Shown here: positions 1-63,836 of the stretch, in pieces
How the letters are laid out: each line of letters opens with the position of its first letter
Position numbering within the stretch: position 1 is the first letter of the stretch
From: Candidatus Gastranaerophilales bacterium
GTDB taxonomy: Bacteria > Cyanobacteriota > Vampirovibrionia > Gastranaerophilales > Gastranaerophilaceae
Length of the DNA stretch: 63,836 nt
Assembly: GCA_944326465.1 (NCBI GenBank)
Contig: CALVEB010000011.1
Span: forward strand, 1 to 63,836
Direction: 5' to 3'
Notes under the pieces: generated by a model
Seen by the model: only the letters and a program-made list of their open reading frames with translations
What the model was told of the DNA's origin: nothing
Database searches by the model: none
Translations under genes and position numbers: made by a program

Positions 1-925
1 TGTGCCTAAACGCATTTCGGGGAGAACCAGCTAGCTCTTGGCTCGATTGGCATTTCACCCCTAACCACAACTCATCCACCGATTTTTCAACATCGGTTGG
101 TTCGGACCTCCACGTAGTGTTACCTACGCTTCATCCTGGTCATGGTTAGATCGCCAAGGTTCGGGTCTATCTCAGGTTACTTAACGCTCTATTCAAACTC
201 GCTTTCGCTATGGCTCCGGATATTAACTCCTTAACCTTGCAACATAAGATAACTCGCCGGCTCATTCTTCAACAGGCACGCCATCACACTATTGATAGTG
301 CTCTGACTGATTGTAAGCTAACGGTTTCAGGGTCTATTTCACTCAGCTTCTCACTGTTCTTTTCGCCTTTCCATCACTGTACTCGTTCACTATCGGTCAC
401 TGACTAGTATTTAGCCTTACCGGATGGTCCCGGTGGATTCAGACAGGGTTTCACGTGCCCCGCCTTACTCGGGATACTTACAAGAGATTATTTGTTTTCA
501 TTTAAGGGGCTATCACCCGCTATGGCTCAACTTTCCAGTTGAATTCAACTAACAAATAATTTTGTAACTCTTTGAAGTATCTGCAAATACTTCGGTAAGT
601 CCCACAACACTCTGTGCACAACGATTGCAGTCTATCACGTACACAGGGTTTAGGCTGTTCCGATTTCGCTCGCCGCTACTTTCGGAATCATTAGTTTATT
701 TTCTTTTCGTCCTGTTACTAAGATGTTTCAGTTCACAGGCTTTCCACCTCGTAACCTATGTATTCAGTTACGGGTTCTAAGGTTTTAACCTTAGAGGGTT
801 TCCCCATTCGGAATTCTACGGATCAAGGTCTTTTAGCAACTCCCCGTAGCTTATCGCAGCTTTACACGTCCTTCATCGGCTGTCAGTACCAAGGCATTCT
901 CCATTAGCTCTTAGTAGCTTTACCT
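1..925 (-). rRNA. 23S ribosomal RNA, 5' part (cut by window edge)
   Basis: The reverse complement reads as the conserved 5' third of 23S rRNA. It starts near 925 with GGTAAAGCTACTAAGAGC, continues through GACAGCCGATGAAGGACGTG and CCGAATGGGGAAACCC, and reaches the domain II segment AGCTAGCTGGTTCTCC at the window edge. The gene continues beyond position 1, so the 3' part and any 5S gene are not visible. It lies about 255 bases downstream of 16S in the same operon, and no tRNA cloverleaf is apparent in that spacer (926-1180). The exact 5' end is uncertain by a few bases. Confidence 0.97.
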
Positions 926-1180
926 AATATTTAATTAGTTATCATTGATGATTACGTATATCTTAATAAATAACAATTTATCTCGATACGCTTATAATAT
1001 TATGCAATTTTCAAAGTACAACCAGCTAAACGCTGAAAGTAGAACAGACTGAAAACATACTTGTTAATCAAGCCTCTTTCACCGAATAAAATAATAAGAT
1101 AAAAAATCGGTGCTGTCAACAGCTTCGACCTTGGGATGGAGGCAAATTTTAAAATGCATAAGCATTACCTCAATCTCCCT

Positions 1181-2707
<1,527 letters not shown>

Positions 2708-3123
2708 GAAAGTTTATGTCCATCGTTTATATGCGGCTAGCATATAAACTGCTCGACTTTATTTTATCGCTTGGCTTTCGCTTCGCGTTAAGTTCTTGTC
2801 CTTAATCATTTTTAGTTGAATTAACAAGTATTAATTTCGTCAATTATTGAATGCTCGCGTTTAACGGGTCTGCACAGTCTTGCACTTCTGCAAGCCTGTT
2901 CGCCCTCAGCTCGCATTCAAGTTTTCAGCTATTCTGTTTTCAATGTTCAGTTCAAGATAATTGCCACCTTATTCCCAGAAAGGTTTCTTCAGTTTTGCAG
3001 AACACAAACTAAGCGTTCAGGGGCTAATGTTTTCAAGGCAGATTATTCATCATTTTAAGGCCTTTTAAAACCGGATATCGTTTCCTTTATCCGCAACCGC
3101 TTGTTTAACTCGCGGTAATTATT
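2708..3123 (-). other. rRNA leader between promoter P1 and 16S
   Basis: About 415 bases of non-coding leader precede 16S on the minus strand. It contains a perfect 10-bp inverted repeat at 2725-2749 (GTTTATATGC, 5-base loop, GCATATAAAC) near the 16S 5' end, which could be part of a processing stem. It also holds a short GC-rich repeat at 2853-2918 (GCTCGCGTTTAACGGGTCT ... TTCGCCCTC) that recurs in similar form at 38208-38272. No open reading frame is convincing here. Confidence 0.6.
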
Positions 3124-3151
3124 ATCTTATTCTTTCAATTTTATTTGTCAA
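3124..3151 (-). promoter_or_regulatory. rRNA promoter P1 (closest to 16S)
   Basis: On the minus strand: TTGACA (3146-3151), 16 bases, TAAGAT (3124-3129). It is the innermost of four similar elements spaced about 100-110 bp apart. Confidence 0.8.
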
Positions 3152-3232
3152 GTCTTTTTTAAAGATTTTTTAAATTTTCTTAACAATCTATATTTCGGTT
3201 TTTGAAGTTCATTGTTCTTTCGAACATTTTTA

Positions 3233-3260
3233 ATCTTATTACTTCAATTTATTTTGTCAA
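3233..3260 (-). promoter_or_regulatory. rRNA promoter P2
   Basis: On the minus strand: TTGACA (3255-3260), 16 bases, TAAGAT (3233-3238). The spacer (AAATAAATTGAAGTAA) is nearly the same as that of P1, so the two look like duplicates. The region after the -10 has an imperfect ATGTTCGAAAGAACA-type palindrome. Confidence 0.8.
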
Positions 3261-3326
3261 GTACCTTTTTAAAATTTCTTAACAATCTTTTTTTAAAGTT
3301 CAATTTGTGTTTTTCGCACATCCTTA

Positions 3327-3354
3327 ATCATATATCTAAAAAAAATATTGTCAA
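3327..3354 (-). promoter_or_regulatory. rRNA promoter P3
   Basis: On the minus strand: TTGACA (3349-3354), 16 bases, TATGAT (3327-3332). The sequence just downstream (AAGGATGTGCG) resembles the same position after P2 and P4. Confidence 0.75.
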
Positions 3355-3438
3355 GTGGTATTTAATGATTTTTATCTCGACTTATGTGTAAATTTTTTAA
3401 TGTTCGGCGTGCCGGTCTTTGTATCGGGCACATCTTTA

Positions 3439-3467
3439 ATACTATTCTTAAAAAAAACTAATTGCAA
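3439..3467 (-). promoter_or_regulatory. rRNA promoter P4 (outermost)
   Basis: On the minus strand: TTGCAA (3462-3467), 17 bases, TAGTAT (3439-3444), followed by AAAGATGTGC as in P3. It is weaker than the other three by consensus but in register with the array. Confidence 0.6.
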
Positions 3468-3697
3468 TAACATTTTTACATGTTTTTTCCACTTTTTTTC
3501 ATGAACCGCATAACTACGCCATCATGCGTCCTTTACATTTCTTAATCTCTTCTCCTGATTACTCAGTTCTTTATATATAGATGTTACACATGCTCAAAAT
3601 GTTCCCGCTAAATCTCATTAATTTGAATGAGGGGAAAATAAATATCATGGGTTATAATGTCATTATCCAACGCGGATAGTTTAAGGAGATACAGACA

Positions 3698-4111
3698 ATG
3701 AACAAAATTTTAAAAAACGCTATTTTTTCAACAGCATTATTTTTGGCATGCTCAACTATTGCATTTGCTGACGGAAACGCATTTACACCGTTAAATTTTG
3801 ACGACACAGCGTATGGAGTGACCACAACCCAAACAGCGCCTGCAGGCGGCATCCAGCCGGCAACCGTAATCCAGCCGGCGCAGCAGGTAGGCAACGAAAA
3901 CATGCAAAATGCGATTTTACAATTAGACAATGCGCAAGTTGATGTAAGAAACCAGCTTTTAGACTGCAAGACAAAATTTGCCGAAATAGATGCGCAATAC
4001 CGTTCAATCAAACAGCAACGCGACGCACTAAATAAACAGGTTAAGGATATCGAGAAGAAAATCAAAGAATTAGACAAGACAAAAGAAAAAATCAGAAAAA
4101 ACATGATGTAA
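3698..4111 (+). CDS. Small exported coiled-coil protein
   Basis: This 137-residue protein has a clear signal peptide at residues 1-25: a K-rich start, the hydrophobic core FSTALFLACSTIAFA, and probable cleavage after AFA. A low-complexity stretch rich in T, Q, P and A follows (about 45-65). From about residue 70 to the end it is heptad-like and rich in K, E, D and Q, suggesting one long coiled coil. It is probably periplasmic or cell-surface. AAGGAGA lies just upstream of the ATG and a TATAAT lies at 3653-3658. I recognise no family. It stands alone between the rRNA promoters and a repeat block. Confidence 0.8.
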   Translation: MNKILKNAIFSTALFLACSTIAFADGNAFTPLNFDDTAYGVTTTQTAPAGGIQPATVIQPAQQVGNENMQNAILQLDNAQVDVRNQLLDCKTKFAEIDAQYRSIKQQRDALNKQVKDIEKKIKELDKTKEKIRKNMM

Positions 4112-4134
4112 AGGGAATAGAATAAGACGAGAAA

Positions 4135-4167
4135 AGCGCGGGGCATGCCTTTGGCATGCCCCGCGCT
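4135..4167. terminator. Perfect 15-bp hairpin after the coiled-coil gene
   Basis: AGCGCGGGGCATGCC, loop TTT, GGCATGCCCCGCGCT. It is a very stable stem 23 bases after the stop codon, but there is no T run, so it could be a terminator, an mRNA 3' stabiliser or part of the repeat block that follows. Confidence 0.55.
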
Positions 4168-5040
4168 GCTTGGCCGGTAGATCTGACATGTTTTTCTACA
4201 CCATCCCCCAACGGCAAACGAATTCCACCCCTCTCCGAGGGGAATGCGTGACAGTTTCCGTTACCCTTTTGCGGATGTACAGTGTGTAAAAGTGGACGGT
4301 GTCTGCCCCTCTCCGAGGGGGAGGGGCGGAAACACTTAACGAACGAACGTGAGTTTAGTGTTTCGGGTGGGGTTAGTTCGTCAGATACGCACATTTGACC
4401 CCCTCCTGAAATTTTTAGCCTCACTGCGTTCGGCAACAAATTTCTTTCCTCCCCCTTGGAGAGGATTGTGTAATGGGTTCCGTTGGATTTTCGCGGGTGC
4501 CCCATATAAATTACTTCCTCTATCTGTTTCGCTGTTGCTTGTTCTCGTATTGACAATTCGTACTTCCTTTTTTATGCTCTTAACGACTCGTAATATCTCT
4601 TTACATTTCTTTATGTAGTCATTTTAATATACATTAGGTAATATTGTCAACTCTTTTTATTATACTATGCTTTATAATATATCTCTTTTCGTTGCTTTCA
4701 ACTATGCTTTTATATTATACAACATTTTTTTAAACACTTCAAGCGAATGCGTTAGGTGGAGTTTTCTTATTCTCCTCTATATAGGTTGATTTTTATCCCT
4801 TTGTATTATCTCCTTTGTTGGGCTGAAAGCACTATCTTCATTAACTTTGAACCCGCTGTCTAGTATTTGTAGGGTGCATCGTTTGATGCACCAGTTCTCG
4901 TTTGAGATCCCGCAAGGTGACAATGCACGCTTGACGCAATCATTCCCGTTGCGGGATGACGTAGAGGTATTGGTGGGACGCGCACAATTGACCCCCACCT
5001 AGAATTTGTAAGCTCATTTCATTCGCTAACAAATTCTTTT

Positions 5041-5187
5041 CCTCCCCCCTTGGAGAGGAATGCGTAGCGGTGTTGGCGAGACTCCACGGTACCCTTATGA
5101 CCCCTCATCCTAACCTTCTCCCCAGGGGGGAAGGTATGTAACAGGTTCCGTTGGATTTTCGCGGGTGTCCAGTGTGTAAGAGTGGAC
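5041..5187 (+). repeat. Composite repeat unit, copy 1
   Basis: It begins CCTCCCCCCTTGGAGAGG, continues through GCGTAGCGGTGTTGGCGAG and CCCCTCATCCTAACCTT, and ends AGTGTGTAAGAGTGGAC. It matches copy 2 at 5458-5604 almost base for base. Confidence 0.85.
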
Positions 5188-5457
5188 TTCGTTCACCAGA
5201 CTTCGTCTGCCCCTCTCCGAGGGGGAGGGCTGAATTTCTTAGTGAGCTTGCGAACTTAGAAATTCGGGAGGGGGTTGATTCATTGGATCCGCACAATAGG
5301 CTGGCACCGTATTTCTTTAGCGACCACCAAGAGTGTAAGAGTGGACTTGTCCACCCCCCACCTAGAATTGCCCGAATAATAAACGCGCGCTTCGCTTGCG
5401 TCCCCCGCCTCGAAATCAAAGATTTCGGTCCGCCCTCCAGGGGCGGACATAATGCTT

Positions 5458-5604
5458 CCTCCCCCTTGGAGAGGAATGCGTAGCGGTGTTGGCGAGACTC
5501 CTCGGTACCCTTATGACCCCTCATCCTAACCTTCCCCCCAAGGGGAGAAGGTATGTAACGGGTTCCGTTGGATTTTCGCGGATGTCCAGTATGTAAAAGT
5601 GGAC
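5458..5604 (+). repeat. Composite repeat unit, copy 2
   Basis: It has the same order of phrases as copy 1 with scattered substitutions (for example CTCCTCGG for CTCCACGG, and GCGGATG for GCGGGTG). The two copies are direct repeats 417 bases apart. Confidence 0.85.
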
Positions 5605-5640
5605 TTTCCACCAGAATTCATCTGTCCAGCTTGGTGTGCT

Positions 5641-5911
5641 ATAGCTGGGTTTTTTGGCATTCTCTGTCTCTTAATACGAATACTTATCCTCCATTTTTAT
5701 GATTTTTTTATTACCGTTACTCCTTTTTTTTCCCCATTTTACGCGCTTTTTCTCCCCTTTATATTCATTAGATAATATATTTTATTTCAATATTACCTAA
5801 CAGTTCCTTTTATTAATTCCTTATTTACTTAATAATAAGTAAAAATACACTTGGATAATATTCGTATGCAAGTATGCTAATATCCGTATAACAATAGGAA
5901 TTTTATATCTT
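5641..5911. other. AT-rich intergenic region, promoter of XRE gene likely
   Basis: No gene is seen. The last 120 bases are AT-rich and probably hold the promoter of the regulator at 5912, but I cannot name a clear -35/-10 pair. Confidence 0.4.
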
Positions 5912-6229
5912 ATGGAAATGGATCTGAAACAACAACTAGGTGCGAGAATTAAAGAATTACGCGCGGCAAGATCGCTTACGCAAGAAATTTTTGCGGAAGT
6001 GATCGGGATTAGCTCCAGAAGTATGAGTTTTATCGAAACCGGAAAAAATTTCCCTTCCGCTGAAACTCTTACCAGAATCTGCGGTGCTTTACAAGTCCCG
6101 CCGCACCAGCTTTTCTATTTCGGAAAACACCCTGAACTCGATCAGGTTAAAGAAGAACTTATTAGAAAAATCAGAGATGATGACGAATTCGCCTCTTTCG
6201 TCTACAAAGCTGCTTTTAACCTTAACTAA
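5912..6229 (+). CDS. XRE-family helix-turn-helix regulator
   Basis: This 105-residue protein has a Cro/C1-type HTH over residues 8-65: LGARIKELRAARSLTQE, then FAEVIGISSRSMSFIETGK, then PSAETLTRICGALQVPPHQLF. That order is the standard five-helix XRE fold. The C-terminal 40 residues are a short helical tail rich in D and E, probably for dimerisation or ligand sensing. A second ATG two codons in is a possible start. It stands alone, facing a small opposite-strand ORF. Its targets cannot be told from the sequence. Confidence 0.88.
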   Translation: MEMDLKQQLGARIKELRAARSLTQEIFAEVIGISSRSMSFIETGKNFPSAETLTRICGALQVPPHQLFYFGKHPELDQVKEELIRKIRDDDEFASFVYKAAFNLN

Positions 6230-6263
6230 ACTTCTTTTCTTGATCTTTGCTTACAAAATAATC

Positions 6264-6437
6264 TTAACACTTTCGCGGAAATATCGATATTTCCCCAATA
6301 TTTGCCGCTAATATATTGTATTGCACGTTGTAGATACTGCAGTTTTGCAATTCCTCATCTATCTTTCCCGCATTGGGATCATATAGCGGTTTTCCTTTCG
6401 GTTCAATTTGCGTAAAATTTGAAATTGGGTCTGTCAT
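6264..6437 (-). CDS. Possible small protein (57 aa)
   Basis: An uninterrupted frame of 57 codons starts with ATG at 6437, preceded by AAGGA eight bases upstream, and ends with TAA at 6264. The product begins MTDPISNFTQIEPKGKPLYD and has no signal peptide or membrane segment. I recognise no family. Support comes only from the ribosome-binding site and the fit between neighbours. It could be chance. Confidence 0.45.
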   Translation of the reverse strand: MTDPISNFTQIEPKGKPLYDPNAGKIDEELQNCSIYNVQYNILAANIGEISIFPRKC

Positions 6438-6546
6438 ACCTGCATTCCTTATCGTTTCGTATTTATATTTATTACGTCATTTCTGTATAGAACTTTAACT
6501 TCATTCAAATATTGTTACAGAAACTTTACATTATTCAATACGCACA

Positions 6547-6578
6547 AAGAAGTCTGACATAATCATGTCAGACTTCTT
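6547..6578. terminator. 14-bp hairpin downstream of SLH gene
   Basis: AAGAAGTCTGACAT, loop AATC, ATGTCAGACTTCTT. It lies 90 bases after the stop of the minus-strand SLH gene. There is no strong T tract, so it is a weak or processing-type terminator. Confidence 0.55.
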
Positions 6579-6670
6579 CCGGCAAACGAACTAAACTACT
6601 GGGTTATGCGGGGTAACTTTAATTTCCCCTTATCTGTCCTGCGGCTGTAACTGCCTTGCGGACTCTCTGT

Positions 6671-8707
6671 CTATTCTGCACAACCAAATGCGATAGTAAC
6701 GTGTTCTCTTGGATTTACCGCAGATATCTTATATCCGCGCGGGTCTACAAGGTAAGCAAATTCGTCGCCTGTGGTTTGGAACAAGCCCATTGTTCCTGAT
6801 AATGCTGTTCTGGTTACGTCTATTGGTGCTTTAACTGTTTCCCACAGACCGTCGCCTAGGTTTCTAGCGGCTGCTCCAAATTGACCCTGGAATACGTGAC
6901 CGAGCATATATCCGGCATCATTGGATACGTTTTCGGCTGCGTTACCTACATTAGTCAGGATGCCGCCTGCTGTTCTGCCTACTACGCCGACTAATGATCC
7001 GGCAAGGGTAAACGGTGCTTCTACCAGTCTTGCTACAGGGTTAACCTGTTTTGATTTGTTTACCTGTGCCTGTAATATCTGTTTTGGCAAGTTGGTTTTG
7101 CAATCACCGTTTTTAATGCTTGTAAATGACAGCTTAATAGCGCCTTTATCACAGCCTGAAGGTCTAATAACCTCTACAACCTGACCGGTTACGGTTGAAC
7201 CGCAAGGATAGTTGACTCCGTTAATCGTTACATCTTCAAGGGTTTTTGCTCTGAAGTATTGGCCTACGTGGGATGATTTTGAGGTTAACTGGTCAATCAT
7301 CGCAACTTTCAGGGTCGGTATCTTTACGATATCTTCTTGTTCCATGTATGCCTTTTTATTTACAGGGCATGCCGGACAGATATTGTTTGCGGTTTTAGGG
7401 TTTGTGTCGTAACCAAGTGCTACACGTACGGTTTGCAGCATTGATGCGACATCTGCGCGTGATGCTTCTTTATTCGGACAAATCATATTCGGATTTGGCA
7501 TATCCTTCAGAGCACCGTTTTGCAGTGATTTTGCTACAGGAATTTTAGCCCAATTTGGTACTGTATGGCCGTCTGCGTATTTGCTCAAAATTTCATCTGC
7601 TTTGCATTCGTCAATATCGCAGGTCATACTTTTTGCAATTGTTGTCAAGGCTTCGGCTCTTGTTACAGGATGATTAGGTTCAAATTTGCCGTTCGGATAA
7701 CCTTTCAGCAAATTTTCATCTACTGCTTTTGCGATAGCTGCGTTTGCCCAGTTTCCTGACGGAACATCTGAGAATCTGCTTGTGTCGCACATATCGCAAT
7801 CAAGATTAAAACCTTTAACAAGCATTGTCGCAAATTCGGCGCGGGAAATGTTTCTATTAGGTTTGAACATGCCATCCGGATAGCCGACTACAACATCATT
7901 GATAGCTAATTTATCAATATCGCATGCTGCCCAGTAGCCGTTTGGGACGTCGGGAAATGCGCATGCGCCTGCCATTCCTGCTGCTGCGCCGGTGATACTT
8001 TCATTATTTAATTCTACCGGTACAAAGGACTTTTTTAAGGCATCAATAGAGTTTGAGGTTTGCAAATCTATCGGGCAATTATTGCCGTCCATAATTCGTT
8101 CGTTTCTTTGAATAGGGATACCGTTGTGTCTTGTCGGGGCTTCGTTCAGGCATGGCAATTCTGCGGCTGCGCCGGTAATTGTATTATCAGAGGCTACGGT
8201 TACGCCGCTGATATCTGACGCAAGATTTCTTTGCAAGCCGGACATTGCTGTTTCTGATGAAAAAATAGAGTTTGCCGGCTGACCGACGTAGTTGTTTGTC
8301 CCGTAAATCGCGTTCGGGTAGCCATACACCTGACGCATGTCCTGTCTTGATGGTTTACCTGTACCAGGGCATACTGCGCATGCCGGTTCTGCCGGTTTAT
8401 CGCAGCTTATTTCATCCGGACAGCCGCAATCACTTTTCTTTTGATTGCATGGATCGCATTGTGCCGGAGGACATGGATCTTTATCCTTGTCACAATTGCA
8501 TTCGTCTAATGTCTTTTTGCATTTGCTGCATGTAGGTGCAGGTGTTTCGCACGGGCAGGCCGGACCTGTTACAACAGGCATTGGCTCTGCGCATGGAGCA
8601 GGCGTTTCAGGTGTCGCACACGGGCAAGCCGCCATTGCTGAATTCAAGGAACACGTTGCTATTCCAACGGCAATTGCAGCTGCCACAGTAAGTTTTTTAA
8701 TAGTCAT
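6671..8707 (-). CDS. SLH-domain surface protein, Cys-rich
   Basis: This 678-residue exported protein has a signal peptide ending near residue 26 (SLNSAMA). Residues 27-115 are very rich in Cys and Pro, with many CPC, CxxC and CDP motifs. Two clear S-layer homology repeats follow (about 252-300 and 312-360; motifs VVGYPDGMFKPNRNISRAEF and LLKGYPNGKFEPNHPVTRAEA), then a degenerate third. The C-terminal half has a Gly/Ala-rich helical stretch. SLH domains bind secondary cell-wall polymers; in cyanobacteria-like diderms they anchor outer-membrane porins to peptidoglycan, but no obvious barrel is seen here. A perfect AAGGAGGT precedes the ATG, suggesting high expression. The Cys-rich head suggests disulfide cross-linking or metal binding. 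Confidence 0.9.
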   Translation of the reverse strand: MTIKKLTVAAAIAVGIATCSLNSAMAACPCATPETPAPCAEPMPVVTGPACPCETPAPTCSKCKKTLDECNCDKDKDPCPPAQCDPCNQKKSDCGCPDEISCDKPAEPACAVCPGTGKPSRQDMRQVYGYPNAIYGTNNYVGQPANSIFSSETAMSGLQRNLASDISGVTVASDNTITGAAAELPCLNEAPTRHNGIPIQRNERIMDGNNCPIDLQTSNSIDALKKSFVPVELNNESITGAAAGMAGACAFPDVPNGYWAACDIDKLAINDVVVGYPDGMFKPNRNISRAEFATMLVKGFNLDCDMCDTSRFSDVPSGNWANAAIAKAVDENLLKGYPNGKFEPNHPVTRAEALTTIAKSMTCDIDECKADEILSKYADGHTVPNWAKIPVAKSLQNGALKDMPNPNMICPNKEASRADVASMLQTVRVALGYDTNPKTANNICPACPVNKKAYMEQEDIVKIPTLKVAMIDQLTSKSSHVGQYFRAKTLEDVTINGVNYPCGSTVTGQVVEVIRPSGCDKGAIKLSFTSIKNGDCKTNLPKQILQAQVNKSKQVNPVARLVEAPFTLAGSLVGVVGRTAGGILTNVGNAAENVSNDAGYMLGHVFQGQFGAAARNLGDGLWETVKAPIDVTRTALSGTMGLFQTTGDEFAYLVDPRGYKISAVNPREHVTIAFGCAE

Positions 8708-8916
8708 TTTTACCTCCTTGTGTTTGTGGGCTTTTTTCTAAAAACCCAAAAAATTTTTTAAAAAACAAACTTATACCAGATTATGTACTTTATTTGTTGT
8801 CAGAAACATTACCGTAAAAGGTTATTCACTAAGGCTATTTCATCTTCCCTTTATTTGTTCCGATTGATTTTTTACACAATTTAGATTATTATTTGATAAA
8901 GTGTATGAGGTTTGGT

Positions 8917-9702
8917 ATGTACAAAAAGATATTATTATTGGTAATATTTTTGAGTTTTATATTTTGCGGCTGCGGCAAAAAACAGGAAAAATTTACGGAT
9001 GATCTTGACAGAATCTTGAAACAAAATAAACTCGTTGTCGGTGTGAGAACTGACACCATGCCTTTTGGCTTTAAAGATAAAAACGGTAACCATGCCGGTT
9101 ATGATATAGACATCGCCAATATAATCGGAGAGGCTTTGTTTGGCAACCAAAAAAGTGTTCAATTTGTGCCTGTGACGGCCTCCGACAGAATAAGAAAACT
9201 TATTACACATGAAGTTGACATGCTCGTCGCAACAATATCAATTACAGAGCCTCGAGAACGTATTTTAGATTTTTCCGTACCGTATTATGCAGCAGGGCAG
9301 GCTATGATGCTTCCAGCCGGCAGTGATATAATTTCTCTGAGAGAATTGTCCGGCAGAAAAGTCATTATTGTTTACGGCTCGACAAGTGAGCGCAGCATAA
9401 GAACAGGTATTCCAAATGTAAATGTCATCGGCTACAGAACTTATGATGAAGCTTACAACGCATTAAAAAACGGGCATGCTGATGCTTTAATCGCTGATGA
9501 TACCCTGCTTTACAGGTATGTTTTGAATGACAAAAACTTTAAGCTTTTGCCAAAAAGGTATTCTAAAGAATATTACGCTATTGCATTTAGAAAAGACGAA
9601 TCTTCTCAAAGACTGCAAATTCGTGTAAACAGCATCTTGCAAAGTCTCCAAACCTCCGGACGCCTTAACCGGCTGCAAGAAAAATGGGGTATCGCTAATT
9701 AA
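8917..9702 (+). CDS. Extracellular solute-binding lipoprotein, family 3
   Basis: This is a 261-residue amino-acid-type ABC binding protein (SBP_bac_3). I chose the ATG at 8917 because it follows GAGG and gives a clean lipoprotein signal, MYKKILLLVIFLSFIFCGCG, with the lipid Cys at residue 18 or 20; an upstream TTG at 8893 would add eight residues. Family features visible: KLVVGVRTDTMPFGFKD, GYDIDIANIIGEAL, ITEPRERILDFSVPYY, a GRKVIIVYGST hinge, and DALIADDTLL. It probably binds a polar amino acid at the outer face of the inner membrane. No permease or ATPase gene is adjacent, so it may share a transporter elsewhere or act as a sensor. Confidence 0.9.
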   Translation: MYKKILLLVIFLSFIFCGCGKKQEKFTDDLDRILKQNKLVVGVRTDTMPFGFKDKNGNHAGYDIDIANIIGEALFGNQKSVQFVPVTASDRIRKLITHEVDMLVATISITEPRERILDFSVPYYAAGQAMMLPAGSDIISLRELSGRKVIIVYGSTSERSIRTGIPNVNVIGYRTYDEAYNALKNGHADALIADDTLLYRYVLNDKNFKLLPKRYSKEYYAIAFRKDESSQRLQIRVNSILQSLQTSGRLNRLQEKWGIAN

Positions 9703-9762
9703 ACACCTCAATAAAACTTTGATAAACCCTGATTTTTCAAAACGCTTATTTTTTATTCTCGT

Positions 9763-10404
9763 CTAATTCGCCTCTTTAAGAACAACTATTGCCTCTTCTA
9801 TTTCTATCCTCAAGTATTCCAATTGTTGTTCGATATTATTGTTATTATAAATATACCCTGCACCGCCATAAGCGAGATATGGTTTATATTTCTCGGCCTC
9901 TGCCCTGAGATTGGAAACAGTTTGGGCATGATTGCTGACTTCCTGCAATCTCTGAAATGAAATAAACGAACTTTCGGGCTTTTCTGCATATTTATCTCTT
10001 AAATATTCAACATTTTTTGTTAAAAAATACACCCGCGCAACAAATCGCTGTACAGGTTCATGTTCTTCAATTGAATCCAGAATTTTTTCCAGTACAGGAA
10101 TCATTTCGTTCAAATCGTTAATATATTCGGAGGTTTTATCTGATTTCAAAATAATATTTACAAAAGCCGGATCTTCACGCGGGATAGGTTTCAGAGCATT
10201 TCCGGAATGAAATTGTTCTGTCTTTTCAAAGACCGGTTTCGTGCTATTAGGTTCTGTTGTGGTAAAACTCTTGCTGAGATCAGGCAGAGTTCCTACGTAA
10301 CCGGCCCCTTGATCTGCCGGAGGCTTACGGCCGCCAAAAAGCCCCGCATTGCTTTGCGGTGCATGTAATAGCAGGATTAATATCAATACTAAAAATTTGC
10401 GCAT
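9763..10404 (-). CDS. Exported protein of unknown function
   Basis: This 213-residue protein has a signal peptide (MRKFLVLILILLLHAPQSNA), then a Pro/Thr-rich linker to about residue 60, then a mainly helical domain to the end. I recognise no domain. It lies downstream of the LTxxQ gene on the same strand (50 bases apart), so the two are probably one envelope-related operon. Confidence 0.75.
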   Translation of the reverse strand: MRKFLVLILILLLHAPQSNAGLFGGRKPPADQGAGYVGTLPDLSKSFTTTEPNSTKPVFEKTEQFHSGNALKPIPREDPAFVNIILKSDKTSEYINDLNEMIPVLEKILDSIEEHEPVQRFVARVYFLTKNVEYLRDKYAEKPESSFISFQRLQEVSNHAQTVSNLRAEAEKYKPYLAYGGAGYIYNNNNIEQQLEYLRIEIEEAIVVLKEAN

Positions 10405-10454
10405 ACCTCTATTATAATGATGTGTCTGAAAAAATCATCATATAAATTAACGAA

Positions 10455-11126
10455 CTAATCCTGCGGCTGTTCCTCTTCTATCGTTATATCGCATTTACGT
10501 TTAAACCAGTGGACTTTACCGTGTTTAGGACAGGCATCTTCATCAAAATAATATGGTTTGCCAAAAGGTTGTAAATGCGGATCGCGTTTATATAAATCTT
10601 TGCCTTGAGCGCAACGTTTTACGTCGCGTTTTTTCATTTTTTGTATCTTATTGTATTTAGATTTTTGTTCGCCGGATAGCAGCGCTTTAAACTCTTTATC
10701 ATACTTTTTAGCAGTTTTATCAAGCTCTTTTTTCAGATTTTTAATAACTTTTTGCTGTTTTTTTATGGCAGTTTTATTTGCCTCAGGATTGCATTGGAGT
10801 TTTTTCAGGACATAAATTTCCTGTTCAAGTACATTAATTTGCGCATCGAGTTCCTGAAAACGTCTTTCTTCTATTTCTCTTTTATATTTTCTTTGCGGCG
10901 GTGTAAGATTAAGCACATTATAAGTTGCGGCTCTATCATCAAAGATTCTATCCACAAGTTCTGCACATTTTCCGGAATGCATGATTTTCTCAGCGGATAT
11001 TGGTGTATCATATTCATTTGGTGAAACAGTTACATTACAGTTAGGACAAGTATTTTGTTCATCAGCCGCTACAACCGGTGATGATATAAACACGCTTAAA
11101 ACTAATATTAACAAGAAATTTCTCAT
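10455..11126 (-). CDS. Periplasmic LTxxQ (Spy/CpxP-like) protein
   Basis: This 223-residue exported protein has a signal peptide ending SSPVVAA. A CPNC pair follows at about residues 27-30. The family-defining motifs appear twice: LNLTPPQRKYKREIEERR (about 72-89) and LLSGEQKSKYNKIQKMKKR (about 149-167), separated by long charged helices. LTxxQ proteins are cradle-shaped periplasmic chaperones or stress sensors. The C-terminus has a Cys/His cluster (ACPKHGKVHWFKRKC) that could bind a metal. AGGAGA precedes the start. The family call rests on the two motif copies and the helical layout. Confidence 0.72.
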   Translation of the reverse strand: MRNFLLILVLSVFISSPVVAADEQNTCPNCNVTVSPNEYDTPISAEKIMHSGKCAELVDRIFDDRAATYNVLNLTPPQRKYKREIEERRFQELDAQINVLEQEIYVLKKLQCNPEANKTAIKKQQKVIKNLKKELDKTAKKYDKEFKALLSGEQKSKYNKIQKMKKRDVKRCAQGKDLYKRDPHLQPFGKPYYFDEDACPKHGKVHWFKRKCDITIEEEQPQD

Positions 11127-11205
11127 AACTATTCTCCTATAGAAGTATTTTTACATAACATAAAAAAAATATCAAATTATTAACTTTTTATAGTAAAATC
11201 GAAAT

Positions 11206-11583
11206 ATGGAAGAAATGAAACTACGAAATTATGCATATTTAGGTGATGCGGTATGGGAACTATATATTCGGGAACATACAACAGAGTTAACTTCAAACGC
11301 GAAACATTTGCATAAAATAACGACGGAGCGTGTAAAAGCGTCATATCAGGCTGAATTACTGCATAAAATAGCAAAAAGCTTAACGGAGGCAGAACAGGAT
11401 TTGGCGCGTCGCGGGAGGAATTTACCGATACCTGTGGGACGCCGTTCAAACCAGACAGAATACCGTGCGGCAACGGCATTTGAGGTCTTAATCGGCTGGT
11501 GGTATAAAGAAAAACCTGAGCGGCTGCAGGAATTTTTTAATGGAGAATTGAAGTTTAGTAGTACTGAAGATAAGGTGAATTAA
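11206..11583 (+). CDS. mrnC: Mini-ribonuclease III
   Basis: This 125-residue protein matches Mini-III: a single RNase III catalytic domain without a dsRNA-binding domain, which matures the ends of 23S rRNA. Visible motifs: YLGDAVWELYIREH (residues 10-23, with the catalytic Asp), a middle helix with VKASYQAELL, ARRGRNLPIP, and TEYRAATAFEVLIGWWY (about 84-100, with the second acidic residue). The length is typical. A second ATG three codons in is possible. It is close to a tRNA gene, and an rRNA operon lies in the same window, but no operon link is seen. Confidence 0.9.
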   Translation: MEEMKLRNYAYLGDAVWELYIREHTTELTSNAKHLHKITTERVKASYQAELLHKIAKSLTEAEQDLARRGRNLPIPVGRRSNQTEYRAATAFEVLIGWWYKEKPERLQEFFNGELKFSSTEDKVN

Positions 11584-11635
11584 GGGAAAAATAGAGAATT
11601 TTTAGGATAAAGAAAAATTTTTTTTTAAAAGGGGG

Positions 11636-11663
11636 TTTACAAAAAAAAATCAGCATGTAGAAT
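11636..11663 (+). promoter_or_regulatory. Promoter of tRNA-Ala
   Basis: TTTACA (11636-11641), 16 bases, TAGAAT (11658-11663), 32 bases before the tRNA 5' end. The 16-base spacer is the same as in rRNA promoters P1-P3. Confidence 0.7.
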
Positions 11664-11695
11664 AAATATTGTGACAAATGAATAGATAAACCTAT

Positions 11696-11768
11696 GGGGG
11701 TTTAGCTCAGCTGGTAGAGCATCTGCTTTGCACGCAGAGGGTCAGGAGTTCGAATCTCCTAACCTCCA
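11696..11768 (+). tRNA. tRNA-Ala (TGC)
   Basis: The cloverleaf is complete: acceptor GGGGGTT / AACCTCC (one G-T pair), D arm GCTCAGCTGGTAGAGC, anticodon stem TCTGC/GCAGA with loop TTTGCAC (anticodon TGC), T arm AGGAG TTCGAAT CTCCT, discriminator A. CCA is not encoded. The AT-rich accessory island starts 44 bases downstream. Confidence 0.97.
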
Positions 11769-11769
11769 A

Positions 11770-11807
11770 AACAAAAAGACAATTACATTAGTAATTGTCT
11801 TTTTGTT
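11770..11807 (+). terminator. Terminator of tRNA-Ala
   Basis: Perfect 17-bp stem AACAAAAAGACAATTAC, loop ATTA, GTAATTGTCTTTTTGTT. Confidence 0.85.
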
Positions 11808-11811
11808 AAGG

Positions 11812-12060
11812 TGTGTCAGGAACTTTGACATTTTATACCGGGACCTTGACATATTGGTCGGAAGCTATACACAATAATTATATTAATTTGCATTTATATT
11901 TTGATGGTGTAATTTTAAAGACATTTTGTAAGTTTTCTCCATTACAATGCATCAGGGATTTTGAGAAAAAGTATCGCGAGTTTGACATGCAAGTAGGAAT
12001 GTTGTGTGTCAGGGATTTTGAGAAAAAGTATCGCAAGTTTGCCATGTAAGTAGGAAAGTT
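11812..12060 (+). repeat. Cluster of transposon-end-like repeats
   Basis: TGTGTCAGG occurs at 11812 and 12005, each followed by a (A/G)A(C/T)TTTGA-type motif. A second TTGACAT-type motif follows at about 11840. A 48-base unit (TCAGGGATTTTGAGAAAAAG...) is tandemly repeated at 11952-11999 and 12009-12056 with three differences, and a partial copy (GGGTTTGAGAAAAAGTGAT) is found at 38143-38161. Multiple short direct repeats beginning TGTGTC resemble the multi-site ends of IS21- or Mu/Tn7-type elements. They start 4 bases after the tRNA-Ala terminator. No transposase gene is adjacent, so this is probably an orphan end or relic. Confidence 0.6.
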
Positions 12061-12110
12061 TTTGACAAAAAATACTTATTATTAAAAAGATTTTGAAAAA
12101 TGAGAGAAAT

Positions 12111-12136
12111 TTAAACGGTATTTAAATGCCGTTTAA
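12111..12136. repeat. 26-bp near-perfect palindrome
   Basis: TTAAACGGTATTTAAATGCCGTTTAA is self-complementary except for one T/G position on each side. It lies in non-coding DNA and may be an operator or a transposon-end element. Confidence 0.5.
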
Positions 12137-12254
12137 CAACTGTTTAATAAATGTTCAAAAATTACATCTTTTCAATATACCAATTAGAATTTTTAAAATG
12201 ATTAAAGTTCCATTGTAATTGAAAGTAATGGCTTCGCCATTTTAACGCACTCGC

Positions 12255-12494
12255 TCAAAAAAGCCTAAACAAGTTTAGCTTTTTATTCGCTCCTTTGTTA
12301 TAGAAATTGTATTCCATAGAGTTATCATCTTTAAAGTTATAAGAATATTTATTCAATTGTGTTTTTCGATAACTTTCAAAAGCTATCCTGATTTCTTTTG
12401 CAAACTTATTTCTAAATTCAGAATATGATATCTCTAAGGTTTCTCTTGTTAGTTTATTTTTCAAAATCATCTTCAAACCCTCGTATGTTATCAA
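12255..12494 (-). CDS. Small unknown protein 3 of a three-gene cluster
   Basis: This 79-residue protein is basic and helical with an aromatic C-terminus (NLFRLF). I recognise no family. Its ORF overlaps the end of the upstream gene by 41 bases in another frame, so the true start may be the internal ATG of MILKNKLTRE. It is the last gene of a minus-strand cluster of three and ends inside a terminator-like hairpin. Confidence 0.55.
   Translation of the reverse strand: MITYEGLKMILKNKLTRETLEISYSEFRNKFAKEIRIAFESYRKTQLNKYSYNFKDDNSMEYNFYNKGANKKLNLFRLF
12257..12285 (-). terminator. Terminator of the small-gene cluster
   Basis: On the minus strand: AAAAAGCTAAAC, short loop, GTTTAGGCTTTTTT with one bulge and a T run. 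It overlaps the last codons of the 79-residue ORF. Confidence 0.6.
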
Positions 12495-12657
12495 GCTCTA
12501 TATTGTATCTTTTGCCTTGCTTATCAACACAAGTTGCATAATCTATCTCAGCATCTACAAATTTATTTTTCCAAATACAAATCAGCAATCCGATTTCTTG
12601 TGTTTTTAAATTCAAAACCTTTGTTCCATATAGTGCATAATCTTTCTCTGTCATCAT
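12454..12657 (-). CDS. Small unknown protein 2 (has a decayed paralogue at 32374)
   Basis: This 67-residue acidic/aromatic protein contains GTKVLNLKTQEIGLLICIW and NIELDNIRGFEDDFEK, which looks like a small beta-barrel fold. Its start overlaps the stop of the 71-residue gene (ATGA), so translation is coupled. A decayed plus-strand copy at 32374-32548 keeps GTK, LKT, EI, LLI and NIELGNIRGFENDFEK. I recognise no family. Two copies at opposite ends of the defence genes point to spread by a mobile element. Confidence 0.7.
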   Translation of the reverse strand: MMTEKDYALYGTKVLNLKTQEIGLLICIWKNKFVDAEIDYATCVDKQGKRYNIELDNIRGFEDDFEK

Positions 12658-12869
12658 TCTTTCCTTTCAAGTATCAAATCTGAATAGATATCATCAGGCT
12701 TTTGTGGGTCTATTAAAAACTCTTTCATAAACACAAATCTTTCTCCGCAAGTGTTTTCACAAATTACAGTGTCGAAATTGTAGAAGCCAATTACTTTGTA
12801 ATACTCATTATCAGAGATCTTAAAACCTTTAATCTTTTTGAGTCTGTATTTTTTGCCTAATTCAATCAT
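12654..12869 (-). CDS. Small unknown protein 1 of a three-gene cluster
   Basis: This 71-residue protein begins MIELGKKYRLKKIKGFKI and ends DIYSDLILERKE. Alternating hydrophobic residues and GKKYRLKK suggest a small SH3- or KOW-like beta barrel, but this is a guess from pattern only. It is the first gene of the cluster and starts 70 bases from the inverted end-like motif at 12939-12955. Its function is unknown. Confidence 0.65.
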   Translation of the reverse strand: MIELGKKYRLKKIKGFKISDNEYYKVIGFYNFDTVICENTCGERFVFMKEFLIDPQKPDDIYSDLILERKE

Positions 12870-12938
12870 TGTTACCTCTTATCAGCAATAACATTAATCG
12901 CTCTATGCTAATTAAATATCAAGCAAAGTGTTTAAAAA

Positions 12939-12955
12939 TGTATCATTCAGACACA
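12939..12955 (-). repeat. End-like inverted repeat, left copy
   Basis: The plus strand reads TGTATCATTCAGACACA. The minus strand reads TGTGTCTGAATGATACA and matches 24675-24691 (TGTGTCTGAATGATGCA) at 16 of 17 positions. Similarity continues to the left of the motif (AAACACTT about 20 bases on in both) and stops at the ACACA side. This suggests that the element carrying this end extends to the left. Confidence 0.7.
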
Positions 12956-13002
12956 ATTCATTTTTTTAAAACACTATTTGAACAGAATTTGATCACGGTT
13001 TT

Positions 13003-14895
13003 TTAAGGTTCACCAAATAATATAGAAAATATTTTATTTTTCATGAAAATATCATTATACTTGCTGTTTATATTTATTAGATTTAAAACTTTTTCTTTTA
13101 TAATATTTCTAATATTTTTATCTTTTTTGACCAAAGATTTGAGTTCTTTCATTTTCTGTGGCGTAAGGAAATGTATATAAGAAACCTCAAAGTTATTATA
13201 ATCAAAATTTTTCATACTACTAACAAAAGATAGATATGCTACTCCTTTAAAGCACGTGTATCGCAATAAATTTAAATACCGACTACTGTTTTTAATTATT
13301 CCAAAATTTATCAAATCTGCAATAATGCTTATTGCATTTTCTGCCTCTCGTTTTTCCTTTGTAGGTGATATTTTCCAAATTTTCCCATCATATTCTTTTG
13401 TTCTAGGATTTCCTTTTAAATTGAAATAATTTTTTATTCTATATTCGGTTTGTTGCAATAAAAGTTCTTCATATTGAATGTTTGACGAAATAATACCCTT
13501 CATACTTGCTTCGTAAAAAAGTTCAATATTAAAATTTGCATTTAAAAACACAATAATTGATTTTTTAATTTTTCTTTTTAATTTTTTATTTGCAATTGAA
13601 TACATTGGAATATAAAAATCTTGCAAATAAGAAATATCTTCTACCATATTTATATTTTCAATGTCAATAATATAGTCTTTGTCAAAAAATTGAATTATAT
13701 TAGACAAATTGTATATAACTCGACATAATGAATTCCTCACAATATAATTATATTCATCTACACATTTTATAGTTTTTTTATAGATATACAGCAATAATAG
13801 TTTTAAACTTTCGACATGGATATTTTGTCGTCTACTTAAATCATTGTATTGAATAATTATAAAATCCATTAAATATCTATATAAATCAATATCATTTGAG
13901 CATATTTTATAATGTTTTAAAAATTTTAAATAAAAGGTTATTATTTCTGAAAATTCAGATTTATCAAGGTCTATTTTTGAAAAAATTATGAAAAACTTTC
14001 TGAGATATTTTATAAATTTACGATTGTTATGATATTTGAATTTATTAATTGAACTAATTAAATTTTTATATGATAATAAAAGTTTTTGTTTATCAGATAA
14101 TAAAATTATATCTATTGTACTAATTACATCGCTGAGTTGTTTTATATTTAAGTATTCAATCATTAAATACATATCAAAATAATAAAACTCACGTTCTTTT
14201 ATTTCTTCTATAAAAGAGTGATATTTAGTAATGCAATCTTGATCGTTATTTTCTTTTATATTTTGATTATCTATAAAATTTGCTTTTATAGCATAATAAA
14301 ATATTTCACGAAATGAGTTATCATTTTCTATAAACAAATAATTTAAAATATAATCCTCATATAAAAGTATATGATATTGATTAATACCTGATGCGTTGAT
14401 TGTCTTACTATTAACCTCGTCAGTTAACTTTAATATTTTATTCTTGTAATATATGAAATTATCGCCATTTAATTTCTTTTTGATTATATTTTGTTCATCA
14501 TTTGTTAAATAATTTTCTAGTAAATAATTAATGTTTATTTGTTTAACAGAATTAGCAATCCGATGAATCTCATGTTTTCCATAATTTTGTTCAATTGTTT
14601 CCCAAAGATGATTTATTAAGATTAAACCCATTTGCAGCCTATTGTATTCTGAAATAACAAATAGCAGGTTGTTTTTATTTCTAAATTTATTTGAAATAAT
14701 TTCTAATTCTATATATGACTCGTATATTTTATCTAACTTAAAAAAAATATAAGCTTTTTTAAATATATTTACATCTTGGCAATTGGCATTTAGTTTATTT
14801 AATAATTTTTGCAAGGAAACAAAATCAAACATACTAGCTTGATTTATTACATCATCTTTTATTACATTCTCCAGTAAACTATATGTTCCCAACAT
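13003..14895 (-). CDS. Large helical protein paired with SIR2 gene
   Basis: This protein of about 630 residues is almost entirely predicted helix, extremely rich in I, N, K and Y, with no recognisable catalytic motif. I chose the ATG at 14895 because it follows GGAG and overlaps the SIR2 stop by 17 bases; an upstream ATG at 14931 would overlap it by 53. Together with the SIR2 gene the pair encodes about 1020 residues in the order SIR2 then helical domain, which is the size and order of single-chain DSR-type defence proteins, where the helical part senses phage proteins. A partner or sensor role is inferred. It is the last gene of the helicase-methyltransferase-SIR2 operon. Confidence 0.8.
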   Translation of the reverse strand: MLGTYSLLENVIKDDVINQASMFDFVSLQKLLNKLNANCQDVNIFKKAYIFFKLDKIYESYIELEIISNKFRNKNNLLFVISEYNRLQMGLILINHLWETIEQNYGKHEIHRIANSVKQININYLLENYLTNDEQNIIKKKLNGDNFIYYKNKILKLTDEVNSKTINASGINQYHILLYEDYILNYLFIENDNSFREIFYYAIKANFIDNQNIKENNDQDCITKYHSFIEEIKEREFYYFDMYLMIEYLNIKQLSDVISTIDIILLSDKQKLLLSYKNLISSINKFKYHNNRKFIKYLRKFFIIFSKIDLDKSEFSEIITFYLKFLKHYKICSNDIDLYRYLMDFIIIQYNDLSRRQNIHVESLKLLLLYIYKKTIKCVDEYNYIVRNSLCRVIYNLSNIIQFFDKDYIIDIENINMVEDISYLQDFYIPMYSIANKKLKRKIKKSIIVFLNANFNIELFYEASMKGIISSNIQYEELLLQQTEYRIKNYFNLKGNPRTKEYDGKIWKISPTKEKREAENAISIIADLINFGIIKNSSRYLNLLRYTCFKGVAYLSFVSSMKNFDYNNFEVSYIHFLTPQKMKELKSLVKKDKNIRNIIKEKVLNLININSKYNDIFMKNKIFSILFGEP

Positions 14896-16060
14896 TAATC
14901 TCCAAACTGTTATTTCCTTTACGATATTCAATTACATTCACATTATTTTCTATTAGAAATTCCTTTAATATTTTAAATTTATGATTATTGGTAAACTCAT
15001 GAAATTCTTTTATAAAATTATTTAATTTGCTACTATACAATATAACTTTCTTTTCATATTCATTATATCTAGCTAAACAATCCTCAAACAAAAATTCATA
15101 TAATTCATTTGGATTAATAAAATTAAAATTTCTGACAATTTTAATTTTATTATCTATTGTATGTATTGGATCTAAAATATAATGTTTTAAAAAATATAAT
15201 GTTTTATATAATTCCTGTCCTTTTTTAGGTAACTTTTTAATATTTTCTTCTGTTATTTCATCTAAAATTGTTTGAGAATAAAATTTATCAATAATGTCTA
15301 TAATTTCATAAAAATTAATTGTAAATATATCCTTAAGTTCTAAATATTTTTTTAATATTTTTTGTTTTTTATCTTTTTTTATTTCGTCACACAATATTAA
15401 ATATGAAGGCTGTTTGTTTTCTTTTAAAATATCCTTAACCCATTGATAAATTTGATTTACATTTGGATCATCTGCCGAAAATCCAACAAACAAAACAACA
15501 CTTGTTGCAAAGATAGATTTTATAAAAGTCTCAACTAATTTGAAGTTCAAAGAATATTCATTATAATCATTTTCTTTAAATACAATATTCTTATTTTCAA
15601 AATCACCATGCATTTTTATAATAGCTTTATCTTTTATATAGGGAATATGCTTGTTCTTGCATATTATTTTATAACTATTATTTTTTAATTCATTTGCTGT
15701 ATCTTCTAAAATACAATCATAGTTCGTAGTAATGAAATATTTAGGACTAAATTCATCAAATAATAATTTTGTAATAATATTTGTTTCCCATTTTTTATTT
15801 AATGCATCATTTAAAATTCTCTTATACTTCCTAGGGTGTGCATCAAAATAACATTGAGCTATTTTAATGTAATCTGCTGGTGAAACATTAGCTATATTTA
15901 AGTCATCTGTAAATTTTTTTATTATTTCACTCCATGTTGGCACTCCGGAATTTTTAGAAACCCCTGCTCCAACAAAAATAGCAAGATTATAATTATTATT
16001 AATTGCTTCTTGTATTCTTTTAATATGAATTTCTAGGTCATTATTATTTTCTTGTGTCAT
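14879..16060 (-). CDS. SIR2-domain protein (probable NAD-consuming defence effector)
   Basis: The N-terminal half of this 393-residue protein is a SIR2_2-type domain: the nucleotide-binding loop GAGVS at residues 31-35, then PTW, TTNYD at 111-115, and KMHGD with the likely catalytic His at 151, then VLFVGFSADDPNV. In defence systems such domains cleave NAD+ to block phage growth. The C-terminal part is helical with no clear domain. It follows the methyltransferase gene by 8 bases and overlaps the next gene, so it is in the same operon. It has no signal peptide and is expected to be cytoplasmic. The DNA is about as AT-rich as the rest of the island. Confidence 0.88.
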   Translation of the reverse strand: MTQENNNDLEIHIKRIQEAINNNYNLAIFVGAGVSKNSGVPTWSEIIKKFTDDLNIANVSPADYIKIAQCYFDAHPRKYKRILNDALNKKWETNIITKLLFDEFSPKYFITTNYDCILEDTANELKNNSYKIICKNKHIPYIKDKAIIKMHGDFENKNIVFKENDYNEYSLNFKLVETFIKSIFATSVVLFVGFSADDPNVNQIYQWVKDILKENKQPSYLILCDEIKKDKKQKILKKYLELKDIFTINFYEIIDIIDKFYSQTILDEITEENIKKLPKKGQELYKTLYFLKHYILDPIHTIDNKIKIVRNFNFINPNELYEFLFEDCLARYNEYEKKVILYSSKLNNFIKEFHEFTNNHKFKILKEFLIENNVNVIEYRKGNNSLEINVGNI

Positions 16061-16068
16061 AAAATACT

Positions 16069-19000
16069 TTAAACCCTATAATTATTATATTCCTCCTCCG
16101 ATAAAGAAAAATCTTTATCAATTACTAAGACTTCGTCATACGTAAGATCGTAGAGTTTATAAACCAAAATATCTATTTGATTTTCATAGTCTTGTATCTT
16201 TTGTAACTCATTATTTTCAGTTGCTTCAAGACAAGACAAAAGCTTTAAAACTATTATTTTAATGTTATTTGCAAACTCAGAACTTATATTAGGTAAAGGA
16301 AATTCTTTTATGTCTTTAACTAATATTTTTGGAAATGCTCCCTTTACTGCTTTAGGAGAATTATTAAAATGATAAAATGTTGCTAATTTAGAATTTAATA
16401 TTCCCAAAAGGATTTCTGCCATATTATTATTGTCTTTTATTATTAGTATAGAAGGATCATTATATAATTCTTCAGAAGTTAACGCAGCATATATCGAGGG
16501 ATTTGTTATTTCTCTAATTAAAATTCTCTTACCAACAAAAAATTTTGGATCACGAGGATTTGCAATCCCTTCGCAATAATCAATATATTCTTGCCGATTC
16601 CATGTTACGATATATCTTTTTACATCGGCACCCCAAAGCCATTTTTTTAAATTTTCCTTAATTTTGGAAGTATAGTGAAATGCTCTGTTTTTAATAATTT
16701 CCGTTGATTGTCCTCTATACTTATCATAAGCAATTAAACCTTGACTAATTTCAGGGAAATAATTTATTAAATTATTGGATGTTTCTTTTATCTTTGAAAT
16801 TATCTTAATTATTTTCTCGTCCAATAGAAATGCTAAGCTCCAATTTTGATTCATTCCTAAAATAGACTTAGTAGATATTTTTAATAAAGGATTTTTTATC
16901 AAATCTGCAAAACAAAGAATATTCGTTGTTTTTCTATAACCTACCTCGTTAGAGATTCCTTTTTGAAATAAGTTAATAGTATTTCTTACCGTTGCAGATT
17001 CAAAAATTTCAAATTTTGAACAATCAAGAATTTCTTTTATAGACCAAGTATTTAATAATTTAATCCTGTATTTTTCGGCAAAAGTATTAAATAACCATGT
17101 ATTTGGAATAATATAGGATAGTGTTGCTCTATTTTTTAATAAATTATTAGATAACTCTATGAAATAATAGTATATTTCATAGTCTGGAACTTTGCCCAAT
17201 TCGATTTCAACACTTTTTCTATAATCTCCTTTTATTGAAACTCCATATGGAGGATTACCTATAACAACATCAAAACCACCTTCTTCAAACGCATCTGCAA
17301 AAAACAGTCTCCAAGGGAAGAAATTCCTATTTTCTTTATTTTGTGCAAAATTTCTAATTTTTTCTTCATAGAATTTTTTTGATTTGCCTTCTATTTCTGC
17401 TTTTTCTTCAAATTTTGTTTTAACAAGTTCAACAATTAAATCTTCTATTTCTTGTTTTATTTCACCTTTTTTTGTCGCATATGGGGTTTTTAAAAATTCA
17501 TTTTGTTTTTCAGTTATTTTTTCAGTTATTTTTCCACTTTTTAATGTAAACAAACCAAGCTGCTTGTCTATTAGCTGATTTACAACTATTTCATCAAAAT
17601 CAATACCTTCATAGCTTGTAATTAGCGAGTTACCCTGCATTATTTTATAGTCAAGATTAGGTAGTGGTCTTATGTTTTTAATATCCTCTTCATCTACAAC
17701 CAAAGATAACCAAAACCTTAATTTTGCAATTTCGACTGCTCCAGGGTCTATATCTACACCATATATGGAATTTTCTATAGCATTTCTTTTTAGTGCATAA
17801 GCTGGTCTGTCAGGAATATTTAAAACATCATTCAAGGCTGCTCTAGCCCTAACAATTTCATTCATCATCCCTACAGGGAAAGCCCCTGAACCAATTGCAG
17901 GATCACAAACTTTAATATGATTTAAAGCATCATCTATTATTTTGGCATTCTTTTTAATAGATTCAGGTAATTCAGCATTTACATCTTTATTTGAATATAT
18001 AGAATCACCCTTTTTTATTAAATAATTGATATCATCTTTTGAAATTATTTCTTCTAAAACTTCTTGAGTTAATTTTAATTGCTCTTTTTCTTTTTTTGTT
18101 TTTAAGAGTTTTAATTGTTGTTCTTTTTCTTCTGTAGTTAAAGGCACCTCTTTAATGTTAATCTTGTTATATAGATAATTAATCAAGCTTTCTTGACACA
18201 TATAGTGAACGATTTCTCGAGGAGTATAAAAAGCCCCGTTACCTTTTCTAATGTTTTCTGGAAGCAAGTTTTCAAAAACTTTACCAAGCATTTCAGGATC
18301 AATTGCAACCTCTTTTTCTAAAGGCTCGTCTTCCTTTACCGTAAAATTATATAAATCAAAAGTATCAAATATTTCTTTAAATAAATTGTTGTCTATTATT
18401 AAATTTGTTCTTTCGTATTCATATCCGTTTACCGGTTCAAACAAACCGCCATTTAAAAATGGTATTCTGCAATTTAGCTTGTCAAACCAAGCCCCGACAC
18501 CTCTATCTGTTGCCAATGCTTCATAGAATAAATGTTCTAAGACATCATTAAAGAAATTATCATATTCGCAATATTTTTTGTTAAATAGATTTCTAAGAAA
18601 TTTCTTATCACCCTGTCCCCAGTTTTCATCTTTTTTTACACCAAGCCAACCTTTTTTTTGAATAAAGTATAAAAATACAAGTTGTCCTAATGTTTTTTTA
18701 GCAAAATCATCAAGATTTATATTATGTTTATTAAAATCTTCGAAAACTTCTTTATCGGTATCTTTAAGTTTTTGCAGTTCAGCTTTAAGTTTTAGATAAA
18801 GATTTTTATACTTATCAAAGAATTCTTTTGAAACTTTTTCGATATCAAATGCTTGGACTAAATCTTCGATCGTAATTGGCTCGCCTTTTGAAGATTTTTC
18901 AAGGCAAGTGTAAAATTGCTTTTGTGCAGTATGAGTATCTTCATTTGCACCTACCAAAAAGGAAAATCTCTTTGCAGGAGTTAGCTCTACAGAAGTTTTT

Positions 19001-19464
19001 CTTTTTTTCTTGCCATTAGCATCCTCAATTATTTCTGTCACATAATTCATTTGGATTAATGAAAAACGCCAGTCAGGAGAGATATTACCGTTTTCATCTT
19101 CTGATATAAAAGCAACCAATGCTGCATCTTTTTGGTAGCTTCTACTCCCGTTTAGATATCTTGCTATAAAATTACGTTGTGCAGTTCTTGCTCTATCAAT
19201 AGAAGTTGCTTTTTTGAGTTTTACAACTAATACATCAAGTACTTTTTCTTCATTATACTCTTGAGAAATGTAGTTATATTTTGCAATTCGTTTTGCACTT
19301 CTGATAAAATCATTATAAGTTTGCGGCAGTTGAATTCTGTGTTCAATTTCAGAACTCAAGTCGGCATTTGGCAGTAATTCTGAAATAAATATTTTAAAAT
19401 CATTTTCATTATATTCTTTATTAAAAGTATCCTTTACAATAGTTGCATTAACAGTGTTTACCAT
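16069..19464 (-). CDS. Eco57I/TaqI-type N6-adenine DNA methyltransferase
   Basis: This 1131-residue protein has N6-adenine methyltransferase motifs: AdoMet-binding DPAIGSGAFPVGMM at about 518, GVDIDPGAVEIAKLRFWLS at about 572, and the catalytic NPPYG at about 737. FYTPREIVHYM precedes the first motif, as in Eco57I-type enzymes. The C-terminal third (from LLWGADVKRY-like positions) resembles the TaqI-type specificity domain, ending FPKILVKDIKEFPLPNI. The N-terminal 300 residues could hold a nuclease or scaffold region, but no PD-ExK motif is certain. Its start overlaps the helicase stop (TAATG). It probably marks self DNA for the helicase/PLD partner. Confidence 0.9.
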   Translation of the reverse strand: MVNTVNATIVKDTFNKEYNENDFKIFISELLPNADLSSEIEHRIQLPQTYNDFIRSAKRIAKYNYISQEYNEEKVLDVLVVKLKKATSIDRARTAQRNFIARYLNGSRSYQKDAALVAFISEDENGNISPDWRFSLIQMNYVTEIIEDANGKKKRKTSVELTPAKRFSFLVGANEDTHTAQKQFYTCLEKSSKGEPITIEDLVQAFDIEKVSKEFFDKYKNLYLKLKAELQKLKDTDKEVFEDFNKHNINLDDFAKKTLGQLVFLYFIQKKGWLGVKKDENWGQGDKKFLRNLFNKKYCEYDNFFNDVLEHLFYEALATDRGVGAWFDKLNCRIPFLNGGLFEPVNGYEYERTNLIIDNNLFKEIFDTFDLYNFTVKEDEPLEKEVAIDPEMLGKVFENLLPENIRKGNGAFYTPREIVHYMCQESLINYLYNKINIKEVPLTTEEKEQQLKLLKTKKEKEQLKLTQEVLEEIISKDDINYLIKKGDSIYSNKDVNAELPESIKKNAKIIDDALNHIKVCDPAIGSGAFPVGMMNEIVRARAALNDVLNIPDRPAYALKRNAIENSIYGVDIDPGAVEIAKLRFWLSLVVDEEDIKNIRPLPNLDYKIMQGNSLITSYEGIDFDEIVVNQLIDKQLGLFTLKSGKITEKITEKQNEFLKTPYATKKGEIKQEIEDLIVELVKTKFEEKAEIEGKSKKFYEEKIRNFAQNKENRNFFPWRLFFADAFEEGGFDVVIGNPPYGVSIKGDYRKSVEIELGKVPDYEIYYYFIELSNNLLKNRATLSYIIPNTWLFNTFAEKYRIKLLNTWSIKEILDCSKFEIFESATVRNTINLFQKGISNEVGYRKTTNILCFADLIKNPLLKISTKSILGMNQNWSLAFLLDEKIIKIISKIKETSNNLINYFPEISQGLIAYDKYRGQSTEIIKNRAFHYTSKIKENLKKWLWGADVKRYIVTWNRQEYIDYCEGIANPRDPKFFVGKRILIREITNPSIYAALTSEELYNDPSILIIKDNNNMAEILLGILNSKLATFYHFNNSPKAVKGAFPKILVKDIKEFPLPNISSEFANNIKIIVLKLLSCLEATENNELQKIQDYENQIDILVYKLYDLTYDEVLVIDKDFSLSEEEYNNYRV

Positions 19465-22400
19465 TACTCTCCTTTTTTATATAAAAATTCGGACAACACA
19501 ATCTCTCTTTTTTGAGAAGTTTTTTCGGACTTGTTTTTCTCATCTTGATATAAATAGATATCAGGAACAATTGATTTTATACCTGCTAGTAATTTAATAT
19601 CGTCAAATTCATTTTCAAAGAAATTATTTAACTTTTTAGCTATTGCATCTGCAATTTTTCTGTTTCCAAATGCATTGATTACAGTCTGCAAATAAACTTT
19701 TTCATCTTGTGTATATTTTGGACAATTTAAAAGTCCTTTCAAATCTTTAACTATTTTGTCCATTTTAGAGCGACCCTTTCTTACCATCATAGGTTCAGTA
19801 TCAATAGGCTGCCCAAATAATTCTTTGTTTTTAGCAAGAAAATCAAAATATCTGTTTGGAAGTTGTTTCATTTTTTCATTAGGTTCGCATTCAAAATATT
19901 TAACAGCCTCATCAAAAGGTATTTCAACAGACGCATCTCCCTTTGTAATACAGAATTTGCGTAATTTACCTTTTCTAAAGAAGGTAATTAAGGAATCAGA
20001 AGAAATATCATCATAATCTTTTGCAGTTCTTATTTTCTTGGGAAGTTCAGCTATTTTTGCATACAAGTCAGTTTTTTTATCTCTTATATTTCTTAATATA
20101 GAAATATATTTTAACTCTGGGCTTTCTTCATCATCTTCATTAAATGTTTCTTTGGATTTTAGAGTCCTGTATAACTGTTCCCCTCTTAAATTATATGATT
20201 CAACTTCTTCCTCTTCGCTTAAATATTTTGCATCTTCACCTAAAGCATTATGAAAGGCTTGAATTTTTGCGACAATACTATTTTCAAGTCCCAATTGTTT
20301 ATCTGTTTCTGATGTTGGGAAAAAGTTAAAAATATAGACCTTGTCGTGTTTTGTCCCAACACGGTTAACACGCCCTACTCTTTGCAGGACTCTGGTTGGA
20401 TTCCAAGGTAAGTCATAATTTACTATAATATTTGAACGATGCAGGTTTATACCTTCTGCCAATACATCGGTTGTTATTAATAATTTAATTTTATCTTCTT
20501 GTTCATATTCTTTTTGATTTGGGTCATAGTTATATTTTATAACATCTTTTAATTCATCTTTTTGCCCTGAAGAATAATATAATACAGAATCTCCATATTC
20601 ATCTTTTAGAATATTATATAAGCTTGCAGCAGTTTCTGCGGATTCTGTAAAAATTACTATTTTTTTATCTTTTAATAATTTATTCGAATGCAGCTGACTT
20701 ACAAATTCTTCTTGTTTATAATCGTGCTTTATTGCTTGCCATTCGGATGATAACTCTTTCAATAAAGATAAATCTTGTTTAATATTTTTTATAAAATCTT
20801 TGCTGAAATCAGCTGAAGAAAATATTTCAAGTTCTTTTTCCTTGCCTTTTTCCAATAAATCTTCTATTGTTTTTGTATCATCATCAATATAGTCCAAAAC
20901 GTTGATATCTTTGCTAATATAGACTGAGCCCGATTCATACATTTTAATCATTTTTTCATGAGACTTGATTGAACGTTTTAATGTCATTTCAAACGCATAT
21001 TTGGAACTTTCAAGTCTTTTTACCAAACGGCTTTTCATAAAGCCCACATTGTTTCTTTGTTGAGTTTCTTCAAAAGCCGTTAATTGTTTATTTGTTAAAT
21101 ATGTTTTTGGAGCATATCTTGCATATGTTAATTTTTTGTTTTTTGGTGTATCTTTAGTTCCAATTGTTTTTATAGTTTTTTCAAATACTTCATTTGTATG
21201 TGTATCAAATTCGTAAACAAGTCTTTCTGGGGTTTGAACTTCAGGGAAAAATAAACCTTGTTTCTTTATATCCTTTTGAAAATATTTCTTTATGTCCGTT
21301 CTGGTTCTTCTTATCATTAAATATTTAAGAATTTTATCTCTAACTTCTTGAGAAACTCTTTTTACGGTATTTATATATTCAGGAGAATCTTTACCTCCGC
21401 ATTGCTTTTCTATAGTTTTAATTTCATTTCGTCTATTCGCAAAAAATGCTTCTAAATTTGGTAAACCAGGGATATCACTATCAACAGGATTTTGGAATAG
21501 TGAAATCAAATGGTAAAAGTCAAAAAATGTATTATTTAAAGGAGTAGCACTAATTAAAATAACTTTTTTATTTAGGCAAATTCTTTTTATTAAATCATAT
21601 TGAGTATTATTTCCATTTCTAAATCGGTGAGCTTCATCTATGAAGATATAATCATATAACTTTTCACCACAAGCATCTGCTTTCTCAATTCTATTTGCAA
21701 TTTTGTGCAACATTCCGCTTGATTCAATATCGTAATTCTTAGATTTTATGTCAAAATCTTTAAATGCACCTATCCAGTTTGGAATAATTGGAGGAGGTGC
21801 TATAACTAAAATTTTTCCTGTTAAAATTTTAGCATACATAGCTGCAATATAAGTTTTACCTAAACCAACAACATCTGAAATAAATATGCCATTATATTCT
21901 TTCACAATTTTGTCAATCTTTGCGATTGCATTTACTTGATAATCAAGTTTCAAGTAGTTATCCGGCAAATCATCCTTTGTAAAAATGTTCTCTATATTAA
22001 TTTCGTCATAAAAATATTCATATAAAAATTTTAAATAAATTTCATACGGTGTTATTTTTTCATTTAGCCAAGTCTTTGTTTCAATAGTATCGATATAATC
22101 ATCTGATATCGGGATGGCTTTTTCCCATAATTCTTCAAATCTTTCTAAGGCATATTTTACATCAGGGGTATCTTTTAACTCTACATTAAATTCATACTGG
22201 GCATTTAATCCATTTTCAGTAAAATTGCTTGAACCTGTTATTACAGAACCATATATTGGCATATCCTCATTATATCTTGTAATATACACTTTTGCATGGA
22301 TATTTTTTTCACGACAAGCCCTAAGTTCTAACTTTCCAGCTTGCAAAAGCTCTTTAAATTTTTTTACACCAAAATCAACGTTTTCTGTATCTTCAGAATT

Positions 22401-22709
22401 TTCAAATTCTCTTTTTATTTCTTCCTTAAATTGTTCTTTTATTTTAATTTGAGAATTAAAATCCAGTTTTTGCTGTCTAATAGTTTCAATGGCATCAAAA
22501 ACTTGCCTGTCAACATTGATTCCAACTAATATTCTTATTTTTTCGACTTTATCAAAAGATTTATATAATCTATGAAAACCGCTTGTACGAAAATAACCCA
22601 CCAGAGCATCAAAATACTGAGCATTTTTCAACGTATGATTAAAACGTTCATACAAATTAGAACCATCAGAATTTGTAAAAAACCTAGTATCTGTACTGTT
22701 ACAAGCCAT
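19464..22709 (-). CDS. PLD-nuclease/SNF2-type helicase fusion
   Basis: This 1081-residue protein has an N-terminal phospholipase D-like domain with the HxK motif in NIHAKVYI (about 135) and GSSNFTENG (about 156). Next comes a superfamily 2 helicase: Walker A region DVVGLGKTYIAAMY (about 276), DEAH in IFIDEAHRF (about 356), ISATPLNN, LITTDVLAEGINLHRS, and VLQRVGRVNRVG (about 777). A C-terminal helical region follows. PLD plus SNF2 plus adenine methyltransferase is the toolkit of DISARM-like and PLD-type restriction systems. GGAGG precedes the start. It is the first gene of a four-gene minus-strand operon. Confidence 0.9.
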   Translation of the reverse strand: MACNSTDTRFFTNSDGSNLYERFNHTLKNAQYFDALVGYFRTSGFHRLYKSFDKVEKIRILVGINVDRQVFDAIETIRQQKLDFNSQIKIKEQFKEEIKREFENSEDTENVDFGVKKFKELLQAGKLELRACREKNIHAKVYITRYNEDMPIYGSVITGSSNFTENGLNAQYEFNVELKDTPDVKYALERFEELWEKAIPISDDYIDTIETKTWLNEKITPYEIYLKFLYEYFYDEINIENIFTKDDLPDNYLKLDYQVNAIAKIDKIVKEYNGIFISDVVGLGKTYIAAMYAKILTGKILVIAPPPIIPNWIGAFKDFDIKSKNYDIESSGMLHKIANRIEKADACGEKLYDYIFIDEAHRFRNGNNTQYDLIKRICLNKKVILISATPLNNTFFDFYHLISLFQNPVDSDIPGLPNLEAFFANRRNEIKTIEKQCGGKDSPEYINTVKRVSQEVRDKILKYLMIRRTRTDIKKYFQKDIKKQGLFFPEVQTPERLVYEFDTHTNEVFEKTIKTIGTKDTPKNKKLTYARYAPKTYLTNKQLTAFEETQQRNNVGFMKSRLVKRLESSKYAFEMTLKRSIKSHEKMIKMYESGSVYISKDINVLDYIDDDTKTIEDLLEKGKEKELEIFSSADFSKDFIKNIKQDLSLLKELSSEWQAIKHDYKQEEFVSQLHSNKLLKDKKIVIFTESAETAASLYNILKDEYGDSVLYYSSGQKDELKDVIKYNYDPNQKEYEQEDKIKLLITTDVLAEGINLHRSNIIVNYDLPWNPTRVLQRVGRVNRVGTKHDKVYIFNFFPTSETDKQLGLENSIVAKIQAFHNALGEDAKYLSEEEEVESYNLRGEQLYRTLKSKETFNEDDEESPELKYISILRNIRDKKTDLYAKIAELPKKIRTAKDYDDISSDSLITFFRKGKLRKFCITKGDASVEIPFDEAVKYFECEPNEKMKQLPNRYFDFLAKNKELFGQPIDTEPMMVRKGRSKMDKIVKDLKGLLNCPKYTQDEKVYLQTVINAFGNRKIADAIAKKLNNFFENEFDDIKLLAGIKSIVPDIYLYQDEKNKSEKTSQKREIVLSEFLYKKGE

Positions 22710-22824
22710 TAAGAACCTCCAGAGCTATTTTTATGATAGCATAAAAATAGAAAATTCTATTTTTGCAACAATAGTTTTTAAATAAAATAAATAGTAGTGC
22801 TAAAATAGTTGAAGAGATATAAAT

Positions 22825-23235
22825 GTGAAAAAATTCTTAGTTTTATTATTAATGTTGTTCTCTGCAAATATAGCTTTTGCAGTTAGTTCTTATGATTGTT
22901 ATGGTCAAAAGACAGGTTTTTACAAGCAAACATCATCGGGATATAATTTTTATGACAGATACGGTTCTAAAACTGGCTCGTATAAAGAAACTTACTCTGG
23001 ATATAATAAATATGACAAATATGGACAAAAGACAGGAAGTTTCAAAAAGACTTCATCCGGGTATAATTCCTACGACAAATACGGTCAGAAAACTGGGAGT
23101 TACAAAACAAACTCTAACGGTGTAACAACAAAATACAATAAATACGGTCAAAAAGTAGGTTCATTCAAAAAAGACTCATCAGGTAGAATTACAGAATACG
23201 ACAAATACGGCAGAAAAGTCGGAAGCTACAAGTAA
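22825..23235 (+). CDS. Exported tandem-repeat protein (YDKYGQKTGSYK repeats)
   Basis: This 136-residue protein has a GTG start, a signal peptide (MKKFLVLLLMLFSANIAFA), then about six repeats of roughly 18-20 residues built on YDKYGQKTGSYK followed by a TSSGYN-like spacer. The regular Tyr/Gly pattern predicts a beta-rich repeat fold in the periplasm or at the surface. It sits divergently from the helicase operon inside the defence island, which is unusual for an exported protein. I recognise no named family. A second small gene follows 8 bases later. Confidence 0.75.
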   Translation: MKKFLVLLLMLFSANIAFAVSSYDCYGQKTGFYKQTSSGYNFYDRYGSKTGSYKETYSGYNKYDKYGQKTGSFKKTSSGYNSYDKYGQKTGSYKTNSNGVTTKYNKYGQKVGSFKKDSSGRITEYDKYGRKVGSYK

Positions 23236-23249
23236 AAAAAGGAGTGTAT

Positions 23250-23516
23250 ATGCAAGATAAAGATATTTTTAATTTTTTTAAAGCTTTATTTAGCGGTTTA
23301 GATTATTCAACTGATTTTCAATATAATCAAGCAATACAACAAGTTATGCAAAATCCTTGGATAAGTCCTGATTATAAAAATTATATTATACAAAGAATAA
23401 ATAATGAGTATAATTTGAAAAAAGAACAACTAAAAAATGGTAAGGATGCTACTGATTTTTTAGAAAATATATACAAAATAGTTGAATCTTATAATAGTGA
23501 AAATAACAAGAAATAA
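23250..23516 (+). CDS. Small unknown protein after the repeat protein
   Basis: The product is 88 residues from the ATG at 23250, chosen because AAAGGAG lies 6 bases upstream. It is helical and rich in N, Y and Q, with no signal peptide and no recognised motif. It is probably co-transcribed with the repeat protein. Confidence 0.65.
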   Translation: MQDKDIFNFFKALFSGLDYSTDFQYNQAIQQVMQNPWISPDYKNYIIQRINNEYNLKKEQLKNGKDATDFLENIYKIVESYNSENNKK

Positions 23517-23551
23517 ATTTTATTAAATTACGCAACCTATTAAATTATTAT

Positions 23552-23818
23552 TTATATAAAACAATAATTTATTTCAAGATGTTTAGTAATAAAAATTTCA
23601 AACTCTTGGCTGTATCTTTCTCCTGTGATTAATTTTGAAAGATAGCTTTCAGTTATTTTCAAATGTTTTGCCAGTTGCTTTTGAGGTAAGTTCCTTATTA
23701 AAAGTTGAAATCTTATCATTTTCTCTCGCTTATACAAAAATCTACTACCTCCATTGTTTGGAGATTTGGACATTTTTTGTTCAAGCAGTTCAATCTGCTT
23801 TCTTAATTCTTTGCGCAT
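23552..23818 (-). CDS. Small HTH protein
   Basis: This 88-residue protein has a charged helix at the N-terminus, then a Cro/C1-like HTH in RFQLLIRNLPQKQLAKHLKITESYLSKLITGER (about 36-68), where QKQLAKHLKI-TESYLSKLITG is the helix-turn-helix core. GGAG lies 5 bases before the start. It is convergent with the small gene to its left and lies downstream of the DUF1643 gene on the same strand. It may regulate the surrounding cargo; the target is unknown. Confidence 0.7.
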   Translation of the reverse strand: MRKELRKQIELLEQKMSKSPNNGGSRFLYKREKMIRFQLLIRNLPQKQLAKHLKITESYLSKLITGERYSQEFEIFITKHLEINYCFI

Positions 23819-23891
23819 AAAAACTCCTTAAAATTAGTTTGAGTAAGCATTGGGGTACACACATTTTAACTCGTTTTGCGGAAACATCAAG

Positions 23892-24644
23892 TTATAAATA
23901 TTTACCTGTAAATTCCAATTCAAAATTATTGTTAACTTTTAAGAGTTTAAAGTTTTTATTCTTTTCCAAAAAAGAAGATAACACTCTTCCATCACCATCT
24001 ATATCAATATTCTTTTTGCTATTATCAACTTGTTGACTTGGATGATATGGACAATTTGCTTTTTTATTCCACGCATATGCAATAAGATTAATATTTTTAT
24101 TTTCGTTTTGTTGTATGTTTTTAATTTGTTCAAGATAATATTTTTTATCTGATGTTTGAATTTGCGTACCCCAAGCAATCATTAAGTCAGTAGAATAATT
24201 TCTCAAATAAAAATTTATAATTTTCCTATTTAAGTCATTATTATTTTTTGCTTGCTTTTTATAATTTTTAATTGCATCTTGTCCCTTACCATTAATTAGC
24301 GAAAAAGTATTTAATATAACAACTTTTGAATAGTTCTTTACATATGCAATTCTGATAACATTTCTTACGGTTTGATCAAATCCCTCATTAGGTAATGAGT
24401 TTGATGGATTTAACATAAATGCTGTTAATGTTTTATTGCTAATGTTGTTTATTTGGATCTCCAAAAAATATCTGTGGCTACCACGTTTTGCAATATTATC
24501 TTTAAAAATTCCATATCCACAAACAGTAATTTTCTTTTTCTTTTCTCCTGGGTATTTAGAGAAACTGTCAGAAATTATCTGTTCATTTTCTTCCAAGTTA
24601 ATATTGAAATATTCTTTAATAGTATTTAAAATTAACTTTTCCAT
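23892..24644 (-). CDS. DUF1643 family protein
   Basis: This 250-residue protein has the DUF1643 pattern: RYFLEIQI near residue 60, MLNPSNSLPNEGFDQTVRNVIRIA, then VVILNTFSLINGKGQDA, and later LMIAWGTQI. Proteins of this family are common on phages and mobile islands; their biochemistry is not known to me. It is a single gene next to the transposon end motif at 24675. The length is longer than the usual 150-170 residues because of extra segments at both ends. Confidence 0.72.
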   Translation of the reverse strand: MEKLILNTIKEYFNINLEENEQIISDSFSKYPGEKKKKITVCGYGIFKDNIAKRGSHRYFLEIQINNISNKTLTAFMLNPSNSLPNEGFDQTVRNVIRIAYVKNYSKVVILNTFSLINGKGQDAIKNYKKQAKNNNDLNRKIINFYLRNYSTDLMIAWGTQIQTSDKKYYLEQIKNIQQNENKNINLIAYAWNKKANCPYHPSQQVDNSKKNIDIDGDGRVLSSFLEKNKNFKLLKVNNNFELEFTGKYL

Positions 24645-24674
24645 AAAATAATTTTATCATGGATTTTAATCATA

Positions 24675-24691
24675 TGTGTCTGAATGATGCA
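24675..24691 (+). repeat. End-like inverted repeat, right copy (probable left end of Mu-like element)
   Basis: TGTGTCTGAATGATGCA matches the minus strand of 12939-12955 at 16 of 17 positions. It starts with TGT, as Mu- and Tn7-type elements do, and lies 57 bases before the transposase gene, where an element left end is expected. No matching target-site duplication was found by eye. Confidence 0.65.
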
Positions 24692-24747
24692 ATTTTAATT
24701 GAAAACACTTCCATTCTTCCGAGTTTAGAGTGATAGATGTTTGTACA

Positions 24748-26790
24748 ATGAATGAAGAAAAATATATTACAATTCAAGAATTAGCAGAACTCAAAAGTGT
24801 AAGCACCAGAGCGATTAGACTTTCAAAGGGAAAATATCAAACTCGCGAAATAAAAGTTAAAGGCGGAAAAAGTTTTGAAATTCTTTTATCGAGTATAGAA
24901 GAGGATTTACAGGAAAAATATTATTCTAAACTTGTTTCAATCCCGCCAATAAAACAATTGCCGATTATAGCCGATTTTCATAAACCGGATAAAGCAAAAA
25001 TAATTGCCCTTGCAAGGTTTGATTTGGTTAATTTATGGAGAGATCAAAGAAAACATCAGGCAGGCAAAAAACAATTTGATTCAGATTTTTTAAGTGCTTA
25101 CAATTCTAATACTCTTTATCCCGAAATTTACGCAAAAATTGGAAAAGTCTCAATAGGCACCCTTCAAAGATGGAAAAGAGTTTTAGGCAACAGTAAAAAT
25201 TATGAGCTTTTAATTCCAGGGTATCATTATGAGGATTATTCAAGAACTAAACTTGATGAATATGAAAAACAAATTTTTCTAAAATTTTTACTTAATCCTA
25301 ATAAATTCAGTATAGGAAAAGCAATATCACTTACCCAATATGTCCTAAAAACGCACAATAGAGAATATATCCCTGCTCCTGCGACATTTAGAAGATTTGC
25401 TAATTGGTATAAGTCAAATTATTTTGACAGATGGACTCTTTTACGTGATGGTGAAAAAGCTTTAAAAGAACAGGTTATTCCTCATATTAAAAGAGATATT
25501 TCAAAAATAGAAGTCGGTGAAATTTTAGTAGCTGATGGCAAACGATTGAATTTTCAAGTAATTAATCCTTTTACCGGCAAGCCTTGTCGAGCGACTTTAA
25601 TCGGTTTTCTGGATTGGAAATCAACTGCATTGGTAGGCTATGAAATTATGCTTGAAGAAAATACTCAAAATATTGCTTCAGCACTTCGCAACGCAATTTT
25701 AAATTTAGGTAAAATACCAAAATTTGTTTATTTAGACAATGGCAGAGCCTTCAGGGGTAAATATTTTATGGGTAGTCCTGCATTCTGTGAAATAGGGTTA
25801 AAAGGAATTTATGAAAAACTTGGAATAACAACAATTTTTGCAAACCCATATAATGCAAGGACTAAAGTTATTGAAAGATTCTTTCTTGAAATGCAGGAAA
25901 GTTTTGAAAAGCTCTTACCAAGCTACATTGGAACAAGTATAGAAAATAAGCCTGCAAGGCTAAAAAGGAATGAGAAATTTCATTGTGCAATTCATAAAGA
26001 ATTTATCCCTACAATTCAACAAACAATTCAAATGATTAATAGTTGGCTTTTGTATAAAAATTCTTTGCCTTGCCCAAATGATAAATCAAAAACTATTCAA
26101 GAAATGTTTAACGGTGTTAATAAAGATAAAATAAATGACAACGAATTAGATGATTTGATGTTAGCTCAAGAAATAAAAACAATTTCAAGTCAAGGAATAC
26201 GATTTTTAAACAGTTGGTATTTTAATGATGCTTTGTACGGAATAAGACAAAAAGTAATCATAAAATACAGTCTTTTTGATTTAAGCTATATCAGTGTTTA
26301 TACGATATCAGGTAAATTTTTGTGCCGAGCGGATAGAATTACTTTGACACACCCATTAGCCCATTATACAGGTGAAATAGAAGACATAGAAGATTACAAA
26401 CAAAAAATACAAAAGCAAAAACAACTTAAAAACAAGACAATAAAAGCCTGTAAGGAATTTTTAAAAATTGAAGATTTAGAAATTTTAAAGTGTGATATTG
26501 AGGATTATGACCAGAGTAGTAAAAATGCTACGCGCAACCTTATTGAGAGTAAACATGCAGAAGGAAAAGAAGAAGTACATACCGCAGTAGTATCTTCAAA
26601 AATTAAGAAAACAAAAGAAAAACCTCAAAAGTATAATCCAAAAGTTAAACCATTATTTAGAACTAGCAGAGAAAAATATGAATATCTAGTGAAATATGGG
26701 TGCAATTGTAATGATGATAGAGCTTGGCTTGCAAGCTATAAGAAATCTAAGGAGTATTTGGAATATGAAACCAAAATTTGTACAGACTAA
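24748..26790 (+). CDS. Mu-type DDE transposase (MuA/TnsB-like)
   Basis: The product is 680 residues from the ATG at 24748 (a GTG at 24730 would add six). It begins with a Mu-type winged HTH (YITIQELAELKSVSTRAIRLSK). The middle is the DDE integrase core: D263 in VADGKRLNF, D330 in YLDNGRAF, E376 in KVIERFF, spacing 67 and 46, close to MuA. A beta-barrel-like region and a basic C-terminal tail follow, the latter probably contacting the ATPase partner. It would cut and join the element ends. The gene overlaps the next one by 26 bases and is the first of three coupled genes. Confidence 0.93.
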   Translation: MNEEKYITIQELAELKSVSTRAIRLSKGKYQTREIKVKGGKSFEILLSSIEEDLQEKYYSKLVSIPPIKQLPIIADFHKPDKAKIIALARFDLVNLWRDQRKHQAGKKQFDSDFLSAYNSNTLYPEIYAKIGKVSIGTLQRWKRVLGNSKNYELLIPGYHYEDYSRTKLDEYEKQIFLKFLLNPNKFSIGKAISLTQYVLKTHNREYIPAPATFRRFANWYKSNYFDRWTLLRDGEKALKEQVIPHIKRDISKIEVGEILVADGKRLNFQVINPFTGKPCRATLIGFLDWKSTALVGYEIMLEENTQNIASALRNAILNLGKIPKFVYLDNGRAFRGKYFMGSPAFCEIGLKGIYEKLGITTIFANPYNARTKVIERFFLEMQESFEKLLPSYIGTSIENKPARLKRNEKFHCAIHKEFIPTIQQTIQMINSWLLYKNSLPCPNDKSKTIQEMFNGVNKDKINDNELDDLMLAQEIKTISSQGIRFLNSWYFNDALYGIRQKVIIKYSLFDLSYISVYTISGKFLCRADRITLTHPLAHYTGEIEDIEDYKQKIQKQKQLKNKTIKACKEFLKIEDLEILKCDIEDYDQSSKNATRNLIESKHAEGKEEVHTAVVSSKIKKTKEKPQKYNPKVKPLFRTSREKYEYLVKYGCNCNDDRAWLASYKKSKEYLEYETKICTD

Positions 26791-27448
26791 GAATGTTAAA
26801 GGATTTATAAACCTGATTCAAGATTTAAAAAATAAACCGGAAAATATTACAAAAATTGGTTTGGTATATGGTAATGCTGGATTAGGCAAAACAAAAACAG
26901 CTTTGTATTTATCTTTTCAATTTGATTCAATTTATATCAGAGCAACTAATAAAATGACCACAAAATGGTTTTTAGAAGAACTTGCAAAAGAACTTGACGA
27001 AATTCCAAGATTTTTTACTGCTGATATTTTTAGACAATGTGTAAATGTGCTAAAAAATAAGCCTCAAATGATTATAGTAGATGAAATTGATTACCTTTTA
27101 AATGACTTTAAGACAATAGAAACATTAAGAGATTTGCACGATGAGACTGGAATTCCAATTGTTCTGGTTGGAATGAGTTTAGCTAAACACAAGTTAAAAA
27201 AGCATACGCATTTATTTGATAGAATTTCAGAGATTTATCAATATACAGAATTTGAATATTCAGATATAAAGCAAATTGTAGACGAAATTTCAGAAGTTGA
27301 TATGACAAAAGAAGTAATAAGCGTTATTCATCAAAAAGCAAAAAGTTTTAGAAAGATTGTTGAAATGATTAACACATTAGAAAATATCGCTCTAGTAAAT
27401 GGAGTAAAATTGATTGATAAAAATATAATTCAGGAGGTTTTTAGATGA
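26765..27448 (+). CDS. MuB/TnsC-like AAA ATPase, transposition regulator
   Basis: The product is 227 residues from the ATG at 26765, which has AAGGAG about 10 bases upstream; an in-frame ATG at 26696 lies inside the transposase gene and is less likely. Walker A is GNAGLGKTKTA (about 34-44), Walker B is QMIIVDEIDYL (about 99-109), followed by a sensor-like GIPIVLVGMS. MuB and TnsC proteins form filaments on DNA, choose targets and activate the transposase. It overlaps both neighbours, the downstream one by ATGA. Confidence 0.9.
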   Translation: MKPKFVQTKNVKGFINLIQDLKNKPENITKIGLVYGNAGLGKTKTALYLSFQFDSIYIRATNKMTTKWFLEELAKELDEIPRFFTADIFRQCVNVLKNKPQMIIVDEIDYLLNDFKTIETLRDLHDETGIPIVLVGMSLAKHKLKKHTHLFDRISEIYQYTEFEYSDIKQIVDEISEVDMTKEVISVIHQKAKSFRKIVEMINTLENIALVNGVKLIDKNIIQEVFR

Positions 27449-28242
27449 CTGATAAAATTTTAAAAATAGCCAAAAGACTCAAAATATTTACTCTTGAAGA
27501 TATTGTTATGTTTACAGGACTTGAGATTGATACAGTTAGAAATTTTTTAGATCAGTCTGATAATATTCAAAAATTCAAAAACGAATTTAAATATGTTGGA
27601 ATAATACAAAAGGAAGAAACATTTAAAATAATTGATAAAAATATTTTATCCCAAAATTCTGATATAACTTTAATTGATGCCATAAATTTATTTATGGAAA
27701 TAAAAAATTGTAAACTATCGTCTTGGTCTAAAAAAACTTATAAATCATTTATTAATTCTCAAATACTTCCATATTTTAAGAAATACAAATTAAAATATAT
27801 AACAATACAAGATATTGAACAGTTTCAATTGAGCATGAAAGAAAATGGGATAACAGAAAGAAGAATAAAAAATGTTTTGACATTACTTAATCAAATAATT
27901 AAACACTTTCAAAAAGAAGGTTTTATTGATAAAACTTGTTGTTTTGAAGTCAAAAGAGTGAAAAATATATCAAAAAGAGATGTCCAAATACTATCCAATA
28001 AACAACTGAAGCAATTATTTCGGGTTTTAAAGAATCGCTATCCTTATCTTTTACCATTGGTTGAGAAAATGATTATAACAAAACAGCCCTTAAACAGTCT
28101 TTTAACAGGTGATGAAAATAAAAAAGAAATCCTAAAACGAAGAATTAGAAAAGATTTTTATAAGGTAAAACAGCAACTAGGACTAGAAAATTACATTATT
28201 AATGATTTAAGGTTCTGTCAAAAATGTGTAAATAAACTTTAA
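27445..28242 (+). CDS. Tyrosine-recombinase-like protein without catalytic residues
   Basis: The N-terminus of this 265-residue protein has a possible HTH (FTLEDIVMFTGLEIDTVRNFL). Residues about 75-160 look like the SAM-like core-binding domain of phage integrases (SSWSKKTYKSFINSQILPYF ... ITERRIKNVLTLLNQIIKHF). The C-terminal part starts like a catalytic domain (LSNKQLKQLFRVL) but lacks the GLR box, the HxxR pair and the terminal Tyr; only a DLRF remnant is left. The last codons run into the first tandem end repeat. It is coupled to the ATPase gene by ATGA. It is probably a DNA-binding adaptor, which is inference; a decayed integrase is the alternative. Confidence 0.75.
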   Translation: MTDKILKIAKRLKIFTLEDIVMFTGLEIDTVRNFLDQSDNIQKFKNEFKYVGIIQKEETFKIIDKNILSQNSDITLIDAINLFMEIKNCKLSSWSKKTYKSFINSQILPYFKKYKLKYITIQDIEQFQLSMKENGITERRIKNVLTLLNQIIKHFQKEGFIDKTCCFEVKRVKNISKRDVQILSNKQLKQLFRVLKNRYPYLLPLVEKMIITKQPLNSLLTGDENKKEILKRRIRKDFYKVKQQLGLENYIINDLRFCQKCVNKL

Positions 28243-28299
28243 AAGTCGTGTAAAAAATGTGTAATTATATATCAAAAGTGCTGTAAAAAATGTACAGTT
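28215..28299 (+). repeat. Three tandem end repeats (probable transposase-binding sites, right end)
   Basis: CTGTCAAAAATGTGTAAA (28215), GTGTAAAAAATGTGTAAT (28248) and CTGTAAAAAATGTACAGT (28281) are direct repeats 33 bases apart. The last contains TGTACA, a hexamer found at the tips of some Tn7-like elements. A related site (GTGTTTAAAAATGTATCA) is next to the end motif at 12939. Regular spacing at the end of a transposase operon is typical of a Tn7/Mu right end, so I put the element end near 28296. Confidence 0.65.
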
Positions 28300-28337
28300 T
28301 GTGTTAGAATATTTATGTTATAATGAGGGATTTAAGC

Positions 28338-29639
28338 ATGCAAAGATACGCACTAAAACATCTGATTAATTGGAAAAACAAAAAAAATCATAAACCTTTG
28401 GTTATACAAGGCGCAAGGCAAGTTGGTAAAACTTGGTTAATGCAGGAATTTGGGAAAAAGTATTATGAGCAAGTTGCATATATTAACTTTGATGTAGATG
28501 TAAAAAGCAGAGAGATTTTTGATGTCGACTATGATACTGAGCGTTTAATTATGGATATAGGTCTTGCAACAAAGACAAAAATTAATGCGGAAAATACTTT
28601 GATAATCTTTGATGAAATTCAAGAATGTCCAAGAGCCTTAACTTCACTTAAGTATTTTAGAGAAAATGCTCCTCAATACGATATTATAGTTGCAGGAAGC
28701 TTGTTAGGTGTTGCTTGTCATGAAGGGACGGGTTTCCCTGTTGGTAAGGTTTCATTTATGAATCTTTTCCCATTAAGTTTTGAAGAATTTTTATTAGCAA
28801 TGGGAGAAGGAAGGTTTGTTGAACTTTTAAATAAAAAAGATTTTAAAACAATAAAACTATTTAATAACAAGTATGAAAAGCTCTTAAAACAATATTGTTA
28901 TGTTGGAGGAATGCCTGAAATTGTACAAGATTTTGTTGAAAACAAAGATTTTGAAAGTGTTAGAAATCTGCAAAAAGAAATTCTCTCTGCTTATGAAGAA
29001 GATTTTACAAAACATATTACCACTAATACAGTTGCTAAAATAAGGTTATTATGGAAATCTATTCCGGCACAGTTAAGTAAAGAAAATAAGAAATTTATAT
29101 ATGGAGCAGCAAAGGAAGGAGCTCGTGCAAGAGATTTTGAAGCTGCTTTGTCTTGGTTAATTAATAGTGGCTTAGTATACAGAGTAAATAAAATTACAAA
29201 ACCTGATTTACCAATTACTGCTTACGAAGATTTCAACTCATTTAAGTTATTTGTACTGGATGTTGGCCTATTAGGTGCAATGACAGATTTACAAGCAGAT
29301 ACGATTATTGATGGTAATCGTATATTTGAAGAATTTAAAGGTGCCATAGCCGAACAATATGTTTTACAACAATTTAAGACAATTAAAGATTTACCAGTCT
29401 TTTATTGGTCTAATGAAACCAGCAGGGCTGAAATTGACTTTGTTATCCAAATAAAATCTGATGTTGTTCCTGTTGAAGTAAAGGCGGAAAGAAACTTACA
29501 AGCTAAAAGTTTGAAGGTTTATATGGAAAAATTTAAACCCAATTATGCAATAAGAACGTCAATGGCAGATTATAAGAAAACCAATAGTCTTATAGATATT
29601 CCAATATATGCAATAGAAATATTTAAAGAGGAATTATGA
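28338..29639 (+). CDS. AAA ATPase with DUF4143 domain
   Basis: The product is 433 residues from the ATG at 28338, preceded by GAGGG; an ATG at 28323 is less well placed. Walker A is GARQVGKTWLM (about 25-35), Walker B is TLIIFDEIQECP (about 90-101), followed by IIVAGSLLG and the FPLSFEEFL segment typical of the AAA_14/DUF4143 family. The C-terminal part has the nuclease-like core of DUF4143 (EIDFVIQ ... PVEVKAE, a D-ExK pattern). Function in this family is unclear. Its stop overlaps the next start (ATGA), so it is translationally coupled to the Gabija-like genes. Confidence 0.9.
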   Translation: MQRYALKHLINWKNKKNHKPLVIQGARQVGKTWLMQEFGKKYYEQVAYINFDVDVKSREIFDVDYDTERLIMDIGLATKTKINAENTLIIFDEIQECPRALTSLKYFRENAPQYDIIVAGSLLGVACHEGTGFPVGKVSFMNLFPLSFEEFLLAMGEGRFVELLNKKDFKTIKLFNNKYEKLLKQYCYVGGMPEIVQDFVENKDFESVRNLQKEILSAYEEDFTKHITTNTVAKIRLLWKSIPAQLSKENKKFIYGAAKEGARARDFEAALSWLINSGLVYRVNKITKPDLPITAYEDFNSFKLFVLDVGLLGAMTDLQADTIIDGNRIFEEFKGAIAEQYVLQQFKTIKDLPVFYWSNETSRAEIDFVIQIKSDVVPVEVKAERNLQAKSLKVYMEKFKPNYAIRTSMADYKKTNSLIDIPIYAIEIFKEEL

Positions 29640-31243
29640 TAAAAAAAATTATAATAAAAAATTACAAACAATTTGAGAATTTTAGTCTTGAACTGAACCC
29701 TGATATTAACATAATAGTTGGGAATAATGAGGCTGGTAAAACAACTCTTTTTGAGGCTATAAATCTTGGGCTTACACAAAAGCTCAATGGTAGAATGATT
29801 GCACAAGAACTTACGCCATATCTTTTTAATTTAAATGCAAGAGATTTATACTTGAAGGATTTGCAAAAGAATGCAAAAACCGCAAAACTGCCTGAAATAC
29901 TTATTGAGATATACTTTACTGACGATATTAGAGGAGATTTTAAGGGAAGCATAAATTCATTAAAAGAAGATTGTGCGGGTGTCTCTTTAAGAATATGTTT
30001 TGACAGTGATTTTCAAAAAGAGTACGAAAAATATATAATTGAACCGGAAAAAGTAAAAGAAATTCCCATAGAATACTATAAAGTTGAATGGTATAGTTTT
30101 GCAAGTAATACATTTAGATTTTTAGAATTACCTGTAAGATCTCATCTAATTGGAAATGTTGAGCATCGTTATATACAAGGACCAGATAAATACATAGCTG
30201 AACTAGTTGGAGATTATTTAGATGATACTCAAAAATCATTACTTGCTTTAAAATATCGACAATTAAAAGAAGAATTCACAAGCGATGAAAAAATTAAAAA
30301 TATTAATGATGATTTTAAAAGTACAGGAACACCAATATCAGATAAAAATGTCCAAATTTCAATTGACATATCTGCGAAGAATTCTTGGGATTCTATATTA
30401 TCATTATATTTTGATAATATCCCTTTTAAATTTATCGGCAAAGGGGAACAAAATTCTGTAAAAATAAAATTGGCATTAAAAGAAAAGCTTGAACAATCAG
30501 ATATAATTATGATTGAAGAACCTGAAACAAGTTTGTCTTTTTCAAATTTAAATAAATTAGTAAGTGTTATTTCTAAAGCATGTGCTGGTAAACAATTGCT
30601 TATCAGCACTCACAGTTCTTTTATCGCAAATAAAACCGGTATTGATAAATTAATTCTATTAAACAAGAATAAAAGTTTTAAAATTGGTGATTTATCCCCA
30701 GACACATATAAATATTTTAAAAAATTGTCTGGTTATGATACTTTGCGAATGATCCTTGCAACTAAAAGTATTTTGGTAGAAGGGCCATCCGATGAATTAA
30801 TTGTCCAAAAAGCATATTATGATGCATACGATAAGTTGCCAATAGAAGAAGGTACAGATGTAATAGCTGTTTCATCTTTAGCATTTAAGAGATTTCTTGA
30901 AATCGCAAAAGCGTTAAAACTTAATACGGTTGTTGTCACAGACAACGATGGTGATGTAGAAAAACTAAAAGAAAAATATTGTGATTATTTAAATGAAGAA
31001 AACATAAAAATATGTTTTTCAACAGATACAAGTCTTAATACTTTAGAGCCAAACATGTATGCAGCAAATGGATATAATAAATTAAAGTCTCTGTTTACAA
31101 GACCAACTAACGATACAGAAGAACAATTTAAAAAATTTTTTATATCGAAAAACAACAAAACAGAAGTTGCATTAACTATTTTTGATGCAGAAAAAGGAGC
31201 TGTCGATTTTCCACAGTATATAAAAGATGCCATTAAAAAATAA
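29636..31243 (+). CDS. gajA: GajA-like OLD-family ATPase/TOPRIM nuclease
   Basis: This 535-residue protein has an N-terminal ABC-type ATPase with Walker A GNNEAGKTT (29-37) and Walker B IIMIEEPETSLSF (about 285-297), then LISTHSSF. The C-terminal TOPRIM domain has the acidic residue in ILVEGPSDE (about 380) and VVVTDNDGD (about 431-439). With a UvrD-like helicase downstream this is the Gabija pair: GajA nicks DNA when phage depletes nucleotides. It is slightly shorter than the founding GajA (about 580). The symbol is given by domain order and context, not by alignment. Confidence 0.85.
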   Translation: MIKKIIIKNYKQFENFSLELNPDINIIVGNNEAGKTTLFEAINLGLTQKLNGRMIAQELTPYLFNLNARDLYLKDLQKNAKTAKLPEILIEIYFTDDIRGDFKGSINSLKEDCAGVSLRICFDSDFQKEYEKYIIEPEKVKEIPIEYYKVEWYSFASNTFRFLELPVRSHLIGNVEHRYIQGPDKYIAELVGDYLDDTQKSLLALKYRQLKEEFTSDEKIKNINDDFKSTGTPISDKNVQISIDISAKNSWDSILSLYFDNIPFKFIGKGEQNSVKIKLALKEKLEQSDIIMIEEPETSLSFSNLNKLVSVISKACAGKQLLISTHSSFIANKTGIDKLILLNKNKSFKIGDLSPDTYKYFKKLSGYDTLRMILATKSILVEGPSDELIVQKAYYDAYDKLPIEEGTDVIAVSSLAFKRFLEIAKALKLNTVVVTDNDGDVEKLKEKYCDYLNEENIKICFSTDTSLNTLEPNMYAANGYNKLKSLFTRPTNDTEEQFKKFFISKNNKTEVALTIFDAEKGAVDFPQYIKDAIKK

Positions 31244-32360
31244 TATTTTAATACACTCAACAGCAGGTTCTGGTAAAACAACTTGTCTGGTAAAAGTTGC
31301 ATTAAACAATGCGAATAAAAAGATTTTAATAACAACTTATACAAGAAATAATATTCAGGAAATTAAAAATAAATTTGTTGAATTAAATGGCTATGTTCCC
31401 AATAATGTAGAAATTATAACTTGGGAAACATTTTTGCTTAAAAATTGCATAAGACCATATCAAAATCTTATGGGGTTTGAAGATAGAATTTATCAAGTTC
31501 ATTTTACAAATAAGGACCCGCATTTGAAGGTAAGTAGTAATGGTAAATATTATTACACAATAAAGAAAAGTAATGATATTCAGCGATATTATTTAACTTC
31601 AAATGGTAGAATTTATTCTTGCAAAATATCTGAATTTGCTGATGATTGCCATAAAATGGTAAAAGGTAAAATGCTTCAGCGAATTGAAGAATGCTACGAC
31701 TATATTTTCGTAGATGAGGCTCAAGATTTTGCCGGATATGATTTTGAAATTATGAATTTAATATTAAAATCTAAAAATATAAAATCAATTATTGTGGCGG
31801 ATAAAAGGCAAAATACTTTTGATACGCATTATTCAAAGAAAAATAAAAAATATGCTGAAAACATTATAGAATGGTTTAAGTTTTTAGAAAATAAAAAACT
31901 CGCAAAATTAAACTATTTGAATAATACTTGGCGTTGCAATCAACATATTTGTGATATTGCAGATTCTTTATATCCAGAGTTGCCAAAATCCATATCTAAA
32001 AATAAAATTACAACAGAACATGATGGATTATTTTACGTAAAAAATGACAATTTAAAAAAATACTTAAATCGATATAAGCCAGTTGTTTTGGCATATTGCC
32101 AAAATTCATGCAATGATTTAGAACCTAATATAAAGACAATGAATTTTGGAATATCAAAAGGATTAACTTTTGATAGGGTTTTAATAAAGCCAACAGAAAA
32201 AATTATGGATTTTCTTAAATATGGTAGCATTCCGGAGAAAGCAAAAGAAAAGCTCTACATTGCTATAACAAGAGCACGATATAGTGTAAGTTTTATTGTT
32301 CCTAATGATGTAGATTTAGATTCTTTTTATAATAAAAAGATTATCGAATGGAGTGAATAA
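31227..32360 (+). CDS. gajB: GajB-like UvrD-family helicase
   Basis: This 377-residue protein has Walker A STAGSGKTT (11-19), an ITTYTRNNIQEIK motif Ia, a DEAQD box in YIFVDEAQDFAGYD (about 162), ADKRQNTF, a WRCN segment and the final helicase motif LYIAITRARYSVSFIV. It overlaps the end of gajA by 17 bases, so the two are coupled. At 377 residues it is shorter than typical GajB (about 490), mainly because the second helicase domain is compact. Alternatives are other OLD-plus-UvrD systems, but Gabija fits best. Confidence 0.8.
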   Translation: MPLKNNILIHSTAGSGKTTCLVKVALNNANKKILITTYTRNNIQEIKNKFVELNGYVPNNVEIITWETFLLKNCIRPYQNLMGFEDRIYQVHFTNKDPHLKVSSNGKYYYTIKKSNDIQRYYLTSNGRIYSCKISEFADDCHKMVKGKMLQRIEECYDYIFVDEAQDFAGYDFEIMNLILKSKNIKSIIVADKRQNTFDTHYSKKNKKYAENIIEWFKFLENKKLAKLNYLNNTWRCNQHICDIADSLYPELPKSISKNKITTEHDGLFYVKNDNLKKYLNRYKPVVLAYCQNSCNDLEPNIKTMNFGISKGLTFDRVLIKPTEKIMDFLKYGSIPEKAKEKLYIAITRARYSVSFIVPNDVDLDSFYNKKIIEWSE

Positions 32361-32373
32361 TTATTCTTAAACT

Positions 32374-32548
32374 GGGACTAAGATTTTAATTTTAAAAACT
32401 CTAGAAATATATCTACTGATTTATTTATGGGAGAACAAGTTTGCTGATAAAACAGTAGATTTGCAACATAATTTGATAAAGTAGGCAAACAATACAATAT
32501 TGAACTTGGTAATATTAGAGGATTTGAAAATGATTTTGAAAAAATAAT
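32374..32548 (+). pseudogene. Decayed copy of the small protein encoded at 12454-12657
   Basis: Translation gives GTKILILKTLEIYLLIYLW and then ENKFADKTVD; after a one-base shift and a stop codon it continues FDKVGKQYNIELGNIRGF and ENDFEK. The intact protein reads GTKVLNLKTQEIGLLICIW and later NIELDNIRGFEDDFEK. The N-terminus is missing. The copy lies between the two convergent genes gajB and the Hsp90-like gene. Similarity along the whole length in the right order makes this more than chance. Confidence 0.8.
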
Positions 32549-32557
32549 TAAACTAAA

Positions 32558-35500
32558 TTATTTTAAAATCATAAAATATGTATCATCTTTTTTTAAGCAT
32601 TTAGTGTCAATATCTTTTATGATTGTATAATGTGAATTATCAATAAATAAAAATATAAAATATGTTTGTAGATATTCATTTTGTTTTTTACAAGTTTCAT
32701 ATTCATTTGCAGTTAAAAAGAAGCCGTTGCCGGACAATGTTTTAATTTCATAATAAAAAACATTATTTTTATCATCATAACATTTTAAATCATATCCTAA
32801 GCTATCGTTATTAACTTGTTCAACTTTAACATATTTTTTCTCTAATTCTTCTTTAGCCATTTTCTCATGCATATTTCCTATTTGTTTTTTTAATTTATCA
32901 CTTGAAAATGAATGATGAGATGCTTTTTGTTTATTTTTTTTAGGATCAAATTTGTATTTTGGAATATAATCCTTAATTTCTGTAAGAGGTTTTAATTCTT
33001 CGTCGGGGCTTATTTCTTTGTCCATGTTTTTTTTATTTACTATATTTGAACAAAATTGATCAATTTCAGAAGTATCTTCAAAAAATAAAATACTAGCCAA
33101 ATTATCATTGCCATTTATATTATCTATATAGTCTTTATATTTTTCACGGTTACGATTATATATATATTCTATTTCTTCTTTAGTTTTTGATTTATCTGAT
33201 TTCTTTTTTATGCCTAAATTTAAAGATGATACATATTTCCATATTTGTTCTTCATAATTTTGTTCATATTGATTTACAGGAATATATTTTTCAAATTGGT
33301 TAATGATTTTACTCCAGTTACATTGTGTTTTATAATTGTCAAAATTCTTTTTATCATTTTGACAATTAGTCCATAATATAGGAATAAACTCATTTTCATA
33401 TAAATTTTCATAAATATTTTTATATTTTTGGATATTATAATTTTTGAAATTTACAGTATCTAAATTATCAAAAAATTGTTTTTTATCATTAATTTCATAA
33501 TCATCAAGAAGTTCATCCATTATATCATTATAGTTTTCATAATCAAAATCCCATTTATTTTTTAAAGATTTTTTATAATACCATTCTTCAAAAGAAATTG
33601 TTTGTTTGGTTACTTTATGTAAGCGCCGCCAAAAATTTTCTTTTGGGCACGATAATCCTTCTTTATTCTTTGCAAGCATTAGAATTTTTAACGGATAGTT
33701 CTCTTCAAACATTTTTTCTGAATATTGTATATCGAAATCTTTAAAAATAGCTGCATATCTATCACCGTCATTAAGCCCAAAAGTTATTGATATTATTTCA
33801 GATATAAATTCTCCTATTTTAATCCTATATTCATTATTTGTATACAAATCATTTAAGTTTACAATATCATCTGGCATTTTAATATAATATTTGTTTTTAT
33901 TATTCTGTTCGTTAATAAATTCAAAATCATCCACTATTTGAGGAACTAAGTCTTTTTGATAAGAAATTTTTTCGCACAATTCTATTTTTACATCGCAAAT
34001 TTTTTTATATTGTTCATTTATTGCTTCCTCGACATTCTTATCACTCCCTAATGCACGATATGCTACAAAAATAGGACGCAATTGTTTGAAATAAGCCATA
34101 AATTCTTTTGTTAAAGATTTTATTTCTTTTTTTTCAACAACTTTAATCTCAATTTCGTCAAATGTTTTGACACCAAAAATATTTTTTATTTGTTTAGAAC
34201 CTCTTCTTCTTGGGATGTCAATAAGCGGATAGCTTTGTATTATATTTTTAGGTAAGGACCTATTATCATAATAATATAATTTGTCACTATCAATATAATT
34301 TTGTTTATTTTTGGAAAACAGTTTACATCTTGGCAAGTGATAATTATCTCCATTTGCCTTATTAGTTTCTATAAGTTGTTCATATAATAATTGTGCATAA
34401 TGTCCATCTGTATCATATACAGGTAATTTATTTTTTATAATCTCACCTAATTCATAACTAGATAGATCTTCAATTGTTTCTGCTGCACCTAATTCTTTTA
34501 ATATGTTATTTATAGTATATTCTTCAATATCAAAAATTTTAAATAGCAGCTTTTTGTCTAATTTAAAATCAATATTAATAAAAGGTAGATTTTTACAATT
34601 AATAACAAAGTTGTTTAAATGGTAATGCGGACAAATGATTTCTTTTAAATTTAAATTATCCTCATATAAAAGTCCTATATTTTTAGAAAAATACAATATT
34701 GTTTGTTCTAATGAAAAATTGTTAATAATATTTTCTAGATTATTTTTAAAAAGTTCAGGTTCTATAGTTTCTTTAACTCCTAGCCATTTAAAGAATTCTT
34801 CAATATTTGATGCTTCACAACATCCAGCCCATTCTTCTTTGTTTAGAATAAAGCTTTGATTAGTATTTTTAACATAATCTTTGCACAAAAATTCAGTCAT
34901 ATAACCATTCAAATATGACGAATTAAAGAAAATTCCACTATCTGTGGAAATTATTCTATTGTCATCTGATATTAGTGGCACACTTACTCTTATTGCAGCA
35001 GTATTAGGACTCCATATTTTTGAAATAACTTTTATCATTTCTTTTATATTAGACAAAGCATATTCTTTATTTTTTTTAATAACAGTTCTGGTATCCGAAA
35101 TAATTTGCTCAATTATTGGTACGGGTTCATATGTATATATTTGAGCAATATCCTTTAGAATTCTTTGTAATTGTCTATAATAATCATCATCATTACATTC
35201 ATATTTTGTTAACAATGAATTCAGTAGTTTTGATGATAAAAAAGTAATATTAACAAAAGACGGAACAACTAATTCTTCTTTAAGTGTTTTATGGGTAAAT
35301 ATTCTTTGATTATATTTGATTACAGTATTATTATTATCTATAAATAATGAATATTCATTATAATTTTCTAGATTTTCTGGTAATAATGAGATTAATTTAT
35401 CTTTTAATAAATAAATTAAACTTGTTCTAATTTCTATCTCATTTTTATGACCTAAAATATTATTGCTAAGCTTAGAAATATCTTCTAATAAAATTTCATT

Positions 35501-36730
35501 TTCGCTACTTAAATTATATGAATTTGCTTTAGCTACTCTGTTAAAACTTGAAGGTAATTCTATGTGATATTCAGTTTGCAGTTTATCTAGATATTCAGTA
35601 AGTTCCTTTTCTAAAAATATAGCCTTATCTATTGTTCGATACTCATTATCTAAACATGGTATAATCTTTAAAGATTTTTGAAGTATTTTAATTTTAGAGT
35701 AAAAATAAAAATCTTTTTCAATTTCAATAGCTTCTTGCTTATAGTTTAATAATTCATATGGAATCCAATTACATTCGTTTTGCGTATAATCTATAACTAT
35801 TTCTTTTAAATACGTGATAATTTGATCGAATATATATTTATTTTTATCTGTAGCTGGAATGTAATTTCTTGCTGAATCTAATTCAAATGTTGCGTGAATT
35901 AAAACTGGTAAATAAAGCCTAACCTTTGTTGGAAGATATGAATATAGTGGTTCTTTCGTAAAGTCATCCATTTCAGAATAAATAGCTTTAATTTCATATT
36001 TTTTATAAATATCTTCTTCTGTAATAAATGATGCAGTATCAGGAAATTGTTCTTTTTTTGATTTAAAAATATAACATTTATCATTATCCTTTTTTATTAC
36101 ATTTTCATTAATATATAGTTCTTCAATGTTATTTAGAAACTCCAATAAATATTTAGTATCATTTAATTCTAAAAGTTGCTTTTTTATATCATTTAAACTT
36201 GAACGATTAAATTTAATAATAACCTGTGTTACCCACGGCTTTTCGCAAGAGCATTCATTGATTACTTTGGGAAAAACTAGTGTTGCTGCTTTTATGCTTG
36301 GATCTATATCTATTTTTTCATGAAGTATTTTATTTGAAATTTCCTTACTGAAGACCAAAGCAAAACCATTTGATTTTATTGTAATTTCATCAGCCCATGA
36401 TAAAATAGAACGAAATCCTAAACCTTTATTTCCAATAAATTCTTCAGATTTTTTTGCACTGTTGTGATGCAAAAATATTGAGCTATATCCCTTTAAACTA
36501 AATGGCTTGCCATCATTTGATATTGTTAATGTTTGTTCTTTGATATCTAAATCTATATATACTTTTTTAGCTTGAGCATCATCAGAATTTTGTATTAGTT
36601 CAAATAACTCTCTTCCTTTATAATCCTTTACTGCATTTTTTTCAGAATTATAATCCGAAATTATTCTGTCTTTTGAATATTTATATACATTTATTGTTTC
36701 TTCAATTTTTGCATATATTTCGTCTAACAA
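32558..36730 (-). CDS. Giant Hsp90-type ATPase with DUF3883 nuclease-like C-terminus
   Basis: This 1390-residue protein has a TTG start with AAAGGAG 7 bases upstream. The N-terminus is a sacsin/Hsp90-like (GHKL, Bergerat) ATPase: GRELFELIQNSDDAQA (about 38-53), SNDGKPF, and IGNKGLGFRS (about 98-107). The C-terminal 120 residues match DUF3883: GNMHEKMAKEELEKKY, then a D...ExK pattern in SLGYDLKCYDD and FYYEIKTLSG, as in PD-(D/E)xK nucleases. The middle 1000 residues are helical with no known motif. Such fusions occur in defence islands; here it stands alone and convergent to gajB, so it may be a single-gene system. Confidence 0.85.
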   Translation of the reverse strand: MLDEIYAKIEETINVYKYSKDRIISDYNSEKNAVKDYKGRELFELIQNSDDAQAKKVYIDLDIKEQTLTISNDGKPFSLKGYSSIFLHHNSAKKSEEFIGNKGLGFRSILSWADEITIKSNGFALVFSKEISNKILHEKIDIDPSIKAATLVFPKVINECSCEKPWVTQVIIKFNRSSLNDIKKQLLELNDTKYLLEFLNNIEELYINENVIKKDNDKCYIFKSKKEQFPDTASFITEEDIYKKYEIKAIYSEMDDFTKEPLYSYLPTKVRLYLPVLIHATFELDSARNYIPATDKNKYIFDQIITYLKEIVIDYTQNECNWIPYELLNYKQEAIEIEKDFYFYSKIKILQKSLKIIPCLDNEYRTIDKAIFLEKELTEYLDKLQTEYHIELPSSFNRVAKANSYNLSSENEILLEDISKLSNNILGHKNEIEIRTSLIYLLKDKLISLLPENLENYNEYSLFIDNNNTVIKYNQRIFTHKTLKEELVVPSFVNITFLSSKLLNSLLTKYECNDDDYYRQLQRILKDIAQIYTYEPVPIIEQIISDTRTVIKKNKEYALSNIKEMIKVISKIWSPNTAAIRVSVPLISDDNRIISTDSGIFFNSSYLNGYMTEFLCKDYVKNTNQSFILNKEEWAGCCEASNIEEFFKWLGVKETIEPELFKNNLENIINNFSLEQTILYFSKNIGLLYEDNLNLKEIICPHYHLNNFVINCKNLPFINIDFKLDKKLLFKIFDIEEYTINNILKELGAAETIEDLSSYELGEIIKNKLPVYDTDGHYAQLLYEQLIETNKANGDNYHLPRCKLFSKNKQNYIDSDKLYYYDNRSLPKNIIQSYPLIDIPRRRGSKQIKNIFGVKTFDEIEIKVVEKKEIKSLTKEFMAYFKQLRPIFVAYRALGSDKNVEEAINEQYKKICDVKIELCEKISYQKDLVPQIVDDFEFINEQNNKNKYYIKMPDDIVNLNDLYTNNEYRIKIGEFISEIISITFGLNDGDRYAAIFKDFDIQYSEKMFEENYPLKILMLAKNKEGLSCPKENFWRRLHKVTKQTISFEEWYYKKSLKNKWDFDYENYNDIMDELLDDYEINDKKQFFDNLDTVNFKNYNIQKYKNIYENLYENEFIPILWTNCQNDKKNFDNYKTQCNWSKIINQFEKYIPVNQYEQNYEEQIWKYVSSLNLGIKKKSDKSKTKEEIEYIYNRNREKYKDYIDNINGNDNLASILFFEDTSEIDQFCSNIVNKKNMDKEISPDEELKPLTEIKDYIPKYKFDPKKNKQKASHHSFSSDKLKKQIGNMHEKMAKEELEKKYVKVEQVNNDSLGYDLKCYDDKNNVFYYEIKTLSGNGFFLTANEYETCKKQNEYLQTYFIFLFIDNSHYTIIKDIDTKCLKKDDTYFMILK

Positions 36731-36843
36731 GGTTCTGCTCCTTTATTATTAAACTATCACAAACATGGATGTGATGGGCAGTACCCATAAAAGTGGATAA
36801 TGAGAGATTAAATAGCTTAATAGAAAAAGCAAGAGGTACAGAA

Positions 36844-37295
36844 ATGACAAAAAGATTAAAACAATTTACATAAGAAGACATAGAAATTCTATTAGCAAAT
36901 CCAAATATGTAGAGGATGTAACAGTTAATACTATTAAATATACTTCTAAATTTAAGAAACTGGCACTTAAAGAAGCAAATGAAGGTATAATTCCAAATAA
37001 AATCTTTCAAAAAGCCGGATTTGATTTAAAAATTATAGGTAAGCATACTCCAAATAATCGCATAAGAGCTTGAAAATTTGAAGAAAGATATTCTAATAAA
37101 AAAATATGAAATATTTAGATAAAGAAATAAGAAAGAATAAAATTCTAAAAAAGTTACAAGCTCTGTATAATCTTCAGAGTAAAACAACAACTTAAGCATC
37201 AAATGATCTCTACAATAAAAGATTATCCAATATCTATGTTATGCAAAATAGCAAAGGTTTCAAAAAGCGGATAAAATAAAAGATGAAGCTGATAT
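36844..37295 (+). pseudogene. IS3-family transposase remnant
   Basis: Pieces of an IS3/IS150-type OrfA can be read across several frames. It begins MTKRLKQFT-(stop)-EDIEILLANPN, then VTVNTIKYTSKFKKLALKEA and NEGIIPNKIFQKAGFDLKII, and later an OrfB-like start with IKDYPISMLCKIAKVSKSG. Stops and frameshifts are present throughout and the catalytic half is missing. It sits upstream of the Hsp90-like gene on the opposite strand. It shows older insertion-sequence activity in the island. Confidence 0.72.
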
Positions 37296-37349
37296 ATTAT
37301 TAATTACAAAATTATTTTTCAAAAGTAAACAAAAAGCTGTGGTTTACAT

Positions 37350-37601
37350 TTATACCTCATAATATTTGTACAGTTGATTATACTGTTCTTCAAATTTTTT
37401 AATATTCATCGATTGCAATTTTTGCAAATTTTTAATCTTCCATTTTATAGCCGGTAATTTTTCTAAGTTATTTATTTTAAAATCACTTAAATTACCTTTT
37501 AAAGAAACAAAATCAAGTAAATATTGTTTATATGGCAATATTTTTTTTATAATATTTATCAAATTATTAAGAGTTTGCTCATGTTCTATATAACTAAATT
37601 T
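37350..37601 (-). pseudogene. C-terminal fragment of an AbiEii-type nucleotidyltransferase
   Basis: The readable frame (KFSYIEHEQTLNNLINIIKK ... then LEKLPAIKWKIKNLQKL ... KFEEQYNQLYKYYEV) resembles the C-terminal end of AbiEii/AbiGii-type toxins, where a LPAIxWKLxNLxKL segment is typical. An in-frame stop lies just upstream and no nucleotidyltransferase core is present, so this is a truncated remnant of an abortive-infection toxin. The family call is by pattern recognition only. Confidence 0.5.
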
Positions 37602-38178
37602 TTATTTGTCATACCTTGAAACTGTTTTCAAAAATTCCAGTTTGATTTTTTATATTAGGATTTAGGATTTCATGTAATGGTTTATCAAGACTCAAAAGCA
37701 TTGCTATAACGAATTTACACTAATTTACAAATTATATTACATTACATTAATATAGAGTTAAGTAGTTTTTCTTGACTGAAAATTAGATATTTTCAGGAAA
37801 AAATTTTCTTTTTTGTAATATGGTTTTGCTAAAGATTTACTCTTATTTAAAGGCTTAAACCTTTCCGACTTTGTTCCGACTTAAATTTGGACTTTTTAAA
37901 TGGGACATTTTTGTCCTTTATTTAAAATCGCTATAACCTTATCAGTGCTTAAATTTCAGGTAGCTTATTTGAATTTTTGTTGGATTTTGAGAGACAAAAA
38001 GAGTAGCAAAAGACCAATTTGAGTAATTACAGTCAATTTAAAAAATACCGCTAATATTCAAACATACTGCCTAATTGAGGCTATTATTCTACAACTCAAA
38101 TGTCTCATTAAACCTTATTTGTTATAAATATAAATTGACACCGGGTTTGAGAAAAAGTGATATAAATTAATAGGACAT
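37602..38178. other. AT-rich non-coding stretch at the island edge
   Basis: No gene is seen. A GGGTTTGAGAAAAAGTGAT motif at 38143-38161 matches the repeat cluster at 11.95-12.06 kb in the same orientation. CCTTTCCGACTTTGTTCCGAC near 37870 is a small direct repeat. It is probably remains of mobile elements. Confidence 0.5.
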
Positions 38179-38179
38179 A

Positions 38180-38198
38180 ATTTACCCTAGATGCGATT
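38180..38198 (-). repeat. Duplicate of the tRNA-Arg 3' end (att-like)
   Basis: ATTTACCCTAGATGCGATT repeats 38569-38587 (ATTTACCCTGGATGCGATT), which is the 3' end of tRNA-Arg plus three flanking bases, with one mismatch. Integrases that use tRNA 3' ends leave such duplicates. The 390 bp between them is too short to be a whole element, so a deleted or minimal element is implied. Confidence 0.6.
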
Positions 38199-38529
38199 GT
38201 CTTGGTCGCTCGCTTTTAACGGGTCTACAACGCCGCCTACGCGTCGCCGTTTCGCCCTCTGCCGCCTCGCGTTCCGTACGGAAATCCGCTCGAACGCAAA
38301 AAGCGCTCTCATCGCTATCCATAACAAATAAGACAGGATGGGAATAACCTATCATGCGATTAATCGGATTATTGGCAATTCGAAAGTCTAGTACTCAACT
38401 CCAAAATTGCAAAGCAATTTTATCGTTTCGTAGACTTTCTCATTAGGACGTGCTGGGTTCGCTGTGCTCACACGGCGCACTTGCCAAAATCCTCCGAACG
38501 CACAAACGCATTTAAATCTATACCAAAGT
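38199..38529. repeat. GC-rich repeat-derived segment next to tRNA-Arg
   Basis: No gene is seen. 38208-38272 (GCTCGCTTTTAACGGGTCT ... TTCGCCCTC) resembles the rRNA leader repeat at 2853-2918. TTCCGTACGGA at about 38272 recurs near 50071. Base composition is sharply higher in GC than the island to its left. Confidence 0.55.
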
Positions 38530-38571
38530 AAATAATAATAGGACAAGAATAAATCCTGTCCTATTATTATT

Positions 38572-38572
<1 letters not shown>
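38530..38572 (-). terminator. Terminator of tRNA-Arg
   Basis: A 16-bp perfect stem AAATAATAATAGGACA / TGTCCTATTATTATTT with an 11-base loop immediately follows the tRNA 3' end on the minus strand. Confidence 0.75.
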
Positions 38573-38645
<73 letters not shown>

Positions 38646-38847
38646 TTAGGATCCAGAGGGTCTAAACAGACTTTCGGTTTGTGGGGTATCTGTATATTCC
38701 CTCCATAATTCATACTAGCATAAAAATTTTTTATTGCAATATTAATCAAAAATTTTTTATTCTAATCCTATATTCCCTATCTATTTAGCATTTCATCTGC
38801 CTCATAACTCAAGAGGATACAAAAATTGTCTTTCGCTTAACATTACA

Positions 38848-38876
38848 TTTACCCCTTTTTATGTTTAATATATAAT
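38848..38876 (+). promoter_or_regulatory. Promoter of alaS
   Basis: TTTACC (38848-38853), 17 bases, TATAAT (38871-38876), 40 bases before the alaS ATG. No T-box leader is seen. Confidence 0.7.
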
Positions 38877-38916
38877 CTTCTAAGAAGCTAGTTAAAAATA
38901 TAAGGAATAAGATATT

Positions 38917-41514
38917 ATGCTAACCGGAAATGAAATTAGAAATCTATACTTAAACTATTTTAAAGATAAACATCAGCACACAATTGTAGAAAGCTCCAGT
39001 CTTGTACCGGACAACCCGACTGTTCTCTTAACTACAGCCGGCATGTTACAATTCCTGCCGATATTTTTAGGTATCGTCAAATCACCTTATGACCCTGCAC
39101 GCGCAACTTCCTGTCAAAAATGCGCACGCGCAGGCGGTAAAGACAGCGACATCGAAAATGTCGGACGCACCCCGCGTCACCATACTTTCTTTGAAATGCT
39201 CGGAAACTTCTCTTTCGGAGACTATTACAAAAAAGAAATTATTCCGTGGGCATGGGATTTCGTTACAAACGTTCTTAAACTCGACAAAGATCGTCTATGG
39301 ATTACTATCTTTGAAACTGATGATGAAGCTTATGATATCTGGCGCAGTGTCGGTGTTCCGGCTGAACGCATTAAAAGAAAAGGTAAAAAAGACAACTTCT
39401 GGGGCCCTCCGGGGGCATCCGGCTCTTGCGGTCCGTGTTCTGAAATTCACTATGACTTAGGCGAGCAATACAAATGCAACGATCCGCGCGGATGCGGTAT
39501 TGATACATGTGAATGTGACCGTTGGGTTGAGATTTGGAACCTCGTATTTACAGAACTCTATCAGGATGAAGAAGGTAATCAATCACCGCTTGAACATAAA
39601 AACGTTGATACAGGCATGGGGCTTGAACGTATTACCATGGTTTGTCAGGGCGTTGCCTCAACCTTTGAAACAGATCTGTTAAAACCTATTTTAGACAAAG
39701 TTTCTGAAATGAGCGGCGTTCCTTATAAAAAATCAGAAAAGACAGATATCTCCTTGAGAATTATCACTGACCATGCGCGTTGTGTAACTTTCCTCATTTC
39801 AGACGGTGTAATTCCTGGCAATGAAGGCAGAAACTATGTCCTGAGAATGATTTTGCGCCGCGCTCTGCGTCACGGCAAAATTCTTGGCATGGATTTACCG
39901 TTCCTCTACAAGCTCGTTGATGTTGTTGTAGATCTCTATGGTGAAGCTTACCCTGATTTAATCAAAAACAAAGCCAAAATCATTGACACTATCAAAAAAG
40001 AAGAGGAAAGATTTGCAAAAACTCTTGACCGCGGTTACAAAATGCTGGATGAATTTATTGCAGATAAAAAAGATATTGACGGCGAAAGTGCCTTCAAACT
40101 CTATGATACTTTCGGTTTCCCATTTGAATTGACAAAAGAAATTGCGGCAGAAAACAATCTGAATGTTGATGAAGAAGGATTTAAAGCCGCAATGCAGGAA
40201 CAAAAAGACCGCGCAAAAGCCGCAACTCAAAAAATCAGTGTGACAGGTGATATTAAATACGCCAAAATCGAAGAAGAAGTCGGTTCTACTGAATTTGTCG
40301 GCTATACAGATAATGAAACAGACGCAAAAATTCTTGCAACTGTTGAAGGTGACGGATTTGTTGATATTATATTAGACAAAACTCCTTTCTATGCAGAATG
40401 CGGCGGTCAGGTTGGCGACAGCGGTATTATTGAAAACGAAAACCTTAAAGCAGAAGTTTTGACAACATTTAAAGTTAACAATCTGTTTGTTCACCGCTCA
40501 AAAATTATCAACGGAGATATTACAATCGGTGAAAAGGTGAAAGCTCTTATAGATGTTCCAAGACGTGAAGAAATAAGAGTTCACCATACATCTGCTCACC
40601 TTTTGCAAGCCGCTTTAATCAAAGTACTGGGTGATGAAGTACATCAGGCCGGTTCTCAGGTTGAAGAAAACCGTATGCGTTTTGACTTTACCTTCTCACG
40701 CGCAATGACGCCTGAAGAACTTGAAAAAGTCGAAAATATTATGAACAACTGGATTGCAGAAGGTTATGATGTCAAAACAGATGTTATGGACATTGAACAG
40801 GCAAAATTAACCGGTGCAATGGCATTATTTGGTGAAAAATATGACGATGTTGTCAGAGTCGTATCTATAACTGACGGTAAAAATTGTATATCAAAAGAAT
40901 TTTGTGCAGGCACTCATGCAAGAAATATTCGCGATTTGCGTTTAATCAAAATTGTTTCAGAAGGTGCGATTGCGGCTGGAACAAGACGTATTGAGGCGGT
41001 TGTTTCTAAAGCTGCATTTGACTTTATGAATGCAAAAGTTAAAGAAATAGACAAACTTTCTTTGATGTTTAAAACGCATTATGATGAAGTTTTTGAACGC
41101 GTTGAAAAACTTGCTGAAGAAAATAAAGAGTTCCAAAAACAAATTACCCAGTTGAAGGAAGAAAATGCAAGGACAAAATTCGCATCCTTCTTATCTAAAG
41201 CAAAGGATATAGAAGGCGGCAAACTGTTTATAACAAAAATCGAAAACTTTGACGGTGACGCGATTAAGGCCGGTATTGAATACCTTGCTCAAAAATTTGG
41301 CGAAAGCATAATTATACTGGCTTCACCGAGAATGGTTGCGGCTAAAGTTTCAGACAGTTTTGTCAAAAAAGGTATAAATGCAGGTAAAATTGTCGGAGAA
41401 ATAGCGCGTTTTACCGGTGCAAACGGCGGCGGACGTCCGAATTTTGCTCAGGGCGGCGTAAAAGATGCCTCAAAGCTGGATGAAATTTTAATGAAAATTG
41501 AAGACGAAATATAG
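38917..41514 (+). CDS. alaS: Alanyl-tRNA synthetase
   Basis: This 865-residue enzyme charges tRNA-Ala with alanine in the cytoplasm. The class II catalytic core is at residues 1-240: TTAGMLQFLPIFLG, RATSCQKCARAGGKDSDIEN, RHHTFFEMLGNFSFGDYYK and GPPGASGSCGPCSEIHYD. The editing domain has the Zn-binding HHTSAHLLQAAL and CAGTH motifs, and the C-Ala domain at the end has GGGRPNFAQGG. The length is normal. AAGGAATAAG precedes the ATG. It is followed by a strong terminator. Confidence 0.98.
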   Translation: MLTGNEIRNLYLNYFKDKHQHTIVESSSLVPDNPTVLLTTAGMLQFLPIFLGIVKSPYDPARATSCQKCARAGGKDSDIENVGRTPRHHTFFEMLGNFSFGDYYKKEIIPWAWDFVTNVLKLDKDRLWITIFETDDEAYDIWRSVGVPAERIKRKGKKDNFWGPPGASGSCGPCSEIHYDLGEQYKCNDPRGCGIDTCECDRWVEIWNLVFTELYQDEEGNQSPLEHKNVDTGMGLERITMVCQGVASTFETDLLKPILDKVSEMSGVPYKKSEKTDISLRIITDHARCVTFLISDGVIPGNEGRNYVLRMILRRALRHGKILGMDLPFLYKLVDVVVDLYGEAYPDLIKNKAKIIDTIKKEEERFAKTLDRGYKMLDEFIADKKDIDGESAFKLYDTFGFPFELTKEIAAENNLNVDEEGFKAAMQEQKDRAKAATQKISVTGDIKYAKIEEEVGSTEFVGYTDNETDAKILATVEGDGFVDIILDKTPFYAECGGQVGDSGIIENENLKAEVLTTFKVNNLFVHRSKIINGDITIGEKVKALIDVPRREEIRVHHTSAHLLQAALIKVLGDEVHQAGSQVEENRMRFDFTFSRAMTPEELEKVENIMNNWIAEGYDVKTDVMDIEQAKLTGAMALFGEKYDDVVRVVSITDGKNCISKEFCAGTHARNIRDLRLIKIVSEGAIAAGTRRIEAVVSKAAFDFMNAKVKEIDKLSLMFKTHYDEVFERVEKLAEENKEFQKQITQLKEENARTKFASFLSKAKDIEGGKLFITKIENFDGDAIKAGIEYLAQKFGESIIILASPRMVAAKVSDSFVKKGINAGKIVGEIARFTGANGGGRPNFAQGGVKDASKLDEILMKIEDEI

Positions 41515-41522
41515 TGAGGGAC

Positions 41523-41550
41523 GCGGGATGTATTCATCCCGCTTTTTTTT
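41523..41550 (+). terminator. Terminator of alaS
   Basis: GCGGGATG, loop TATT, CATCCCGC, then eight T. Confidence 0.93.
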
Positions 41551-41588
41551 GATTAGGATAACAGATATTTTTATAGTAAGATAAATCT

Positions 41589-42980
41589 ATGATAAAAAAT
41601 ATAATTAATTTATCTATAGAAAAAATTTTTGTATTATTGGCTATATTGTTCGGGATATTGTATGTCTTTATTTTGCCGCCTTTTCAATCTGTGGATGAGG
41701 GTATGCATTTTTTCAGAACTTATCAGATATCAGAAGGTCATTTGACCGCGAAAAAAATTGACGGCAAAGTCGGGGATGAAATACCCTCATCATTGTCAGA
41801 TTTTTATGATAAATACGTACCTTTTATAAAAAATATTGATAAAAAGACTAATCTTTCAGAGATGAAAAGTAATTTTCAATTGCAGGTTGAAGAGGATAGA
41901 CGGGAATTTACACAGTTTACAAATACAGCGCTTTATTCGCCTGTTTATTATATAAGCCAGATTACCGGAGTTATTGCAGGTAAAGTTGCAAAACTTTCGC
42001 TTGGCGGAATTTATTATCTGGGACGCTTGAGTAATTTAATTGCATATTGCCTGCTTGTATTTTTTGCGCTCAGGATTACACCGTTTTTTAAATGCCCGAT
42101 GTTCTTACTTGCACTGATGCCAATGTCGTTGTCGCTTGCGGGGTCATATACCTGCGATGTTGCGGTTTTAGGCCTGAATTTTTTATGGATGGCTGTGATT
42201 TTAAAAACCATGACGCTGCCACAAACCGTAAAATTTACAAATAAATGGATAATAATGCTTGCGATTCTCGGACTTTTGATTGCGCTGTCAAAATCTTATA
42301 TTTTGCTGTTACCGCTAATATTTTTGCTGCCGCCAAAACTTTTTAATAGCCGGCGTGATTATTTTATTTCTGTATTCGGGATACTGGCAGTTGCGTTTGC
42401 CGGACTTGCATTCTGGTCTTTTTGCATAAAAGGGTTAAGTCTTGATATGAATGACAGTTTTGCAAACTCTGCAATGCAAATTGAATTTATAAAGACACAT
42501 CCGCTTGCCTATATTCTTGTGCTTATCAAGACATTTTTTGTAAAGACGCCGCGGCTGTTGATTACTATGATCGGAGTTCTGGGCTGGCAGGACACAAAAC
42601 TTGACTGGATAACTTATATTATGTATCCTGTTTTGATGTATTTTGCGGTGCGCGCTGATAATTACAATTTTGAACTGACAAAGTGGCAAAAGGTATTAAT
42701 CTGGGTGGTACTTGTTACAGGAACCGTAATCACATATACAAGTCTTTATATAATGTGGTCGCCTGTTGGTAACAGTGTAGTGCTCGGGTTAAACGGAAAA
42801 TATTTTATTCCGATGATGCTGCCGCTGTGTTTGATTTTCAAAAATTCCGTTGCAAAATATGATTATGAAAAGGTTAAATTCTCAATAATAATAGCTGTAA
42901 TATTGATTCTTGCATCAAGCGAGATGTCATTATTGCACAGATTTTATAACATAACACCGCAACTGTATTACAAAATATAA
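41589..42980 (+). CDS. DUF2142-family polytopic membrane protein
   Basis: This 463-residue protein has about 10-11 predicted membrane segments. After the first segment it has FILPPFQSVDEGMHFFRTYQISEGH, a motif typical of DUF2142 proteins, which resemble membrane glycosyltransferases of the GT-C type (acidic residues in the first external loop). A large outer loop (about 55-125) follows. It may act on cell-surface polysaccharide or lipid-linked sugars; this is inference. It lies between alaS and dut and is separated from dut by only 19 bases, so co-transcription is likely. Confidence 0.82.
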   Translation: MIKNIINLSIEKIFVLLAILFGILYVFILPPFQSVDEGMHFFRTYQISEGHLTAKKIDGKVGDEIPSSLSDFYDKYVPFIKNIDKKTNLSEMKSNFQLQVEEDRREFTQFTNTALYSPVYYISQITGVIAGKVAKLSLGGIYYLGRLSNLIAYCLLVFFALRITPFFKCPMFLLALMPMSLSLAGSYTCDVAVLGLNFLWMAVILKTMTLPQTVKFTNKWIIMLAILGLLIALSKSYILLLPLIFLLPPKLFNSRRDYFISVFGILAVAFAGLAFWSFCIKGLSLDMNDSFANSAMQIEFIKTHPLAYILVLIKTFFVKTPRLLITMIGVLGWQDTKLDWITYIMYPVLMYFAVRADNYNFELTKWQKVLIWVVLVTGTVITYTSLYIMWSPVGNSVVLGLNGKYFIPMMLPLCLIFKNSVAKYDYEKVKFSIIIAVILILASSEMSLLHRFYNITPQLYYKI

Positions 42981-42999
42981 AAACTAAGGAGAAAAAAAT

Positions 43000-43437
43000 A
43001 TGACAGTATTAAAGATTGAAAGACTTCCGCATAACCGTTTTGTTCCTGAATACAAGACAGAAGGGGCAGCGGGCATGGATTTATGCGCGGCAATAGCAGA
43101 ACCTGTTACATTGCAGCCTTTGGAGCGTAAACTTATTCCGACGGGGTTAAAAATAGAACTTGAACATGGATATGAAGCACAGGTGCGTCCGCGTTCGGGT
43201 TTATCTATAAAACACGGAATAACATTGATTAATTGCGTTGGAACGATTGATGAGGATTACAGAGGGGAAGTCTGCGTCCCTGTGGTTAATCTGTCAAACG
43301 AAGCGTATACAATCCAGCCGGATGAACGCATAGCGCAAATGGTAATTGCGCGTGTTGAACAGGCGGAAATAAAAGTTGCAGTAGAATTAACAGCAACCGC
43401 GCGCGGCGAAGGCGGCTTTGGCTCAACAGGAAAATAA
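43000..43437 (+). CDS. dut: dUTP diphosphatase
   Basis: This 145-residue protein hydrolyses dUTP to dUMP, keeping uracil out of DNA and feeding dTMP synthesis. All five trimeric dUTPase motifs are visible: AAGMDLCAA (25-33), RPRSGLSIKHGI (about 64-75), NCVGTIDEDYRGEV (about 79-92), DERIAQMVIARV (about 107-118) and the C-terminal RGEGGFGSTGK. Length and order are typical. AAGGAGA lies before the ATG. Confidence 0.97.
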   Translation: MTVLKIERLPHNRFVPEYKTEGAAGMDLCAAIAEPVTLQPLERKLIPTGLKIELEHGYEAQVRPRSGLSIKHGITLINCVGTIDEDYRGEVCVPVVNLSNEAYTIQPDERIAQMVIARVEQAEIKVAVELTATARGEGGFGSTGK

Positions 43438-43482
43438 AATCCAACAACCCGCAGTTGTTATTTGCGAGCAGTTAAACCGATA

Positions 43483-44307
43483 TTAATCTTGTGGCAATAC
43501 ATATTTTAACCCTTTAATCGCTAAAGCAATATACTCATGCCGCGGTAAACTCCATAAAAATGGTTTTAACAAAAGTGCTCTGAAAATTACTTGTGTAACA
43601 TTTTCAACATGAAATTTTTTAGGCAATTGTTGAATAATCAGCTTTATAGTTTCTACACTTTGATTAGATGCTCTTAAATTTAATTCCAGCATTTCTTTAG
43701 GTTTCAAACCATAAAATAGACCTGCAATTACTTCACAATCATCGTCTGTTAAAGTTTCAAGAGATTTATATTTATTTTCTTTTACCCACTTATAAAGTAG
43801 CGGATAAGTATATATAATTTCTTCCATATTGTATCTAAATTGTTCTTGGAATAATCCCGACACAATGTTATAAACTAAAACATAATATATTTGCTTTGTT
43901 TTCATAAATAGTTCAGAAAGGTAATCTATATCCATGGAAACTGTTGAATTTATACTATATCTGGCTATATCAGTAAGCAGATACATATTATATTCTTGAT
44001 ATTCGTTATTTTGTTCTAAGTCTTTCAGAAATTGTCTGTAGACTTGATCGTACGAACTTTTATCCTTACAATATACTAATTTATCAAAAGCATTACGCAT
44101 TATCTGCGGTAATTTTTCAAAATGAGAGATAAGTACTGGTATAAAAGTAAAATTTTTATAGGCAATTTGGTCTATTTGTTTCTGAAGTTCTGCTTCAGAA
44201 ATGTCAATATCATGTTTTTCAAGATCTAAAATCCATTTCATAATTTTAATCTTTTTCAGCTTTAACTGAAGATTATTTGATTTCGCAATTTGCAGAATTA
44301 AAGACAT
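43483..44307 (-). CDS. Unknown protein with possible C-terminal LuxR-like HTH
   Basis: This 274-residue helical protein has no signal peptide. Residues about 205-255 (DDDCEVIAGLFYGLKPKEML then SVETIKLIIQQLPKKFHVEN then TQVIFRALLLKPF) resemble a LuxR/GerE-type HTH: GL-x-x-KE, then V-x-T-x-K, then V-x-N-x-TQ. The N-terminal 200 residues would be a sensing part of unknown type. It is transcribed away from the XRE gene at 44482, with a 175-base AT-rich region between them. The HTH call is by pattern only. Confidence 0.65.
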   Translation of the reverse strand: MSLILQIAKSNNLQLKLKKIKIMKWILDLEKHDIDISEAELQKQIDQIAYKNFTFIPVLISHFEKLPQIMRNAFDKLVYCKDKSSYDQVYRQFLKDLEQNNEYQEYNMYLLTDIARYSINSTVSMDIDYLSELFMKTKQIYYVLVYNIVSGLFQEQFRYNMEEIIYTYPLLYKWVKENKYKSLETLTDDDCEVIAGLFYGLKPKEMLELNLRASNQSVETIKLIIQQLPKKFHVENVTQVIFRALLLKPFLWSLPRHEYIALAIKGLKYVLPQD

Positions 44308-44481
44308 GCATTCCTCCTATTTATTTTGAAATATACAAATATTATATCTTTATATTTCAATAATAGACTTTTAACACAATTATTCAATTACCCATAAGTC
44401 TATATTATCTACAAATAGTAGATGTTTTAAATCTTCATATAGTCAATAGAATAAGTCCTTGTTTCAAGTTAACCTTAAATT

Positions 44482-44835
44482 ATGACTTTAAGCAAGCTAT
44501 TTGGTAGAAAATTAAAAGAGATAAGAGAAAGCAAAGGCTTGACGCAACAAGAACTTGCAGAGTTATGTGATATGCAAACAAACTCCATCGGAATGATTGA
44601 AATAGGTCAACGCGCCGCGTCTTTTGCTACGGTAGAAATATTGGCAGACAAATTAGGTGTAGATTATGACGAATTGTTTAACTTTAAAGAACAATACAGT
44701 ATGGAACGCTCCGATGACAAGCTTATTTCTGACCTGTATAAAGAAGTTAAAAATTTTGATAACAATATGTTGAAATATATGGTTAGCCACGCTAAAAGTA
44801 TACGGAATCTTGTCAAGAAAGAAGTACAAGGATAG
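44482..44835 (+). CDS. XRE-family regulator
   Basis: This 117-residue protein has an HTH at residues 5-62: FGRKLKEIRESKGLTQQELA, ELCDMQTNSIGMIEIGQR, then a helix pair ending KLGVDYDELF. The C-terminal 50 residues are a helical tail. It is the first of three XRE genes within 1.1 kb and is convergent with the second, 4 bases apart. Confidence 0.87.
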   Translation: MTLSKLFGRKLKEIRESKGLTQQELAELCDMQTNSIGMIEIGQRAASFATVEILADKLGVDYDELFNFKEQYSMERSDDKLISDLYKEVKNFDNNMLKYMVSHAKSIRNLVKKEVQG

Positions 44836-44839
44836 TTAG

Positions 44840-45196
44840 TTAAAGTTCATTTTTGAAGCAATCGATTAATTTAAAAGCAATTTTTCTCTGTTCATAAGAA
44901 AGTCCTTTAAAAGCTTCAGAAGCCATAAATAAAAGTTCCTTATCTTCAATGTTGTAAATCTTGTCATCAAATGTAAACATGTAGGCCAGAGGGATATTTA
45001 ATTCTTGTGCTATTTTAAGCATTACAATGAAAGAGGGATTATTAATACCTGTTTCTATGCAGGATAATGTTTGAGCATTTATTCCTATAGACTTAGCAAA
45101 TTCTTTTTGCGAAAGCCCCTTTGCCTTGCGGTATTTTGCAATATTTTCCCCTATTTTTCTTTTGTAATACCCAATAGTAGTTTGTGTGTTATCCAT
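44840..45196 (-). CDS. XRE-family regulator
   Basis: The product is 118 residues from the ATG at 45196, chosen because it overlaps the upstream stop (ATGGATAA) and so is coupled. The HTH covers about residues 14-70: IGENIAKYRKAKGLSQKEFA, KSIGINAQTLSCIETGINNPS, then LKIAQELNIPLAYMF. A helical tail follows. An upstream start at 45214 is possible. Confidence 0.85.
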   Translation of the reverse strand: MDNTQTTIGYYKRKIGENIAKYRKAKGLSQKEFAKSIGINAQTLSCIETGINNPSFIVMLKIAQELNIPLAYMFTFDDKIYNIEDKELLFMASEAFKGLSYEQRKIAFKLIDCFKNEL

Positions 45197-45539
45197 TATA
45201 TTTACTGTCAACAAGGTTAATTAATTCATAGTAAAAATCTATCTTGTCTTTACCGCCGGAACTCAACTTATCTATAACATCACTTATTTTTCCGGCATCA
45301 GTGTTCACAGAATTCTCAAAATCAAAAAACGATTTTGGAGAAAGTTTGAACTCGTTACAGAGTTTGCATAATGTGGACGCAGAAAGAAATGCATGCCCGT
45401 TTTCAATCTTGCTCAAAGTTCTTACCTTAATTTGTAATTTTTCAGCAAGCGCTTCTTGAGATAGTTTCTTAGCTTTACGTCTTGCTACAATTAACTTTCC
45501 AATTTGCTGCTTTAACTCTGCTTCTTCAATTCGTTTCAT
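45189..45539 (-). CDS. XRE-family regulator
   Basis: This 116-residue protein has an HTH at residues 9-68: IGKLIVARRKAKKLSQEALA, EKLQIKVRTLSKIENGHAF, then LCNEFKLSPKSFFDF. The C-terminal tail has KISDVIDKLSSGGKDKIDFY. It forms a two-gene operon with the next XRE gene. The two proteins are related to each other but not close copies. Confidence 0.85.
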   Translation of the reverse strand: MKRIEEAELKQQIGKLIVARRKAKKLSQEALAEKLQIKVRTLSKIENGHAFLSASTLCKLCNEFKLSPKSFFDFENSVNTDAGKISDVIDKLSSGGKDKIDFYYELINLVDSKYNG

Positions 45540-45704
45540 ATTTTGATACTAAGTTATGAGCACAATTAATTCTACTCCTGTTTAGGGTGGGTAAAAAGAG
45601 GAATTATAAATTCTTGTCTCATAGTAAATAATGACAGAAATGTTGTTAATAGTAAACTGCTTTATACATCACAGTGTTTCGCGAAATAAGTTTTCAATTT
45701 TTTG

Positions 45705-45713
45705 TGATATAAT
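45705..45713 (+). promoter_or_regulatory. Extended -10 promoter of PC4-like/priA operon
   Basis: TGATATAAT is an extended -10 element, with no good -35. A 10-bp palindrome TTTCGCGAAA lies 19 bases upstream (45677-45686) and could be an operator. Confidence 0.55.
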
Positions 45714-45751
45714 AGTTCAGTAGAATATTAATATGAAGGAGAGAATTAATT

Positions 45752-45988
45752 ATGGCAGATGCAAAAATTTTAGCAACTATTGCAAGAACACCAACAGAAC
45801 AATTACAAATTTCTGTTAGCGAATACAAAGGTAAAAGCTATTTAAATATGAGAATTTTCTATACAACCGATGATGGCGCAAGCTGGATACCGACTAAAAA
45901 AGGCGTTACTTTTACTCCTGATCAGTTGGATTTGTTGTCAGAAGCTATAGAAGATGCAAAAAAAGAATTTATGGCTGAGGCTGAATAG
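45752..45988 (+). CDS. PC4/Sub1-like ssDNA-binding protein
   Basis: This 78-residue protein matches the bacterial PC4 (transcriptional coactivator p15) fold: LQISVSEYKGKSYLNMRIFY, then SWIPTKKGVTFTPDQLDLLSEAIEDA. These small proteins bind single-stranded DNA as dimers. GAAGGAGAG lies before the ATG. Its stop overlaps the GTG start of priA by one base, so the two are coupled, which fits a role in replication or repair. Confidence 0.88.
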   Translation: MADAKILATIARTPTEQLQISVSEYKGKSYLNMRIFYTTDDGASWIPTKKGVTFTPDQLDLLSEAIEDAKKEFMAEAE

Positions 45989-48204
45989 TGAAATATGCAT
46001 TAGCCCTTGTAAATATCAAAGGTCTCGGTGTAAAGACTTTTAGCTATCTTATTCCAGAAAATATGAAAGATAAAATTCAAATCGGTCAGGCTATCCTCGT
46101 ACCGTTTGGACGACAAGGGCTTATTAATGCTTTTTGTGTCGGTTTTTCAGATTATCTTCCCGATAATATCAGGGCAAAAAAAATTAATAAAATATTGGAC
46201 GAAAATCCGCTTTTCTCTATAGAATATTTAAAGCTTTTGGAGTGGGTCGCTAATTATTACTGCACAGATCTCGTAACTGTTTTGAATACGGCAATACCGT
46301 TAAAACTAATCGAAAAAAATGCAAAAACCGAACAGTCCATTGAATTTGTAACATTTGACGGCGCGACTAAAAGACAAATTCAAGTACTGGAAATCCTTAA
46401 AAATACAGGGAAATGTCCGCTTATTGTATTTGAAAAAATGGCCAAAACAACAAGGGCAACTATCAAAAAACTTGAAATCTTAGGCTGTATTCGGCTTACA
46501 AATGAGGATATATACAGAAACCCGCTGGATATTTTACGAATTTCAGAGCGTCAGCCTTTGTTTGAACTTTCCGGCGATCAGCAAAAGGTTTATGAAGGGA
46601 TAAAGAAAAAAATATCTGTCCCTGCGCAACACCCGATTAATAAAGAAATCCTTCTCCACGGTGTCACGGCTTCCGGCAAGACAGAAGTTTATTTCAAGCT
46701 TATTGACGACACGATAAAGTCCGGCCAAAATGTTCTCTTTCTCGCTCCGGAAATAGCACTTGCTTCTCAATTAACAAGACGATTGGCCGGAAAGTTTGGT
46801 ACGGAAGATGTAGCAATCTGGCACAGCAGCATATCAGAAGGTGAAAGATATGATGTATGGCAAAAACTTTATCGCAATGAAATTAAAATACTTGCCGGCG
46901 CACGTTCGGCAGTTTTTGCCCCGCTTAAAAATATAGGGCTTATTATAATAGATGAAGAACACGAAAGTGCATATAAACAAACAAATCCTGCTCCACGCTA
47001 TGATGCACGTGTTGTAGCAAGAAAACTTGCCGAATTTTATAATTGTCCGCTGATTTTAGGTTCTGCAACACCGGATATATCTTCTTACTACAGAGCGGTA
47101 AACAGCGGTAATCTTTTTGAGATGAAAAAACGATATAATGATGCTAAAATTCCGCCTGTTACGGTTATTAATATGCAGGAGCACGGACGTGCAGCATATC
47201 GTAATATTATTTCAAAACCCTTACAGACAGCAATAACTGAAACCGTTAGTGCGGGGCAGCAGGTGATTCTTTTGATAAATCGCCGCGGATTTTCGACATT
47301 TACACAGTGTCAGGCATGCGGGCACGTAATTGAATGTCCGAACTGTGCCATCCCTATGATATGGCATGCTAAAGACAGGGTATTGAAATGCCACTACTGC
47401 AATCATATAGAACCTTTCCCTGATTTTTGTCCTGAATGTCATTCAGATGCCCTAAAAACAAGCGGGACAGGCACTCAAAAAATAGAAATGCTGATAAAAG
47501 AATTATATCCTGACTATAAAGTGGAACGTGTCGACAGTGATGTTATGGTAAGAAAAGGTGAGCACGTAAGACTTTTGGAACGGTTTCAAAAAGGGGATAT
47601 TGATATTCTTGTCGGAACTCAAATGATTGCCAAAGGGTTGGATAATCCGAATGTAACCCTTGTTGGTGTAATTTCTGCCGATGCAAGTTTCAATCTGCCG
47701 GATTTTAGAGCGTCTGAGCGCGGTTTTCAATTATTAACGCAGGTTGCGGGCAGAGCAGGCCGCGGCGCATTTGCCGGAAATGTTTTCTTCCAAACCTATA
47801 ACCCTGATTTTTATGCTCTGGAAAGTGCGAAGTCCCAAAATTACGGTGAATTTTATAATACTGAAATTGTTGCGCGGGAAGAATTTGATTATCCGCCGTT
47901 CAGCCAGATTATCCGGTTGATATTAAGTGCTGAAAATAATTTTCGTGCAGAAAAATCCGCGCAGGAAATTGCGTTGAGGCTTTGCACAATGATAGAAAAA
48001 TACGGTATTTCCGAACGCTTAGAAGTTTTAGGCCCTACGCCCTGTGTAATTGAGCGAATAAACAGTATGTACAGATTCCAAATTTTAATAAAAAACAAGC
48101 TGGATGAAAAAGGACATAATTTTATATCAAGCTTCCTGAACAAAATAACAATGCCTAAAGACATAAAACTCTCCATTGATGTCGACCCCTTAGATATTTT
48201 GTAA
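45988..48204 (+). CDS. priA: Primosomal protein N' (PriA helicase)
   Basis: This 738-residue replication-restart helicase has a GTG start. Helicase motifs: GVTASGKTEVYFKLID (about 226-241), LAPEIALASQLTRR, ARSAVFAPL, IIDEEHESAYKQ, LGSATPDISS, and GTQMIAKGLD and QVAGRAGRGAFAGNVFFQTY. Eight Zn-binding Cys are in CQACGHVIECPNC and CHYCNHIEPFPDFCPEC. The length is normal. It is coupled to the upstream PC4-like gene. Confidence 0.97.
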   Translation: MKYALALVNIKGLGVKTFSYLIPENMKDKIQIGQAILVPFGRQGLINAFCVGFSDYLPDNIRAKKINKILDENPLFSIEYLKLLEWVANYYCTDLVTVLNTAIPLKLIEKNAKTEQSIEFVTFDGATKRQIQVLEILKNTGKCPLIVFEKMAKTTRATIKKLEILGCIRLTNEDIYRNPLDILRISERQPLFELSGDQQKVYEGIKKKISVPAQHPINKEILLHGVTASGKTEVYFKLIDDTIKSGQNVLFLAPEIALASQLTRRLAGKFGTEDVAIWHSSISEGERYDVWQKLYRNEIKILAGARSAVFAPLKNIGLIIIDEEHESAYKQTNPAPRYDARVVARKLAEFYNCPLILGSATPDISSYYRAVNSGNLFEMKKRYNDAKIPPVTVINMQEHGRAAYRNIISKPLQTAITETVSAGQQVILLINRRGFSTFTQCQACGHVIECPNCAIPMIWHAKDRVLKCHYCNHIEPFPDFCPECHSDALKTSGTGTQKIEMLIKELYPDYKVERVDSDVMVRKGEHVRLLERFQKGDIDILVGTQMIAKGLDNPNVTLVGVISADASFNLPDFRASERGFQLLTQVAGRAGRGAFAGNVFFQTYNPDFYALESAKSQNYGEFYNTEIVAREEFDYPPFSQIIRLILSAENNFRAEKSAQEIALRLCTMIEKYGISERLEVLGPTPCVIERINSMYRFQILIKNKLDEKGHNFISSFLNKITMPKDIKLSIDVDPLDIL

Positions 48205-48320
48205 GTAACGATGAGAGGGCAATAGCATTTTTATAATAAACTCTTACTTTTCTGTACTGCGATAAAGTTTATTGTTGCGGAAGATTGCACTACAATTATT
48301 TTTAAATGCTGCTGGTATTG

Positions 48321-48641
48321 CTATTCAAAAAGAGCAGTAATAATTTTGTGAGCCATGCGGATTTTGGCGCTTGGAGCATTAGTGATTAAACGGTTAATAT
48401 CGGCTATAAGTTCTTTGTCATCAGCCACATGCGAAAATGTAAAAAGTTCCTCCGGCTGAATGTTTAAGGCATCAATAATTTTTTCCAGATGTTCTACTTT
48501 TGGAAAGTGCTTTCCTGAAACCATTCTGCTGACACTTTGCGGATCCATATCTAACTTGTCTGCCAGTTCACGCTGTTTCATTTTTTTATTAGCAAGAATT
48601 TCTACAAGTCGTCTGCCGAGTAATTTGCGTAAATTTGTCAT
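48321..48641 (-). CDS. XRE-family regulator, divergent from prepilin gene
   Basis: This 106-residue protein has an HTH at residues 8-65: GRRLVEILANKKMKQRELADKLDM-DPQSVSRMVSGKHFPKVEHLEK-IIDALNIQPEELF. A helical tail follows. It shares a 135-base intergenic region with the prepilin gene. That region holds a palindrome and repeated CATGTTATTA motifs, so it is a good candidate to control itself and the pilin gene. Confidence 0.87.
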   Translation of the reverse strand: MTNLRKLLGRRLVEILANKKMKQRELADKLDMDPQSVSRMVSGKHFPKVEHLEKIIDALNIQPEELFTFSHVADDKELIADINRLITNAPSAKIRMAHKIITALFE

Positions 48642-48650
48642 AAAAGCTCC

Positions 48651-48670
48651 TTGTAATCATGTTATTACAA
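48651..48670. promoter_or_regulatory. Probable XRE operator
   Basis: TTGTAATCATGTTATTACAA has 7-bp inverted arms (TTGTAAT / ATTACAA). CATGTTATTA recurs at 48732 and ACATGTTGAC at 48694, so three related half sites flank the promoter at 48699. Confidence 0.6.
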
Positions 48671-48698
48671 CTTTTGGTCTAATAAATGGAGTAACATG

Positions 48699-48726
48699 TT
48701 GACAAAAATATAAAATATGTTATATT
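48699..48726 (+). promoter_or_regulatory. Promoter of prepilin gene
   Basis: TTGACA (48699-48704), 16 bases, TATATT (48721-48726). It overlaps the CATGTT motifs. Confidence 0.75.
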
Positions 48727-48776
48727 ACTACATGTTATTAGCAAAAAATAAACGTATTACTACAAAAGGAGAAGAT

Positions 48777-50045
48777 ATGAAGAAAGGATTTATCAAGACG
48801 CACCGTTCCGCCTTCACACTCTCGGAGTGCACGCCAGGCGGACAAGTCCGCTCTTACACTCGGGTGCCCGCTAAAGGTGGACAAATCCAAGATAGCGAAC
48901 GCGAAGCAATCCAGCCTATTGAAAAAGCGGGATTAGAACAACAGAATACGGGACTAATTCATGTAAAGAACTTATTCCCTTATTTCCTTAATCCCTTATT
49001 CCCTTGTAGTAAACGCGCAGCGTTTACCCTCGCCGAAGTCCTGATCACCCTCGTTGTCATCGGCATCGTTGCCGTGCTTACAATTCCAAATCTTATGCAG
49101 AACAACAACCAGAAAGCATGGGATACAGCAGCAGATGTCTTTAACAAACGACTTGAAGTCGCAGCCCGTGTCATGAATACACAGGAAACCTTAGCAGGGT
49201 ATTCAAACACCAAAGACTTTGTTACAGAACTAAAGAAACACATCAAAATAACAAGAATATGCGATAACGATGAATTAACAAAATGTTTCCCTGAAAAAGT
49301 CTTTTGGGGTGCAGAGCAGGAAGAAATAGATGTAGAAAAGGATATTAAAAGCGCTAAAAACATGGGACAGGATGACTGGGGGACAGAAGTTATAGGTGCA
49401 CAGTTTGCAAACGGAATAGATGCATTAATAGCTTATGACCCGAATTGTACTCAAGATCCGTATAATAACCAGATTCAGGCTTCTAATTGCGTGGCAATAT
49501 TATATGATGTCTCTGCCAAAAAGAATCCAAACAGCTATGGCAAAGACCTTCGCGCAAACGGTAAAGTTCTTTCTTTAGGCGGAATAGAATGCGCATTTGA
49601 AGTAGCAGGAACATGTTATACAAATCCTGCATTGCCAACACCAATGACACTTGCAGAATGTGAACAGGCTGTACAAGAAGGTACTTTAGGAATAAAAGAA
49701 TGCCATTATGACAACGATTACTGGGCAGGAGCAGTAAAACACTGCGGCGGAGTCCAGAACATGCCGACACCTGCACAACTAGCAGAGATAGCAACGGATT
49801 TGTATGGAGATCATGGATTTAGTAGCGCTAACGATGAAACAACAACAGGCTTAACCATGGACAAGACAAAGCCATACGTATCAATCCTTAATGCCGTATA
49901 CGGTAATTCAGAATTCGCTATATGGTCAGGACAGGAGTCTGATGGCTACGCCGCCTATGTACGTGGATTCTACTCTGACTACACGTACACGTACTACTAC
50001 AACGGCCGCTACTACGACGAACTTACTGTATGTATTAGCCATTAA
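48777..50045 (+). CDS. Type IV prepilin-like protein with repeat insertion in its leader
   Basis: The product is 422 residues from the ATG at 48777 (AAAGGAG upstream). The real prepilin motif is KRAAFTLAEVLITLVVIGIV (about 79-98), with cleavage expected before the F. An additional incomplete copy, HRSAFTLSE, lies at residues 9-17; the about 65 residues between are encoded by repeat DNA and not by pilin sequence. After the hydrophobic helix the protein has a long Cys-containing head, ending in a Tyr-rich segment (YSDYTYTYYYNGRYYDELTV). It would be a (pseudo)pilin assembled by a type IV or type II system. A functional leader of more than 80 residues is unusual; translation may also start later. 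Confidence 0.85.
   Translation: MKKGFIKTHRSAFTLSECTPGGQVRSYTRVPAKGGQIQDSEREAIQPIEKAGLEQQNTGLIHVKNLFPYFLNPLFPCSKRAAFTLAEVLITLVVIGIVAVLTIPNLMQNNNQKAWDTAADVFNKRLEVAARVMNTQETLAGYSNTKDFVTELKKHIKITRICDNDELTKCFPEKVFWGAEQEEIDVEKDIKSAKNMGQDDWGTEVIGAQFANGIDALIAYDPNCTQDPYNNQIQASNCVAILYDVSAKKNPNSYGKDLRANGKVLSLGGIECAFEVAGTCYTNPALPTPMTLAECEQAVQEGTLGIKECHYDNDYWAGAVKHCGGVQNMPTPAQLAEIATDLYGDHGFSSANDETTTGLTMDKTKPYVSILNAVYGNSEFAIWSGQESDGYAAYVRGFYSDYTYTYYYNGRYYDELTVCISH
48811..49016 (+). repeat. Repeat insertion inside the prepilin leader
   Basis: The segment contains AAGTCCGCTCTTACAC (48845-48860), which is the reverse complement of the 5.1 kb repeat phrase with one change. It also holds GCGAAGCAATCCAGCC (48901-48916), which reappears exactly, inverted, at 50204-50219, and a 35-base repeat CTTATTCCCTTATTTCCTTA... 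(48971-49005) found again at 50287-50321. It keeps the reading frame. Confidence 0.75.
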
Positions 50046-50420
50046 AAGCCCGTAGGGTGGACAAAGCGAATTTCCGTACGGATGGCGCGAACGAAGCCCG
50101 TAGGGTGGGCAAAGCGATAGCGTGCCCACCAATAAGGAATGAACAGTCATTTGGCGTGCCGATTGATTTTATGGCGGATTAGTAAATCCGCCCTACATGG
50201 AGTGGCTGGATTGCTTCGCCTAAAGGCTCGCAATAACACATAATTAGGCTATGTGAGCATATCACGTTGACTAATAATTGATAACTCTTATTCCCTTATT
50301 TCCTTAATCCCTTATTCCCTTCTAAAAAAATAATTTGGTTCAATAAATTGCACCCTACAGTTACTAAATCTTGCAGGGTGCGGCGTTTGGCGCACCGGTT
50401 AATTTTACTAATCCGAAATA
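50046..50420. repeat. Interspersed repeats downstream of the prepilin gene
   Basis: Two copies of AGCCCGTAGGGTGG(A/G)CAAAGCGA occur at 50047 and 50096. A GGCGGATTAGTAAATCCGCC hairpin lies at 50173-50192, GGCTGGATTGCTTCGC at 50204-50219, the 35-base repeat at 50287-50321, and GGGTGCGGCGTTTGGCGCACC at 50376-50396. No gene is present. Confidence 0.75.
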
Positions 50421-50470
50421 TTACCCTCCGGTTGAATGTAATAGATACAGAAATTTTATATTATCAATTT

Positions 50471-50878
50471 ATGATGAAAAATATGGCATGGTATCACAGT
50501 TTGGACAAAGCTCCGTTAAGCCCGCCGGATTGGGTATTTGCTCCGGTATGGACAATTCTTTATATAACAATTGCCTTATCACTGTTTTTGTTCTTAAAAA
50601 ACGGGTTTAGCAAAGAAAAAATTCTCCCGCTTTTCTTCTTTATTATACAAATGCTTCTGAATTTTGCGTGGACACCGGTATTTTTCGGGTTGCAGAATAT
50701 AAAAGCCGCATACATAATTCTGGCAGCTTTAATTGTATTCCTTGTTCTAACTATCATAACCTTTTACAGGTTTTCAAAACCTGCGGCATACCTGCTTATT
50801 CCATACCTGTTATGGTCAGTTTTTGCTGCATATCTGAATTTTGAAATTCTTGTGAGAAATACTACTGTCGGATTATGA
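50471..50878 (+). CDS. tspO: TspO/MBR family protein, apparently missing the first helix
   Basis: The product is 135 residues from the ATG at 50471. Family motifs: WYHSLDKAPLSPPDWVFAPVWTILYITIA, then MLLNFAWTPVFFGLQN, then LLIPYLLWSVFAAYLNFEIL. TspO proteins are five-helix membrane proteins that bind porphyrins and cholesterol-like ligands. Here the first helix, which normally precedes the WY segment, is absent, and the in-frame upstream DNA is repeat sequence (to about 50400). It may be truncated by a repeat insertion. Its 3' end overlaps the convergent gene by 17 bases. Confidence 0.85.
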   Translation: MMKNMAWYHSLDKAPLSPPDWVFAPVWTILYITIALSLFLFLKNGFSKEKILPLFFFIIQMLLNFAWTPVFFGLQNIKAAYIILAALIVFLVLTIITFYRFSKPAAYLLIPYLLWSVFAAYLNFEILVRNTTVGL

Positions 50879-52364
50879 TTTTGTAAGGATTATTATTTAC
50901 AACTCTCAGAATATCTTTTTCAAATCGGCTATACTGTTCAAGATTGCAAATAACTTTTCCGGATACACTTTGCAGTGATTGCGGAAACACCTTCAATGAT
51001 GATTCAAACAGCGGATTTTTATGGCACAGGGTTAAATCGCCTGCGATTTTGCTTACATTTGAAAGCAGTAAATCTTCATTTATACCAAGCATTGAATAAG
51101 GGACTGATATACCGCTTTTTGCATTAATCAGACAGGTTGGCTTGTAAGAATCTATAGCAAATGTTCCATCCGGCTGCTGATATACTTTTTTATCTAAAAA
51201 TTTAAATATTGCAAAATTATCGTTTTCTTTTATAGCTTTTTCAAAATTTTTGCCAAGAGCGTCACTGTATTCTGATAATTTTTCGCTTATCAAAATTTGC
51301 TGTAAGGCTTTCGGACCTTCCGGTATAATATCAGAATTACATTTAAGATTTTTTTCTTTAATATAAGTTTTAACTTTTTCCAGCATATTAAGCGGGATTA
51401 TATTATTGTTTTCACCGCCTTGAATTTGATCTATTTTACCTTTCAGGGTAGTCATACCGATTTGCGGCTGCCACAGTTTGTTTTTGTCACGTTCAAGGTA
51501 GATATAAAAATCACCGTCTTCCAGCGCTGCTTCTGCTTTGTCCACGCTTGAGCGTGTGCACCAGTTTTTGTTGCTCAAAATCTCAAGAGAGTGAATATTT
51601 TCAAGCCTGTGAAGCGGGTCATTTTTTACTGACGGAATTTTTACCCAGACTTCTGAATTGTTTGACAAATCTTTATCTACAAGAAGGTTATCGCGGAGTC
51701 TATGGGTATAAATTTCCAAAAATGAAGGAGATGCGCATCTTACGGCTCTGTCTTTAGGGTCAATTTTTTCAAACCCGACGAGAGTTTCCAAAAGTGCTTT
51801 AGCATCAAATGGAACAGGAATATGCCTGTTATTTGTTTTCAATTCGCTGTTTATAGAGTGCCATATAAGGAATTTTATAGACGGATCTTCTTGGAAATAT
51901 CGTGACAAAATTTTTGTTTCATCAGTTTGCGGATATTTTTCAGGGGTTTCGAGAAATGTATGCCACTGGTGTAATCTTGCAACGCGGGCTTCGTTAATCT
52001 TATTTACGGAATATTCACGAATATCTTCGGGAATATAGTTTTTCCATTTGATTTTATCAGTAATACTTTCAATATACGGGCCGTAAACCCTGTTGAGTTT
52101 AAACAGTCTGTCTATACCGGTTTTAATATTGTTTGAAGAGAGCAAACTGCCGTCAATCTGGTATTTTTTGTTTTTATTAAGAATTTCGGCAGAAAGATAT
52201 TCAAAAACAGTCTTGTAGCAGGATGGCTGCGACATGCCGGTAAAACACACTGTATCACTCGTAAGGCCACGGGTAAAAACCGGTTTTGGCTGCTGCATAA
52301 CCGGATGATTATTTGTACGGGAAATATTTGATGCATATCCAAAATTGAGTATATTTTGAATCAT
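50862..52364 (-). CDS. Large unknown protein with WCT motif
   Basis: This 500-residue protein has no signal peptide but a Ser/Pro/Asn-rich N-terminal 45 residues that include VCFTG. The middle has NWCTRSSVDKAEAALEDGDFYIYL, then PQIGMTTLKGKIDQIQGGEN and NNIIP, a pattern I associate with PcfJ-like or related effector-type proteins (a WCT, a GDFYIYL and an IxEIQG segment). Its function is unknown. A C-terminal leucine-rich region (about 430-495) has LRR-like or pentapeptide-like spacing (SNVSKIAGDLTL, QSLQSVSGKVI). It stands alone. Confidence 0.72.
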   Translation of the reverse strand: MIQNILNFGYASNISRTNNHPVMQQPKPVFTRGLTSDTVCFTGMSQPSCYKTVFEYLSAEILNKNKKYQIDGSLLSSNNIKTGIDRLFKLNRVYGPYIESITDKIKWKNYIPEDIREYSVNKINEARVARLHQWHTFLETPEKYPQTDETKILSRYFQEDPSIKFLIWHSINSELKTNNRHIPVPFDAKALLETLVGFEKIDPKDRAVRCASPSFLEIYTHRLRDNLLVDKDLSNNSEVWVKIPSVKNDPLHRLENIHSLEILSNKNWCTRSSVDKAEAALEDGDFYIYLERDKNKLWQPQIGMTTLKGKIDQIQGGENNNIIPLNMLEKVKTYIKEKNLKCNSDIIPEGPKALQQILISEKLSEYSDALGKNFEKAIKENDNFAIFKFLDKKVYQQPDGTFAIDSYKPTCLINAKSGISVPYSMLGINEDLLLSNVSKIAGDLTLCHKNPLFESSLKVFPQSLQSVSGKVICNLEQYSRFEKDILRVVNNNPYKIIIRQ

Positions 52365-52531
52365 ATATATTTACCTTCCATCAGGATAAATGTTACTTTT
52401 GCATGCATGTTAATACCTGTAAAAATAAATTTTTGCATTTTACTGATACAATTGTTTACATTTGTTAATATTTACCCTAAAAATATGTTATAATGTAAAT
52501 AGAGATTTGTTTTCTGACGGGAGTTGAAAAT

Positions 52532-53449
52532 ATGATTGATTATGACGGTTTGCTGAAAAAAATTCCTAAGGTCAAAAAGTATCTTGATGACGGCTCAAAC
52601 AGCATTTTGTATCACTATACAAAGCCGGAAAAACTTTTGAGTATTCTTGAATCCGGCACAATAAGGTTTTCTAATGCGCTTTATCTTAACGATAAAGAAG
52701 AAGTCACATATTCCTACAAATTAATTGTCAATCTAATTGACAACATGCCGGAATTAAACCGGAAACTCTTTGATAAAGTGCGTGAACATTTTGACAGCAA
52801 GTACAAAAATATTATCAACGGTGAAGATAACTTCAACTACAAATATGAATATTACACAATTTCTTTCTCTACAGACGGTGATAACTTAATCTTGTGGAAC
52901 AATTATTCCAAAGGGCAGAGTTATACCGGTTACAACATCGGTTTTTGCAAGCGGGAACTGATTAATGATATGGAAAAACAGGGATTTCATTCAGTCTACG
53001 GCAACATAATTTATTCAGAAACCACCCAGACAGAAGTTCTGAAACAGATTTTCGAAAAATGGAACAGACAGTTTGAACGTGTTGAAAAATCAAAAAAAAC
53101 TCAAAAAAATACAGACAAAGAATTGGATATTTTATTCGAACTGATTGATATTTTAAGCATTATAAGTTTGTTTTTCAAAAACCCGCATTTTAAAGACGAA
53201 AAAGAATACCGTATTATTTTTATAAACAATTTCAAAATAAGTTCTTTTAAACAGACAAAAATATTTGAGAAAAACGGGTTGTTTGTTCCGTATATTGAAT
53301 ACAAATTTCTAAAAAAGACCGTGAACTGTGTAAATATCGGGCCTACACTGAATGAAAATATTTTTTACACAAGCACCTGTCGTATGCTCTCTAATTTCGG
53401 TTATGGAAACAAAATAATTAACCGGTCAAAAATTCCGTTGAGATTTTAA
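52532..53449 (+). CDS. DUF2971 family protein
   Basis: This 305-residue protein has the DUF2971 signature near the N-terminus: LYHYTKPEKLLSILESGTIRFSNALYLND (25-53), then YTISFSTDGDNLILWNNYSKGQSYTGYNIGF (about 110-140). YHYT-type proteins resemble ADP-ribosyltransferase-like folds and are often near defence or toxin genes; the activity is not known to me. It is followed by a 10-base gap and a convergent gene. Confidence 0.85.
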   Translation: MIDYDGLLKKIPKVKKYLDDGSNSILYHYTKPEKLLSILESGTIRFSNALYLNDKEEVTYSYKLIVNLIDNMPELNRKLFDKVREHFDSKYKNIINGEDNFNYKYEYYTISFSTDGDNLILWNNYSKGQSYTGYNIGFCKRELINDMEKQGFHSVYGNIIYSETTQTEVLKQIFEKWNRQFERVEKSKKTQKNTDKELDILFELIDILSIISLFFKNPHFKDEKEYRIIFINNFKISSFKQTKIFEKNGLFVPYIEYKFLKKTVNCVNIGPTLNENIFYTSTCRMLSNFGYGNKIINRSKIPLRF

Positions 53450-53459
53450 TTGATACCGG

Positions 53460-54095
53460 TTAGAATTTTATCCCCGTAGAGAAATTAAACTGTGAACTGC
53501 CCGGGCGGTTGTCGTTGTAATAAATCTGTCCGGCACCAAGGCTAAAGTTCATCCGGTCATTTTTCATAGGATAAACCGATAGTACAACTTCGTTTTTGCG
53601 CTGATCGTTGGAGAAATTACTTGAATATATATTTTGCAGAGTAAAATAATCATTCAAACGGTATTCCGGCGTGATTGAAAATACACCGGCCGCAGGGCGC
53701 CCGCCGGTAAAATTTCGGGATTGTTTATATGCAGAATTTAGCGAAAACTTTTCACGCTGATATTTTGAAAATAATGTAAAAGAATTATTCATATTTTCAG
53801 GTTTAACATCGTTTGAAAAAGTTGTTCCAAGTGTTGTTCTGCCAAATTGTTTTTCAACGCTTTTTGAAAAAGATTTTGATTTTAATCTGTCATCTTCATT
53901 ATAGAAAAGAATTTTTTCAAGATTGTCAGATTCAGAATTTCCGGCAGGCTTAAAGTCAGTTGATTTACTGTAATTTTGAACAACAGGAGAAAATGATTTT
54001 TCGCTATCCAGCTGCAAATATACAGGGGAATCCTCCGCATTAACACAGGTCAAAGAAAAGAATATTAATAAAGCGGAAATTAAAACCTTTTTCAT
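53460..54095 (-). CDS. Probable outer-membrane beta-barrel-like protein
   Basis: This 211-residue protein has a signal peptide (MKKVLISALLIFFSLTCVNA). From about residue 90 it shows alternating hydrophobic/polar stretches (TTLGTTFSND, SFTLFSKYQ, FSLNSAYKQS, FTLQNIYSSNF, VVLSVYPM, MNFSLGAGQIYY, FNFSTGIKF) and ends in Phe, as outer-membrane proteins do. It would be a small barrel of about 8-10 strands. The gene lies just downstream of the WG-repeat gene, with a 10-base gap. Confidence 0.72.
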   Translation of the reverse strand: MKKVLISALLIFFSLTCVNAEDSPVYLQLDSEKSFSPVVQNYSKSTDFKPAGNSESDNLEKILFYNEDDRLKSKSFSKSVEKQFGRTTLGTTFSNDVKPENMNNSFTLFSKYQREKFSLNSAYKQSRNFTGGRPAAGVFSITPEYRLNDYFTLQNIYSSNFSNDQRKNEVVLSVYPMKNDRMNFSLGAGQIYYNDNRPGSSQFNFSTGIKF

Positions 54096-54105
54096 AGCTT
54101 ATACC

Positions 54106-54993
54106 TTATTTAATCTGTCTGATTAAATTTGTTCTGACATCAGACAAAGGGCCGTTGTTCGGGTTACGAATTGTTCTGTAATAATTTTTGGCATAAGTAA
54201 ACGGATATTTTGGCAGCCAGGTGAATTTTAAAAGTATATTCACGGTATCAGCGCCTTGAGAAAGCATAAGTTCATCAATTGTGGCCTCATGCGCCGGAGA
54301 TATTGATGAAAATACTTTTATCAAATAATCCGTAAATGTTAAAACAGAATATCCTGACACAACACCTGTATTTGATACAAGATTGGTAACTTTAAAGTTT
54401 TCATTGGTTTTGATTGTATGTATATCTTCAGGCAATGTCAGAGTATCTGCACTAACCTGTTCGATTTCATACCATTGTCCCTGATATTTTAAGCGCATAA
54501 TATTTGGTTTTGGCATATAAATATCTTCAAACAGGTTATCTAATAAAACTTTTCCGGAAAAATCAGATACCCCGTAATGATAGTTTTTATAAGTCAAAAT
54601 CATGCCGCCAAATAATAAATCAAGAGAATCGTATTCCGGCGGAATTATTGCCTTGCCTGTTTCATCATACAGACCGTAATCTGATGTATTGCCTAATTTT
54701 GCATATTTCCCGAGAACTCTGTCAACGTGTCTGTATTTCGGTTCAATAAGAATGCTGCCGGATGAATCCATCAAACCGTATTTATTCTTTTTATTCATAA
54801 TGATAAAAGCTGAATCGCCAAGCTTAATCATTTTTTTGTAAACAGGCTCCACAATAACAGTGTTATTGACATTCTTCAATCCAAAAGTCTTATTATCTTC
54901 CGTAAACACAAGCGGTACTTCACCGGCATTTACTGCTATATTAAGATTTTGAAATAATACTATTAAACTGATAAAAATTAGTAACTTTTTCAT
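54106..54993 (-). CDS. WG-repeat exported protein
   Basis: This 295-residue protein has a signal peptide (ending NIAVNAG). At least three WG-type repeats are seen: KYGLMDSSGSILIEPKYRHV, DYGLYDETGKAIIPPEYDSL and HYGVSDFSGKVLLDNLFEDI, plus a fourth, weaker one at the start (FGLKNVNNTVIVEPVYKKM). The C-terminal 100 residues are different and rather helical. WG repeats form beta-propeller-like surfaces that often bind other proteins. It is co-transcribed with the barrel-like gene. Confidence 0.85.
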   Translation of the reverse strand: MKKLLIFISLIVLFQNLNIAVNAGEVPLVFTEDNKTFGLKNVNNTVIVEPVYKKMIKLGDSAFIIMNKKNKYGLMDSSGSILIEPKYRHVDRVLGKYAKLGNTSDYGLYDETGKAIIPPEYDSLDLLFGGMILTYKNYHYGVSDFSGKVLLDNLFEDIYMPKPNIMRLKYQGQWYEIEQVSADTLTLPEDIHTIKTNENFKVTNLVSNTGVVSGYSVLTFTDYLIKVFSSISPAHEATIDELMLSQGADTVNILLKFTWLPKYPFTYAKNYYRTIRNPNNGPLSDVRTNLIRQIK

Positions 54994-55047
54994 AATTACA
55001 TGATATCATAAAAATATAAGGTGTATGATTTTTGATAGGGAATAGTT

Positions 55048-57828
55048 ATGGTTATAAAAAAATCAATGAAAATAATTGCACGCATAGCAATATATCTGAT
55101 ACTACTTTATTTAATATTAATGGCATTATATATACGTGTTTTACCTGCACTTGTTTCAAATAAAACAGTTATCAATCAGGTTGAAAAATATCTTCATAAA
55201 ACCCTCGGGGTTGAACTGGAAATAATTAATCCTGAATTAAAAACAAATTTCAATCCTGTGATAGGTTTTAAAATAGAAAAAATCAAATTAAACAAAGGTG
55301 ATGAAAAATTACTTTTTGCTCAAAATTTTGACTCTGTAATTTCTTTCGAAAAATTATTTTCAAAAGAAATTGTTGTAAGAAAATTCGGAGCGGACAATTT
55401 GCTTGTTGATTTTACAAAATTAAGTGAATTATTCCCTGCTCAAACTGAAAAGAAAGAACAAAAACCGTCTGAGTGGAATGTGGATTTGTTTGATTCAATT
55501 TTGTATCTTAAAAACAGTTTCATTGTCTACAAAATTAATCCTGATACCACAATAAAAATTAACGCAAAAAAACTCGGCGTAAATAACAATTTAAAAGTAG
55601 AACGCTTTGTTCATTTTGATATTAATATTGACATAGTAAAAAATAACAAAACCGTTAACATTGCTATTGCTGATGAAAACAAAGTTATCATAAAAGATAA
55701 ACATTTATACATAAACAACTGCAATTTGAACATTAATAAATCCAAAATGTTTATTAATGCTTATGCGGGTAAAAAAGATTTTGAAATTCTTGTTTATGCA
55801 AAAAGATTTTTCATACCGGATGTTATCAAATTATTGCAAACAAATGTTGTCGAAAACAATATAAACGATATTCTTGTATATTTTGACGGGTTGAACGGCG
55901 ACTTTGATTTCGGATTAAAATTCAACAAAAAAGGTATGGATGGACAGGTCAAAGTTAACAGAGTTTCAACAAAACTTGTTCCGCTTGCAAATTTACCGGC
56001 AAATCTTACTAACGGCATAATTAAACTTGATGAAAAAACAATTACCCTGACTGATTTCAAGGGATATTATGACAATAACAAATCAAATACATTCAGTTTT
56101 ACCGGTACAGTGGATGATTACCTTAAATCAATTGATACAAAAATTGATATGAATGCGAAATTGACAAATGATTTCACGGAAAAATATCTTTCAAAACTTG
56201 TCGGTATCCCGATTACACTTGTCGGCAATGCGAATTCCAAAATCGTTGTAAATTCTATCTACAACAAAATAGATGTTATGCTTGCAGGAAAAATAGCCAA
56301 AGGTGATGACATACTTGTTGACGGCGCGTCATTAAGTCCAACCGGCTATGACAGAGCCGTAAAGGCGGATATTCATTGCGAAGGCAATATTGTCAATATA
56401 AAAGATATAAATTATTATATTGCGGCTGATATAAATAAAAATTCAAAACTAAAACCGATATTAACACTTAAAGGTAATTTTGATATCGCTAAAAACAAAC
56501 TTCTTGATATAGGATTTGAAATTCCGAATCCGCTTCCGAGTGAATTTTTAAATGTTTTAATCGGACAAAGAATGTTTAGAAAAGGTCAATTTTACGGCAA
56601 CATGCATTATTACGATAACAACGGAAAATATCCTGTTTTAAGCGGAAATCTTGAAGCTGACAAAATACTGATACCGTCACAGCGTATGTTCCTTAAAAAA
56701 GGCAGCATTTCAACAAATAACGGAACAGTAAACATTACAGCAAACGGCAAATACCGCCGCACAGGATACGATTTTTCAGGAAAAATCAATAACGCAATTA
56801 AATTCCCTGTAGTTATAAAAGATATTAATTTAACGCTGGATGATGTTGATATAGACAGAATACTTGCAACAATGAACACTCCTGTTGATGAAGCACAAAA
56901 AGAACAAAATATCGAAACTATTCAGTCAGAAGAAGATATAGAAAAAGATGACAGTGCTGCACCAACATTTGATTTTTCAAATTTAATCATTGAAAACTGT
57001 GTTCTTCATGTTGTAAAAGGTAAATACAAAGACATTAATTTTAGCAATGTAAAAGCCAAAATGACACTTGATAAAAACAGTCTGTTAAAAGTTTTCTCAA
57101 ACAGATTTGACATAGCGGAAGGTCATACATCCGCAAACATTAACTGCGATTTGAAGAAACACAAATACAGCATTGTTCTGGGAATAAAAGATGTCAATTC
57201 CGATATAATGTCAACCTCAATTCTTAATTTGAAACGTGAAATTTCAGGCAAAGCAAGCGGACTTATTTCGCTCAATACAGATGAAAGTCTGAAACTAAAC
57301 GGCTCTATAAAATTCATTGTAAAAGACGGTACAATTCAAAAAGTCGGACTGGTTGAATATATCTTGAAATTCGCCTCTATATTCAGAAACCCTGTTGCAA
57401 TGATAAGCCCTGCAATATTCTCTGATATGGTCAATATTCCTGAAGGAAATTTTGACAAAATCACAGGCGAATTGTATCTGAAAGACAATGTTATAGAAAT
57501 GATGAAAATAAAATCTTACGCATCACAATTAAGCGCATTTATTGTCGGAAGATATGAACTTGAAAGCGGCGATGCGGCATTGAGAATTTATACAAAATTT
57601 TCAAATCAGGGCAAAGGTTTTGCAGGCGCTTTGAGAAATTTTTCACTCAACAGTCTCGCAAACAGAATACCGCTCAACAGCCGCAACGACAGCAACTATT
57701 ATGCAGCTGAACTTTCTCAATTGCCTCCAATTGATGCGGATGAAAAAGATTGTCAGGTATTCCTCACAAAAGTTGACGGCGATGTACAGCGCAACAACTT
57801 TATTTCATCATTGAAAAAAATTAAATAA
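55048..57828 (+). CDS. AsmA-like inner-membrane-anchored protein
   Basis: This 926-residue protein has an N-terminal membrane anchor (about 10-32, IARIAIYLILLYLILMALYI), then long repetitive beta-strand structure with AsmA/YhdP-like features: INQVEKYLHKTLGVELEIIN, GFKIEKIKL, FDSVISFEKLFSKEIVVRKF. The C-terminal region resembles the AsmA_2 domain (GKASGLISLNTDESLKLNGS, VEYILKFASIF, FDKITGELYLKDNVIEM). AsmA-like proteins are bridge-type carriers of phospholipid between membranes. This suggests a two-membrane envelope. It is divergent from the WG-repeat gene. Confidence 0.82.
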   Translation: MVIKKSMKIIARIAIYLILLYLILMALYIRVLPALVSNKTVINQVEKYLHKTLGVELEIINPELKTNFNPVIGFKIEKIKLNKGDEKLLFAQNFDSVISFEKLFSKEIVVRKFGADNLLVDFTKLSELFPAQTEKKEQKPSEWNVDLFDSILYLKNSFIVYKINPDTTIKINAKKLGVNNNLKVERFVHFDINIDIVKNNKTVNIAIADENKVIIKDKHLYINNCNLNINKSKMFINAYAGKKDFEILVYAKRFFIPDVIKLLQTNVVENNINDILVYFDGLNGDFDFGLKFNKKGMDGQVKVNRVSTKLVPLANLPANLTNGIIKLDEKTITLTDFKGYYDNNKSNTFSFTGTVDDYLKSIDTKIDMNAKLTNDFTEKYLSKLVGIPITLVGNANSKIVVNSIYNKIDVMLAGKIAKGDDILVDGASLSPTGYDRAVKADIHCEGNIVNIKDINYYIAADINKNSKLKPILTLKGNFDIAKNKLLDIGFEIPNPLPSEFLNVLIGQRMFRKGQFYGNMHYYDNNGKYPVLSGNLEADKILIPSQRMFLKKGSISTNNGTVNITANGKYRRTGYDFSGKINNAIKFPVVIKDINLTLDDVDIDRILATMNTPVDEAQKEQNIETIQSEEDIEKDDSAAPTFDFSNLIIENCVLHVVKGKYKDINFSNVKAKMTLDKNSLLKVFSNRFDIAEGHTSANINCDLKKHKYSIVLGIKDVNSDIMSTSILNLKREISGKASGLISLNTDESLKLNGSIKFIVKDGTIQKVGLVEYILKFASIFRNPVAMISPAIFSDMVNIPEGNFDKITGELYLKDNVIEMMKIKSYASQLSAFIVGRYELESGDAALRIYTKFSNQGKGFAGALRNFSLNSLANRIPLNSRNDSNYYAAELSQLPPIDADEKDCQVFLTKVDGDVQRNNFISSLKKIK

Positions 57829-57848
57829 ATCAAATAAAATTAGACACG

Positions 57849-57876
57849 AAAAAGCGGTCTTGTTAGACCGCTTTTT
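57849..57876. terminator. Bidirectional terminator
   Basis: AAAAAGCGGTCT, loop TGTT, AGACCGCTTTTT. It serves the AsmA-like gene and, in reverse, the gene at 57898. Confidence 0.92.
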
Positions 57877-57897
57877 GCTTTTAAAATCGTTAAATTC

Positions 57898-58458
57898 TTA
57901 GCAAGCGCAAGAACAATCTTCAACTCTTGCTTCAGCATTTACACTGCAAAAGTTAAAACTTTCAACAGATGAAACCTGTGCATAGTTATAACCGTCGATT
58001 TCAACGTCAGCTGCTTGTTTCATTGCTAAAAGTGAAATATTTTTTGCAACTTTTGAATCAACAATAAGTCTGTTAACTCTCATGTCTTTTGGCAAGGCAT
58101 CAACTTTTGTGCTCTTGATGTTCAAAGTGTTTACTCTGATGTCGCTGTTCAATTTTTCAACAGTGCTTTTTTCAAGAGTTAAATAATCTGCACCGATGTG
58201 AGAAGGTAATTTTTTGAATTTTGCTGCTGTCATGTCAACAACTTTTGCATCAATCGGGCATGCAAAGTTTTTAACTTCCGCACCTGCAAGGTTTAATGTT
58301 TCGCTAACCCAGCCGATTGTCAATTTGTCAATTGTACATTTTGAAAGGTTTAAATTACCTTCAATGTTGCCGAGTTCCAAATGTTTGATTGTGCAGCCTG
58401 AAAGATCTAAATCTCCACCGTTGTAGCTGCTGATAATTTGCTCATAATCTTTTTTCAT
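57898..58458 (-). CDS. Beta-solenoid-like protein with Cys-rich tail
   Basis: This 186-residue cytoplasmic protein has repeating units of about 18-22 residues with the pattern LDLSGCTIKHLELGNIEGNLNLSKCTIDKLTI and later LTLEKSTVEKLNSDIRVNTLNIKSTKVDALPKDMRVNRL. The spacing is like pentapeptide or leucine-rich solenoids. The last 15 residues are Cys-rich (NFCSV ... VEDCSCAC), reminiscent of metal-binding or modified peptides. There is no signal peptide. Its function is unknown. Confidence 0.72.
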   Translation of the reverse strand: MKKDYEQIISSYNGGDLDLSGCTIKHLELGNIEGNLNLSKCTIDKLTIGWVSETLNLAGAEVKNFACPIDAKVVDMTAAKFKKLPSHIGADYLTLEKSTVEKLNSDIRVNTLNIKSTKVDALPKDMRVNRLIVDSKVAKNISLLAMKQAADVEIDGYNYAQVSSVESFNFCSVNAEARVEDCSCAC

Positions 58459-58582
58459 GAATGTCGTCTCCTCTTTTAAGTTGTACCTATAATTTAAAGA
58501 AAATGAAAAATTTAAACATCCTCTAAATATATGTTTTTATATTACATTTATAATCAAAATTATGAAAATTTTTAAAATTTCT

Positions 58583-59245
58583 TCATAAAGTAAGCATGAA
58601 TAAAATTATTAAAAAAGATATGACAGCAGATACAGCTACCAAAAGCCAATATATAGATATAGTGCGGGTTTTGGCCTGTCTTTTTTGCGAAGTTTTTTTA
58701 GAATAAACCTGTTTATTTTTTGATTTTTTCTCTGATTTTTTTATATTTTTTTCGGTTAAAGATTTCTTTTTGGCATGCTTGTATTTTTCCTCCAGAGTTT
58801 CATCTTTTTCCCCTGTGACAAGCAATTCAATATCGTAATGCAAATTCAAAATATTTTTGGAAGAATTTTTGTAATAAACCGAATAATTTATTGCGGTTTC
58901 AAACGCACGCTGCAAACATTCAAGAGCCTTTGTTCCGTCCTTAGAAACTTTTGCAGAATGCGCAGAAATATTTCCATGCTTTTTTATAAAATATAGATCA
59001 TCCAAAAATTCTTTTTCTTCCTCTGAACCGCATGATTTATCTTTTAAAGTCGCAAGCATATCGTCAAAAGTCTGTTCATTTTTTCTGCGATCACCGAGAA
59101 CATTTTTACATACTTGTTCTGCAAATCTTCTTGTCTGCGTCATGGATTGCTCAAAATATTCATCGCGGTATAATTTTTCTGCATCGGCCGCAATTTCATA
59201 TAAATCGTAATCAATTTTTTTCAAAAAATCAAAATTAGTTGCCAT
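58583..59245 (-). CDS. DUF4145-domain membrane protein
   Basis: The product is 220 residues from the ATG at 59245 (AAGGA upstream); an ATG at 59263 is possible. Residues 1-110 have the DUF4145 pattern: YDLYEIAADAEKLYRDEYFEQSMTQTRRFAEQVC, then DDLYFIKKHGNISAH. DUF4145 is found in restriction enzymes and in membrane proteins of this type. A Lys-rich linker (about 140-190) and a C-terminal transmembrane helix (about 197-217) follow. The role is unknown. Confidence 0.78.
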   Translation of the reverse strand: MATNFDFLKKIDYDLYEIAADAEKLYRDEYFEQSMTQTRRFAEQVCKNVLGDRRKNEQTFDDMLATLKDKSCGSEEEKEFLDDLYFIKKHGNISAHSAKVSKDGTKALECLQRAFETAINYSVYYKNSSKNILNLHYDIELLVTGEKDETLEEKYKHAKKKSLTEKNIKKSEKKSKNKQVYSKKTSQKRQAKTRTISIYWLLVAVSAVISFLIILFMLTL

Positions 59246-59370
59246 GAATTTTTCCTTCATCACACTACCATTTCCTGCAAAAAATTATACCATAAATTAC
59301 ACTTTCTGCTGATTAAAATACGATTAAAAACACTCATAATTATTGGTGTACAAAGATAAGGAGTTTTACT

Positions 59371-59610
59371 ATGCGTCAAGACGAAAATAAAAAAGAAACA
59401 CTGAAAGAAAAAGCTCACGAAAAAGCTGCAGAATTAAAAGAAAATGTAGAAAAAGGTGCAGAAAAAGTCAAAGAAAAAATGCACGATGCAAAAGAACACG
59501 TTAAAGAAGATGCACACAAAATTAAAGAAAAAATCGCTGAAAAAGCAGATGATGTGAAAGAAAAACTTCACAAAGAAAAAGAGAAAAAAGACGACAAAAA
59601 AAATGCATAA
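59371..59610 (+). CDS. Small highly charged amphipathic protein (LEA/YtxH-like)
   Basis: This 79-residue protein is composed almost only of K, E, A, D, H and M, in 11-residue-like periodicity (AAELKENVEKGAEKVKEKMHDAKEHVKEDAHKIK). It is like late-embryogenesis-abundant or CsbD/YtxH-type stress proteins, unstructured alone and helical on membranes. AAGGAG precedes the ATG. The LEA link is by composition and period only. Confidence 0.8.
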   Translation: MRQDENKKETLKEKAHEKAAELKENVEKGAEKVKEKMHDAKEHVKEDAHKIKEKIAEKADDVKEKLHKEKEKKDDKKNA

Positions 59611-59617
59611 AATAACT

Positions 59618-59651
59618 AAAATAGTCTGATAAAAATTCAGACTATTTTTTT
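59618..59651 (+). terminator. Terminator of the LEA-like gene
   Basis: AAAATAGTCTGA, 7-base loop, TCAGACTATTTT, then further T. Confidence 0.92.
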
Positions 59652-59748
59652 AATAAAAATAAAAATTGTCACGTTCAAATAACACAAAAGCGATAAAAAT
59701 TTTTCTCAAATTATTTAAAATTTTTTGTGTAACAAGGAGAAAAAATTT

Positions 59749-60705
59749 ATGACAGAACCATCATCAAGATTACCAAATTTAACCAAAGACACCGAAGAAT
59801 TTATAAATGAAATTGAAAGCGAAAATACCACACCTTTATATGAACTTACTCCTCAGGAGGCAAGAGATTTTTTGAAAAATTTGCAGTCAAAAACTTTCAA
59901 AAAAATTGATGCCGATATTGAGGAAATTGATATAGAAGGAGTAAAAACATTTGTCGTAAAACCGCTGACTGATACGACAAAAAAATTACCGGCAGTTCTA
60001 TATCTTCATGGCGGCGGCTGGGTAATGGGAGATGAGTATGTTTTTGATAATTTGATAAGAAAAATTGCAAACTGTTCAGATACTGTCGTAGTATTTCCGC
60101 AATACTCTCCGGCGCCGGAAGCGCAATATCCACAACAGATTAATGAAGCATATTCTGTTTTAAATTACATATATAACAACGCTGAAAAATTAAATATTGA
60201 TAAAAATAAAATTGCACTAATGGGTGACAGCGCAGGCGGAAATATGGCAACTGTTCTTGCTCTAAAATCCAAAGACGAAAAAGGCCCGAAAATTAAATTT
60301 CAACTTCTTCTTTATCCTGTTACAAACGCTGATATGGATACAGATTCTTACGAAAAATTTTCAGACGGCCCATGGCTTACTAAAAAAGCAATGGAATGGT
60401 TTTGGAATTCTTATGTACCGGAAGATGCCGCCAGAAACAATAAATACATTTCGCCGCTGCATGCGGATTTAGAAGACCTTAAAGGTTTACCTTCAACCTT
60501 AATCATCACCGTGGAAAACGATGTTTTGCGTGATGAGGGTGAAGCCTACGCAAGAAAACTCGATAACGCTGGCGTTGATGTTATAAATGTCAGAATAAAC
60601 GGCACAATCCACGATTTTATGATGCTGAATGCATTATCTGAAACCGAACCTGTTAAAGGCGCTCTTAAAATAATTTGTTCTGTTCTAAAATCCGAACTTT
60701 ACTAA
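59749..60705 (+). CDS. Alpha/beta hydrolase, HSL-type esterase
   Basis: The product is 318 residues from the ATG at 59749 (AAGGAGA upstream). Hormone-sensitive-lipase (family IV) motifs: oxyanion LHGGGWVMG (about 86-94), nucleophile GDSAGGNMA (about 163-171), the acid in ENDVLRDEGEAYA (about 256-268), and His in GTIHDFMML (about 284-292). It would cleave short-chain esters in the cytoplasm. No signal peptide is seen. It stands alone with its own terminator. Confidence 0.92.
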   Translation: MTEPSSRLPNLTKDTEEFINEIESENTTPLYELTPQEARDFLKNLQSKTFKKIDADIEEIDIEGVKTFVVKPLTDTTKKLPAVLYLHGGGWVMGDEYVFDNLIRKIANCSDTVVVFPQYSPAPEAQYPQQINEAYSVLNYIYNNAEKLNIDKNKIALMGDSAGGNMATVLALKSKDEKGPKIKFQLLLYPVTNADMDTDSYEKFSDGPWLTKKAMEWFWNSYVPEDAARNNKYISPLHADLEDLKGLPSTLIITVENDVLRDEGEAYARKLDNAGVDVINVRINGTIHDFMMLNALSETEPVKGALKIICSVLKSELY

Positions 60706-60734
60706 AAAAAGCTCACCCGATGGGTGAGCTTTTT
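60706..60734. terminator. Bidirectional terminator
   Basis: AAAAAGCTCACCC, loop GAT, GGGTGAGCTTTTT. It lies between the convergent esterase and holin-family genes. Confidence 0.93.
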
Positions 60735-60738
60735 GCTG

Positions 60739-61077
60739 TTATTTCCAGACAACGGAATTTATTATTAAACTCAAAAACGATAAAACGATTGAGCCTAAAA
60801 ATGCACTCACAAATCCGTCAACATGAACCCCCGGCGCCAGATATCCAGCAAGCATAAATAGCAAAGCATTTATGATTAAACCAAATATTCCGAGTGTTAA
60901 AAAATTTATAGGTAATGTTATAAGCTGAATAACCGGTCTGATAAAAATATTAATCAGGGCAATCACAACGCACACAAGCATAGCACTGGAAAAATTTTCA
61001 ACAGAAATTCCCGGAACAAGCCATGCTATAAATATAATTGCAAGTGCATACAAAAGCCACGAAATAAGTAATGACAT
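60739..61077 (-). CDS. Phage-holin-family (DUF360-like) membrane protein
   Basis: The product is 112 residues from the ATG at 61077, chosen because AGGAAG lies upstream and the protein starts MSLLISWLLYALAIIFIAWL. Four membrane helices are predicted, with the typical IRPVIQLITLPINFLTLGIFGLIINALLF segment of the Phage_holin_4_2 family. It is a chromosomal family of unknown function and there is no phage context here. Confidence 0.87.
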   Translation of the reverse strand: MSLLISWLLYALAIIFIAWLVPGISVENFSSAMLVCVVIALINIFIRPVIQLITLPINFLTLGIFGLIINALLFMLAGYLAPGVHVDGFVSAFLGSIVLSFLSLIINSVVWK

Positions 61078-61158
61078 AATACTTCCTTTCTTTATCTTAC
61101 ACAATACTATTTTAAGCTGTACAACCGCAAATTACATTAACAAAAAAGCTAATAAATT

Positions 61159-61503
61159 TTACTCTTTATCCTCTATAAGTATTAAGTGCCAGCCAAATTG
61201 TGTATGCACAGGGGCTGAAACCTCACCTACAGGTGTACCAAACGCTGCTTTTTCAAATTCCGGAACCATTTGTCCGCGGCCAAAATATCCGAGTTCGCCG
61301 CCGTTTTGACCGGAAGGACATTTTGAATATCTCATCGCCAATATTGAAAAATCAGCACCTTTATTAAGTTCGCGTTTCAAATTTATCGCCTCAATTTCAC
61401 TGTCAACAAGAATATGTTTTGCTCTTACTTTTGTGAAATCCTGTGCCACTGCAATTGAACAAATTGATAAAATGACAACTAAAAATTTAATTAAATGTTT
61501 CAT
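61159..61503 (-). CDS. PpiC-type (parvulin) peptidyl-prolyl isomerase
   Basis: The product is 114 residues from the ATG at 61503. Signal peptide MKHLIKFLVVILSICSIAVA, then a single parvulin domain: VRAKHILVDSEIEAINLKRELNKGADFSILAMRYSKCPSGQNGGELGYFGRGQMVPEFEKAAF, ending with FGWHLILIED. It is a small exported isomerase, probably assisting folding of envelope proteins. It has no chaperone domain, unlike SurA or PrsA. Confidence 0.92.
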   Translation of the reverse strand: MKHLIKFLVVILSICSIAVAQDFTKVRAKHILVDSEIEAINLKRELNKGADFSILAMRYSKCPSGQNGGELGYFGRGQMVPEFEKAAFGTPVGEVSAPVHTQFGWHLILIEDKE

Positions 61504-61542
61504 AATTTTTTTATCCCTCATTTTGAATTGAAAATCAATAGC

Positions 61543-62205
61543 TTAATCGGCTATTCTTACCTGATTACGTCCGTTTTCTTTTGCCTTATACAGTGCATCA
61601 TCCGCAAAATCAAAAAATTCCCACGGTGTTTGTGCTTTATCTAAATCTGATGTTACGCCAATACTGATAGTAATTTTTAAATCCTGATTTTTGTATTTAA
61701 AATGATTGTTTTCAACAGCCGCTCTTAATCTTTCAAGCGGTATCAATGCGTTTTCGGCGTTAGTTTCAGTGAGTATAACCACAAATTCTTCTCCGCCGTA
61801 TCTGAAAACCATATCGGTTTTTCTAAACGCTTCGTTTATCAAAAATGCGACTTCTTTTAACACATAATCGCCGCATGCATGGCCATAGGTATCATTAACT
61901 TTTTTGAAGAAATCAACGTCAATCATCGCAACGCTCAAATCATTTTTATACCTTTTTGCGCGTAAAAATTCACGCTCAAGATTAGCCTCAAAATGCCGCC
62001 TGTTAAATAGTCCTGTGAGTCCGTCTGTTAAAGACAAATGCTTTGTCTGAGTATACATAAAATTGATCTTTTTTATGACATCGTTTTTGTTGGCATCAGG
62101 TACATCAAAACCTTCAATAATACTTTGAATGTTTTTTTGTATCTCATCCAGCATTTCGTCGGAAAAATCAAAACTTATATTTTCTAAATTTGAACTATCA
62201 CCCAT
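61543..62205 (-). CDS. GGDEF diguanylate cyclase
   Basis: This 220-residue protein has a short helical N-terminus (about 1-55) and then a complete GGDEF domain: DGLTGLFNRRHFEANLEREF, IDVDFFKKVNDTYGHACGDYVLK, the active-site GGEEF (about 141) and the inhibitory RxxD site (RKTD) five residues before it, then ISIGVT and DDALYKAKENGRNQV. It should make c-di-GMP with product inhibition. The signal input is not seen. It lies divergently from the HD gene. Confidence 0.93.
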   Translation of the reverse strand: MGDSSNLENISFDFSDEMLDEIQKNIQSIIEGFDVPDANKNDVIKKINFMYTQTKHLSLTDGLTGLFNRRHFEANLEREFLRAKRYKNDLSVAMIDVDFFKKVNDTYGHACGDYVLKEVAFLINEAFRKTDMVFRYGGEEFVVILTETNAENALIPLERLRAAVENNHFKYKNQDLKITISIGVTSDLDKAQTPWEFFDFADDALYKAKENGRNQVRIAD

Positions 62206-62277
62206 AACTTCTACCTGTACAAAAAATATTATAACATAAAAATTGCAAGCAGAATTTTTTTTTGCTAGATTTTTTTT

Positions 62278-62868
62278 ATGAAAAAACTTAACTCTGAAGA
62301 ATTATTATCTAAATACGGAATAAAGGTTTTACACTCGCAGGAAGTGAATAGACTTGCGATGATGATATTTGACGAAACCTGTAAAATCCTTTATCCACTT
62401 ACACCGCGGGAGCGTGAATATCTGAGAGCCGCTGCATTATTACATGATATCGGGTATTTTGTAAGTGCAGAAAAACACAATAAACATACACTTAAAATGA
62501 TTCAGGATGAGGGGATTGAAGGCTTTGACAGTAGGGAATTAAAAATTATCGGCTGTATTTGCCGGTATCACCGCGGCAGCCTGCCCGACAAAACAAAACA
62601 TGAAATCTATAAGGATTTAGAGAAAAAGGAAAGGAAAATGGTGAAACGTCTTGGCGGCATTTTGAAGCTTGCCGACGGGCTTGTCAGAGGCGATAAACAC
62701 CAGATAAAAAATATCAAACTTGAATATGACGCTGTTGATAATATTGTTAAATTTATTTTATACCCTTTAGAAGGCGGCTTGCCAGATATTAATTGCGCAT
62801 TAAGGAAACGCGATCTTTTTGAACTCGGCTTTAAATGCCAGTCAGTTATAGTATTTTCACACGAATAA
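62278..62868 (+). CDS. HD-domain phosphohydrolase
   Basis: This 196-residue protein has an HD motif in AALLHDIGYFVSAEKHNKHT (about 53-72), with the first His of the metal site in VLHSQEVNRLA and further residues in CICRYHRG and LKLADGLVRG. This is like the HD part of Ppx/GppA-type proteins. It is divergent from the diguanylate cyclase, but it is not an HD-GYP. The substrate is unknown; a nucleotide is likely. Confidence 0.85.
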   Translation: MKKLNSEELLSKYGIKVLHSQEVNRLAMMIFDETCKILYPLTPREREYLRAAALLHDIGYFVSAEKHNKHTLKMIQDEGIEGFDSRELKIIGCICRYHRGSLPDKTKHEIYKDLEKKERKMVKRLGGILKLADGLVRGDKHQIKNIKLEYDAVDNIVKFILYPLEGGLPDINCALRKRDLFELGFKCQSVIVFSHE

Positions 62869-62872
62869 CATT

Positions 62873-62892
62873 TTGTAAAGATATCTTTACAA
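62873..62892. promoter_or_regulatory. 20-bp perfect palindrome
   Basis: TTGTAAAGATATCTTTACAA, two bases after the HD-gene stop and upstream of the gene at 63014. There is no T run, so an operator is more likely than a terminator. Confidence 0.55.
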
Positions 62893-62961
62893 TTATCTTT
62901 ATTTTGTAACATTTCTTCATGAAAAATACTTTATATAAGTAGGGAAAAAAATAAAGAAAGG

Positions 62962-63004
62962 CAGCCGGCGATTTAGAGATCGTCAGATTTAGGATAGCCG
63001 GTTG
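62962..63004 (+). promoter_or_regulatory. Leader hairpin before gene at 63014
   Basis: CAGCCGGC (62962) pairs with GCCGGTTG (62997), enclosing a GATTTAGAGATC mini-stem. It sits right before the ribosome-binding site (AAAAGGA) and may affect translation. Confidence 0.45.
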
Positions 63005-63013
63005 AAAAGGACA

Positions 63014-63307
63014 ATGAGTTTTGATGTAAATGTATTAAGCACCAAGCCGATAATCAAAGCGGCCGCGAACATGCAAAACGACGGCGGCAGCGGGGGAAAT
63101 CTCGGTTATATGGAGCGGGATGTCGGCGAGCAGGAAAAGAAAAAGCAGAAATATGAAAGTCTTTTTGCGAAACGACCCGAATACGATATTTTAGACTTTC
63201 AAAAGGAAATTCCAATGCCGGAGGATGAGGCATTTTCACTCAAAAAATTTGTAGAAAAGGTTATTCATAATATTAAAAAACTTTTTAAAGTAGGCAAGAA
63301 TAAATAA
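63014..63307 (+). CDS. Small unknown protein
   Basis: The product is 97 residues from the ATG at 63014. It starts MSFDVNVLSTKPIIKAAANM, with a Gly-rich NDGGSGGNLGYMERD segment, then a Lys/Glu-rich helix and a basic C-terminus (NIKKLFKVGKNK). No family is recognised. AAAAGGA is just upstream. A TTG at 63002 would add four residues. Confidence 0.7.
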   Translation: MSFDVNVLSTKPIIKAAANMQNDGGSGGNLGYMERDVGEQEKKKQKYESLFAKRPEYDILDFQKEIPMPEDEAFSLKKFVEKVIHNIKKLFKVGKNK

Positions 63308-63556
63308 AGAATTGTTGTTAATAAAACAGCCAACGCTTATATGCTGTAATGACTGTATTTAAGGGAATAAGTGGAATAAGTTCATAATACCCCTAAAACC
63401 TTAAGGTAACGTAAAAATATAGTATTGCGTGTTTTAAAGTTATTAAATGAATAACGTAATTAAGTTAAACGAGAACAGCGCGGTCCACATAATAAAAAAG
63501 AGAAGAGCAGAAAGAAATTGTAAAGTAATGAAAAATATTTTTACGAATAGAATATC
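63308..63556. other. AT-rich intergenic region
   Basis: No gene is seen. AAGGGAATAAG-type phrases resemble the 35-base repeat at 48971. The tRNA-Ser promoter follows. Confidence 0.5.
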
Positions 63557-63584
63557 TTGACAAAAAATTTTGATTAGATAGGAT
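63557..63584 (+). promoter_or_regulatory. Promoter of tRNA-Ser
   Basis: TTGACA (63557-63562), 16 bases, TAGGAT (63579-63584), 23 bases before the tRNA. Confidence 0.75.
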
Positions 63585-63607
63585 ATAAGTATATCCAACA
63601 ACGGAAT

Positions 63608-63697
63608 GGAGGAGTGCCAGAGCGGTTGATTGGAGCAGTCTTGAAAACTGTCGAACGTTTCCGCGTTCCGTGGGTTCGAATCCCACCTCCTCCTCCA
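63608..63697 (+). tRNA. tRNA-Ser (TGA)
   Basis: Acceptor GGAGGAG / CTCCTCC, anticodon stem GCAGT/ACTGT with loop CTTGAAA (anticodon TGA), long variable arm (CGAACGTTTCCGCGTTC), T arm GTGGG TTCGAAT CCCAC. The 3' end reads TCCA, so CCA is encoded and position 73 would be T, where most serine tRNAs have G. Confidence 0.95.
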
Positions 63698-63700
63698 TTT

Positions 63701-63734
63701 TAAAAGCCCGAGCCATAAAGGTTTCGGGCTTTTA
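63701..63734. terminator. Terminator of tRNA-Ser
   Basis: TAAAAGCCCGA and TCGGGCTTTTA form an 11-bp stem. It also serves the convergent gene at 63738. Confidence 0.88.
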
Positions 63735-63737
63735 ATA

Positions 63738-63836
63738 TTATATATCATGTGCATTGTGTGTAACATCTCTCTCCCAATTCGATAGTGCCTGCCGGGTAAC
63801 ATTCAATTCCCCGGCTAGTTCTTCCTGTGTCATTCC
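63738..63836 (-). CDS. XRE-family regulator, C-terminal part (cut by window edge)
   Basis: The last 32 codons of a minus-strand gene read GMTQEELAGELNVTRQALSN, then WERDVTHNAHDI and stop. This is the recognition half of a Cro/C1-type HTH (TQEELA, VTRQALSNWE). The end is unusually close to the HTH. The N-terminus is outside the window. Confidence 0.75.
   Translation of the reverse strand, partial: GMTQEELAGELNVTRQALSNWERDVTHNAHDI

What the first reader, a model, noticed from the sequence alone, without database searches (positions are those of the whole stretch)
32558..36730. Giant Hsp90-like ATPase fused to a DUF3883 nuclease-like domain, possible single-gene defence system
A 1390-residue protein has an intact Bergerat fold (N in QNSDD, NDGKPF, GNKGLGFRS) and a terminal D...ExK pattern, and sits alone in a defence island. 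The 1000-residue middle is unassigned. I know no characterised single-gene system with exactly this layout.
Basis: partly seen in the sequence, partly recalled or inferred. Interest (0 to 1): 0.58.

Follow-up and report, generated by a model that had tools for sequence, protein, structure and literature searches.

The report
A known phage-defence protein, Tiamat (TmtA)
This very large gut-bacterium protein, an Hsp90/sacsin-like ATPase joined to a DNA-cutting domain, belongs to an already described single-gene anti-phage family called Tiamat, so it is a new example of a known system whose working is still unexplained.

Summary
In detail: an intact 1390-aa ORF on the MINUS strand at 32558-36730, with an N-terminal Bergerat/GHKL ATPase and a C-terminal NOV_C (DUF3883) domain carrying D1314...E1328-x-K1330. 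The claim of an unfamiliar layout does not hold. Tiamat is a described defence system of unknown mechanism. Added here: the ATPase models as the sacsin SR1/Hsp90 fold and the C-terminus as an Hjc-like PD-(D/E)xK nuclease. In 23 homologues the only invariant C-half residues are that D, E and K. Relatives lie beside BREX or restriction genes, or other known defence genes, in 5 of 12 loci partly scanned. The gene lies end-to-end with Gabija in an AT-rich island. The closest worked-out analogue is the GHKL-Shedu nuclease VcSduA, where both the ATPase Glu and the nuclease Lys are needed (passages). Likely mode, inferred: an ATP-gated clamp that licenses DNA cleavage.

The parts
32558..36730 (-). 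tmtA (Tiamat) gene, 1390 aa, TTG start at 36730
   Evidence: ORF; PADLOC TmtA PDLC03964 E=7.5e-189, profile 10-695 and 814-1519 of 1538
36065..36730 (-). residues 1 to about 222: Hsp90/sacsin-SR1-type GHKL ATPase domain (E44, N48, D51, G74, G100, K102, G103, G105)
   Evidence: Pfam HATPase_c_3 above cut-off; NCBIfam sacsin N-terminal domain; model fits sacsin SR1 5v44 Z 14.8, 3.3 A, 175 aligned, tied with Hsp90 chains
35777..36064 (-). residues about 223-318: stretch after the ATPase domain, comparable in position to the Hsp90/sacsin middle domain, with invariant R288
   Evidence: alignments to Hsp90 chains reach model residue 318 (but rmsd 8-9 A over 240-247 residues, so domain orientation differs); R288 invariant in 25 of 25. 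Equivalence to Hsp90 R380/sacsin R474 is inferred, not aligned here
32921..35776 (-). residues about 319-1270: long mixed helical/strand scaffold, no assigned fold
   Evidence: AlphaFold models m9b880d6061f9 and mf7292d133aad; no separate fold search of this part was run
32561..32890 (-). residues about 1281-1390: NOV_C/DUF3883 PD-(D/E)xK nuclease domain, triad D1314/E1328/K1330
   Evidence: Pfam NOV_C above cut-off; matches archaeal Hjc resolvase 2wcw Z 11.1, 3.2 A, 104 aligned; the only 3 invariant columns of the C-half alignment of 23
36738..36743 (-). AAGGAG Shine-Dalgarno-like sequence before the TTG start
   Evidence: read directly
29636..31243 (+). neighbour, not part of Tiamat: GajA of a Gabija system
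   Evidence: PADLOC PDLC00102 E=4.1e-198
31227..32360 (+). neighbour, not part of Tiamat: GajB of Gabija, convergent to tmtA
   Evidence: PADLOC PDLC00148 E=9.4e-117

Best explanation
It is a member of the TmtA family, the one-gene Tiamat anti-phage system, carried in a defence island of a Gastranaerophilales (gut relative of cyanobacteria) genome. Proposed working: (1) the N-terminal sacsin/Hsp90-type module binds ATP through E44/N48/GxxGxG and closes, with R288 completing the active site; (2) the long middle part forms a clamp or scaffold that senses an invader-linked DNA or protein state; (3) closure positions the C-terminal Hjc-like PD-(D/E)xK domain (D1314, E1328, K1330) to cut DNA. Shown here: family membership, intact and conserved catalytic residues, predicted folds of the two ends, defence genes as neighbours. 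Inferred: ATP gating, DNA as target, the role of the middle. Unknown: trigger, phage versus self DNA, oligomeric state. I put membership at about 0.95 and the mechanism at about 0.5.
For: Membership: TmtA PDLC03964 E=7.5e-189, profile positions 10-695 plus 814-1519 of 1538; 25 of 25 aligned homologues match that model at E<=1e-20. Folds: ATPase half to sacsin SR1 and Hsp90, C-terminus to Hjc, also SPARDA nuclease subunits and restriction enzymes. Conservation at 17-29% identity: E44, N48, D51, G100, G103, G105, R288, D1314, E1328, K1330 in 25 of 25. In 19 further long (1300 aa or more) relatives left out of that alignment, E44/N48/D51/R288 are kept in 19 of 19 and D/E/K in 14 of 19. Context: other defence genes beside the homologue in 5 of 12 loci whose neighbours were partly scanned; in L035 the homologue lies between the specificity and restriction genes of a type I system. 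Patchy presence: 3 of 383 genomes of its own family. Analogy: in VcSduA, a GHKL ATPase plus PD-(D/E)xK protein, E27A and K557A each abolish defence (PMC12137116, passages).
Against: No activity is shown for this protein. In 5 of the 19 left-out long relatives the D/E/K triad is altered or not found (L080, L083, L076, L108, L095), so the nuclease site is not universal in the wider family. The adenine-contacting Asp of Hsp90 appears as Asn72 here (my reading of the motif, from recall). Foldseek E-values for the C-half are weak (best 7.2e-3). 7 of 12 homologue loci showed no strong PADLOC neighbour, apart from a lone WYL hit in one, and no control loci were scanned. The N-terminal motif conservation is partly built in, because loci were found with a pattern from that motif.
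Confidence: 0.7

Rival explanations
1. It is Tiamat, but the C-terminal domain is an RNase or a nucleic-acid binder and the system works by stopping the cell (abortive infection) rather than by cutting phage DNA.
For: PD-(D/E)xK-like folds include RNA-acting enzymes; tRNA splicing endonuclease chains are among the listed fold matches. Papers list Tiamat's mechanism as unknown (passages).
Against: The better-scoring fold matches are DNA enzymes (Hjc, I-Ssp6803I, NhoI/Eco15I, SPARDA). The intact D/E/K triad in 25 of 25 speaks against simple binding.
Confidence: 0.3
2. A housekeeping or stress chaperone of sacsin type rather than a defence protein.
For: The ATPase fold is that of sacsin and Hsp90 chaperones.
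Against: Found in 3 of 383 genomes of its own family; AT-rich island (GC 0.21-0.30 against 0.31-0.47 outside); Gabija next door; restriction and BREX neighbours elsewhere; a conserved nuclease triad at the end.
Confidence: 0.04
3. It is an accessory part of the adjacent Gabija, or of the type IIG/SNF2-PLD restriction locus of the same island, not an independent system.
For: Gabija ends about 200 bp away. In L034 TmtA-like genes lie in one row with an SNF2 helicase and a type IIG enzyme; in L035 with type I RM genes and a GajA.
Against: Opposite orientation to Gabija with no shared operon. In L014 the four neighbours scanned are BREX genes or unassigned, not Gabija (L013's neighbours were not scanned).
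Confidence: 0.1

Closest known systems
Tiamat (TmtA), PADLOC PDLC03964; first described by Millman et al. 2022 (recalled; the paper is not held)
   Same: Single large protein; the profile matches along almost its whole length, E=7.5e-189; HATPase and NOV_C ends.
   Different: A distinct sequence, about 28-31% identical to its nearest relatives found here; a gap of about 118 profile positions (696-813) between the two matched pieces.
[quoted passage not shown]
   Same: GHKL ATPase at the N-terminus, middle region, PD-(D/E)xK nuclease at the C-terminus, one gene.
   Different: Nuclease domain is DUF4263 (Shedu), not NOV_C/DUF3883; much shorter (nuclease Lys at 557 against 1330 here).
Human sacsin SR1 domain (PDB 5v44) and Hsp90
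   Same: ATPase fold (Z 14.8 and about 14).
   Different: No nuclease; sacsin carries three such modules plus J and HEPN domains (PMC3710099 and PMC9880540, passages).
Archaeal Holliday junction resolvase Hjc (PDB 2wcw)
   Same: PD-(D/E)xK core of the C-terminal domain (Z 11.1).
   Different: Free-standing enzyme for a DNA junction; no claim here that this protein resolves junctions.

Membership tests
Tiamat (TmtA) | Near full-length match to the TmtA profile | tested here: met
   Profile 10-695 and 814-1519 of 1538, E=7.5e-189
Tiamat (TmtA) | Single-gene unit | tested here: met
   Downstream gene convergent; upstream only a 102-aa ORF before tRNA-Arg, none of 103 aa or more
Tiamat (TmtA) | GHKL/sacsin-type ATPase domain with intact motifs | tested here: met
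Tiamat (TmtA) | C-terminal NOV_C (DUF3883) domain, present in 23 of 25 aligned TmtA-matching members | tested here: met
Tiamat (TmtA) | Protects against phage | not testable with these tools
   No bench data for this protein
Shedu, GHKL type (VcSduA-like) | DUF4263 nuclease domain | tested here: not met
   C-terminal domain is NOV_C; no DUF4263 listed by Pfam at E<=0.1 and no Shedu model by PADLOC at E<=0.01
Gabija accessory part | Shared operon with gajA/gajB | tested here: not met
   Opposite strand, convergent
Sacsin | SR1-type ATPase fold | tested here: met
Sacsin | Three ATPase modules, J domain and HEPN domain | tested here: not met
   One HATPase and NOV_C only

The most novel reading that the evidence does not exclude
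The Tiamat family is a prokaryotic sacsin-type ATP-driven clamp joined to an Hjc-like DNA nuclease: a second, separately assembled solution (beside GHKL-Shedu) in which a GHKL ATPase cycle gates a PD-(D/E)xK nuclease. The shared core is ATPase plus the R288 region plus nuclease, and the long middle is a variable sensor, as compact relatives of about 670-720 aa keep the ends without the middle.
Probability: 0.5. Interest if true: 0.4.

Novelty: new member of a known kind. Interest (0 to 1): 0.17.

Why it matters
Tiamat's mechanism is listed as unknown or poorly understood in the papers seen (passages). The residue-level picture here (ATPase E44/N48, R288, nuclease D1314/E1328/K1330, all invariant in 25 distant homologues) gives a short list of mutants that would settle whether it is an ATP-gated nuclease. 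As a discovery of a new system the finding does not stand.

Tried and rejected
Considered and rejected: a new single-gene system (rejected by the TmtA match); a plasmid- or phage-borne gene (14 plasmid records match only parts of the protein, none covering 80%; no phage record; no E. coli DNA match; one viral-contig scan gave no relative); an internal repeat in the middle region (profile comparison of blocks 530-665 and 740-870 gave E 0.027 and probability 1.8%, not significant). Sequence searches of solved structures with P0001, A2 and A4 gave nothing useful. A first genome-contig scan with the single protein found no relative; the second, with a three-row alignment, found 199, of which 80 were kept. 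Promoter-like sites in 32200-37200 are near shuffle level (54 against mean 42.9, sd 5.7).

Selection told: of the ORFs that hit the A1 profile, 22 entered A2, plus P0001, L023 and L028. Left out were copies of one locus (L014, L030, L032), fragments and more distant rows; one search then checked 39 ORFs, of which two (L023, L028) were already in A2. Of the 167 neighbour ORFs listed, 38 were scanned, plus four neighbours in L014. No control loci were scanned, so enrichment is not claimed. Papers: Tiamat searches returned 12 and 5 papers, Tiamat+Mokosh+mechanism 5, TmtA+defense 47 of which the 10 listed are unrelated by title, DUF3883+phage 3, 'Hsp90-like ATPase' 1, 'GHKL ATPase' 3, sacsin+prokaryot 45 of which 20 listed; only the passages cited were read, no whole paper.

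Full report
Observation. The stated interval holds one intact ORF of 1390 codons on the minus strand, starting at TTG 36730 behind AAGGAG. It is far longer than chance (longest frame 142 aa in 200 shuffles).

Identity. PADLOC-DB assigns it to TmtA, the protein of Tiamat, at E=7.5e-189. A genome-level run shows two pieces that cover profile positions 10-695 and 814-1519 of 1538. The 25 members of the homologue alignment A2 all match the same model; NOV_C is found in 23 of 25 and the Pfam sacsin domain in 16 of 25. Tiamat is listed as a described system with unknown mechanism in PMC12926258 (passage) and PMC10482375 (passages), and is frequent in Pseudomonas island hotspots in PMC12629846 (passages). 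The original description (Millman et al. 2022) is recalled; the paper is not held.

Anatomy. An AlphaFold model of residues 1-700 has mean pLDDT 84. Its first 222 residues match the human sacsin SR1 domain (5v44, Z 14.8, 3.3 A, 175 aligned), tied with Hsp90 chains at Z about 14. Matches to closed Hsp90 chains run on to residue 318, but at rmsd 8-9 A, so only the order of domains is supported. Residue R288 lies there and is invariant in 25 of 25. In sacsin and Hsp90 a downstream arginine is proposed to complete the ATPase site (PMC9880540, passages); equating R288 with it is my inference. The model of residues 600-1390 has mean pLDDT 76. Its last about 110 residues match archaeal Hjc (2wcw, Z 11.1, 3.2 A, 104 aligned), SPARDA nuclease subunits (Z 10.0 and below) and restriction enzymes; Foldseek's own best E-value is 7.2e-3. 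In the 23-row alignment of that half only three of 791 positions are invariant, and they are D1314, E1328 and K1330. That is the strongest sign of a working nuclease site: the loci were found through an N-terminal pattern, which cannot have selected for it. The N-terminal motif itself is biased by that pattern.

Wider family. Among 19 long relatives left out of A2, the ATPase residues and R288 are kept in 19 of 19 and the nuclease triad in 14 of 19. Nine compact relatives of 663-759 aa also turned up; six of them (L104, L081, L098, L061, L057, L105) keep D/E/K, two show S/A/K and one has gaps there. They join the two ends without the long middle, which suggests that the middle is a variable, possibly sensing, part. 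That is inference.

Context. The gene lies in an AT-rich stretch (about 12-38 kb, GC 0.21-0.30 per 2 kb, against 0.31-0.47 outside) between tRNA-Ala (11695) and tRNA-Arg (38572). The same stretch holds Gabija, a PDC-S01 candidate, a type IIG enzyme with an SNF2-PLD helicase, and a SIR2 protein. Two of its near relatives, matched by name, are Candidatus Gastranaerophilales. In its own family 3 of 383 genomes carry the TmtA model at E<=1e-20. The two other carriers, from different genera, share a 4695-bp stretch of tRNA-Ala plus tmtA at 98.9% DNA identity, which points to recent transfer; both lie beside tRNA-Ala, the site that bounds the window's island. Across genera, homologues lie beside BREX genes (L014), a type I restriction enzyme (L029), inside a type I row between the specificity and restriction genes (L035), in a row with an SNF2 helicase, a type IIG enzyme and a second TmtA (L034), and beside a HEC-06/Orf5 protein (L041): 5 of 12 loci partly scanned. 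No control loci were scanned.

Mechanism. The nearest worked-out analogue is VcSduA, where an N-terminal GHKL ATPase and a C-terminal PD-(D/E)xK nuclease are both needed for defence (E27A and K557A inactive; PMC12137116, passages). By analogy I propose an ATP-gated clamp nuclease. ATP use, DNA cleavage and the trigger are not shown for this protein.

Verdict. A sound observation of a real defence protein; a new member of a known kind, not a new system. Interest low, with a modest gain in residue-level hypotheses for a family whose mechanism is open.

Noticed in passing
window 11695-38645; L013, L014, L109, L111: tRNA-Ala(TGC) beside a mini-RNase III-like gene (name recalled) looks like a defence-island hotspot in this family: it bounds this island (Gabija, Tiamat, type IIG RM), BREX+Tiamat in L014, Tiamat in L013, type I RM genes with a recombinase-like gene in L109, and SNF2-PLD helicase + type IIG + methylase in L111. 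L110, L112, L114 and L116 show no such island by ORF content.
   Followed up: partly
L013:7295-11976 and L014:7514-12205: tRNA-Ala plus tmtA 98.9% identical over 4695 bp between genomes of two genera, suggesting recent horizontal transfer.
   Followed up: partly
L061, L104, L098, L057, L081, L105: Compact proteins of 671-723 aa with the GHKL ATPase, the R288-like arginine and a NOV_C-like D/E/K end but without the long middle region; possibly a separate, shorter system.
   Followed up: partly
L034:9971-20818: Two TmtA-like genes in tandem (1526 and 2084 aa) behind an SNF2 helicase and a type IIG enzyme.
   Followed up: no
window 38180-38198 and 38569-38587: The 3' end of tRNA-Arg is repeated (18 of 19 bases) about 390 bp further towards the island, like an attachment-site remnant.
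   Followed up: no
window 12162-12989: Stretch 88.7% identical over 691 bp to L032:7403-8089 beside its BREX genes, with no ORF of 100 aa listed in the window; a shared island segment.
   Followed up: no
window 13003-16060: A SIR2 protein (ThsA-like hits, E 1e-36) followed by a 642-aa protein with no PADLOC hit and no Pfam hit above cut-off; their ORFs overlap, a possible two-gene NADase-type defence unit.
   Followed up: no
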